In this document: positions 1-64,000 of the stretch, piece after piece | Position numbering within the stretch: the first letter of the stretch is position 1 | Layout of the letters: the number at the start of each line of letters is the position of its first letter | The notes under the pieces: generated by a model | Told to the model about the DNA's origin: nothing | The model's database searches: none | What the model saw: only the letters and a program-made list of their open reading frames with translations | Translations under genes and position numbers: made by a program | NCBI RefSeq assembly: GCF_032854445.1 | Contig: NC_088304.1 | Location: forward strand, 25,061,704 to 25,125,703 | Origin: Liolophura sinensis | Lineage: Eukaryota > Mollusca > Polyplacophora > Chitonida > Chitonidae | DNA: 64,000 nucleotides | Reading direction: 5' to 3'

Positions 1-408
1 CCCTTAATATGCCCTGGCAGAACTGCCCCCTAATATGCTGTGGCAGAACTGACCCTAATATGCTGTGGCAGAACTGCCCCTAATATGCTGTGGTAGAACG
101 GCTCCCTAATTTGCTGTGGCAGAACTGCCCCCTAATATGCTGTGGCAGAACTGCCGCCTAATATGCTGTGGCAGAACTGCCCCTAATATGCTGTGGCAGA
201 ACTGCCCCCTAATTTGCTGTCGCAAAATTGATCCCTAATTTGCTGTGGCAGAACTGCCCCCTAATATGCCCTGGCAGAAATGCCCCCTAATTTGCCCTGG
301 CAGAAATGCCCCCTAATTTGCTGTCACAAAATTAATCCCTAATTTGCCCAGGCAGAACTGACCCCTAATATGCTATGGCAGAACTGCCGCCTAGTTTGCT
401 GTGACAGA
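1..408. repeat. 27-bp minisatellite, about 15 units
   Basis: Tandem copies of a unit close to ccctaatatgctgtggcaga followed by actgcc. Units vary at a few positions (aatatg/aatttg, gctgtgg/gccctgg) and the array is cut by the left window edge. It ends near a degenerate gctgtgacag copy at about 400. No coding potential is seen. It probably lies inside the long first intron of the minus-strand C2-domain gene that starts at 29,105. Confidence 0.9.
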
Positions 409-1108
409 TCATTGCTCAAAATTTCAAACACACATGTGCTGCGATAACCTTCTTTTCTTCTTGCATGAAAAACAAAAAAATTTCCCAGAGGCAAAAATAA
501 CCTTAAAACAAGCAAACTGATGAGTACATTTTAACAGGATAACATAAAATAAAAGCCAGCAATATCGTTCTATTCCCAGCTCACATATTCTTCATTAAAT
601 TAAGCCAGAAGCCAGACGCTATATGTATTCATATTACACTGTTTGCATAAGCGTATTGATATATGTGCAAAGTGTCGGACTTGATAAAATAAAGATGAGC
701 TCAGAGAGTATTAAGGTGGCACTGTAATGGCTGATGGAGGGAGAGTACCCTGTACTTAATGCCTCCCCATGCTAGTGGCAATGTGGAAGAGTGTATGATT
801 CTACCTAACATACGCCTAGTTAGTCTTTGATGGCCCATTTCCATGTCCTGTTGTGTTATGCATATAACGCTCAACAACAACAACAACACAACAAAAATAT
901 GTTATGGTAAATGACCTAAAATGAAACCCAAACATTAGAGGTAAACACATGTTATAAAATATGTCTTTTGGTGCTGAAACTTCTAAGCAACCTTTATACC
1001 GTTAAACTACTAACAGAACTATCAAAACTGTCCAAAATAAATTCACATGACATGTTAGGTTGTTTATTGTACACTGTTGACACATACACAATGATAATGT
1101 TATAGTAT
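409..1108. other. AT-rich stretch without a recognised gene
   Basis: Short open frames only. About 905-1000 is one copy of a dispersed repeat that recurs at 5,017, 22,985 and 58,995 (motifs 'gacctaaaat', 'tttggtgctgaaact'). Confidence 0.5.
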
Positions 1109-1222
1109 GCAGCCAATGGTTTCCATGGAGACAAAGGCAGCCAATGGTTTCTGTGGAGACAAAGGCAGCCAATGGTTTCTGTGGAGACAAAGGCAGCCAA
1201 TGGTTTCCATGGAGACAAAACA
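1109..1222. repeat. 28-bp minisatellite, four units
   Basis: Four near-identical copies of gcagccaatggtttctgtgg + agacaaag. The first and last carry ttccatgg where the middle two have ttctgtgg. The units are open in several frames, which produces short spurious reading frames on both strands. Confidence 0.9.
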
Positions 1223-2890
1223 AAAGCTTGCTGATGTCTTCATATGATTCCCTAATAATGCCAAAAACACTTGAGAATAACCAAATACATCTAGCAATGA
1301 CAGTTATCTGTTTACTGTCGCCCTCTACAATAATCATGTCTGTGGGATTTCCCTTTTTCCCCGGGTTGTCGCCATAAATATTCTAACACGACAGATAAAC
1401 ACATGTCACAATCCTGGCGCAAAGATAAATGCCAGCGAGATAATGAGACAGCGCTTCCTTGTTCAGGCATCCTTCCCGTATCGTGAATATTTCAGTGCTC
1501 AAAAAGACGGATGCCATATCCATCCAATCTGCAAAGGTGCAATGGCTGACGGCCTTGATTGCTATTAAATTAATAATTAACTATAGGCATAGGGAGCAAA
1601 ATAAAGCAAAGGGCAAGGGAAGCATGGGGTTTGAGGGGGGGGGGGGAGGGGGGCGGTCCTATAGCTCTTATTTCAGCTCACACCAAAGGTGTGTAAAACT
1701 GATGCCATATTAGCTATTAATTGCAGTGCTTTCTTGTTCCTTAGGGTTGGAAATGTTTTTATTTTTGAGGGGAGGGGAAGTGGGGTTGATAAGACGCTCT
1801 TTAAGGGTTACATTCTGTAAAACCTGTTAAAATTAAAACCAACTAGCCACAAGGTAGTGGGCTACATCAGCCAGTTATTTTCAACGGCTGCAATTTTACT
1901 CCAAACTGCTTACAACTGTTGATGTTAGCTACAAGGGTGCTAAATCAAAATCTGAGAATGTGTCCATTTTAATGACATCTCTCTCTTTGAAAACCAAGAC
2001 AAATTAGTAGCTATAGGTCGCACATGTCTAGTGACTGAAAGGCAAGCCAGAACATAAGTATTTCATTGCCAAAATTTCTTTTACAAGCAACTGCCTTTTT
2101 TTTTGTAGTTCGCTCCAAAATAGATCAGAGTAGATATCAGTTTACCAAATCCTTGTCATATTTCAGCCAAAAAAAACTTGATTTAGCCTATTACAGTTTC
2201 CCATCCCAGTCCAAATGCGTCAGAAGGCAACCAGACAAAAAGTGGAATTAATTAACTCTCTTAGCGGAATGGCCTTGGTGTATTCTATATCATTGATCAT
2301 TTCATATCATGCAGTATAACTTGATCATTTATCACTTCAAGCCATGCATTAAACAATGTACAACATCTGGTTCAAAGCTACCACAAAATGATACGTCTCA
2401 AAGATGTTGATCATCTGCTCCACTTCTGATGAACACTGTACAGCCTTGACCAATCAGTACTACCAATTGACACTCCAGAAAGAGCCTGCAAATTGAGCCA
2501 ATGATAAACTGCACTACTTGGCTTCAGCCAATTGACGTTAACTTCTCTTACTTCCTCAGGCTTAAAGTCATCAGACATCAGTGAAATTCATTTTGGGAGC
2601 AGGTGGAATTCTTAATATACAGTTCAGGATGGAATACACAACTGCCTCAAGCCAGCAATGACAAGTTCAATAGATCATTATTTCTCATGACTGGGAGTAG
2701 CAAGCTGTGGTGGCAATGATGGCTGGAAAAGTTTATCCATTGCTCAAACTATCAAACGTGCATGGTGTATAAATCTTGACACATTGAAGATGAAATTAAC
2801 ATTGCTCATAAAGGTAATTCCCTATTAACTGACTTTGCATTTTATTACCTGAATCTAGTCAATCATAGACCTGGAGACCAAGGCTGTAAT
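1223..2890. other. No recognised gene; G-run at 1,635-1,652
   Basis: Unique-looking AT-rich sequence with no plausible exon. A run of G with a single A interruption at about 1,635-1,652 could form a G-quadruplex. The rest shows no array or element that I recognise. Confidence 0.4.
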
Positions 2891-2904
2891 GGCTGCAGTG
2901 AAAA

Positions 2905-3340
2905 TCGTTTTGGCTCAGTTGAAGTCACATTAGCTGAGTTGCAAGTCCCACTGGCTGAGTGGAAAATCTATCCGGCAGAGTTAAAAGTCATATTGGCCAA
3001 GATGAAAGTCATACGGGCCAAGCTGAAAGTAACACTGGCTAAGTTGAAAGTCACATTGTCTGAGTTGAAAGTCACTTTGGCTGAGTGGAAAGTCACATTA
3101 GCTGAGTTGAAAGTCACTTTGAGTGAGTTGAAAGTCACCTTGACTGAGTTGAAAGTCACCTTGACTAAGTTAAAATCCATATCAGCTAATCTGAAGGAGG
3201 TATTAGCCAATTTGTAAGTTACTTTGACTGAGTTAAAAGTCTTATTGGACAAGTTGAAAGTTGTAATGGTTGAGTTGAAAGTTGTATTGGCTGAGATGAA
3301 AGTTGTATTGGCCGAGTTTAAAGTTGTATTGGTTATGATA
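2905..3340. repeat. 21-bp minisatellite with heptad-like translation
   Basis: About twenty degenerate copies of a 21-bp unit (gttgaaagtcacattggctga). Because the unit is 21 bp, one plus frame stays open and reads LAELKVT-like heptads that resemble a coiled coil. On the other strand it reads NTTFNSA-like repeats. Divergence between units is spread over all codon positions and there is no start or splice context, so this is read as a satellite and not a protein. Confidence 0.8.
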
Positions 3341-4505
3341 ATGGCACCCATTTAGCCAATCAGCTAGCCAGCTTGCTTTAGATGCTAACCAGATATTTTT
3401 CGCCAAAAATCCATATTGGCCCTAATCAATCAAACTGTCTGTGTTTTACTAATAATAGCTGAAATTACTGTCTTCCAGTAAATATCAGACTTGCACCTGT
3501 AGGCCGTCTTAATATTTATAATGTTTAAATAATTCCAAAGTTAACTGAAAAGGTTAGTCTGTGACCTGCCTAATACCTTTCAGGAAGTTACATGTAAGTA
3601 CCCATTTTGAATGGTAAGACATGCACGCTAGATGGACCCAATATTATGCGAAATGTAATTATCTGGTCTATTCTACAAAAAAAGCAAAAAAAGTTGCTTG
3701 GATTTGCATTATTGGCCTAAAATCTCCGGTATAACAGCTTTGGCCATCTGAGCCACTGAGGCTCGCTAGCTGCATGACAAGAAGAAGGGGCCAGTATGTA
3801 CATGAACAATATGTCAAACGTGCTGTGTGACGCCATCACGGCACGAACACCAGGTGTGGCGTCTTGCCGGAATTGCCTGTTCATTTCCCGTTAACTATGA
3901 CAAGCTGGACTACATTAGTTTCTGTGACAGATGGGAGTGGTAGTGGAACTCCCTGAATATGCCTCTGCTTACTATATATGGCAATTTTTTTGTCATCTTC
4001 CACAATTTAAAGTCTGAAGGATGTATTCGTTTGTTCTATTTTTTTGCTGGATTAGGCGAGTGGTTAACACGTCAAAACCGCTAAGATGACTGATCAATAA
4101 CTAAACACATTCATATCCACGACCAACTGACCTTTATGTCAAGATATGTCTGTCGTAAAAGCATTAACAATGGTAGAACATAAAATCAACTGAATAAGCA
4201 TAAATCAGAAAAGCTTTTTAACAATCTGTTCAAACCATAATAATTCATGATTGAGCGCTTCAATATTTTTAAATGTTTATTTTCGAATAAGTTTAACAGC
4301 TAATTTTTGGCAGCAAATCTCTGCACACCGCAAACCTTTAAACATTGTCTTTCTTGTGACATCCTACGGGTAGTCTTTAAGGAGGCAGCAGTTTACTCTG
4401 TTGCCATGGTTACATTCACACCTGATTACTTAGTCACGTTAGTCGCTTTGTGGCAAAAGATATGATTTACAATTATGACACAATGTGCCTTTGATCCATG
4501 AGTTT
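3341..4505. other. No recognised gene
   Basis: AT-rich, single-copy-looking sequence. The stretch 3,740-3,960 is slightly GC-richer, with several CpG, but neither strand gives a convincing exon. Confidence 0.35.
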
Positions 4506-4506
4506 G

Positions 4507-4755
4507 GTGGCTCAGTAGTTAAAGCATCTGGCTCAAAGCCGAGAATTCGGTCGCTGTAAGTTCAAGTCCAGCTGATGCTGGCTTTCTCTCCTGTTGTACT
4601 GGCATGGGTAAGTCTTGCAGCAACCTGCGGATGGTTGTGGGTTTCCTCCGGGCTCTGCCTGGTTTTCTCCCACAATAATGCTGACCGCCGTTGTATAGGT
4701 AAAATATTCTTGAGTATGGCATTCAATCAAATAAAATAAATAAATAAAATCAAAG
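4507..4755 (+). mobile_element. SINE family A copy (tRNA-like head, AAATAAATAAAT tail)
   Basis: The head resembles a pol III promoter: an A-box-like ggtggctcagtagttaaagc and a B-box-like gtaagttcaagtccagctg. It is followed by the family's conserved middle (aacctgcggatggttgtggg, ggtttcctccggg), the block aatattcttgagtatggc, and an AAATAAATA tail. The same modules recur at least ten more times in the window. Confidence 0.8.
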
Positions 4756-4774
4756 CCGAGAGATCCAAAGACTA

Positions 4775-4960
4775 TAAACTGGTACTTGTGGCTGGTTGGC
4801 TATAATGTGACTGAGTTGTGGTGTCATGTCTGGTGCCTTTGGCGGCACTGCCACAAGAAGACACAATGTATGTATATGTACATGCACCTAATGACTCCTT
4901 GTCATGTGACTGAGAAATTGCTAAGTAGGACATTAAACCCCATGCATACATACATATACA
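4775..4960 (+). mobile_element. SINE-like family C copy
   Basis: Contains ggtgtcatgtctggtgcctt, gcactgccacaagaagacac and a 3' end reading gaaattgctaagtaggacat then taaacccc. A minus-strand relative lies at about 22,590-22,815. The tail resembles that of family B, so the two may share a partner LINE tail (inference). Confidence 0.55.
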
Positions 4961-5016
4961 TTGATTCATGGGCCTTCAGAAATATGACAAGTAAAATGTC
5001 TTCAATAAGAAAAGCA

Positions 5017-5160
5017 AATGACCTAAAATTTTGCCCAAACATTTAGTGCATTTTTGAAGGCAAATAACAGTCTTAAAATATTAGTTTTGGTGCTAAAACT
5101 TACATTTGTCCATTAGAAAATTATCATCCTACATTCAAAACAAACCTCAAAATACTTTTC
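5017..5160. repeat. Dispersed repeat family D
   Basis: Shares the order 'gacctaaaatttt', 'gtgcatttttgaaggcaaa', 'aatattagttttggtgctaa', 'aaacttacatttgtcc', 'aaacaaacctcaaaa' with copies at about 22,985-23,120 and 58,995-59,160. Function and class are unknown. No terminal repeats are evident. Confidence 0.6.
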
Positions 5161-6514
5161 AAAGATCAATGAAGCTGTCAGAACCAGGCAAAATGTGTAA
5201 CTTCATCATCGTCAAAAAATGTCATGATCCAGTTTTCAGTAAAACTCAATCTTTCTGCATGTTTGCATAAGAGGCAAAATAAAGTGATGTCTCTAATCTT
5301 TATGTCATCTAGCTCACAGCAGGTGAAAGTACCTGCAATAAATAATGCACACGTCTTCTATCGCTGGGAGACAAAACCTTCAATTAGGGATTAGCCACTG
5401 GTCGATCAGCATTTTAAGCCAGGGGATAAATCTTCTATTCCGGTGAGTCCAGCAGCCTTAAGCCAAGATTACAGCTGGACAGGTGTGACGTTAGCAGACC
5501 TTATGGAGAGGCGATTGATCTAACAGGTCACCTGCCTGTTAATAAAGTCATTCATTCAAATAATTCACTGGTATTTACAGCCACATTCAAAAATTTTCCA
5601 CTTATATCAGGAATTCATGCACGTCATACATGTCCGATTAAGTTAAAAACTCAATTTTGTGGATGGAAACTGGATATTTTCAGTAAAAAAAAACTCAATT
5701 TCCACAACAGAAATATAACTTTAACCAATTTGGGAGACAAAAACGGAATCTTCAAAGAGCGTGGCACATAACTTCCTCTTTGCTCCCTTTGACACAGTCC
5801 ATTAATTTCAAAAGGCAGCCCGTTAACTCTTACTGTCACTCTACATGAGTTGAAGGCACTAACAGCAAAAAAAACTAGGGTGAAGGAGGCACAGAGGCAA
5901 ACTAAGTATTCGCTAAGGCATCTTACCAACTCTGTAAGATTTCGGGATAAAAGAAAGTCAAAGGTTGAACAAGTGGGTGGTTCAACAACGGATGCAACTC
6001 AATTTCAATTTTACTCAAAGTTAAAGTAGGGCATGTTTTAATAAATAGATAAGTAGCTGCAGACAAGTTTTCCAATAATTTTTTCATTGAAAACCACTTG
6101 TAAATGTAATGTACATTGTATGTTGGACATTGTTAGTATTTTTGGAATTCAAGGCCTACTTTTAAGTTCTTTTTCATTCTTGTCCAACATTTAAATGTAA
6201 TTTGAATGCTTTCATTTTTTGCCAAAAAAGTCATATTTCTGTTCTTCTCAGAATCATTTAATAACAAGTGAAACTGTAAAGTGAGTATTGATTGATATCT
6301 ATTTATTGATAATTACATAATACAACATAAAATTTGGGTTGGTTTGTAAACAAATTTTTACTTAATTCAGATTCAGGTTGGTAAAAAATGTTTAAACTAT
6401 GAATCTCTGTTTATAATGCTGGTCACTTCTATGGGTCAAAGAAAATGGAGCGTAAATTTGGCTAAACCTCTCAGCTTAGCAATGTTATTGAAGAACCTTC
6501 TCAAGTGTAATGTA
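5161..6514. other. No recognised gene
   Basis: AT-rich sequence. A 92-codon minus-strand frame at 5,651-5,929 lacks splice context and any recognisable motif. Nothing else is supported. Confidence 0.35.
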
Positions 6515-6517
6515 CAG

Positions 6518-7037
6518 ACTTGCACATGCCACAGTTCGTACAGACATACATGCCACAGTTTGTACAGACATGTATGCCACAGTTCGTACACACATGTATG
6601 CCACAGATCGTACAGATGTGTGTATGCCACAGTTCCTACACCTGTATGAAGCAGTTCGTACACACGTCTGCCACAGTTCGTACAGATGTGTATGCCACTG
6701 TTTATACGTATATCTATGCCACAGTTTGTACACACATGTATGCCACAGTTCATACAGACATGTATGCCACAGTTTGTACAGACATGTATGCCACAGTTCG
6801 TACACACATGTATGCCACAGTTCATACACACATGTATGCCACAGTTCATACACACATGTATGCCACAGTTTGTACAGACATGTATGCCACAGTTCATACA
6901 CAAATGTATGCCACAGTTCGTACAGACATACATGCCACAGTTTGTACAGACGTGTATGCCTCAGTTCGTACACACATGTATGCCACAGTTCGTACACAAC
7001 ATATATGCCACAGTTTGTGCACACATATATGCCACAC
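6518..7037. repeat. 24-bp minisatellite, about 21 units
   Basis: Units follow gccacagttcgtacacacat + gtat. The 24-bp period keeps several frames open on both strands, giving repetitive MPQFVHTC- and CGIHVCTN-like frames of up to 214 codons. The units differ by transitions (ttcgta/tttgta/ttcata, acacac/acagac) that do not respect codons, so the frames are treated as artefacts. Confidence 0.9.
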
Positions 7038-7244
7038 CTCTTTATTTATTTGCTTGAATGTTGTTTAACATCATACATCATGATTTCTTCACCAATAAAC
7101 GCTATCTTAGGCTATCTGTTTTATGGGTGGTGGAAATCTAAGTGCCCAGTGTAAACCACTGACATTTGGTAAAATCACAGAAGAGCTTTCAAGAGTGAAC
7201 AATGCTGAATGAAAAGCGATCTTTGCTGAACGCGAGACATACTG

Positions 7245-7920
7245 CACAAAAGGCCCTAACAGTGCTGACAACCACATGTTCCCACCAAGGTCCAATCAGT
7301 TCTGATAACCGCATGTTACCTCCAAGGCCCCAAAAGTGCTGATAACCACATGTTGCCACCAAGGCCCCAAAGAGTGCTGATAACCACATGTTGCCACCAA
7401 GGCCCCATTAGTGCTGATAACCACATGTTGCCACCAAGGCCCCATGAGTCCTGATCACAAGATGTTGCCACCAAGGCCCCATGAGTGCTGATAACCACTT
7501 GCTGCCACCAAGGCCTAATCAGTTCTGATAAGCACGCTGCCACCAAGGCCACATGAGTGCTGATAACCATATGTTGCCACCAAGGCCCCATGAGTGCTGA
7601 TTACCACTTGTTGCCACCAAGGCCTAATCAGTTCTGATAACCACTTGTTGCCACCAAGGCCTAATCAGTTCTGATAAGCACGTTCCCACCAAGGCCCCAT
7701 AAGTGCACATAACCACCTGTTGCCACCAAGGCTCCAAGAGTGCTGATAACCACTTGCTGCCACCAAGGCCTAATCAGTTCTGATAAGCACGTTCCCACCA
7801 AGGCCCCATAAGTGCACATAGCCACCTGTTGCCACCAAGGCTCCAAGAGTGCTGATCACTGCATGTTGCCACCAAGGCCACATGAGTGCTGATAACCATA
7901 TGTTGCCACCAAGGCCCAAG
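7245..7920. repeat. ~37-bp minisatellite, about 18 units
   Basis: Units resemble gtgctgataaccacatgttg + ccaccaaggccccatga. A second unit type reads gcctaatcagttctgataag, and the two types alternate irregularly, suggesting a higher-order structure. The array ends in cccaaggaacatatgtg at about 7,930. Confidence 0.9.
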
Positions 7921-9940
7921 GAACATATGTGTACCTTATCCAAGCTCCAGGCCCACCTGTATAGCCTGGGTAACAGTGTGTTGTTGCAGTCTGTTGCATC
8001 AACATTTTATGTCACATATTTACCTGCAGCAGTAGCCTGATTCTCAGGTTATACCCATGGTTATATCCAAGGTTATATCCAAGGTCAGACAGAAGGTTTT
8101 ACCCAAGGTCATTCCCTGCCCCTTGTGGATTAATCACACACACAGGCATCCACCAGACAGCTGTATTTGAGGCTCCAGCATGAAGCACTAGAAATGCTCA
8201 ATGTGTAGTAAACGTGCATATATCACTGGCAACTTATGATGTTTCTGCTAGCTTCCATGAGGTGCTCCAAGCCATTTTGGCATGGACCTGCTATTAGTGT
8301 GACATAAATTTGAATATATACATTGGCTAAACTAAGATACTATTGGGTTTTGCACCAACCATCTTTTGGGATCAAAGCCAGCCACCATGACAATACCTTT
8401 CTTGCAAATTATCATGTTTTGGCTTCTATCATGTTTTTGCTTTTATGACATTCTAAGCAACTCAACCATGGTTGCGCTCTGCATGTGCAATTCCACATCA
8501 ACTGATGTTGTAATGATATAATATCCCACTAGGTCTTAAACCAACAAAATTTAGGCACCAAAGTTTGTTCTTAAGATATACATCACCGTGACTACAGAGA
8601 AATTCATTACACCTTTGCATAGAACTTAGCTGGATAACTCTTGAAGCAAATTATATTCAGTGAGGTTACCACCATATTTAATATACATCTAAAAATTCAT
8701 TTATTAGTTCATTCAAGAAGGAAAATTGCATCTAGTATTAAAAGTTAACAGCATATTAAGCACACATCTAAAACTTAATTCAGTAATTCATTCAAGGAGA
8801 AAAATGATATCTACATATAGCAGAGTTAATAGCAGACTTACTATACATCTGAAACATTAATTCAGTAATTCATTCAAGTAATTAAACCACCACACCTGAT
8901 CGAGCTGCCTTTAAACCCCCATCAGTCTCATGACAAAATTACTGTATTTCACCTCCAGGATGACGCGTAAAAATTCACTTTCAGATACACAGAGGACTAG
9001 ACAGGATACTTCTAATGTTAGCACTTAAGTTTTTGTGATAAAAAATTAATTAAACTTCCCTCTTATTTAACTGGCTCCATAATATGGATGAATCAATCAG
9101 GATAAGGCAAAATGTGTCACTTGAACAGTTAAGGTGAAATACAGTATGCATTCAATTAAAGGTTACATGGAAATGTTACTTAGTATATAAGTACTGTGAA
9201 CCAGATGACTTCTTATTGACCATGATAGAATTTGCAGCAAGTCCAAGTGAAGAGAACCAGGTTGTGAAACTCATTCAGCTAACACAGACTGCACATCCAT
9301 GTAAAAGCTAGTCTTATGAACCCTGAGGGGAGTGGTACTGCACTGTCTGGAAGATGGTTAGGAAGTGTGTGTGTGTGGGTGGGGGGTGGGGGGAGGGGCA
9401 TGAAGCTGAAGGGGGTCATGATTTGTAGGCTATCACCACAGCACCTTCCGTGCCAATTCCAATCAATCTCTATTCCAGCGTGTTACAATTGCAATCTATC
9501 GGGTCATCAGAGAAGAAGCTGCAACACAAATACCATGCAACGAAGTAGCACTGTAATCGGTTCTCTGTACATCGCACTGCTGCTAATTAATTCTGACACC
9601 GGCAACTCAGTTAACCTGACACGCAGCTATAGGATCGTAATTTCAGTGACAAGCTTTCTTCAATCCTCCCGAACCAATCGCAGCCGAGAAAATCTGCACA
9701 GTTCTCCTCAACAGCGAGGACATCGGTAATTAACCCAGATGTAGACACGATGGTTATAAAGCACTGGCTTGCTGTGACCAATAAGAGCAATCTAAATCCA
9801 GCTCTTCCTAATTTGACTGTACTTTTAAGTCAGGAGATTTACTGGGCACATGTAAGTGTACCTGGCACCGGTATATTTAAATGTCGGTGCAGGAGTACTC
9901 CAAGCACTCTGCTTTCCTTCCCCCTCCCCAATAAATCTTA
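7921..9940. other. No recognised gene; short GGTTATAT-type repeat
   Basis: A short degenerate repeat of ccaaggttatatccaaggt lies at 8,045-8,115. At 8,680-8,880 the phrase 'aattcagtaattcattcaag' recurs three times with spacing of roughly 90 bp. A G-rich tract lies at 9,377-9,400. The segment 9,430-9,735 is more GC-rich and could be a conserved non-coding element or part of an undetected transcript, but no exon could be defended. Confidence 0.35.
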
Positions 9941-10174
9941 CTGTTTTACACTATACTCAAAAATATTTCACTTATGCAACAGCAGACAGCATTATGGCGG
10001 GAGGAAACCAGGCAGAACCTGGGGGAAACCCACGACCATCTGCACGTTGTCGGCAGACCTTCCCAGGTATGGCCGGAGAGGAAGCCAGCATGAGATGGAC
10101 TTTAAACTCACAGCGACCGCTTTGGTGAGAGGCTCCTGGGTCATTACGCCAGCGCGCTAATCAACTGAGCCAGT
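9941..10174 (-). mobile_element. SINE family A copy, reverse orientation
   Basis: Reads on the minus strand. The plus strand shows tatactcaaaaatatttcac, then gcattatggcgggaggaaac, gggggaaacccacgaccatc, and at the far end gcgcgctaatcaactgagcc, the complement of the tRNA-like A box. The poly-AAATA tail is largely lost. Confidence 0.8.
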
Positions 10175-13100
10175 GTTATAAAAACCAATCAAATAAACAT
10201 AAGTATAGACACAGACGTAAAATTCACATGTCACCATAAAAAAGGGAAGACATCGTTACCCGTGGCTATTGAGATATATTTTAAACTTTATATTTTACAT
10301 CAAGATTACAGTACTTAATTCTAAAAATAGCATTCACAGAGGAGGACTGCTAGACACTGACCGCCATGGGGCCTTCATTAATTCCTTAGTTAACATAACA
10401 TGTGGTAACCAGGTGGGAGGAGAATAACCTGTACGGTGTGAGAGGCAGATCTGCATTGTGTGGCACTTGTGCCCCCGGTCAGAAGTGAAGGGTGGGGGAA
10501 TCCGCTCCGATATCTGACCTTGGGGATTTCACACCTTGATGAAATTAGTGACACTGTTTAATCTTTTATCTATCCTTCTTTTAAAATGTATGACGAACTA
10601 CATGTAGTTGTACAACACCTTTTCTGTACAACTCCTTTTTCCTATTATAAATTCAACAATGTTTTGTGATAATCTCACCTTTCAGGACAATTTATGGCAA
10701 AAAACAAAACAAAAAATGAAATGATAAGTTCCGATACAGAGAGTAAACTGACAAGAGAACAGGAACTCGTGAAGAGATTAATAAAGCGTAATTTGATTAA
10801 ATTTACCTGGACTTGGACACAAAATGCATTTCAAAATTTTAAAGAATGTTGCCATACATAGAATGATTCCACTCATTTGACCTTGAAAGTAAACACAAGG
10901 TCATATTTTTAATCATCCTAACCTGGCTATCATGATGGTGACAGCTACAGAGCCAAGCCCTTTAAAATGGCAACCTACTTTGGTGTAATGGTAACGAGGC
11001 ATAATGTCTTGATTTCTTAGCACCTGGATTCTCTGAACGAAGCAATGGAATTACACATACAGACGATGAATGAAATGGAACTCTGGAGGAGGATTGGCTG
11101 TGACATTAGTTTATAGAGCCTTAGAATGGCACAGATGAGGGATCGTTTTCAGCATTAATAGCTTTGGTGAGTTTCACAACCAGCTGCTCTCAAATTGTCA
11201 GATGTCTCACCGCTAAGGTTTACAGGGCTTGAACTGTGATTGATTAACACTTTGGATGACAAGTATGCCCTCTCATCGTCTAATTTACAATTTGCATAAC
11301 CTTACTGACACAATGAACTCTGGAATTGTATACAGACTATATACTCACGTTGACAGCATGATGACGTCTTAACATGACTGATGACGCTTGATTAAAAAGA
11401 TTTGGCAGAAAATAAACACACAAATACACCTTAAATGAAAAAAAAAAGAATGACCTTGGTCATAAATATAATCCGTAAAAGTTTACGGGAAATCACACAT
11501 GGCTCTTTTCCACTCCATCATTTATGTTAATGGTTGATGGATTTCTTCTTCTTTTTTTTTTTTACGCTATATTCATTTTGAATAAATCTTTCCTATTTCC
11601 ACAGATATTATAAAACAGCTGCTTTGATTATAGAGCTATAGTTTATCTGAAAAGCAAATTAGAAGTTTGCTGTGTCCAAAAAAAAAAAAAAAAATCACAC
11701 AAAATTGCCATTTCATCATGTAGTCACTTTATAAATAATAATACAGTCACTTTTCCAAGGCCATCTTAAAAATTAAATTTCCATGTAAAACACTGAGAAA
11801 AGCTAAAACCTGTAGGAAATATTTCTGTATGTGCATAATTTTCAAGTAATGGGAGAGAATTTTGACATTTAAAACGATTAAATCTAACTTGATACCTTGA
11901 ACTATTAATGCTATTCTAGTAGTTGAAAAAGTAAAATATGATTTAAGCGCTTCTCCATCATGGTAGTGCAAAACCCAATAAAATTTTGAACTGAAAACCA
12001 CGATTATAAAGTATAATTATGATAAAGTTTTCAATTTTGAAATCCAAAATCATTTAATTGTGAAATCAGTACTGAACTTATAATTAAAATCACATATATA
12101 CACAATATATACAACAGTATATATTAAAGGACAAACGTGTAAATTCCCTATATCTCTTAGGAATAAAGACCTTCCTTGGCAACTGATACATATGTTTGAC
12201 AAACAGCATACACCAATATACATAACTCCCACAGGAAATTCTTCCCAACTGCCAACAATTATGCACCTTGAACCTTTATTATAATCGTACAAGTGGCATA
12301 AAATATGACTACTACAATTTGATCTGCATAAATCATTCTGGCAAACAGGCTCATGGGACTGATTTCACCTTTGACATTCAGTTTCATGCAATCATTTTTG
12401 GCATTTTGACAGTGACATTGTGGAGAATGAAAACCATCGCTCTCACTACCAGGCTTGAGATGAACTGCTTGAGGTTATAAGGGTTAAAGGTCAGAGTAAG
12501 CGATGACTTTCTCATACATCTCTGATACATCTCATGCGTCACGTTGGTCACCAGGCTGTCATTTGCACTGAGAACAATGACTTTGCCAATTATTGAAGTC
12601 ATTCAACAACAACAACAAAGTAAAGGTGCCCTAACATAAACGATTCAGAATCATCGTGCTGATTGGCACGAGTCAAAAATTGGCAATCCAGGCTTCGAAA
12701 CAGACATCAATCAAAATGGTTGGTCCGTGCCAATAATCTCAATGACCAATTCCCAAAACAATGATCGACACAATTAAACCATCGAAGAGCAAAGAAAGTA
12801 CACAAAGCACACCATGAAGATATGGAAATATGAAAGAAGGTTCTAGGTAAATGAATGAAAGCAATATCCAAATCAAATACCATGAGGGTTTACAGGTTTC
12901 AATAATCAAAATGTGTATCGCAGTTGCGCTTTGATGGCAAATGTTCACAGATATCCAATGTGGACTATACAACTCAACATAACAAATGTAAAGCCCCAGG
13001 CCCCGGATTAAGTGGGGTTACACGGAATTAGACGCAGTTATGGGTGCTGGACACTGTGAACCCTCTTTTAAAGCAAGTCACAGCCAGGCTATGCATTAGA

Positions 13101-13919
13101 CTAAGCAGAATTTTAAACTGGACTGGTACTGTCAATCAGTTAGCGTCAATTTGGAATTCCCTTAATTAAATTGTGCAGGTGCTTCAGGGAAAAAAAAAAA
13201 TTAAACTTCTTAGAAATAGGCAGCTAAAGAATAATGGATGTAATGAAGTGGTTTTTGCTTTACATGATGCCATCTAGAAAAACTTCTTACTTTATTACTG
13301 ACAATATATATTGGAAAGACATTGGTGGAAGACAAGTGGTCACCAAAGAACATCAGACATTCTACACAGCCACACTATTTCCACTAAGACCCCCACAAAA
13401 AGTGAGAGCTGAAGAATGTACAAATTCCCTGCCCAGGGGGCTCTTAAGTAATAGCTCTGCACCCAAATACCCTACATTGCATTCACAACTAGGGATTGCA
13501 GATGCCATTAATGATGTCTAGGAGTCTACTGTAACTATACCTTCTTACACAGAAAATGGCGAATCTCTAAGCCCTAGTTTTATGCTCACTGACACATCCC
13601 CTTAATCCACTAGGAAACACATTCCTTAATACTGCTTTAGGGATTTGGACAGTTAAACTCAAATCCCCAGATAAACCAAAGTGTGTGGTTAACAGGATCA
13701 TTGGGATTGAACCAGCTCTGTGGAATGAACCCAGTCCAGCTAGAACAGGCAATTACACCTGTCCTTAATGATACCTGAGACCATGACTTAAGCTGGCAGT
13801 CAGGAGACATAAATTAGCACCTTGGAAGGTTATTTTTTCCAAGGGTTGTTATGTAATGATGTAAATCGGTGGCTGATTCCAACAGTAAGAGATTCACAAG
13901 CTTTCAGATCTCTTTATAG
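10175..13919. other. No recognised gene
   Basis: About 3.7 kb of AT-rich sequence with poly-A and poly-T tracts (for example 11,552-11,562 and 11,680-11,694). Short reading frames on both strands lack start, splice or domain support. One 72-codon minus frame (12,384-12,602) contains IIGKV, reminiscent of C2 domains, but has no acceptor or donor. Confidence 0.35.
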
Positions 13920-13925
13920 CTTTCA

Positions 13926-13985
13926 AATGAGGGGATGGGGGTGGGGGGATGGGGGGGATGGGGGGGGGGATGGGGGGTATGGGTA
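13926..13985 (+). repeat. G-rich tract (ggggat)n-like
   Basis: Runs of three to nine G separated by AT or T across about 58 bp on the plus strand. It meets the G3+N1-7 pattern many times and would be expected to form G-quadruplexes when single-stranded. It also causes a proline-rich spurious minus frame. Confidence 0.8.
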
Positions 13986-14514
13986 AGGGTTTAGTGGGTG
14001 ACCTGATAGTGAGTGTGGGAGCTATCGATAAGAGAGATGTAGAGGGGACTGGGAACACTTTGGCACATCTAATTTCCAGCTGATTTTCCTTATGTCTATG
14101 ATTGGTTATGCATATGTACTTATAAATTTTCAAATTAGTGACCCATGGGTCACCATCCTATATGCATACTTTTCTTGAATACCTTGAGGCAAAGTGAACT
14201 AAAATACACTTGTCTAATTTTTGACTACAACTTAATTCTACCACTTCTGATTTGTAGAAGGAAAAATTTGTTTTCTCAATAAAAAGAAATTCAAGAAAAC
14301 AGGCATATTCATAGGCCACTGTACTAATTAAGCACCATAATGAGACACAGACTACTGGAAAGGTTAAAGACGCAAGAAGCCTACTTACTAAAGATGTGCT
14401 AATATTGGTGTGACATTTGTGTGCTACTGGTAAGCCATTGGTCTGTTACTGGTGAACTACAGAGGCTAATCCTGTGTCACTGTTTAGCTATTGTGTACCA
14501 GTTACTGATAAGCT

Positions 14515-14735
14515 GGTCGTGGGCTACTTTGTGTGCTATGGATGTGATACTGGTGTGCTACTTTGTGTGCTATGGATGTGATACTGGGGTGCTACTTTGT
14601 GTGCTATGGATGTGATACTGGGGTGCTACTTTGTGTGCTATGAATGTGATACTGGGGTGCTACTTTGTGTGCTATGGATGTGATACTGGTGTGCCATTTT
14701 GTGTGCTATGGATGTGATACTGGTGTGTTACTGAT
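14515..14735. repeat. 34-bp minisatellite with degenerate flanks
   Basis: About six clean units of ggggtgctactttgtgtgct + atggatgtgatact. Degenerate copies (ttggtgtgctac, gtgtgttactg) extend to roughly 14,400 and 14,890. Confidence 0.85.
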
Positions 14736-15313
14736 ATGTTAAGGGTGTGTTAGTGGTGCACTACGGGTGTGCTACTTTGTGAGCTAAAGATATGATGCTG
14801 GTATGTTAAAGGTGTGTTATTGGTGAGTTACTGTCAATTTGTGTGCTACTTCATGTGCTAAGGATGTGCTGCTGGTGCTATTGGTGTGTTGTTGTTGAGA
14901 TATTGCTATGCTGCTGTGGTTAAGATATATTTATATGATTGGAAAGTCTTGAAAAACAGGAAATCATCCAAACATCAAAAGGTGGACAAAATAAAAAGAT
15001 GGAATTCCAATTTAACTCCTTTTCTGTTTTTGCATATTTTTTTTACTGTCTGCTCACTTGTAAAACACAACAACAGCTGGTGTTGCCATATCCTAAGTAA
15101 CACTTCACACTGTCAAACTATATATAATATGGACCGTCTACCACTACCCTACTTCTCCTGGTTGGGACTGTTGCGTTGACAGAATAATTGGTTCTGTTTG
15201 GATGTATTTTTCGATATAATTCTGAAGTACTATATATTGTTTTCTCTGTCAAGGCCTTGGGGAAGAACAGTTTCATTGTACAGCACTACATGTATCTTCG
15301 ATAAACATATTAT

Positions 15314-16309
15314 ACTTGTATATTACTGCCTGCTGTGTGAGCTGTGTCCCATATTGCACAGTTAAGTGCACTGATTGACCTTATACCAATGTAATATATC
15401 TGTACATTACTGCCTGCTGTGTGAGCTGTCCCACATTGCACAGTTAAGTGCACTAATTGACCTTATACCCATGTAATATATCTGTACATTACTGCCTGCT
15501 GTGTGAACTGTGTCCCATATTGCACAGTTAAGTGCACTGATTGACCTCATACCAATGTAATATATCTGTACATAACTGCATGCTGTGTGAGCTGTGTCCC
15601 ACGTTGCACAGTTAAGTGCACTGATTGACCTTATACCCATGTAATATATCTGTACATTACTACCTGCTGTGTGAATTGTGTCCCACCTTGCACAGTTAAG
15701 TGCACTGACTGACCTTATACCAATGAAATATATCTGTACATTATTGCCTGCTGTGTGAGCTGTGTCCCATATTACACAGTTAAGTGCACTGATTGACCTT
15801 ATACCCATGTAATATATCGGTACATTACTGCCTGCTGAGTGAATTGTGTCCCATATTGCACACTTAAGTGCACTGACTGACCTTATACCAATGTAATATA
15901 TCTGTACATTACTGCCTGCTGTGTGAGCTGTGTCCCACATTGCACAGTTAAGTGCACTGATTGACCTTATACCAATGTAATATATCTGTACATTACTGCC
16001 TGCTGTGTGAATTGTGTCCCACACTGCACAGTTAAGTGCACTGATTGACCTTATACCCATGTAATATATCTGTACATTACTGCCTGCTGTGTGAATTGTG
16101 TCCCACATTGCACAGTTAAGTACGCTGATTGACCTTATACCCATGTAATATACCTGTATATTGCTGTCTGCTGTGTGAATTGTGTCCCATATTACACAGT
16201 TAAGTGCACTGATTGACCTTATACCCATGTAATACACCTGTATATTACTGCCTGCTGTGTGAATTGTGTATCATTTTACACAGTTAAGTGTACTCATTGA
16301 CCTTATACA
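15314..16309. repeat. ~82-bp satellite array, 12 units
   Basis: Each unit contains tacattactgcctgctgtgt, gtcccacattgcacagttaa, and gtgcactgattgacctta then tacccatgtaatatatctg. Unit length hovers around 81-84 bp. Many units are near multiples of three, so a 276-codon minus-strand frame runs through ten of them with a 27-28 residue repeat (IRSISALNCA...WDTIHTAGSN). It has no splice signals or family likeness, and no sign of selection can be judged here. Confidence 0.9.
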
Positions 16310-18046
16310 TTCACACCTTACTTTATATTTCTATAAACATAAAAACAGGTAAATATATATATGTTGTAAGGGCCAGTCTTACAAAAATCTTTGTTTGACG
16401 TAACCTGACCCCATCAGAAATACTGGGTATAGGTCGGTAGGGATATATTTTTTTTAGTCTGGCTAAGGCCACACCAATTTTACTTTGCATTATATGAGCA
16501 AGCTGGTCAACACTAGAAAACTAGGATAAATATAAAACTGAAAATCCACTCTTTTCTTTTGCCTGATCTTGATGTTTTCATGATTTTTCCAGTTTCAAGG
16601 CTTTCTGAATAAGTCAAAAATTCTTCAACAGTACAACTGCTGTGACAGTCCACATTATCTACAAATTAAATGATTTTCAATTTTTACTTTTATTTTTATA
16701 CCCCTCTTTGACATTGACAAAAAAAAATGATTCCGTCCAAATAACAACAATTTTAATTGCATAGTGTGGCTTAACAAAAAAAATAAAAACAAAAACAGAA
16801 ATGGCATAGACTAACATTGAGGGAAAAAAGAAAAATCTATTGCACACCAACCAAAACTTGTAGTGTACATATACACATGTATGTATGCTATGTACTTGGT
16901 ATACAGGCCCTGTCAGGAGGGTCAGTCTGGTTGCATCCAACGAACATACATTAATCATGGCCTATGTCACCGAAACATGTATATAATATACAACACTTTA
17001 CTATATAGTATTCTCTGTAGCATGAATTACACACTGTCCAGAGCAAATACAGGAAGTTTACAGATCAAATTTAGATGAAAACCTAATTCATATTTAGAAA
17101 CTTTCCACTGAGTTCATTCTGCATTATATAAGGTCTATTATACTATGGCCTACATTTATACACCTATTGAAAATCGGCTATCTTTTCATCAGCTCCATCT
17201 GTCAGGCATGTTTATCTAACACCTGGAAAAAGGTGCTAACTATGACGTCAATCGACATGAAAACTATCCATCTTATGCGTTTACCTCATAAAACAGTGTT
17301 GAAACAGATTGTTCAAATATGAAAAAATTCACAACTTTTCCGCGATCAAATCTGACAATCATTCACGATTGTGATCGTTCGAAACAAGAAAAAAATCCCC
17401 AGATGATCATTCGTGTAATGTATGTGTATGCTTGGGAATATACTGGGATGTCACGCTTAACAATTTCGGTGAGGCGTCTATACACGTTAAGCATTCAAGC
17501 ATTGGTGTTTATATCTGACAATGGCTTAATGATTTCACCTTCCAGAGTTACGCTACCCATGTCCCGGGACATCAAACTTATCAGTTGAAGCAAAAGTCAA
17601 TTAACCAAATACCTGATTTCTGGTGGCTGAGCACAAGGATTACGGAATGCAATCTTCACAACGTGGAAGTGTTACTGTATGTCTTGCGAAATAGCTTTTC
17701 GCATATGTCCATTTTTCAAATATCCAAGGACAGCATCATGCATGCTGTGCAAGTTTGGTATAGTATATTATCATATTCAGTCATGTAGCTACATACACCT
17801 CAATTACTCAACCTTTTCTCATGTGAAAGAGCAAATTTCAGTGCAGTGTTTCTTAACTTCTTGATGTGATATTGGAGACAAAACTACACACACTGGATTG
17901 GCTAATTTCTGGGCTGCACAAAAAGTAAAATTTTATCAGTCAACAAAGAAAAATACTTCCAGAATATGTTTGAATAAACACCTTGCAAACATGCGCAGAG
18001 GTTGAAGAAATACATTACATGTACATATAGCCGAGAGAGTTGCTAC
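16310..18046. other. No recognised gene; dispersed repeat family E near the right end
   Basis: About 17,790-18,010 resembles 48,290-48,480 in the same orientation ('tgaaagagcaa', 'gattggattggc'-like motif, 'ttatcagtc', 'aacatgc'). Otherwise AT-rich, with no supported exon. Confidence 0.4.
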
Positions 18047-18992
18047 CGTATGGTATATAGCACTAAGATTGTGAGTGTATGGTATGTAGCACTAAGATTG
18101 TGAGTGTATGGTATATAGCACTAAGATTGTGAGTGTATGGTATATAGCACTAAGATTATGAGTGTATGGTATGTAGCACTAAGATTGTCAGTGTATGGTA
18201 TATAGCACTAAGATTGTGAGTGTATGGTATATAGCACTAAGATTGTGAGTGTATGGTATGTAGCACTAAGATTGTGAGTGCATGGCATATAGCACTAAGA
18301 TTGTGAGTGTATGGTATATAGCACTAAGATTGTGAGTGTATGGTATATAGCACTAAGATTGTGAGTGTATGGTATATAGCACTAAGATTGTGAGTGTATG
18401 GTATATAGCACTAAGATTATGAGTGTATGGTATGTAGCACTAAGAGTGTGAGTGCATGGCATATAGCACTAAGATTGTGAGTGTATGGTATATAGCACTA
18501 AGATTGTCAGTGTATGGTATATAGCACTAAGATTGTGAGTGCATGGCATATAGCAATAAGATTGTGAGTGTATGGTATATAGCACTAAGATTGTGAGTGT
18601 ATGGTATATACATGTAGCAATAAGATTGTGAGTGTATGGCATATAGCACTAAGATTGTGAGTGTATGGTATATAGCACTAAGATTGTGAGTGTATGGTAT
18701 ATAGCACTAAGATTGTGAGTGTATGGTATGTAGCACTAAGATTGTGAGTGCATGGCATATAGCACTAAGATTGTGAGTGTATGGTATATAGCACTAAGAT
18801 TGTGAGTGTATGGTATATAGCACTAAGATTGTGAGTGCATGGCATATAGCACTAACATTGTGAGTGTATGGTATATAGCACTAAGATTGTGAGTGTATGG
18901 TATATAGCACTAAGATTGTGAGTGTATGGTATACAGCACTAGGATTATGAGTGTATGGTATATACATGTAGCACTAAGATTGTGAGTGTATC
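18047..18992. repeat. 29-bp minisatellite, about 32 units
   Basis: Highly homogeneous units of tgtatggtatatagcactaa + gattgtgag. Recurrent variants are tatatagc/tatgtagc, gtatgg/gcatggc and two tatacatgtagc insertions. The low divergence suggests recent expansion. The plus strand of each unit contains GTGAGT. Confidence 0.95.
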
Positions 18993-19004
18993 TGAAGTTG
19001 TCAC

Positions 19005-19492
19005 CATTGTATCTCATATGGTTGCAACTGTATCTTGAAGGGTTGCCACTGTATGGTTACATGTATCTCAACATTGGGTTATGAGATCTCTCAAAGTGTT
19101 GCCACTTACTTGTGATTTGCTGCTATATTTCCAGGTTTCCCACAGGGTTATACCTGTATTGTATAAAGGGTTACTAATGTATCCCAATTAGTGTTGCCAT
19201 TGTATCTCAATGAGATGCCACTATTTCAAAATGTTGCTACTGTATATCTCAAATGTTTGCACCTACACTACAAGAGGCTGTCCATGGATCTCAGATGGTT
19301 GCCATTGTATTTCAAAGCTGGGCCGCATGTACTGTGACTCTGAGAGTATAAGAATGGCTCAATTAACAGACACACTCAGTATATGGTCTTAAGTTAGTAC
19401 CTCTGGTCTAAAGGTAGCACCTCTGCTGGACAGTTAAATTAGCACCTCTGGTCTATAGTTAGCACCTCTGCTGGAAAGTTAGCACCTCTGGG
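19005..19492. repeat. Two further degenerate short-repeat arrays
   Basis: From 19,005 to about 19,310 there are degenerate units around ggttgccactgtatctcaa. From about 19,390 to 19,492 there are copies of ttagcacctctggtctaaag / ttagcacctctgctggaaag. They directly follow the 29-bp array. Confidence 0.7.
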
Positions 19493-22330
19493 TAAAATTC
19501 TTGTGAAAATGTACAATACATCTTAGCTAATTATTAACAGAAAAGACAACAAATAACTTAAACTTAGTTATTTCGAAAGAAGGGCGTAAACTAGGCAAAA
19601 CAAGGCATAAAAATCTTTCAATACACTTGTTTTGTGCAGACAGATGTTTACAAACTATTCCACATGCATGTGGAATATAACAAAGGTCACAAAAACATGT
19701 TAAACACATTTGATAACGGTGCTTGCCAACTTGTACACGTAAAATGTCAATTTGTCCATGTACATCAAATTATTCCCATTTATAACTGAAGGGTAGCTCT
19801 AATTTGAACAAAGGTCTGTAAGTACATGCAGTTTATCACAAAGTCGCCTTTGCCCCTGTGAATGTCAGAATATTTAGCCATATCCTGATGTACCTGTGTA
19901 CAACATTCGTGTGTTTACATTTTGCGCAGGCTTACATACAGTGTATATGTTATTTATTTTACTCATTTATATTTAATAATTTCTGGATTCTGAGTTAATG
20001 TTATTTTAATAACATAGACGGTTTGAAAGATATCACTGCTCTATAAATATGTATGTAGGCGAAAGCCGTAAGCAGCAATTTATAAATACTCACTGTGCGT
20101 GATAACAAGGAAAAACGAACTAACTACACTATACAATACCACGCACTGTATGTACACAACACACACATGTAACAATAGGCCGGCAAAGAATATAGGCCTT
20201 TGTCATATGAAAGTCAAACTGTGTTAATTTGGGTGTGGCATAAAACTTCAAAGACACAAACATGAGAACTGCAAATATAATATCTATTGAGAGTACTGCG
20301 TGCTGCTGAGCCAATGCCAATACACACATATATATAAGATCTACGTATCGCACACATAGGACAATGGTAGATTAATAGCTGAGCCAAGCACCAATACACA
20401 CATGTACATATATATACAGTAAGTTTTTCTATTGTTTTTTTTTTTAGTTATTGTCAGTTCTGACATGTGATCAATATTGGTATTCAAAGTACATACCTGG
20501 GAAATTCATTACTCTTAAGATCTAACCAATGGTTGCACTATATATAACGATGTAGATAAAGTGTAAATTATTTTGTCCAGAATTTATATCTGCAGGTTTA
20601 AGATGTGTCCATTATACATATTTATGTACTGTTACCTAATTTGTATATACACATTTTTTCACATGTACAATGTATTACATTTAAAATGAATATAATAACT
20701 ACATTGTACCAAGTATACAGAAACAAAGTACATGTATCTACCAACAATATAGGTATAGTATTACATAGCTGTTAATTATGTAGTAATACAGCAATGTGGA
20801 CACAGTGCAAAAATGTAATAATCTAGACTACATGTAAACAGGATAATGTATTTTTTTTTCTTTCACACACTGAAACCTCTGGGACCACTTTCACAAAGAT
20901 GTCATATGTATATGATAGAGCACACATAGAACAATGGTACCTATACCTCACGACAAATGTACGAAGAAAAACAATGTCATACACAGCTTTGTGACAGTGG
21001 CCCCTGGTGTTTACCTCCCAAACCTAACCACAAGGCATACAAGGTACAGCAGGGTTAATCATGCCCATTTGCTGAGGATCACAGCAACAGTGTTTAAGCC
21101 TGTACATCATACTTGAGAAAACTTGAACAAAAAGGAACAAAAACGTACACGCCGCATTTCATTAGGGTCAATTTTCTTTTTCTTTTCCTATATGTCTAAA
21201 ACCATAAAGAGTCTGCATGTGAACTCCACTGAATATTCCACAATTTCGCACCTGAATCCACTCGACAAGGATCTGTTAATTATTCTGACAAGATTTTCGC
21301 AAATCTGCAAATCCACTGTGACAATACCTGTTCAGAAATCCCCTCATGGGAACACAGATAGAATTAAATCAAGAACTGCCCGCTTACAAAAACGTCTTTG
21401 TTCAATAAGGTTGTAAAAGAAAACTACAGAGAAGCTCATTCAGTACCGTCACAATGGAATTATACCCCATTGTGTCAAGAACCCAAGATTATCTCTCTAT
21501 GCTAATGACCCTTACAGCGAACTCTACAGAAACTACTTCGGAGCAGAAGAAAAGGTGTCTTCTTGAAATCTCTTGTAGCCACTAATGAGCCACCTCGTTA
21601 CATGCTAGGTCATTATTACTTCAAAGACAAAATATAAGTATCCCACATTGTACATGCCCTGGCAGAGATTTGCCACCATAACAGGAGGGGGAAAAAGCCT
21701 AGAGTATCTGCCACATGTATTGGTGTTTTTTTCTTACAAATCTGTTTCCTCGTCTGCGTTCTGGATAACTTCCACAAAAATGTTTATGGTTCAGAAGAGT
21801 GTATACATTCTTTCTCTCCTCAATCAATTACCTCTACATGTAAGAAAAAAAAAACAAGAACAACAAGAAAAAAACATGTCCTGGTGATCAGAGATTTGCA
21901 GACAAGGGTCACAAAACCCTTTGGCGTAGAGATGCATCTTGCGCGGCTAAGACAAATATTGATGGCGACAAACAACACTGCCTGTAATCAAATAAGTCTG
22001 TATCTCGCATTACACTCAGCCTCACTGATTTCCAGAAGCCCCGCGCCATTGTCTGAAGAATCCTTTCAAAGAATGATCCGTCATTTACAGCTGCCTGATA
22101 AACCGAAGGCCATTCAGACACGCTTTTGACAAAAAGCCAATCGAGGCCCTAATACAGGGTATTGTAGCCAACCTAATGACTCTAATATCAACATGGTCTT
22201 CAAAGCAAACCATTACGATTTATCTTCTTACGGTGGATAAGCACAAAGTGGCCGAGGCTTCCTTCAAGAGGCTTTGAAGGATCCAAAAAAGTACAATGTT
22301 TACACTGCGAAGTTCTGTAACATAATACAT
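19493..22330. other. No recognised gene
   Basis: AT-rich, with many tacatgta-type palindromes and short TA-rich stretches. The GC-richer block 21,870-22,190 keeps an 81-codon plus frame (21,884-22,129) and a 70-codon minus frame open, but neither resembles a known family. It could be conserved non-coding DNA. Confidence 0.35.
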
Positions 22331-22589
22331 TACCACAAAATACGCTAAAAAAGGACCCTAAAATTTTGCCACAAAAGAGTGCCATATAATCTAATACCTT
22401 TGGTGATGAAACTTGATACGTCTATCCTATTACACTACCCTCCAAAAACATTTCTGTAAGATCAACAGAAGGCTCTTTCAGAAGCAGGGAAACTGCACAG
22501 CTTTATTGTCATGGACGAAATTTTAATTCGTGTAAAGAATTATCTTAACTTATGATAGTAACTTAACCTGTCTTTTTGTGGCAGGGCGA

Positions 22590-22815
22590 GTTCATGCCAT
22601 CAAAGCGCTGCTGCCACTGAAGTATCATGCTGAAGACACCAGACATGACACCTCACCTCAGTCACATTATACTAACACCAAGCCAATAATCAGTCTTGGT
22701 TCCTTGCTCTAATCTCTCAATGCTAAGCGGCAGGCAAGGCAGCAACAAGTACCATTTTTAAAGTTTTTGGCATGGCTCGACCCAGGTTTGATCCCAGGAC
22801 TCCCGACATCAATCT
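22590..22815 (-). mobile_element. SINE-like family C copy, reverse orientation
   Basis: The plus strand shows cagacatgacacctcacctc, agtcacattatactaacacc and at the far end ctcgacccaggtttgatccc, the complement of a tRNA-like B box. This supports a tRNA-derived head on the minus strand. Confidence 0.55.
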
Positions 22816-22984
22816 AATTGCCGTACATGATCAACAAATCTGACTGAAAAAGTCTGTAGCCATTTAAGCTACATTTCTGTAAATAAATCGTGCTAGCTCT
22901 CCAGAAATATTATCATTCTACCAGGCCTCAATTAAAGCACCTTTCTAACACAAATAAAACTCTCAGATTTAAGTAAAATGAGTA

Positions 22985-23120
22985 ACAATCTAAATGACTA
23001 AAAAAAAAACATGTTTAGAGGCAAATAATAATTGAAATAATACTTTTTCACTTGGTGCTAAAACTGACATTTTCCTCAGAAGATATCACTTTACCTTCCA
23101 AACAAACCTCAATCAAAACA
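22985..23120. repeat. Dispersed repeat family D
   Basis: Second copy: aaatgactaaaa, gaggcaaataataattg, acttggtgctaaaactgaca, ccttccaaacaaacctcaa. Compare 5,017-5,160 and 58,995-59,160. Confidence 0.6.
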
Positions 23121-23207
23121 GCTTTTTAACACAAATAAAACTCTCAAAATCTGGTAAATTTGTAACTTACAGGTAAATTTGTAACTTACAGGTAAATTTG
23201 TACTTAA

Positions 23208-23254
23208 GTGAAATATTCTTAAATATGGTGTAAAACATGAATCAAATAAATAAG

Positions 23255-23285
<31 letters not shown>

Positions 23286-23287
23286 AT
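23208..23287 (+). mobile_element. SINE family A tail fragment
   Basis: Only the 3' module is left: agtgaaatattcttaaatat, ggtgtaaaacatgaatcaaa and a long AAATA tail. Confidence 0.65.
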
Positions 23288-24044
23288 TATGATGAAATGC
23301 CAGATAAGCAGTCAATCTGATAGCAGTGGCTGTTTGGCTATAAACAAAGCGCTGAATTTATAGCCAAATGTCTGTATGAACAACTGATATCAGATAACAT
23401 CTTGCATAATATACATATGAATCACACAGCAAAGAGAAAAAGGAAATGAAAACTTAATTGATGTTTCAATGTCGCATACTTCACACTGTGTACATCAAGG
23501 AAAATTAAACGTGAATTGCACAGTTTTTAAGTTTTGCACAACTATCATCAAAAGGAGCCTACCAGATATTGTGGCACAGTTATACGCTAAGGCAGCTTTG
23601 GTTTTGAAAATAAATTCACAAATTTTTCTTAGCTAAACTGTATTTCACCTAAGGTTTGGTTTGTAAAAAATGCCCCTTTCAAAGTGCATAAAGGCCTTAA
23701 AATGATCACTTTGAAACCAACAGCTAACTCTCTTTTGGATATGAAATTAATCCAACTTGAGAAACAAATTTTAACTGGCCCAATAAGCTGGAGAAATCAA
23801 TCCAATCTCTAGCAAAATGTGTCACCTACAAAATGCTAATCTTTAGGTGAAATACCCTAATTATTTTTTGCATTTGTGCTATACTGTATGAAATTATATC
23901 TAAAATACACATCTCTTTTTTTCTGAATTTGGTTATGCTATACTAGTCTCCTTCTCATCAGTCACATTTCATAAAAGGTTAGGGGTATGTTGAATATACA
24001 AGTAATGCTGTGAACTGGCCATGGTTGAACCAGGGCTTCTAACC

Positions 24045-24213
24045 TGTCCTCTCCGGCCGCAAGTAGGAAGGTCTGCCAGCAACCTGCAGATGGTCCTGGG
24101 TTTCCCCCGGGTTCTGCCCGGTTTCCTCCCACCATAATGCCGGCTGCTGTCCTATAAGTGAAATATTTTTGAATCCTGCGTAAAAACACCAATCAAATAA
24201 ATAAATAAATAAA
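24045..24213 (+). mobile_element. SINE family A copy, head missing
   Basis: Begins at ctctccggccgcaagtagga and keeps gtctgccagcaacctgcaga, tttcccccgggttctgcccg, ataagtgaaatatttttgaa and the AAATAAATAAAT tail. Confidence 0.8.
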
Positions 24214-24407
24214 TCTATCATGTCATAACATTCCAAAATAAAATGGAAACAAGATAAGCCCTGGGGTTCTGACACGAATACAGACTGTTCCGACTTGCAC
24301 ACTTCTCTGGACACAGAACTGCAGTGCATATACAGCATTATGTAGAAAGTGAGAATGAATTAAAAGGTTCCTTACGTTTTCCGGTACATATATGTTTGAT
24401 TTGAATT

Positions 24408-24533
24408 ATTTGATTGGTGTATTACGCTATACTCAAGAATATTTCACCTATACAACGGCGGCCAGCATTATGGTGGGAGGAAACCCACGACCATCCGCGG
24501 GTTGCTGACAGACCTTTCCACTTACGACCGGGA
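24408..24533 (-). mobile_element. SINE family A copy, reverse, truncated
   Basis: The plus strand reads tgattggtgtattacgctat, actcaagaatatttcaccta, gccagcattatggtgggagg. The tRNA-like half is missing. It lies about 200 bp from the plus-oriented copy at 24,045, so the pair forms an inverted repeat. Confidence 0.75.
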
Positions 24534-25659
24534 TACACATATGTGTGGCAGGGAAATATGCCCACTTAGCTACCCTAAATCTTCGACCTTTTCAACCACC
24601 TGTGTGCCCAACACTTTGAAACATTCTGACAGAACAATGTGATGTATGGAGAGAAGTAAACAGCACAGTTTTACACAGATTACATCTTTAATGACAAAAA
24701 CAAACCCTTATTGAGTCGTTTTCCTGCTAATTTCATGCATAAATTTCCAATGAGAATTACCTCTGGAGGTTGAAAAGATTTACAGTTCTGTTTTAAAAGC
24801 ATTACTCGTTTGGATCCATATCGACCCAATGTCAAGGTGACAATTTGACATCACCACAAGACTTCATGACAACGTTGTTACACCTCAAGAATCCTGACTG
24901 AGGGTATACTGAAAGTCAAACACGTTCCAAAATCCAAAATATACTACATGCAAACAGGTCCTATATTACACCTCACTGCACATGTAACGGAAGAAAGGCC
25001 TGCATGTTGATTATTGACACGCTATATATATATACCCATAATACTATCAGATTACGTTGCTGGAGGCACGCAGAGAACACAGGCTAGCACCCCCTCCCCC
25101 AACCTCTCACCCCCTACATTCATGCTGTCTACTGTCTATATCGATATTGCCGTAGCTTCATAATGTTAATCAAATTCTCAGCCTGATTGATTAATCACAC
25201 GGTATAGGTTCACTAAGGTCTCCCACACATACACACTACACGCACTTGTTACTCTACTCTCACATTTCGCATATTAACCATGAAGTAAGGCTATATACTG
25301 ACATGTGATACTGTAGTGGGTAATTGAGACATGCACCTTACCATGGTACGTATGATTACATATAAACAAGGACACGTCAAGGTGTGGGCAAAGATCGATC
25401 TGTGAAACCTGAGATCTGTGAAACTGTGATGTGTGAAACCCGAGATCTGATATTTAAACAGGCTGCTTTATGAAACGCAATGAAACATAATGCAGCATAC
25501 ATGGCAACATTATACACTTGATATCTGATTCATTCAAGTTGTAATATCTTGGAATATTGCACGAATAATTGGGCGATATCAACAGTAAAAGGTTAGAGGT
25601 ATAAGTATCAACAGAGGCAAATTTTTTTTTTTTTGCACTCTGGCAGTCTAGCTGTAAAG

Positions 25660-26490
25660 AACATATCTATCGTCTGTATTATTACTGGGTGTAGAACTAT
25701 CATCTGTTGGATCGCTGGGTGTAGAGTTATCATCCATATGATCGCTGGGTGTAGAGTTATTATCTGTATGATTACTGGGTGTAAAACTATCACCTGCAAA
25801 ATTACTGGTTGTAGAGTTATCATCTGTGTGATTTACTAGGTGTAGAACTATCGTCTGTTGGATTGCTGGGTGTAGAGTTATCATCCATATGATTGCTGGG
25901 TGTAGAGTTATTATCTGTATGATTACTGGGTGTAGAACTATCATCTGTTGGATCGCTGGGTGTAGAACTATCGTCTGTTGGATTGCTGGGTGTAGAGTTA
26001 TCATCCATATGATTGCTGGGTGTAGAGTTATTATCTGTATGATTACTGGGTGTAAAACTATCATCTGCATAATTACTGGTTGTAGAGTTATCATCTGTGT
26101 GATTTACTAGGTGTAGAACTATCGTCTGTTGGATTGCTGGGTGTAGAGTTATCATCCATATGATTGCTGGGTGTAGAGTTATTATCTGTATGATTACTGG
26201 GTGTAAAACTATCACCTGCATAATTACTGGTTGTAGAGTTATCATTTGTGTGATTTATTGGGTGTAGAACTATCACCTGCATAATTACTGGTTGTACAGT
26301 TATTATCTGAATGATTACTGGGTGTAAAACTATCATCCGCAAAATTTACTGGTTGTAGAGTTATCATCTGTGTGATTATTGGGTGTAGAATTATCATACA
26401 TGTATGATTCTTGGGTGTAGAGATAACATCTGTATGTTTACTGGGTGTTAGGTTATCATCTGCATGATTATTGGATGTAGAGTTAACATG
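25660..26490. repeat. ~30-bp minisatellite with higher-order units
   Basis: About 27 units of gattactgggtgtagaacta + tcatctgtat. Blocks of roughly five to six unit types recur in order (tctgttg, tccatat, tctgtat, tctgcat, ggttgtagag), giving a higher-order period of about 150-180 bp. Open frames on both strands across it are artefacts of the 30-bp period. Confidence 0.9.
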
Positions 26491-26589
26491 CACATAATGA
26501 TAAAGCATCTATATAGAGAGGGAGCAAAATTATCACCTGAAGGATGTAAAATTATCATTATGACAGCAGAGGAATTATCATCAGAAGGA

Positions 26590-26760
26590 TTTATCATTTG
26601 CAAGATGCAAAGTTATCATCTACAAGATGCAAAGTTATCATTTACAAGATGTAAAGTTATAATCTACAGGATGCAAAGTTTATCATCTACAGGATGCAAA
26701 GTTATCATCTACAGGATGCAAAGTTATCATCTACAGGATGCAAAGTTATCATCTTCTAGA
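26590..26760. repeat. 22-bp minisatellite, about 8 units
   Basis: Units of atctacaggatgcaaagtta + tc follow immediately after the 30-bp array. The shared 'agttatcatct' suggests a common ancestry of the two arrays. Confidence 0.85.
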
Positions 26761-27544
26761 TGAAAAATTAGATTATATTGGACAAAGAATTATCACCTGA
26801 AGGATCATCTCATTAATATGAAATAAATTTACATCTAGTTTCTGCAGTCATCCTATTTGTCAGGATAAACAGACTGATCGGTCTTGCATCAAACTACAGC
26901 AGCACGATGCCAGTTCATAATTAGTAAATTAAGAGCAAAAGAAGACTTTTTCTGGCGCATTATTTTAGGATACTTCAATTCTAATATTTCAAATAGTAGA
27001 CAATACATATTTTCCCATTTCTGTGAGATATATACATGTATCTCTCCCAGTCTATTATTCGTCACTGTCTTGTTATATTCTATTTTATTTATAATTTTTG
27101 TAATAGTTCCAAAAAAAAAAATAATAATAACACAAAAAAAATAATTATCATAGTATTATTTTTATCAGGGCAGTCATACATTTTTCTTTTTGATTTTCAG
27201 GTATCCTAGTTTTCATGTGTAAGCACTTCGTTGATTTTGTTAGGGTAACAGCTATCAAAACACTACATGCAGAACACAGCCCATCCCTGACTTACATGTA
27301 TGTATTTTGTGTACAAATTTCTATTTGAATCTAAAAATAGTCCCTGAACAGATTAGGTGACAGATGTCTAAATTCTCTCAAAACTGATATTGACAATAAA
27401 ACTTACTGACATCTGGGATTAATATAACGGTCCCAGCTTACATACATCAGGGTTACCAGCTATGGATTTTCTATATAGGATAGTTCTCCCCTTTGCAGCC
27501 TTGAAATTTTTTAATTCAGCTTTTAAATGTTTACCTAGCTTTCA

Positions 27545-27887
27545 CCCAGCTTTCTCATCTCTCAAACCTAGCCTTCATACACATATATAGATCTGCACCT
27601 AACTTTCATATATCAGCACCAAGCCTTTATACACATAAAACTTGTGTATATCTGGTGCCCTGGTATATCTTCCCTGGTATATCTTCATCCACCCTTGAAA
27701 TATCTGCACCTAATCTCCATACAGGCTATCTTCACATGTGGCCTTCACACATCTGCACCTATAGCCTTCATATATCTAGACCAAGCTTTCATACAAATAT
27801 CTGCATGTGTCCTAGCATTATATATATATCTGCACCTATAGCCTTCATATGTCTGGACCCAGCTTTCATACATATAGCTGCACCTAG

Positions 27888-27937
<50 letters not shown>

Positions 27938-28030
27938 GCACCTAAACTTCATATATCTGGACCCAGCTTTCATATGATATCTGCACCTCATATTTTATAT
28001 TATATATATCTACACTTAAACTTCATATAG
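27545..28030. repeat. Degenerate ~40-bp repeats with an internal (TA)n
   Basis: Degenerate units around cttcatatatctgcacctag and ctggacccagctttcatat. A (TA)n tract lies at about 27,889-27,934. Confidence 0.7.
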
Positions 28031-29037
28031 GTTTATAAGCCGGTATATGTACAGTGTATGTAACAGTCCTTCATATATAGGAATGAATACTTTGAGCCAT
28101 TCAGATGTGAAGAGTAGATTTTACAAAAAGACTAAATCTGGCAACCAGATATATTAACAATTCTTGCATTGTGACACCCAACATTCTCCACTGAAGACAC
28201 TTTGGTGAGAGTCGCATCACAGGAAATTGCTTAATAGGAACTCAGTTTACAGATTCAGTGTTTTTGTCCTTCATATATATATATACTATTTCATTTATTT
28301 AATTTTCATTTTAAATAATTAGAATGATTTTCCCACAAAGATAATGGTTGAAACATGATTACTTAATAACCGTGTTATACAACATATAGTCCATGTACAG
28401 ATTTATTGCTAAATAAGTCATATCTGTACTTGTGATCAACATTGGAATAGACGTATTGCATTCAAATTAACTATCCACTAACACTGGGTCATTCTTCTAG
28501 ACACACCCACGAATGCTCTGCGTATTGCACAATACCTAAAACAAACAGCTCTATACGTACTTTAGTTGTGAAATAGGCCTGACTGCCTTTAACATACATG
28601 GCATGCAAGTTGGAAAAAGAAAAATCCACACGTATCGTGATATAAATACAAACAGAGGCAATACATGTGACTGCATAGTGGTTTAGCACAAAGCTGTTTT
28701 TTTTCTTTGGTACATGAGAGTTTATTTTAAGACTAAACTTTTCATCTTTAACAGGGCGGAATAAAGAGATAAGACATAAATCTGGGTCAACTTCCCAGAA
28801 CGTCTGGTGCTGTAGTTTGTACTGAGGTAAAATCTGTGTGTGAACTATAGCCGTATGAGTGGCCTCAGGCTTTCACGCTGTGCAGTTTTCTATTCAGTTG
28901 TAACCGTTAAAGGTTACCAGGCTAGATCACTTGAATTGACAGGAGGAAATGAACAACTAGACGACAGCCTGATGCTCATTGACGTTTACATCCACATCGG
29001 CACAACTAACATCAGAAATGAGAGGAAATATACTCAC
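28031..29037. other. Presumed intron side of the C2-domain gene; nothing else recognised
   Basis: AT-rich sequence between the repeats and the donor site of the first coding exon (GTGAGT read on the minus strand, just below 29,038). No second exon is visible. Confidence 0.4.
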
Positions 29038-29105
29038 AAATCTTTAGCCAGTAGGTTCTTCGCCTCCCCAATTCGCAGGTACAACGACGTGTTCCTAAGG
29101 GCCAT
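29038..29105 (-). CDS. First coding exon of a C2-domain protein, RASAL1/RASA4-like
   Basis: On the minus strand an ATG at 29,105-29,103 in good context (AAAG before it, G after) opens a 22-codon exon plus two bases, ending at a GTGAGT donor. The peptide reads MALRNTSLYLRI then GEAKNLLAKD. This matches the start of the first C2 domain in RASAL1/RASA4-type GTPase-activating proteins for Ras (established: SSLYIRI-VEGKNLPAKD in the vertebrate proteins), where the next residues would be the Ca2+-binding loop GSSDPYC. In that family two C2 domains target the protein to membranes, followed by a RasGAP domain and a PH domain. Only this exon is in view; the rest should lie to the left of position 1, or in exons I failed to see. 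The CpG-rich patch just upstream supports a true gene start. Other C2 proteins with a similar first strand cannot be excluded. Confidence 0.65.
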
Positions 29106-29420
29106 CTTTGAGACGATTGGCTTTTAGGTAAACTGACGGAATAGAGTCATCGACATGCAGACATGTCGCTTCGAACCGCACATGGTCGCCGCGACTGCCA
29201 AGTGTTTACATCGGCCACGCACGCACGCGCTGCGCGCGCCTGTCATATCGCCCGTCGTAAATTAGGCTCCGCCCACATGCATTGATTTGCCCGCCAGCGA
29301 TCGAGAGTCGATGGTGTTTCCGACCAAACTTTCCGGGAAGAGCATCCGTTGGGAAACAGTTTACGGCATGTAAGGCCTTTGCTGGAATTTGCTCTCTTCG
29401 CAGCTGTCTAATGTAATTTG
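29106..29420 (-). promoter_or_regulatory. CpG-rich promoter-like region of the C2-domain gene
   Basis: The most CpG-dense stretch I can see in the window: repeated cgcg, cacgcacgcacgcgctgcgc at about 29,217-29,236, and a GC-box-like ggctccgcccac at about 29,267. It directly abuts the start codon of the exon at 29,038-29,105. No TATA box is evident. The transcription start cannot be placed. Confidence 0.5.
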
Positions 29421-30350
29421 ACACGGAACGGCTTTTCCCAATACCAGAAACTAACAAAAAATAATAAAATAAAATAATAATAATAAAAGGCTCAATAAAA
29501 AAAAGGAAAAAAAATTATATCTAAATGAACATGTACGTGTTAGTGAACAGGAAAAATGCTAAATGTATTACATATAAAATGAATGATTTTATCGAATTTT
29601 CACTTCTATAAATTGATTGGTTCTTTTACATTGTGAGATTGTTTATGTTCACTCGCGCTGTGATCAATTACATTATTGAGTCGATGATAGAATAAAATTG
29701 ATTCATACCCAGTTTTCTTTTTTTTTTTTTTACACGTGTTTTTTATTTATTTATGATTATTTTTTTTTCTTTTGCTTCACATGATCTATACCTTCATGCA
29801 AGCCTACACGGCATAGCATCTCCAGACACCAGGAAAACCCCATGACCTACAGCTGGAGCTAAGTTAGCAAGGGCTGGATTCGAGCCTGCGACTTCCGTGG
29901 TCAAAGGGCGATCTGCCGATACCTCAGACTGATGTTTTATGTGACTGACCAAATAAGGGCCCCGAGCAGAGCAGTAATGAAATAAGCATCATTGGAAAGG
30001 CCTCTTAAATCTACATATTTATCAAACGATCTAGATTTGCTATTAGAGCGTTTGCTATTAGAACGTCTGCTGCATGTGAGACCATTTAATATTGACGTTC
30101 TCCTCTGTAATATCTTACACAAGCACATAAAATACCATGTTCCAATTTTAAACGAGGTGTTTTATGGAAACCGGATGCGAACGGTATTTTTGGAATGTTG
30201 AAACCAGAATTAGTTTATCTTTTGTGGCTTTAACTTGAATTTGAACTTGTCACTTTTATAAACAATGGTCTTTATATTGTCAGTCCATGATTTTTTTGAC
30301 TGACGCCTATAGAAATACTGGTTCCTTAATTTTTCAAGGGGGGGTGGGGG
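29421..30350. other. Intergenic; tRNA-like fragment at about 29,870-29,930
   Basis: The complement of ggattcgagcctgcgacttc looks like a B box, so a worn tRNA-derived element is likely. A G-run lies at 30,341-30,357. No gene seen. Confidence 0.4.
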
Positions 30351-30356
30351 GGGGGG

Positions 30357-30618
30357 GTGCTCCATGGCTCAGTTGGTTAGCTGGCTAGCGCAGTGTTATG
30401 ACCCAGAAGCCTTTCATCAATGCGGTCGCTGTCAGTTCAAGTCCAGCTCATGCTGGCTTCTCTCCGGCTATACGTGGGAAGGTCTGCCAGCAGTCTGCGG
30501 ATGGCTATGGGTTTCCCCTGGGCTCTGCCAGGTTTCCTCCCACCACAATGCTGGCCCCCGTCGTATAAGTGAAATATTCTTGAGTTCGGCGTAAAACACC
30601 AATCAAATAAATAAATTA
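30357..30618 (+). mobile_element. SINE family A, near full length
   Basis: Shows all modules in order: the head atggctcagttggttagctg, the B-box-like gctgtcagttcaagtccagc, tacgtgggaaggtctgccag, gtttcctcccaccacaatgc, aagtgaaatattcttgagtt, aaaacaccaatcaaataaat. It directly follows a G-run, which may be part of its target. Confidence 0.85.
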
Positions 30619-32357
30619 ATTAATTTTTCAATCATCTCATCTTGATTACTCGACGGATGAACTGAGTTTTCCCCCACAGGTGATTGGTCGAACGCCAGCT
30701 CACTGAAGCGTCAGATCAATTTACTGCTGGTATAGACTTATTCGCCATGTCCCTGGACTCTAAATGACAAATACATTGACGCTGGCTGTATGTATTGATT
30801 GACCGGCTGTTCATTTAGTGGATTGATAATTTTATTCATTAAACACTTTAGGCTGAATGATTGATGATTTCATTTACAACATATACAAGGGAATAAGGAT
30901 AATGGCAAGTGCATGGTTTTTGGACGCTTCGCATCCAATCGCTACAAATAGGAAGCGCATGTCGCAGGTTCAATTCCGGCCTTGGACAGAGAATTTTTAG
31001 ATTTTTCGTGCTGCTTTAACTGTTCAAGGGGCCTTGCATGGTTGCAGCAAAACAACGCAGTGGACGCTGGTCGTAAGTCCTTTTCATGAAGACCGCTTGA
31101 CTCCCACGTCAATCGTGCGGAATTTCGTAAATATTAACTTGCAAAAGTCGGATGCATATACAGGTATATAGTTTTCTGGGCAATCCGGTTTGCCCCAACC
31201 ATATAAACTGCCCGGCGTTGCATGTGAAAGTTCTCAGGTATATATTAGGTCAAAACTTAGCAATCAATCATCACGTTCCGTGCAAGAACATGCACATCCC
31301 TGTATACTAATACCATTTGATAAATCAGAGTGTCGAAATAGCGACGTCAAAGACAGGTATTTTTACATACCTGTATAATCACTCATTGTACTGTGTATAA
31401 TATATACACGGCCTTGGAACATATTGTAACATACTGTCACATTCAGCTTTGAATTAAAGAGACACCATAATTTTCCGTATATGCATGAACATTTATTTTT
31501 AGTTTTAGTTTTTTTTTGTTGTTATTATTTTTTGGGTTGATTATTATTGATAATCTATTTATAGCTGGATGCATGTAAGGTGGACATGCGGTAAAAATGA
31601 GTGACTGATTTATTTGTTGGCTGATTTGACTGAATATTCTGAACTAATATCAGTTAGACACACATAAACCGTATATGAATACTGATTCAATCAATACACG
31701 TGTGATTATTGATTAGCCATTACTTCCGCGTATCAAATGGTTATAACATCCATCACATGGCTGTCTTGTGTGCTGCCCGGTCAAACTGACTGGCTTATCG
31801 GACAAAATACGACGAACCCTAGAACAGTTAGGTCACCAGTTCGAATCCTGCCTCCAGCTGCATGAGTTGGCTGCATCTTTATAGATGTTTATAGGTATAT
31901 GAACACATGACAAATATAGGCCTGCATGTGGCTTTTTTCTTTTGTTGTTGTTTTTGTTTTTTTGTTTTTTTTGCTACATGGACTCCTCCTTAATGTACTG
32001 ATATAAACATTACAGCCGTCATATGCGTGAAAGTATTATTGAGAAAGGCTGTACGCCATCAAACGTCTTCAGGCACTATAAGTTTCTTAGGTTTATAATC
32101 AGTAGAATTCTTCTGGTAAGTAAGTTTTTCTCGTAGGTGAACATTTGGCCAGAGTGTCCAGAATACCTGGCACTATAACTGTGTCTAATTCCGGTTGACC
32201 CGAGGCTAGCTCGCCACGTTAGATATATATATATATATGAACAAATGCAGTTAACGGGCTTGCAACTGAGATACACATATTTTGATCATCGACTTGTAAA
32301 CTAGGATTGTACACGATCTGAATACTGTTTTCATTCAATCGCTATATGAAAATAGTT
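30619..32357. other. Intergenic; two worn tRNA-like boxes
   Basis: Two B-box-like motifs occur on the plus strand, at about 30,967 (gcaggttcaattccggcctt) and about 31,843 (cagttcgaatcctgcct). Neither can be folded into a complete tRNA gene by eye. No exon seen. Confidence 0.4.
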
Positions 32358-32596
32358 AAATAATCTGTTAAATTTAACAGAAAGTCTGTCCTATTGGGTG
32401 ATGCTAGAATGTATTGTCTTATTCCAGCAGATTATTCTGTTAAATATAACACCCATATTCTATGAATTCAACATAAAGATTCTGTGAGACTAACAGGATA
32501 TTCTGTTGAATATAACACATTATTATGTTATGATAACGGAATATGTTCTAGCATCACTCACACAACAAGCTTTCTGTTAAAATTAACAGATTATTT
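32358..32596. mobile_element. Fold-back (MITE-like) element, copy 1
   Basis: The left end (aaataatctgttaaatttaa, cagaaag, gtgatgctagaatgt) is matched on the opposite strand by the right end (acatattcc..tctagcatcac, gctttctgttaaaattaaca, gattattt). This gives terminal inverted repeats of about 50 bp around an AT-rich core. No transposase is present, so it would be non-autonomous. Confidence 0.7.
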
Positions 32597-32867
32597 TTTG
32601 AGTGTTGACTGCTTCCCTTTGAATTAATCCGTCTTAATATACTTTCTTAATTCTTTGGTACAGTTTCTGTTGCACATGTGGGAATTGAACTCTAAAATGA
32701 CTGACATGGAATGTCCGATTTGGTTGACGGCTAGTCAACCAAACGGCTATGAATGTCTGTTTTGAGGCATCATTATAAAAAAAAAATAAAATAAAACTTC
32801 AATGACTGGAACCTATGAATGGAAGACTATACACATATAATATATAGTAACAACTGGCGCAAGGCAA

Positions 32868-32984
32868 TACTCTCTAAAAACGATTGTGTACAAATTTGCA
32901 CATCCACAGTGACATGTGTATCAGCGGTACACATTTTTGCCACAACATTGTGTACCAATAGTACACAGTAATTTTGAGAGAGTA
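32868..32984. mobile_element. Small fold-back element (~117 bp)
   Basis: Imperfect terminal inverted repeats: tactctctaaaaacgattgt on the left and, on the reverse strand, tactctctcaaaattactgt on the right, each followed by gtac. The interior repeats gtacacattt/gtgtacca motifs. Confidence 0.55.
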
Positions 32985-33634
32985 CATGACTTATTATCTC
33001 AAGTTTATTATTTATTATATTAACTATTTTCTAGAATGGTTTTTCAAGAATTCTCTTAAATGTTGTCTTTTGTCATTTGTTATAGAATCGCCATGCAACC
33101 TACCATGCAACCTACGCTCTACTATAATATGAAGCTTATCCGTGGGGGTGGGGAGGGGGATGGAAATCCATGGCTTCTGTCGTTCTCCTTTTTTCGTGCT
33201 GTCGTTCAGTACACATGCATAACGACGCCTGCATGCTGTTTTGTTTCTGTTATGCATAATATGTAGCCATAACAATTGGACCTTGCATGCCAGTGTTTCG
33301 GGCAATAGTTGTGGTGAACCAGCCAGTGTGAACTTGACTCTCATGCAGTGTTCACTACATGGAAAGGTGACATGTATACAGGATGATGGGACCGGCATCA
33401 CGAAGCCCAATTATCGCTATACCTACACGTAGGTGCATAACTACCATGGTGACGTACTGTGTACCTACAGCATTTCGTGGTAGTATTGCAAGTCACCCGG
33501 ATCTTGACATACTCTTTCAAGGTCGCTGAACCCGTTTCTCCATTACGTTGTATAGACGCCTCATCTCCTGCAACTGTGTTTATGACCGAAGAGTATTTAG
33601 TGAATTGAACGCGGTATTTCTTACATAACTGGAA

Positions 33635-33866
33635 TAAGTTTATTTAACGGAAAGCCAGTTGTCTGAGTGACGCTACAGAATGTATTGTTCAATATACTAT
33701 GTTCATTATAGCACAAATATTCTATTAAAATCAAGATAAAGGTTCTGTTAGACTAACAGGATGTAACGTTGAATATGATGATTATGTATATATTATGATA
33801 TAATGACATAATAATTCTAACATCATTCAGACAACAAACTTTCGGTTAAAATTAACCGATTTTTTG
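33635..33866. mobile_element. Fold-back (MITE-like) element, divergent copy 2
   Basis: Aligns along its length with 32,358-32,596: agaatgtattgttcaatata, gttctgttagactaacagga, caacaaactttcggttaaaa. It again folds on itself through taacggaaag / ctttcggtta. It is more diverged than copy 1. Confidence 0.6.
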
Positions 33867-33959
33867 TTTTGTTTTGTTTGAGTGAACCGATTTCTTTGAC
33901 GAAGTTGCCTAGTTTATGATGACGCTTGCGAAGCTATATGATTAAGTGCATTTGTGCTT

Positions 33960-34300
33960 GTGTGCTTTGGGTTTAACGTCGTACTTAGCAATATTTCAGT
34001 TATATGACGACGAAAGAGTCCTTATAGAGTGTATGTAATGTGCCTCCTTGTTGCTGAACGGATTTCCACGGATTTTTTTTTTATCTAGTGCTGCTTCACT
34101 GGGACAATTTACCGAAGGCAACCAAGCCGCCTCGCCCGAGCCTTTATACTGATACGGGTCAAACAGTTGTGCTTCATGCTAAACGCCAAGCGAGGAACTT
34201 ACAACTTCCTCTATTTCAAGATCTTAGGTGTGATCCGACCCAGGATTGACCCTGGATATACCGCCCACAAAACGGACGCTCTAACAACTGTGCTACAGGT
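33960..34300 (-). mobile_element. SINE family B copy, reverse orientation
   Basis: Minus-strand reading gives a tRNA-like head: tagcacagttgttagagcgt (A box) and a B-box-like agggtcaatcctgggtcgga. The body follows (gccaagcgaggaacttacaa and ctgctttcactgg-type blocks seen on the plus strand) and the 3' tail ctaagtacgacgttaaaccc. Sister copies lie at 42,488 and 58,621. Confidence 0.75.
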
Positions 34301-34569
34301 CGATATGATTGAAGAGAGCATATCATTTATAGGAAATATTGATTTATAACTTTATGGAAATTTCTTAAAACTTTATGGAAATTTCTTGAGACGCAAATCT
34401 GTTTCACCACGTCCTCTGCATCATCTGCGCAAGCATGTATACATAAGGACATCATCGATCAAGGATTGCATGGATTCCAGTTATATAGTGATATCTGGGA
34501 TCAGTACAACAGTGATATATAGGTCTTCATACATACACACCTGTATGCAGACATTATACATGAATCATA

Positions 34570-34614
34570 TGAGTATGGCGTAAAACACCAATCAAATAAA
34601 TAAACAAATAAATA
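34570..34614 (+). mobile_element. SINE family A tail fragment
   Basis: Only gtatggcgtaaaacaccaat and the AAATAAATAAACAAATAAATA tail remain. Confidence 0.6.
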
Positions 34615-34958
34615 TATGAATCATGCAACAGTCTCTCAATAATTGCTTTCCCATATGTATAGTTTATGGTGCTTTTGGACTTATTTCATTTTATTTGAAG
34701 TATATATGATACAAGAATTAAACGATGTTGAGCAAGAGCACTGAATCCATGCATGCAGAAGGCAGTTTTGGATGTTCCACAATGTGATTTCGATGGCTTG
34801 TCTCTATATCTGATTTTCGATTGCAGAGTACATGTAATGTTTGGTTGTCGATATCAGTTTATCATGCATGCAGGACGGGTAAAAAGTTGGTAACTTGAAA
34901 TTGTAAACTTGGGATTGAGTGTTTAGCTCTGTGTATAGCGGAATAGTATACTATGTGT

Positions 34959-34960
<2 letters not shown>

Positions 34961-35016
<56 letters not shown>
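34961..35016. repeat. (TA)n microsatellite
   Basis: About 50 bp of uninterrupted TA between tgtgtt and aattcatatt. Self-complementary, so it may extrude as a cruciform. Confidence 0.95.
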
Positions 35017-35018
<2 letters not shown>

Positions 35019-35356
35019 TCATATTTATAAGTGGTGTGCAGGCCCCTATACTTGCAAGGTCAGATGACCAAGCCGCCCACAAAGAAGGAGGGTACGTATG
35101 TAACACGATATTTTTACTCAAGGTATTGTGGACATTGGGGATATATACACCGAGGTCTATATACACAAATCCATTTTAAAAGTCAAATTCCGATAGCGGC
35201 ATATTATAGGCCTACTCTAGGACACCTGATGTAGTAATGGAAAAGTAGGACCTCTATATATGTATATATACATCGCGTCTATGAAAGATCATTCTTGACG
35301 TCTGTGTATAAAACTGCTATCTACGCCCATACAGTGTTTTACAGCATTTCTAGAGA

Positions 35357-35436
35357 GTGCGTGGGGTTTAACGTCGTACTTAACAGTTGTTCAGTCATGT
35401 GACGACGAAGGAATCCTTAGAGTGCATGTAATGTGC
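35357..35436 (-). mobile_element. SINE family B 3' fragment, fused to family A
   Basis: The plus strand reads gtgcgtggggtttaacgtcg, tacttaacag, gacgacgaaggaatccttag, gcatgtaatgtgcgccctc, the reverse of a family B 3' end. It then switches directly into the interior of a plus-oriented family A copy. Confidence 0.7.
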
Positions 35437-35562
35437 GCCCTCTTTGCAGGACGGTTGCAGGTCTGGTTTCCTGTCACCATAATTCTGGCCACCGTCGTAT
35501 AAGTGAAATATTCTTGAGTACGGCGTTAAACACCAATCAGATAAAAAAATAAATAAATAAAT
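35437..35562 (+). mobile_element. SINE family A 3' half, fused to family B
   Basis: Starts inside the element at gcaggacggttgcaggtctg and keeps tttcctgtcaccataattct, cgtcgtataagtgaaatatt, gtacggcgttaaacaccaat and the AAATA tail. Confidence 0.75.
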
Positions 35563-36879
35563 TTTTCAATCACCTCATCTTCATTACTCGATTGATGAAC
35601 TGATTTTTCCTTTGAAAAATAAAATAAATCTGATTTGTATAGATTCACACACTTTCATATTGTTGGTGGGACGTTATATACATTCCTGGCAAACACGCAT
35701 GATGATAACACACGGTCAGTAGCATATGCATGCAGGGTGTGGCTTCTGAACAGTCTTATAGGTTCGTTAAAGTAAAAGAAAGCTAAGATATAAAGTAATG
35801 TTCATCATACGGACATTGAAAACTATGCAAAAAAATACTTTCAATTATGTTTTTAATTTTTTTAAAAAGATTGTTGAAGGCATTTAAATTTTTGAAAACT
35901 AATTTGGTGGGCTTTGTGAGCCATACTATGGGAACTCTGACGTCAAATCACCCTTGTTTATTGATGATCACCAGAAGGAAGACATTTTGAGGAATATTAT
36001 TTCAGTAATTTTCACCTATGGGTAAAAAGAGTTATTCCGACATCCATCGTCATGATTAGAGTTGAAAAAACTTCCTGTGACGTCAGAGTTCCTAACCTCT
36101 GATAGTATGGTCCATAATGCCCACTTTAGAATTCAACTGTTTGAGCGCCTATCCCCTCTCCCCACAAAAAAAAATAAAAATTAAAAAATAAAAAATAAGT
36201 AAATGAAAGTACATGTTGCCACTATATAAGCTGTTTTATTCAGGGCACACCGTTTTCCTCCATTCATAAAGTATATAAAACTTAAGGACAAAATATCTTG
36301 ATTATAATGGCGCTAAGCAACGATGAAATGAATAAATACTATAGAGACCCTTAAAATCAACCCCCCCCCCCCCCCCCCCCACCTATTTTTTTTCTTTTTA
36401 CCAAATTTTCTGCGGTATATCATTTTATGTTCCAACCAAAAACCGATCCTTCGAAAACACATATTTCTTAATTTGGCTGTGGAGACCTGTATGATTTTTT
36501 TTTCAGTTTGAGCTGTGTGTGCCCCTGTAACACTTGAACATGTAAGCATATCATGCTAACATAACTAAATTTCCATGGCAAGGTAGGTGTCACTGAGGTA
36601 CCCAAGCATGCACTTCGTAGATTAATTTCTGTATACATACAAGTAGCTAGGAATGCTTTTATTTCTGGACAACAAGCCTCTGCTACGGAAGTCGTTTTTT
36701 TATTTATTTATTTTCTTTATAGAAAAGCGCATTTGGGCCAAGTAACAATTGACTATTTAATCCAATTTCTGCTTTAAATTTATTTTCTTTCGTTATGTCT
36801 CTTTTAATTTCATTTGCGATAATGGATTCTTTACATGCTCACAGTGCTTATACATGTATGGGTGTTCCTCTCCTTCACT
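35563..36879. other. Intergenic; poly-C tract at 36,361-36,380
   Basis: AT-rich DNA with a 20-base C run at 36,361-36,380 (G-quadruplex potential on the minus strand). No exon recognised. The SMARCB1 5' UTR probably starts near the right end. Confidence 0.4.
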
Positions 36880-36899
36880 CCAGAGGGCGCTGCAGTAAG

Positions 36900-36906
<7 letters not shown>
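36880..36906 (+). promoter_or_regulatory. CTCF-like and YY1-like motifs at the SMARCB1 start codon
   Basis: The string ccagagggcgctgcag at 36,880-36,895 resembles the CTCF core (CCA..AGGGGGCGC). It is followed at once by aagATGGCGtc, which resembles the YY1 motif AAnATGGCGGC overlapping the start codon. Motif matching was by eye. Whether these proteins bind here in this animal is unknown. Confidence 0.35.
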
Positions 36907-47953
<11,047 letters not shown>

Positions 47954-50338
47954 CCATGCGAAATATTCATACAGGTCAGTCAAGAAGAGCTTTCTCCACA
48001 AAGATTTCTTCACCCTGTAGAACACTTGAAGACATCCTGTGGACAATGCTGTATCCAAGAGATGCTTGATAAAGTCCACAAGAAAAGATGGAGCTTAAAA
48101 TTACAGCTTTCATCAATATGTGCAATTTGTTTGAAAGAGGAGATATACACAAGCTTTTTGACAATGTGAATCTCGTTGTGAATGACACAAAAATGAACGG
48201 TCCTTGTTACATTTCTCATTATTTGAAAGTACATTGTTATCTCCCTTGTTGACGGCCTGAAGTTATGCGCATGTTCAGTTTTACACAATTCCTCAGCCTT
48301 TTCGCATATGAAAGAGCAACCTTCATTACAATTTATGGTCATTTATAATTTAATTTTGGAGACAAAACCACATTGATTGGATTGGCCAGTATCAGAGCTT
48401 CGGAAAAAGTTTAATTTATCAGTCTTCACAGAATAATGGCGTCAGACTATGCTTGAAAACATGCAAAAATGTTTAAGAATTAGAATAGCACAAATGTTCT
48501 GTGTAAATTATCACTAATGATACCTTGGTTTTCACGTTCATGACTGACCTGATTTGTATCCCTGTACATGTACTGTTTTCCAGCATGAAGCTTTTCATCC
48601 AACAGTAGGTCAAATTTGACAGGCCTTTCTCGTCCATTGACGAGTTAGCTGCGTTATTCTTCCGTTTTCATTTCATTTTGTCAGTTTTGGTTCGGTTTGC
48701 CGAGGCTATCTACAATTCATGTCTCACTCATTAACTTTTACATCATAAAGTCACATTTGTCGTCAACATACATCTTAAAGGAAAAGTAAAGGGCAAAAAG
48801 GAATGGAAGGGAAGGAATGAGAAAGCTTTAAGAGAAATGACGAAATACTGTATTCATATCCAAAAATAGATGAAGCTTATAGACGAGTCCTGAACCGGAT
48901 AAATGCTGTCAATCTACAGGTGCCCAATACTTAGACAGTTTCGTCAGTGAATGACAGTGCATTGCTTGTTGAAGGGCCATAACCCTCTAAATACCCGAGT
49001 ATGATCAAATCAGTTTGGTTCACATACTCAGACTGGGGTTCAGTTAACGTTGAGTGGGGAAAGTTTGACTTTGTGTCATACTTCGTGATGTGATCTTAAA
49101 ATGGTTTTCTACATTGAACTTTATACCTACATGTACCTGTGTGTAACGTAACGTCAGGACTTTGAATGAAGTAATTGTGACTTCGTTATTTTGTTACAGG
49201 ACCTTGTTACCACCGACTGGTGGATGAAATGTTATTTTGGTATTGTACGAAAGTGAAATTCTGTAGTTTCCTTCTCTTTTAAAGAAAATGGTGTGGGATG
49301 TTTGGAAACCGATTTACCTGTTCATACGTCAGTATCTTGCTCAAAAGGGGTTTTTATTGAATCAAAAATCAGGAAGACATGTGGGATACATGTACGTGAT
49401 TGTATCAGTTACATATATAGTTAAGACAACATGGTGATCTGATGGTGACAGAAGTTTCAGGGAACGTAGATTTTTTAATATTTCTGTCATAAGACTTCAT
49501 CTCAACCATTTTCTTAGAGTGGAAGAGAGATTCATCGATGTGGATAGCTTGTCCTGAAAGTCACTGTCGTTTTTCAGGACGTGTAAAATTCCCAATGTAG
49601 AGATAAAACTGAGATATCCGCGTCAAGGGACTTGGAATCCATGAAAGCCAGATTAGTGTATTGATTTACTGGTGTATCGGTTTGCTGGTGTATCGGTTTG
49701 CTGGTGTATCGGTTTGCTGGTGTATTGGTTTGCTGGTGTATCGGTTTGCTGGTGTATTGGTTTGCTGGTGTATCGGTTTGCTGGTGTATCGGTTTGCTGG
49801 TGTATTGGTTTACTGGTGTATCGGTTTGCTGGTGTATTGGTTCGCTGGTGTATCAGTTTGCTGGTGTATCGGTTTGCTGGTGTATTGGTTTACTGGTGTA
49901 TACAGGGTCAGTTGTTTAAGACTAACAAACAGCACTTGTTCATTACATGGCTGTTTTTTAGGACAGCAACAACAACAACTTGTATTCAAGTTAGCATCAT
50001 TTTGGTATCTCTCCATACACAAATGTTATAAAGAAAGTTTACCATTAGGCTTGGAACAAGTGTTGCTACCTCAAAACCTTGAAATACAAGTGGCTGTCGA
50101 TAAAACTAGCAGCTTGCTTTTGTTACAACGTATTACAACTTCTAAATTTATGCCACTTTTTATCTAACATAGCTACACTAAACAGTATGACGTAAGACAA
50201 AAGCAAGAAGTCCACTGTTTTCATGTCATAAATACAGAAAAGCATGAGTATTGATTGTATACTTGCATAAATTATGTAAAACATGTAATAATGTTCAAGT
50301 ACACATGTACTGTATTATGTACTGGTGCATTAAATAAA
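47954..50338 (+). other. Probable SMARCB1 3' UTR / downstream region
   Basis: I saw no canonical AATAAA before 50,333-50,338 (inside attaaataaatgg), so the 3' UTR may be about 2.4 kb. About 48,230-48,480 is a copy of dispersed repeat family E shared with 17,790-18,010. Whether an earlier non-canonical poly(A) site is used cannot be told. Confidence 0.4.
49663..49903. repeat. 16-bp minisatellite, about 15 units, in or near the SMARCB1 3' UTR
   Basis: Units of ctggtgtatcggtttg, with ttggtttg and ttggttta variants. As 16 is not a multiple of three, all three plus frames cycle through the same WCIGLLVYRFAGVSVC-like peptide and stay open, giving frames of up to 168 codons that are not genes. Confidence 0.9.
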
Positions 50339-50399
50339 TGGAAAAGATTTGTACATAAAAAGCTTATTTTCTTCCATGGTATTGTACAAGCATGTCTTC

Positions 50400-53383
50400 T
50401 ATCTGCAGAGATCTTGTGTTTGAAATTTGGTTAAGCGTAATGTTTTGTTCAGAAGGAAATGAGAAGTTAATAAGGCTCCCCACCATACTGAACACTGGAC
50501 TGCTGGTACTTGAGGGTGTAATCTGGAGGAAGGTGCTTAATTAGATTCTTATTCATGTATGTTTGCTGGATTTGATTGTTGTTGTTGTTTCATACCCGTA
50601 CTCCAAAATTTGTCACTTATATGCTGGCATCCAGTTTTCTGGGCGGAGGGAAAGGGAGTACTTGGGTTAAACCACTGCCCTTTGGCAAACTACTGAGGAA
50701 CCTTTTCTACGTGCGAAACAGCATTCCACACCATAACAGTGGAAGACTTAAATAAAATTTAAGACTGCAAACGATCCCATAAGGGCCATCAACCACTTCT
50801 TTTGAACAGGCTGGCTCTGTGAAAAGTGGGAGCAAAAGAATGTAAAAAGTCCCAGTCCATGGCTGGGATTGAACCGTCTCCTCATCGCTGGAGGAAACCA
50901 GAGCGCCTATGATTCTTATGCAAGTATGGTAGTTGCATAATATGTGTCTGGTAATGTAACTCTGTTCATGGTAAGGAATAGGCAACAAAAAAAAAAAAAA
51001 AAAAAAAAGTTCAGAACTCTTCACATAAACATGATGATAATTTATTGTTTTTGTGAAAGGAAAACATAACACGAAAAACAAAACTCAGGTGTGAAGTGAG
51101 AAACACGTAATAAATTATCCTGATCAACTGACAAATTATGTTTAGAACATCTGAATATGTGAAGACTGCTGATATACAGTAATACATGTTCATGAACGTC
51201 TTCCCATATGTTGCAAACACTTGAGTTTTTCTATGGTTTTGCCAAACACAAATTAACACTCATTACATAAGAAATTGCATTGCCTAGCCAATTTTTGTAC
51301 AGGAAACAACTTTTTTTATAGAATCAAAATTGTCTATTTTACATTTTTAAGATTTTTAAAGTTGGAATTAAGGCATTTTCACATCAGTTTTTTTTTTGTC
51401 TGCTTATTTGAACGATAACTAAAACTCAACTACATGTAAAGCTGACTGATTTAAATAGGATGAGCCATGGAATCTGCAATGAATCTTTTGAAAGCTGTAC
51501 TACATGCATTCTCCCATAAGAGTAACAGTCAAAGGAGGGTTGAAATGGTTAAAATGGGAGAACCAAAAGTTCTGAAGGGGCAAAACAATGGGGTACTGAC
51601 AGATTTTCCTCTCACAAAAGGTGGCACTACTGTAAATTTGGAATTGCACATCACCAGTCTTTTGTCGTATGATGCAGTTTCATCTGTGATGTATTGGGTC
51701 AACCCACTGCGGCGTTGTGTTACGACTCCGCAGTGGACTGTCCAGCATCACTGAAATGATGTAATACGTCCCGCTTTGGACTTCTGGCAGTAGAAATTAG
51801 TACATGTGCACTGAATGTCGAAAGGCTGACGTGGCAGAAAGATACCTACATAGGACTGTTTTCGGACTGGTCATCAAGCTTTGCAGTACTTGATACATGC
51901 ATATTTTCTATTTTTTTTAATCATTTACTCAAATTTTTTGCATGAAGAAGGGCAGGCAAATTGTTATTTTGGATACTGGAACTCAATTTCTGCATAAACA
52001 AACTTCTATTTCTCAGCGACTACAAATGCACTGGATAAGCTGGTATTCAACTTCATAATTTGCCTTTTCACAAAAACTTTTGTAGCACTCACTGAGGTAA
52101 GATAAGAAAGAAATCTAGTATTACTATGCTCGTAAGGATTTTTCCTGGAGGATTTTAATAAAACCAATATATCTAACTTCAAAATAAATTCAACTTTATA
52201 TAAAGCTCTATTTTACAATGTAAACTGGAGATCCAAATGATATTTGCGATCTTGGTAACAGCATTTTGTACATGTATATGAAACTATTACCAGTTGTAAA
52301 AATGATCTGAGCCAAAAGGTCATTTGTAGGATGACTTCATAATCAAAGTCAGTAAAACACATTCTTAATGACCATGTATTTCATTCCAGAAATCAATCGC
52401 CACTTAATTTTTAACGCTTCACACAAACACTGGATTAGAATTGATTTCAGCACTTGAGAGCCAATCAAAGCCTTGAGGATAAAAGCAATGTAACTGGCTG
52501 AGAACAATATGGCACATGTACATTTATAACCAAAAGAAAACAATACAGTTAAGTAGGCCTAATGCCCATCAAGGATCAATTCCACAAAGTTTCCACTGGA
52601 GCCAAAATATGCAAATACGATTTAAACATTTTCTGACCAAGAAGATAAAATCGGGAACACTTACTAACCTCACCTGTAAAATTTGAATTTTTGGGACCAT
52701 AAACTGCAAACTATATTGAGATTTTAAAGTTTTAACTTAAATCTAAAATTGTAACGTGAAATCGGCCCCTTAGACCTTGTTTGTACTCAAACAGAACACA
52801 TTAATTGCTATCTTTTGCCATTAAGATATATGTAAATCGATGGAATGAAGATGTTATCTCGTTACTTATGGTCTGGGGCTACAGCCCTGAGCTGACGAAC
52901 ATCACTGCTGGTTTTTTCTCCCTCGCAGAAGGCACAATTTGGGTGGAATGATATTGAATATGAGTGACTGTGCCATTTCACATCTGCTGTCTTGCCAACG
53001 ACATGATAGTGATTTGGCAGTGTTGTAGCAGCTCAGGGGGGCATAACAGTTATTTATTAACAAATGTGGAGTTATCTGCCCTGAAATGCTCAAGACTGAG
53101 AGAGAACAGTGTCTGGGTAAAACACTAATCACAACGTGGTATAGCCCATATCTATGGCCACCATTGCCCACTGACCTATCAACAAGCATAATGAAACCAT
53201 TCCTTCCAAGCAGTACATGCAAAGTAAAACCTCCATGTAGCTATTACCCAGCATACCAAAATACCAAAGCTTCTGGGCAGCTCGTACACATGTATACACG
53301 CGGAGACTGTTCTGTATCACAAGTTACGATTTCCGAATATCATCCACCGTTGTTAATTTTCCATATACCTACGATGTTCTCTT
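50400..53383. other. No firmly recognised gene
   Basis: A worn family A SINE (minus) is traceable at about 50,570-50,700. A B-box-like ctgggattgaaccgtc sits at about 50,861. A poly-A run lies at 50,989-51,008. The stretch 52,900-53,383 may be the 3' UTR of the candidate minus-strand gene whose last exon starts at 53,384. Confidence 0.35.
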
Positions 53384-55638
53384 TCACTGCACCATCTGTT
53401 TGCCACTGCCTCGTGCGAGTGATATGCCTGGACGGGTGTGGTGTTGAATTCCCTGTTCAGTTTCCTTTGCTGGTTTGTACACAGGGACCAGGTCATACAC
53501 AATACTGATGAAGGCCTTATAGCTCATCAGATATTCTACTTCCTCCAAATTACCAACAGCATTTTTCCATTCTTCATGAATTCCCTTTAAAATCAATCAG
53601 ACAAGTTAAATACAGGGTGATCCATTTTTGTAACATTAGCTGTGGCATTCAAATAAAATTAATATAATTAAATATGTATACAGCAGTATAGAAAAAGTCC
53701 TACAGAATCGCCTGAAAGTTCAAAACAGGTGAGTCTAATTAACAGTACACGAAGATAAATATGGTAAATCATACATGTACCTGCAGTCCTATATCACTGG
53801 AAGAGGTGAGTGAAGAAAGAGTTATCTTTCCATAGCTTCCAACTTTTTGGCTATTACATGTATCTCCACAAGCTGGTTTCATGCGTGTGGAACAAAACAG
53901 AAAAGAAAAAAACTCTTTGCACGCCGGCCTATACCAATGCCGGTGAAATTTTAACAAACTCTATTTCTTAATTACTGGTTACTGTTTTTACAGGTGATAT
54001 ACACTTTTTGCAATACAGCCAAATGCATACACACAATCAAAAGATAACTTCTTGTAACTGCTACAGTAAGTGAATGGACAGGTAATCTCAAACTGCTCTG
54101 ACAGAAACGACTCTGGAATCTGCAATTATTCAAGTTTTTAAAGTTTAACAGAAATGAGCTCTGAATTCTAGAAGTTGCAAAACAATCCAGTTTATACGTG
54201 TAGATGACCCCCATAGCTTTCAAGCAAAATATATTTTAAGAAAAAAAAAAAACTGAGAGAGACGTTTACATAAAAAAGTGCTCAGCTCCAAAACAGAAAT
54301 AATGATAATACTTCTACATTTTAGACGGGCACACATATTATTTTATGAGGTCTACAAAATCTGCACCTTAATCAAATCTATACAGCTTATCCAATCCGTA
54401 TGTATGTGTATATAAGATTCAGATGGGGCCTAAGCCGCTATGCTAACCACTATTTAACATATCAGAAGTTGATTTCACAAAGACAGTTTTGACTTTTAAG
54501 TCAAAAATTTAAAATAGGATATTAGAGCTTATTTTCGAGCCCTGCAAATTAAAATTTCGAGCATCTCATCAGCATTATCTTAAGACAAATGTGTCACAAT
54601 TTTATCTTCCATTATCGAAAACTAAACATTCTGAAAATGTTTGAAGTTTTGACCGAAGTCGGACGTGTCTTTGTGGAATTAACCCCTGGGTCTGCTTGCA
54701 TGAAGTCCTCTTAACTACCATGGCGATCAAGCACGGTAGGAATTATCTCGCCATGGCAGTCAGGGAACGATTCCACGCAGCCATTTTTGACTCTTCTACT
54801 AGTCAAACCTTGAAATATGATATTCTTAGTCTTGGACCAGTTAATTTCTTGACCACTTCATGAATGTTATCTTAAGACAAATATGTCTAAATTCCAGCTT
54901 CTTCCAGCTAGTAATTTTTATCAAAAAGTAAAAATTGCTAGAGATTTTTTCAATTTTGACTCGAGTCAGGAATGGCTTTATGGAAATGGCTCCCTTTACA
55001 CTAAGAGTGCTTTGTGTAAGTTGGCCGTGCTAGCCTGTTAAGCCCTCCCCCTCCAGCCCCCCCCCCCCCACCCCACCCCCCCCAACCAGTGACTGCAATG
55101 TTTAGGTAAGCTTACGCGCAACATGTTTTTAAGCATTCAAAGATATGTCAAGTATTCTTGCTTTGCAACAGTACCAGTACTACCACTGTTGTGGCATCCT
55201 AGTGATGAAACACCCAGTGAAAAAGCATGCACAAATTCTTCACTGGCAGCATCTTTGTTCCCAAACAGTGGAGACATCCAACAGATGGATTGTTGGCAAA
55301 TTATTCCTGCTCTAACAATTGTAAGATTCCTGAATTACGGCATCAGAAGTTCACAACGACCTGAGACCTATTTCAATTTGCTACACGACATGTATGTATG
55401 TATGTATGTGTGTATGTATGTATGTATGTTTGTATTTATGACAAGAGCTCAGAGGCATCAGTCTCTATGTATGTATGTATGTATTTATGACAAGAGCTCA
55501 GAGGCGATTCTGATATTGAAGAGAATGTTGACATTTTCCCATAAAACAAGCAGTCTATTTTGAAGCAATGTACCTGTACCAGCATTAGCTGGTGACTCAT
55601 CATTGTACCAAGGTGACAAATTTTACAGAGCACTATTT
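53384..55638 (-). CDS. Candidate exons of an unrecognised minus-strand gene
   Basis: Four possible exons, read on the minus strand, join in phase: 55574-55638 (acceptor ttctgacag; ILCKICHLGT-like peptide), 54005-54119 (acceptor taattgcag; IPESFLSEQFEITCPFTYC then SSYKKLSFDC), 53781-53872 (acceptor gaaaccag; CGDTCNSQKVGSYGKITLSS) and 53384-53584 (acceptor gattttaaag; GIHEEWKNAVGNLEEVEYL, MSYKAFISIVYDLVPVYKP, then a stop at 53,384). The last exon is the most convincing: 66 residues of ordinary protein composition behind a good acceptor. Donors of the others (gtacat, gtgtat) are poor. I do not recognise the protein and propose no function. It could be a real gene downstream of UBE2G1 on the same strand, or chance frames. 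Confidence 0.25.
55385..55485. repeat. (ATGT)n microsatellite, partly duplicated
   Basis: tatgtatgtatgtatgtgtg-type tract at 55,388-55,435. A second short (tatg)n and the flanking phrase atttatgacaagagctcaga both recur about 50 bp further on, so a ~55-bp tandem duplication is present. Confidence 0.85.
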
Positions 55639-55904
55639 CTGTCAGAAGCTTAAAGGGAATTGGCTTTTAAATTTCTCAATGCTTAGGATAAACACTTTCC
55701 CATGCCTACGGCAGTTTTTTGCATTCCTGGGGATACAGTAAGATACAGTAAATGCAAGACACACACACAGAGATATATATGTAAATACTGACGAACCTAT
55801 TTACATAAACATACAGGAGGAGACGTTTTTACACTGGACAGTCAATCAGGTTCGACGACAGCAATCGTAAAATGATGAGTGATTCTCCCGATGAGGATGT
55901 GTTT

Positions 55905-56150
55905 GCTGTTACTGAATCCATACCCGATCATTCGTCCCATGAATATACCCACAAGGTGCGAGAGCATCACGTCACCACCACTCTGACGTCCTACTGTAGA
56001 TGGTTTCACTTTCATTTTCTCTACCATAGCAGATGCATTTGCTGTTCCTGAACCTGATCATCCATCCCAAGAATATACACACAAAAGTTGCAAGAACGTG
56101 ACGAAGACTCAGACGTACTACTGGAGTTTGGTTTTACTTTCAGTTTCAGC
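55905..56150. repeat. Imperfect ~125-bp tandem duplication
   Basis: On the minus strand two adjacent segments share, in order, tgaaagt(g)aaacca, agta(g)gacgtc-like, gacgtgatgctctcgca / cacgttcttgca, gggtatattcatgggacg / gtgtatattcttgggatgg and aacagcaaacaca / aacagcaaatgca. They differ by roughly a quarter of positions. Meaning unknown. Confidence 0.55.
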
Positions 56151-56593
56151 TTTACATTCACTTTCGCAGATGAGGTACACTTTGTTGTGGATGATCCTTG
56201 TTTATATAACATTTATACACAGGTGAGGATGGACTCGCACACTGTTTGTTAAGTCTGTGTGACACGATGACAAGGATTGACGGGTGAGCTGAAGGCTGTC
56301 CACCATCATCATCATCATCACCCATGTCCATTTCATATAAAAATACCCAGACTTCCAGCACTGGTTGATGACACTCTAAAACAAACCAAAATTCAGTCCA
56401 CTCAGCCTTGCACACAGGACCAAATTAAAAGATAAGTTGTCAAAAATTTCACCAGCTAACGTTAAAAGTTAAAGCGTCAAAAGTTTAACTGACATGTACA
56501 TGTTAAAAGATAGGATATGAAATGTTTGAGACACCAGCCAAATTTATAATATTGGATGTCAAAAATGTGAGAGACAGACATATCAGAAGTCAA

Positions 56594-56728
56594 TGATTTA
56601 TTTGATTGGTGTTTTACGCCATACTCAAGAATACTTCACTTATACGACATCGGCCAGCATTATGGTAGGAGGAAACTGGGCAGAGCCCTGTGGAAACCCA
56701 TGACCATCCACAGGTTGCTGCCAGACCC
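56594..56728 (-). mobile_element. SINE family A 3' part, reverse, downstream of UBE2G1
   Basis: The plus strand reads tttatttgattggtgtttta, actcaagaatacttcactta, ggccagcattatggtaggag, gaccatccacaggttgctgc. It is oriented with UBE2G1, and its tail contains AATAAA on the minus strand at 56,602-56,597. Confidence 0.75.
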
Positions 56729-56734
56729 AGAAGT

Positions 56735-58041
56735 CATTGAGATACACTGTATCACACAGATCTCACCGTACTAAACAATCCACTGTATCACACAGATCTC
56801 ACTGTACTAAACCAATCCACTGTATCACACAGATCTCACCACACTAAACAATCCACTGTATCACACAGATCTCACCACACTAAACAATCCACTGTATCAC
56901 ACAGATCTCACTGTACTAAACAATCCACTGTATCACACAGATCTCACCACACTAAACAATCCACTGTATCACACAGATCTCACCGTACTAAACAATCCAC
57001 TGTATCACACAGGTCTCACCACACTAAACAATCCACTGTATCACACAGATCTCACCGTACTAAACAATCCACTGTATCACACAGATCTCACCATACTAAA
57101 CAATCCACTGTATCACACAGATCTCACCGTACTAAACAATCTGCTGTATCACACAGATCTCACCACACTAAACAATCCACTGTATCACAGATCTCACCAC
57201 ACTAAACAATCCACTGTATCACACAGATCTCACCGTACTAAACAATCCACTGTATCACACAGATCTCACCGTACTAAACAGTCCACTGTATCACACAGAT
57301 CTCACTGTACTAAACAATCCACTGTATCACACAGATCTCACCGTACTAAACAATCCACTGTATCACACAGATCTCACCACACTAAACAATCCACTGTATC
57401 ACACAGATCTCACCATACTAAACAATCCACTGTATCACACAGATCTCACTGTACTAAACAATCCACTGTATCACACAGATCTCACTGTACTAAACAATCC
57501 ACTGTATCACACAGATCTCACTGTACTAAACAATCCACTGTATCACACAGATCTCACTGTACTAAACAATCCACTGTATCACACAGATCTCACCACACTA
57601 AACAATCCACTGTATCACACAGATCTCACCGTACTAAACAATCCACTGTATCACACAGATCTCACCGTACTAAACAATCCACTGTATCACACAGATCTGA
57701 CTGTACTAAACAATCCACTGTATCACACAGATCTCACCGTACTAAACAATCCACTGTATCACACAGATCTCACCACACTAAACAATCCACTGTATCACAC
57801 AGATCTCACCATACTAAACAATCCACTGTATCACACAGATCTCACCGTACTAAACAATCCACTGTATCACACAGATCTCACTGTACTAAACAATCCACTG
57901 TATCACACAGATCTCACTGTCCTAAACAATCCACTGTATCACACAGATCTCACCGTACTAAACAATCCACTGTATCACACAGATCTCACTGTCCTAAACA
58001 ATCCACTGTATCACACAGATCTCACCGTACTAAACAATCCA
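56735..58041. repeat. 36-bp minisatellite, 36 units, just downstream of the UBE2G1 stop
   Basis: Units of ccactgtatcacacagatct + caccgtactaaacaat, almost identical apart from one four-base spot. By my count 13 units read ccgt, 11 ctgt, 9 ccac and 3 ccat there. All but one keep agatct. The array ends about 80 bp from the UBE2G1 stop codon and may be transcribed as 3' UTR. Confidence 0.95.
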
Positions 58042-58119
58042 CACACTTACACTATTACCACTGTCTGGCTATCAGTGCTCACCTTTTGCATATAGGTTAA
58101 TAATTCCTGAACACGAAGA

Positions 58120-58194
58120 TCAACACTCCTGACTTTTTCGCACACACTGAGTAACTCGTCTCTTGAATTCTTCTGGATGTTCTCGCCACATTTT
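58120..58194 (-). CDS. UBE2G1: UBE2G1 last coding exon
   Basis: Acceptor ttttgtag on the minus strand. KMWREHPEEFKRRVTQCV then RKSQEC and TGA at 58,122-58,120. Four residues shorter at the end than the human protein as I recall it. The UTR side contains a further donor-like AAAAG/GTGAGC at about 58,085. Confidence 0.93.
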   Translation of the reverse strand, partial: KMWREHPEEFKRRVTQCVRKSQEC

Positions 58195-61100
58195 CTACAA
58201 AACAAAAAAAAAACAAAACAAAAACTTAGCTTCACTACCATGCAGATAGATTGTGTGGAGGTACCAAGTGCACTTAGCTAAGAGCTACTTAACGCTAAGT
58301 AAGCTTCCGGACACTAGGTACAAATCTTTGCGAAGATTTATTCCTTATTTATTAAAATTATTTGTTCAGCTGATTACTGTTTAATGCCATACTCAAAAAT
58401 GTTTCACTGGTAAGATGGTTTGATATTTGGAGAAAACCTGGGATAACCCACAGACCTCTGGCAAGTTACTGATGAACTTTCCACTTGTTCCACGTATGCC
58501 ATACTGGTGACAAAGAAGTTGTCTCCCAACTATGGCTAATGGCCCTACAAGTGTGTTGTCTAACAAGCCCTTCTTGTCTAAAAGGCCCATATGAACAGTG
58601 AGAGCAGTTGAATGTACCAAGTGAGTGCTTGGGATTTAACGTCGTACTTAACAATTTTTCAGCCATATGACGATGAAGGAATCCTTAAGAATGCATGTAA
58701 TGTGCCTCCTTGTCGCGGGACATATTTCCACCGCTCTTTTATCTGGTGCTGCTCCACTGAGACGGCTTACCGAAAGCAAGTAAGCCACCCCAAACAAGCC
58801 ATACTGATATGGGTCAGTTGCACTATCCCCTTCACGCTGAACGCCAAGCGAGGAAGGTGCATTTTCCTCTTTTAAAGGTGTGAATCGACCTAGGATTGAC
58901 CCTGGATCTACCACTCCTGAAGCGGACACTCTACCAACTGTGCTAGCGATAAGTAATGAAAATAATCATACAGTATCATAACACAGATATGACAGATACA
59001 CGGTGAATCACCTAAAATTTCATCCCCTCAAAAAGTGTGTTTTTATGGGCAAAATTATGTCATAAAATATTACCTCGGGTGATGAAACTTACATTTTTCC
59101 AGCACAATATCACTCTACCTTCCGAACAAACCCCAGAACAAAATTTCTAAGAAAAACAGAATCAGAATCAGGAAAAAAGTGCTATGTAAGTCACAGGCCA
59201 AATTTGGGGTCATTTATTCTACACGTAAGCCTCATTTCTCTGTATACTCACTGCTGCATCTACATTGGCTGGTGACTCATCATTGGGGTCAGCTAACATT
59301 GATATCACACTAACAAGTATTGTCTCTACAGTATGTACTGGTAGCCAGCGCTCAGAGGCCTTCTCGTAACCAAACTTGTCATCCCCGGGCTCGTGTAGGA
59401 TTGATATACACACATTGCCGTCTTTGTCAACTGAAACCACAACAACAACACAGCGACACATGAAACACAAACTAAACAATGTCAATTCATGGCTACTCTG
59501 TGCCAATCTTCAACATTCTCCTTGGTCCTATCAAGACACTCACTAAGGTGTAAAACAAAGCGAATTTAACCCAGGCAAGACTGGCCCCTGAGTAAGATTT
59601 TACTGTGAAAAATGTTTCAGTTTCAGGTAAATAAAACTGGAGAAGTAATCAGAGTACATGTATGTCTTAACCACAAATTTGAGAGTTAAGTACCAGAACC
59701 CTGTAGTACATAAAACACTAGAAATCAGCATTTTGCTGATTCAGCTCCATGTTATTTATGACCTCCTGCTCATTGCACAGAACCCAGATGCTATGCTCAA
59801 AACTAGGAATACACTCAGAATTAAATTTAATACCAAATCTTAAAACAGGTGCCGGACATTTTTGATAATGTACCCTTGGAGAAAGCGGTAAGAGTGGTAA
59901 GTATGATCCCGTAACTTAATATTAAATCAAGGTTATTTGTGTGAAGTATCCCTGGTCCAATATTAAATAAGACAGATGATATGGAAGTCACCACATCTTC
60001 CAAAGGGGCGTTTCCATAAATGATAGGCACCAACTGGTGACTGATAAACTCATGTGGGACAGTCATTCAAAAAGGTCAATATATTATTTTAACATACAGG
60101 TGTATTTATATATATATTCAATACTCACTGTTTGGGTGCCAGATATCTGATATAAACACCATTTTTGGAGGTCGATGAGGATACTCTTTGGGAAATATCA
60201 GATGCGCTTTAAATACTCCCCCCTCACTGTGAATGAAGCCAGAAAAACAAGGGAGATGACAACAAGAGTTCATCAAGTATATTAACAAGTCAATATGTGC
60301 CATTAATGACAAGTACACAGGCACTAATGACAAGGACACATGCACTAATAATGAGTACACTCACACTAACAAACAGACCAAATTTTTACTTGGACATCAT
60401 TATTACTTAATTGTTCAAGTGAACAAGACTTACAAGTAGGTATTCCCAGGCCCTGTGACCAGTACATAGGCATTCCTATCCGTCACATGTACACGTGAAC
60501 ATCACTTACAAGCAGGTATACCCATGCCCAGTGCCCAGTACATAGGCATTACTGTCAGTCACATGTACAAGTGAACACTTACAAGCAGGTATCCCCATGC
60601 CTTATGTCCAGTACATGTACACAGGCATTACTATCAGTCACATGTATAAGTGAACATCACTTACAAGCAAGTATCCCCAGGCCCTATGCCCAGTACACAA
60701 ACATTGCTATCAGCCACATGTACAAGTGAACATCACTTACAAGCAAGTATCCCCAGGCCCTATGCCCAGTACACAAACATTGCTATCAGCCACATGTACA
60801 AGTGAACATCACTTACAAGCAAGTATCCCACGGCCTATGCCCAGAACATAGACATTACTATCAGTCACATGTACAAGTGAACATCACTTACAAGCAGGTA
60901 TCCCCAGGCCCTACACCCAGAACATAGACATTGCTATCAGTCACATTTACAAGTGAAAACCACTAACAAGCAGGTATCCCCCATGCCCTTTGCCCAGTAC
61001 ACAAACATTACTATCAGTCACATGTACAAGTGAACATCACTCACAAGCAAGTATTCCCAGGCCCTATGTACATCCAGTACATAGACATTGCTATCAGTCA

Positions 61101-61895
61101 CATTTACAAGTGAAAACCACTAACAAGCAGGTATCCCCCATGCCCTACGTCCAGTACACAGACATTACTTTCAGTCACATGTACAAGTCAATACCACTTA
61201 CAAGCAGGTATCCCCAGGCCCTATGTCCAGTACATACATGTAGACATTGCTATCAGTCACATGTACAAGCGAACTTTACTTACAAGCAAGTATCCCCAGG
61301 CCCTATGTCCAGTACACAGACATTACTATCAGCCGCATGCACAAGTGAACATTCCTGACAAGCAGGTATCCCCAGGCCCTATGTCCAGAACACAGACATT
61401 ACTATCAGCCGCATGTACAAGCGAACTTTACTTACAAGCAAGTATCCCCAGGCCCTATGTCCAGTGCACAGACATTACTATCAGCCGCATGCACAAGTGA
61501 ACATTCCTGACAAGCAGGTATCCCCAGGCCCTATGTCCAGAACACAGACATTACTGTCAGTCACATGTACAAGTGAACATTTACAAACAGGTATCCCCAT
61601 GCCCTATGTCCAGTACATGTACTTAGACATTACTGTTAGTCACATGTACAAGTGAACACTTACAAGAAGGTATTACCAGGCCCTATGTCCAGTACATAGG
61701 CATTACTATCACTTACAAGCAAACATCCTGAGACCCTATGTCTAGTACTTAGACATCACTATAAGTTATATCTACATTTGAACAAGACTTACAAGCAAGT
61801 ATCCTGAGGTCCTATGACCAGTACTTCCCACTTGTAAATATCATCGTCATCTATGAGGCCTGCAGAGAATCCCTCCATGGGTCGCCGCCTAAGCT
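58120..61895 (-). CDS. UBE2G1: UBE2G1-type E2 ubiquitin-conjugating enzyme (last four exons; first exon not in view)
   Basis: Minus-strand exons 61793-61895, 60129-60226, 59252-59430 and 58120-58194 join in phase (151 codons plus TGA). The peptide runs ELRRRPMEGFSAGLIDDD, DIYKWEVLVIGPQDTC, FEGGVFKAHLIFPKEYPH, RPPKMVFISDIWHPN, IDKDGNVCISILHEPGDD, KFGYEKASERWLPVHTVE, TILVSVISMLADPNDESP, ANVDAA and KMWREHPEEFKRRVTQCV then RKSQEC. It has the HPN motif, the active-site Cys (codon at 59,410-59,408) in NVCISIL, and the acidic-loop insertion after HEPG typical of UBE2G1/UBC7-class E2s, which build Lys48-linked chains. HEPGDDKFGYEKASERW and ISMLADPNDESPANVDAA point to UBE2G1 and not UBE2G2. About 15 N-terminal residues are missing, presumably in a first exon beyond 64,000. 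Confidence 0.94.
58621..58950 (-). mobile_element. SINE family B, reverse, in the last UBE2G1 intron
   Basis: The plus strand reads agtgcttgggatttaacgtc, gtacttaacaatttttcagc, catatgacgatgaaggaatc, gaacgccaagcgaggaaggt, and ends gacctaggattgaccctgga then accaactgtgctagcg, the complement of the tRNA-like head. Oriented with the gene. Confidence 0.8.
58995..59160. repeat. Dispersed repeat family D, in the last UBE2G1 intron
   Basis: Third copy: cacctaaaatttcatcccc, tgtttttatgggcaaaatta, tgatgaaacttacatttttc, ctaccttccgaacaaacccc. Compare 5,017 and 22,985. Confidence 0.6.
59252..59430 (-). CDS. UBE2G1: UBE2G1 exon with the catalytic cysteine
   Basis: Acceptor gtggtttcag, donor GTGAGT. Encodes IDKDGNVCISILHEPGDD to PANVDAA (60 codons counting the shared first codon). 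Confidence 0.95.
60129..60226 (-). CDS. UBE2G1: UBE2G1 exon with the HPN motif
   Basis: Acceptor cattcacag, donor GTGAGT. Encodes FEGGVFKAHLIFPKEYPH, RPPKMVFISDIWHPN. The first and last codons are split. Confidence 0.95.
60428..61786 (-). repeat. 18-unit, ~76-bp array made from a UBE2G1 exon end and its 5' splice site
   Basis: Plus-strand units read acttacaagcaggtatcccc, aggccctatgtccagtaca, tagacattactatcagtcac, atgtacaagtgaacatc. The preceding exon's end reads, on the same strand, acttacaagcaagtatcctg, aggtcctatgaccagtact. About 39 bp are thus shared, including the donor (acttac is the reverse of GTAAGT) and the codons of VLVIGPQDTC. By my count about 12 of 18 units keep an exact acttac; others read actaac, actcac, ctgac or atttac. 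The unit next to the exon is the most exon-like (cctgag, agtactt). Confidence 0.9.
61793..61895 (-). CDS. UBE2G1: UBE2G1 exon, N-terminal part of the UBC fold
   Basis: Acceptor tgtgtttacag, donor GTAAGT. Encodes ELRRRPMEGFSAGLIDDD, DIYKWEVLVIGPQDTC plus two bases. Its end is duplicated in the neighbouring array. Confidence 0.95.
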
Positions 61896-64000
61896 CTGTA
61901 AACACAGGACAAACAATGCAGATTGCTAGAAGTACAAGGTAATTGTACTTATTGCAGAGTTCTTTTTCTCCTTTCCGTCTTCTTTTCGACAGCGAATCAT
62001 TTGACTGTGACTCAAGTCAGGAATTTTTAACTTGCTCTAATTCTTCTAAAATTTAGGACCGATATTAGTAGTGTTGAGAGTGAAATATTACATTTCTTTA
62101 CCAGCTTTTTGGAAAAGGAAAGAAATGAGTATGTTGTTCATTAGATGGTCTTACCATGTGAGAAAAAAGAAACTCAATATTCCTGCTAGAATTACATATA
62201 TATGGGCTAACATGAGCAGACCAGGTGTCACAAGTTTTAGAAGAAAAAGGGTATAAGACATGTATGATAGAGATCAGTGTTATGTGCTACGGAATATGAA
62301 CAGTGATGGGTTAAACCACCTGTCTTTGGTGAGTTATAAAGAAACTTTCCTACAGGTAAAGTAAGATATGCACACCATGTATATTACTAGCAGATGAGAA
62401 GCGGTCTTCAACAAACATTAGGCTGAGTGAGCCGCCACACAAGTGCCTTCATTGACATACTGTCTCCAAGGCCCCACAAAGAGACAAAACAAGGGAATTT
62501 TTAACAATGACTTGTTAAATACCTGTAAATACACTGAAGGAGAAAGTGAGATTCTTATTAACGATTGCATAAAATCTCAAACTTACCATACAAAGATACA
62601 TACTTTCAAAGCCTATGAAATAGAGATTATCATAACGGTGTGTGATTCGTGATGATGTATCAGCTACAGTTGTCTGGGAAGACAAAAGACGCCAGGTTCA
62701 TGGAAACAGCAGATTTCGCATTCATGTGACAAATTTCACTGACCCAGAGCGAACTGGATCAGATTACTGACTGTATGAGATTGATCCACATGTGAATATT
62801 ACTCTGTCTGACCCTGTATTTAGGTTGCTTAGGTGACAAAGTGATGTCAGGGGCCAGTTTCATGAAGCGCACTTAGTTAAGTAAGCCCTTAACTACCATG
62901 GCAATGTATGTTGTAGAAATATAAAGTGCACTTAGCTAAGGGATACTTAACGCTACATATGCTTCATGAAACTGGCCCCAGGTCCTGTAACGTCACATGT
63001 TCACCTGTAATTGTGATGCAATAAAGGAAAGGACATTGAGTTCACAGCTTTGGGCCGTCTTGATACAGGCAGAAAGGAATTTTACGAGTTTCTCATTAAA
63101 GTGTGACCAGCTTGTCTTCACAAACACTTGTTTATCTGTCATTTTGTGTCATGATCGTGTCTGGTGTCTCAAGTCAGGGCTATATCAAGAGATCAGTTTA
63201 ATGTCCTGATCCCAACCTTTGAAGGTTTTAACATGCAACTCAAAATGATGACTTTTGAGAGCTCTTAAGACTGACAATGAAAGAAATTTGTATGGAAACT
63301 TCATATTGGTAAACCATTTCCCATTTTTGTTCGATACTTGTCTAATACAGCTTGATTAGTTTGGGAGCCCAAACCCTTGCTGGAACTAAAACGACTCTTG
63401 ATATGGCCCTGCAAAGTCACTCTGACACATGGGGTGTTTTTGGATGTTGATTAAACCAATGTCCATTTGCAGATAACTACCGGGTGTCTTTCATTCAGAA
63501 CTTTAGGCATCTCTGGAATTTGTTGAAAACATTGGTGTCAAACCAAGACATCCAAGGTGAAGTAATTGGCCTTTCCACAATCTGTTACCCCTACCTTGCT
63601 AAAACTAGCGAAGTCTAATAGCAAATAATACTGCTTATTGTACATTAACTATATCTGACAAATGAGTCACCCTTAAATTAAAGGTAAGACTAATTTGATC
63701 TAAACTTTTAAAAAAGCAACAGTGTATATCACAATATCTGTGACAGTAAACAGTTGAGTTTGGTTTTGAAATCTTCATCGTTTTATTTACTGTTATTTAC
63801 TGTTAGCATCTCCATCATTGATAACAATCGTGGTTCAGCAACCACTTTATCCACTCACACATACACACACATATATAACTGCTATTTGCGTATGCTGTTC
63901 ATCTAAAAATAACTTAAACAACTTTTCCACAAGGAGTAAGTGAAGCAAACAGTTCGTCGTCCTACGTGTACCCCATTGGACTGAAGTGATGGCTTAGTGC
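61896..64000 (-). other. Presumed UBE2G1 intron 1
   Basis: No first exon (an MTELQ..LLLRRQLA-like peptide on the minus strand) was found here. It contains a fold-back element at 62,850-62,979 and otherwise unremarkable AT-rich DNA. Confidence 0.5.
62850..62979. mobile_element. 130-bp fold-back element with perfect 19-bp inverted ends
   Basis: Left end ggggccagtttcatgaagc (62,850-62,868); right end gcttcatgaaactggcccc (62,961-62,979), its exact reverse complement. Inner parts also pair (cacttagttaag...cttagctaaggg, gcgcttag.../...taacgct). A damaged relative lies near 58,245-58,310 (gtgcacttagctaag, acttaacgctaag). Confidence 0.75.

Follow-up and report, generated by a model that had tools for sequence, protein, structure and literature searches.

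What becomes of a gene when one of its own 5' splice sites has been multiplied within the intron that it opens, and what does such an array represent? The question is raised by UBE2G1 in a chiton genome of 609 Mb, in which a first-pass annotation of the window (the whole 64,000-nucleotide stretch of DNA analysed here) had described a minisatellite of 18 tandem copies of an exon end together with its donor. The gene lies on the minus strand, and tblastn with a human UBE2G1 query gave matches at 61896-61798, 60225-60130, 59434-59252 and 58194-58126. These four UBE2G1 exon matches in the window correspond to coding exon E2 (61793-61895, minus strand, ending in phase 2; assigned by sequence, PDB match and tblastn), E3 (60130-60226, with its acceptor side at 60226), E4 (59228-59434, for which a profile match to UQ_con positions 74-130 supplemented tblastn) and a C-terminal exon match (58126-58194), the first coding exon not being among the located parts. 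E2 reads LRRRPMEGFSAGLIDDDDIYKWEVLVIGPQDTC, and when E2 and E3 were joined the top PDB match was UBE2G1 (5.7e-33). The true 5' splice site of E2, CTT/GTAAGT, was placed at 61787-61792 from the sequence and from comparison of the donors.

To begin with the anatomy of the array, TRF reported 76 bp x 16.9 at 60412-61711, and splitting by hand with alignment yielded 18 intronic units at 60389-61747 (U01-U18, 53-82 bp and mostly 76 bp long) plus the true junction at 61748-61823 as a nineteenth copy, in agreement with the number first described. The junction copy, U00, is the authentic unit of exon end, donor and 45 nt of intron, so that the array has the authentic exon boundary at one edge, as a unit in its own right. 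The adjoining unit, U01 (61695-61747), carries an internal deletion that leaves 53 bp and is the sole unit with the exon's CA of CTCAGG, while U18 (60389-60464) lies farthest away. Units account for 1,359 nt of the 1,566-nt intron, and 207 nt make up the rest. The last 32 coding bases of E2 are identical to the unit consensus at 27 of 32 positions (score 39). None of 1,934 random pieces of the window reached this score, their best being 26, nor did any of 2,000 shuffled exons, which scored 23 at most, and the same consensus scored only 12 and 15 against E3 and E4; the comparison with random window sequence was the one on which, according to the first-pass annotation, the exon origin of the units could fail, and the match lies well beyond it. 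Since the intron half matches as well, with 29-35 of the junction's 45 intron bases matched in U02-U18, the unit consists of exon end, donor and about 45 nt of intron. We rejected a dispersed satellite, as a whole-genome search, which is weak on repeats, found no second genomic copy of the array.

Because assemblies are error-prone at repeats, we considered whether the array is an assembly artefact, and we regard this as extremely improbable: U04 and U06 are the sole identical pair while the other units differ, and the published chiton assembly was, according to the accessible portion of its report, built from HiFi reads that, at 8,347 bp on average, exceed the array in length (PMC11068029). 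The units U04-U07 (61233-61542), in which U04 equals U06 and U05 is 91% alike to U07, represent a recent duplication of a unit pair, and U09/U11 and U13/U14 are each 96% alike. The direction of copying was a further point, for conversion from an intronic minisatellite may have rewritten the exon end and so given the exon its likeness to the array. At 61793-61800 the chiton exon encodes DTCF, against DTLY in UBE2G1 of human and C. elegans, and the unit consensus has the same TGC TT as the chiton exon, as conversion would predict. Against this, VLVIGP-DT, the shared stretch upstream, is kept in human and worm UBE2G1, and on the intron side the units match the intron of the junction itself, which makes conversion very improbable in our judgement. 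Since UBE2G1 of human and C. elegans conserves the segment into which the copied exon end falls, the exon is the likely source; if so, the duplication would be younger than the change of LY to TGC TT in the chiton exon.

The order in which the array grew was less easily read. It had been proposed that the unit next to the exon resembles it most and that the array grew outward from the junction. U01 indeed has the highest identity to U00 of all units (79%, over the 53 columns that it retains), but within the 31 columns of the exon half it matches the junction at only 25, compared with 27 in U07, U14 and U15. Moreover, at the 15 columns where the junction departs from the unit majority, the junction-specific state is shared by U18 at 6 and by U01 at 3, U02 and six other units sharing 1 each and the remaining nine units none. 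IQ-TREE placed U00 and U18 as sisters (92/81, branch not starred), and the alternative grouping of U00 with U01 was not rejected (p-AU 0.274). By path distance U02 was nearest to U00 (0.28, followed by 0.29 for U18), whole-unit identity to U00 was 78.1% for U02, 77.6% for U15 and 77.6% for U18, and in a whole-array search the end of U18 aligned with the junction (85%). Outward growth is thus neither shown nor excluded by these comparisons. The identity of U04 and U06 indicates recent turnover, and we favour, with no claim to proof, an array whose edges may be old and whose interior turns over, resembling the pattern of the amphioxus globin gene BflGb6; the edges of such clusters are reported to escape homogenisation in the part of that account available to us (PMC3087553).

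If the exon end has been copied together with its donor, the spliceosome would meet many decoy donors after the true one. A GT is present in 18 of 18 units, but the GTAAGT ascribed to every unit was found in 12, with GTGAGT in one and altered donors in five (U03, U04, U06, U09 and U11). Likewise, the peptide IGPGDTCL, which the units had been said to preserve, is exact in seven of 18 (U04-U08, U14 and U15), whereas U09, U11 and U13 have lost the frame. The true donor nine-mer, CTTGTAAGT, is shared by the same 12 of 18 decoys that carry GTAAGT. As a measure of donor strength we calculated U1 duplex energies over 11 bases, and 11 of the 12 decoys with the exact nine-mer gave -6.2 to -7.3 against -5.4 for the true donor, thus pairing better with U1. 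Undisturbed splicing is therefore not self-evident. As the first-pass annotation had pointed out, skipping of the true donor would lead into an in-frame TAA; this stop (61791-61789, minus strand, located by reading the frame) lies at least 72 nt before any decoy junction, 72 nt ahead of the first and 1,355 nt ahead of the last, so that splicing at any one of the 18 is predicted to run through it, and the resulting transcripts would presumably undergo RNA decay. The stop is no evidence of design, because any phase-2 donor starting with GTAA yields the same one.

These decoys could act as a regulatory brake by competing for U1 and shunting part of the UBE2G1 transcripts into a stop-containing, decaying form, and the equality of 12 donors with the true nine-mer, together with the TAA ahead of all 18, speaks for such a brake. 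Conservation among the 18 units was 0.92 for the donor six-mer, 0.94 for the nine-mer, 0.91 for the exon half and 0.89 for the other intron sequence. The nine-mer is thus slightly better conserved than the rest of the unit and ranks 7th of 68 windows, which might be taken in favour of a brake, but this rank is unremarkable and not a clear sign of selection, and we rejected selection on the decoy donors on these grounds. Donors are altered in five of 18 units, and amphioxus arrays of the same kind were reported, in the accessible text, not to interfere with splicing (PMC3087553). We consequently hold a brake to be improbable. Of the roles suggested for the array at the outset, neither buffer nor brake gained positive evidence, and a tolerated accident would fit best.

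With considerable confidence, we interpret the array as a splice junction that was duplicated in tandem, enlarged by unequal exchange and tolerated as mostly neutral. In the founding event, perhaps between short AAGTA repeats, a segment of about 76 bp that took in the exon end, the 5' splice site and some 45 nt of the intron would have been copied in tandem. Such an AAGTA run occurs at the exon-side start of the array (GGGAAG/TACTGG) and past its far end (CCAAG/TAAAAA), which suggests that a short repeat was the site of the founding duplication, although a shared run of five bases could be due to chance. The array would then have been enlarged and partly homogenised through unequal exchange. 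The gene would survive because its outermost donor still joins an intact frame, use of a decoy leading to the stop and to presumed RNA decay, and the array, sited in a minisatellite-rich region, would be mostly neutral.

Arrays of this kind had been thought to belong to no named class, which proved mistaken, since tandem duplications of an exon/intron boundary have been described in amphioxus as mirages (available portions of PMC3087553 and PMC3902484). Each unit of the UBE2G1 array combines exon sequence, a splice site and flanking intron, as a mirage unit does, and the array belongs to this known class as a donor-side member; what is new is the taxon, the copy number, the occurrence at both splice sites in one genome (see below) and the many identical competing sites. 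Work by Canestro from 2002 is reportedly the source cited for Adh3 in the amphioxus mirage literature. The accessible sections of the amphioxus reports describe mirages at either boundary in the globin genes BflGb6 and BflGb9, which seem to leave regular splicing undisturbed (PMC3087553), and additional cases in PGBD5 and TnC (PMC3902484). The chiton arrays resemble these in that tandem units extend across an exon-intron boundary, in that splice signals are kept in many units but not all, and in that donor-side and acceptor-side forms both occur. They differ in having a mollusc host and not a cephalochordate, and in having 18 and 43 extra units compared with the 6 and 3 given for two BflGb6 haplotypes in the portion available. 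Variable copy number and somatic instability count among the traits looked for in a mirage, and the UBE2G1 array is represented here by a single assembled haplotype. A literature search, with subscription journals mostly outside its reach, contained no mirage outside amphioxus among the matches listed, which is not proof of absence; among its candidates, we rejected the intron repeats of earthworm metallothionein, which in the accessible text are intronic minisatellites with no exon boundary seen (PMC12783039).

Comparison with human genes places the decoys in a broader context. The minisatellite unit of human IFI6 (6-16/G1P3) is 12 bp long. As in the chiton, this minisatellite lies at an exon end and supplies repeated donors, but there, as far as the available account goes, the repeat donors are used and give three mRNAs, whereas use of the chiton decoys would lead into a stop. 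In human segmental duplications, internal tandem repeats at exon-intron boundaries similarly have the potential to alter splicing, although in the portion of the report available they concern recent paralogs with variable use, while the chiton case concerns one conserved gene (PMC2812944). The same report describes new introns at such human boundary repeats, and recruitment of mirage units was modelled for the amphioxus globins (PMC3087553), both within the parts accessible; it is conceivable that the UBE2G1 array, too, supplies material for the gain of introns or exons, with a unit being recruited as a new exon end, which would be compatible with a tolerated duplication. We saw no sign of recruitment, all 18 units being out of frame or carrying an in-frame stop and the unit length of 76 not being a multiple of three, and we consider this unlikely.

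To see how common such junction arrays are, we sampled exons by family (UQ_con, kinases and Ras), taking part of each match list and fetching the DNA of those matches. In total 121 exon matches (108 + 13) were examined, and removal of the four from UBE2G1 and of one repeat (L024 = L004) left 116; fewer junctions than matches were tested, because many kinase matches sit in long open frames. One of the 116 other exon matches, a small sample, proved to be a unit of a junction array, at locus L072, where the best PDB match was Rab-35 (2e-18), and this RAB35 array is on the acceptor side. It occupies L072:3642-6899 (C10:1673141-1676398; TRF 74 bp x 44.2, 93% matches) and contains 43 extra 74-bp units, each composed of the end of the intron, the AG and as many as 53 bases of exon. 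AG is present in 43 of 43 decoys, 36 of which are identical to the true site in 18 bases of intron and 3 of exon, and reading on from the decoy in the exon's frame met a stop in all 43. Resemblance to the exon is greatest, by a single base, in the farthest unit (65/74, ten others having 64 or so), which has 2 of 10 exon-specific states, every other unit having at most one. The RAB35 array is the mirror image of that in UBE2G1, and its edge pattern leans narrowly in the same direction. The RAB35 locus bears further minisatellites at L072:1184-1956 (24 bp x 32.2) and L072:2049-3144 (96 bp x 11.5).

Another one of the 116 showed an exon-end duplication in two copies: the last 33 bases of a UBE2-family exon (L083:482-586, minus strand) are copied once at 345-377 (27/33), about 130 bp downstream and without the GT, beside a 47-bp array that has no exon sequence. 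Three candidates were rejected, namely a Rab exon with a 26-bp array (L074), where the TRF call and the HMM match share 8 bases but the array starts after the donor and is intronic; a 15 bp x 1.9 row within a kinase match, with no junction (L054); and a 47-bp array adjoining an exon, in which no exon sequence was seen (L087). Two UBE2-family exon matches at L082:447-540 and 931-1024 lie in tandem and are 73% alike, one of them with TAG, and represent a duplicated exon.

The two arrays extend the amphioxus repeat class to a mollusc, with two cases in one genome and one for each type of splice site. It is possible, though we advance it as somewhat less than an even chance, that mirages are no speciality of amphioxus but recur in minisatellite-rich animal genomes, at both splice sites and in dozens of copies, and that, of 13 core-identical sites in UBE2G1 and 37 in RAB35, the spliceosome takes the outermost on the basis of position alone. 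If this is true, the two loci are natural experiments in splice-site choice. Because 12 decoy donors and 36 decoy acceptors are core-identical to the true site, these introns could test the role of position, exon length and transcription order, and they could also show how such arrays feed intron gain.

As to the setting, tandem arrays with a period of at least 10 cover 15.6% of the window (1-64000) compared with 6.5% of 277 kb of sampled loci. A duplicated exon edge was found in one of 14 window exons tested (10 of SMARCB1 and 4 of UBE2G1), namely UBE2G1 E2, and was absent from the other 13. SMARCB1 itself is represented at 36921-47950 on the plus strand by ten exon matches, none with a duplicated edge. 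Within the rest of UBE2G1, E4 contains an internal 23-bp match to 55583-55605, and an array of 36 bp x 36.1 at 56745-58042 ends about 84 bp from the C-terminal exon match.
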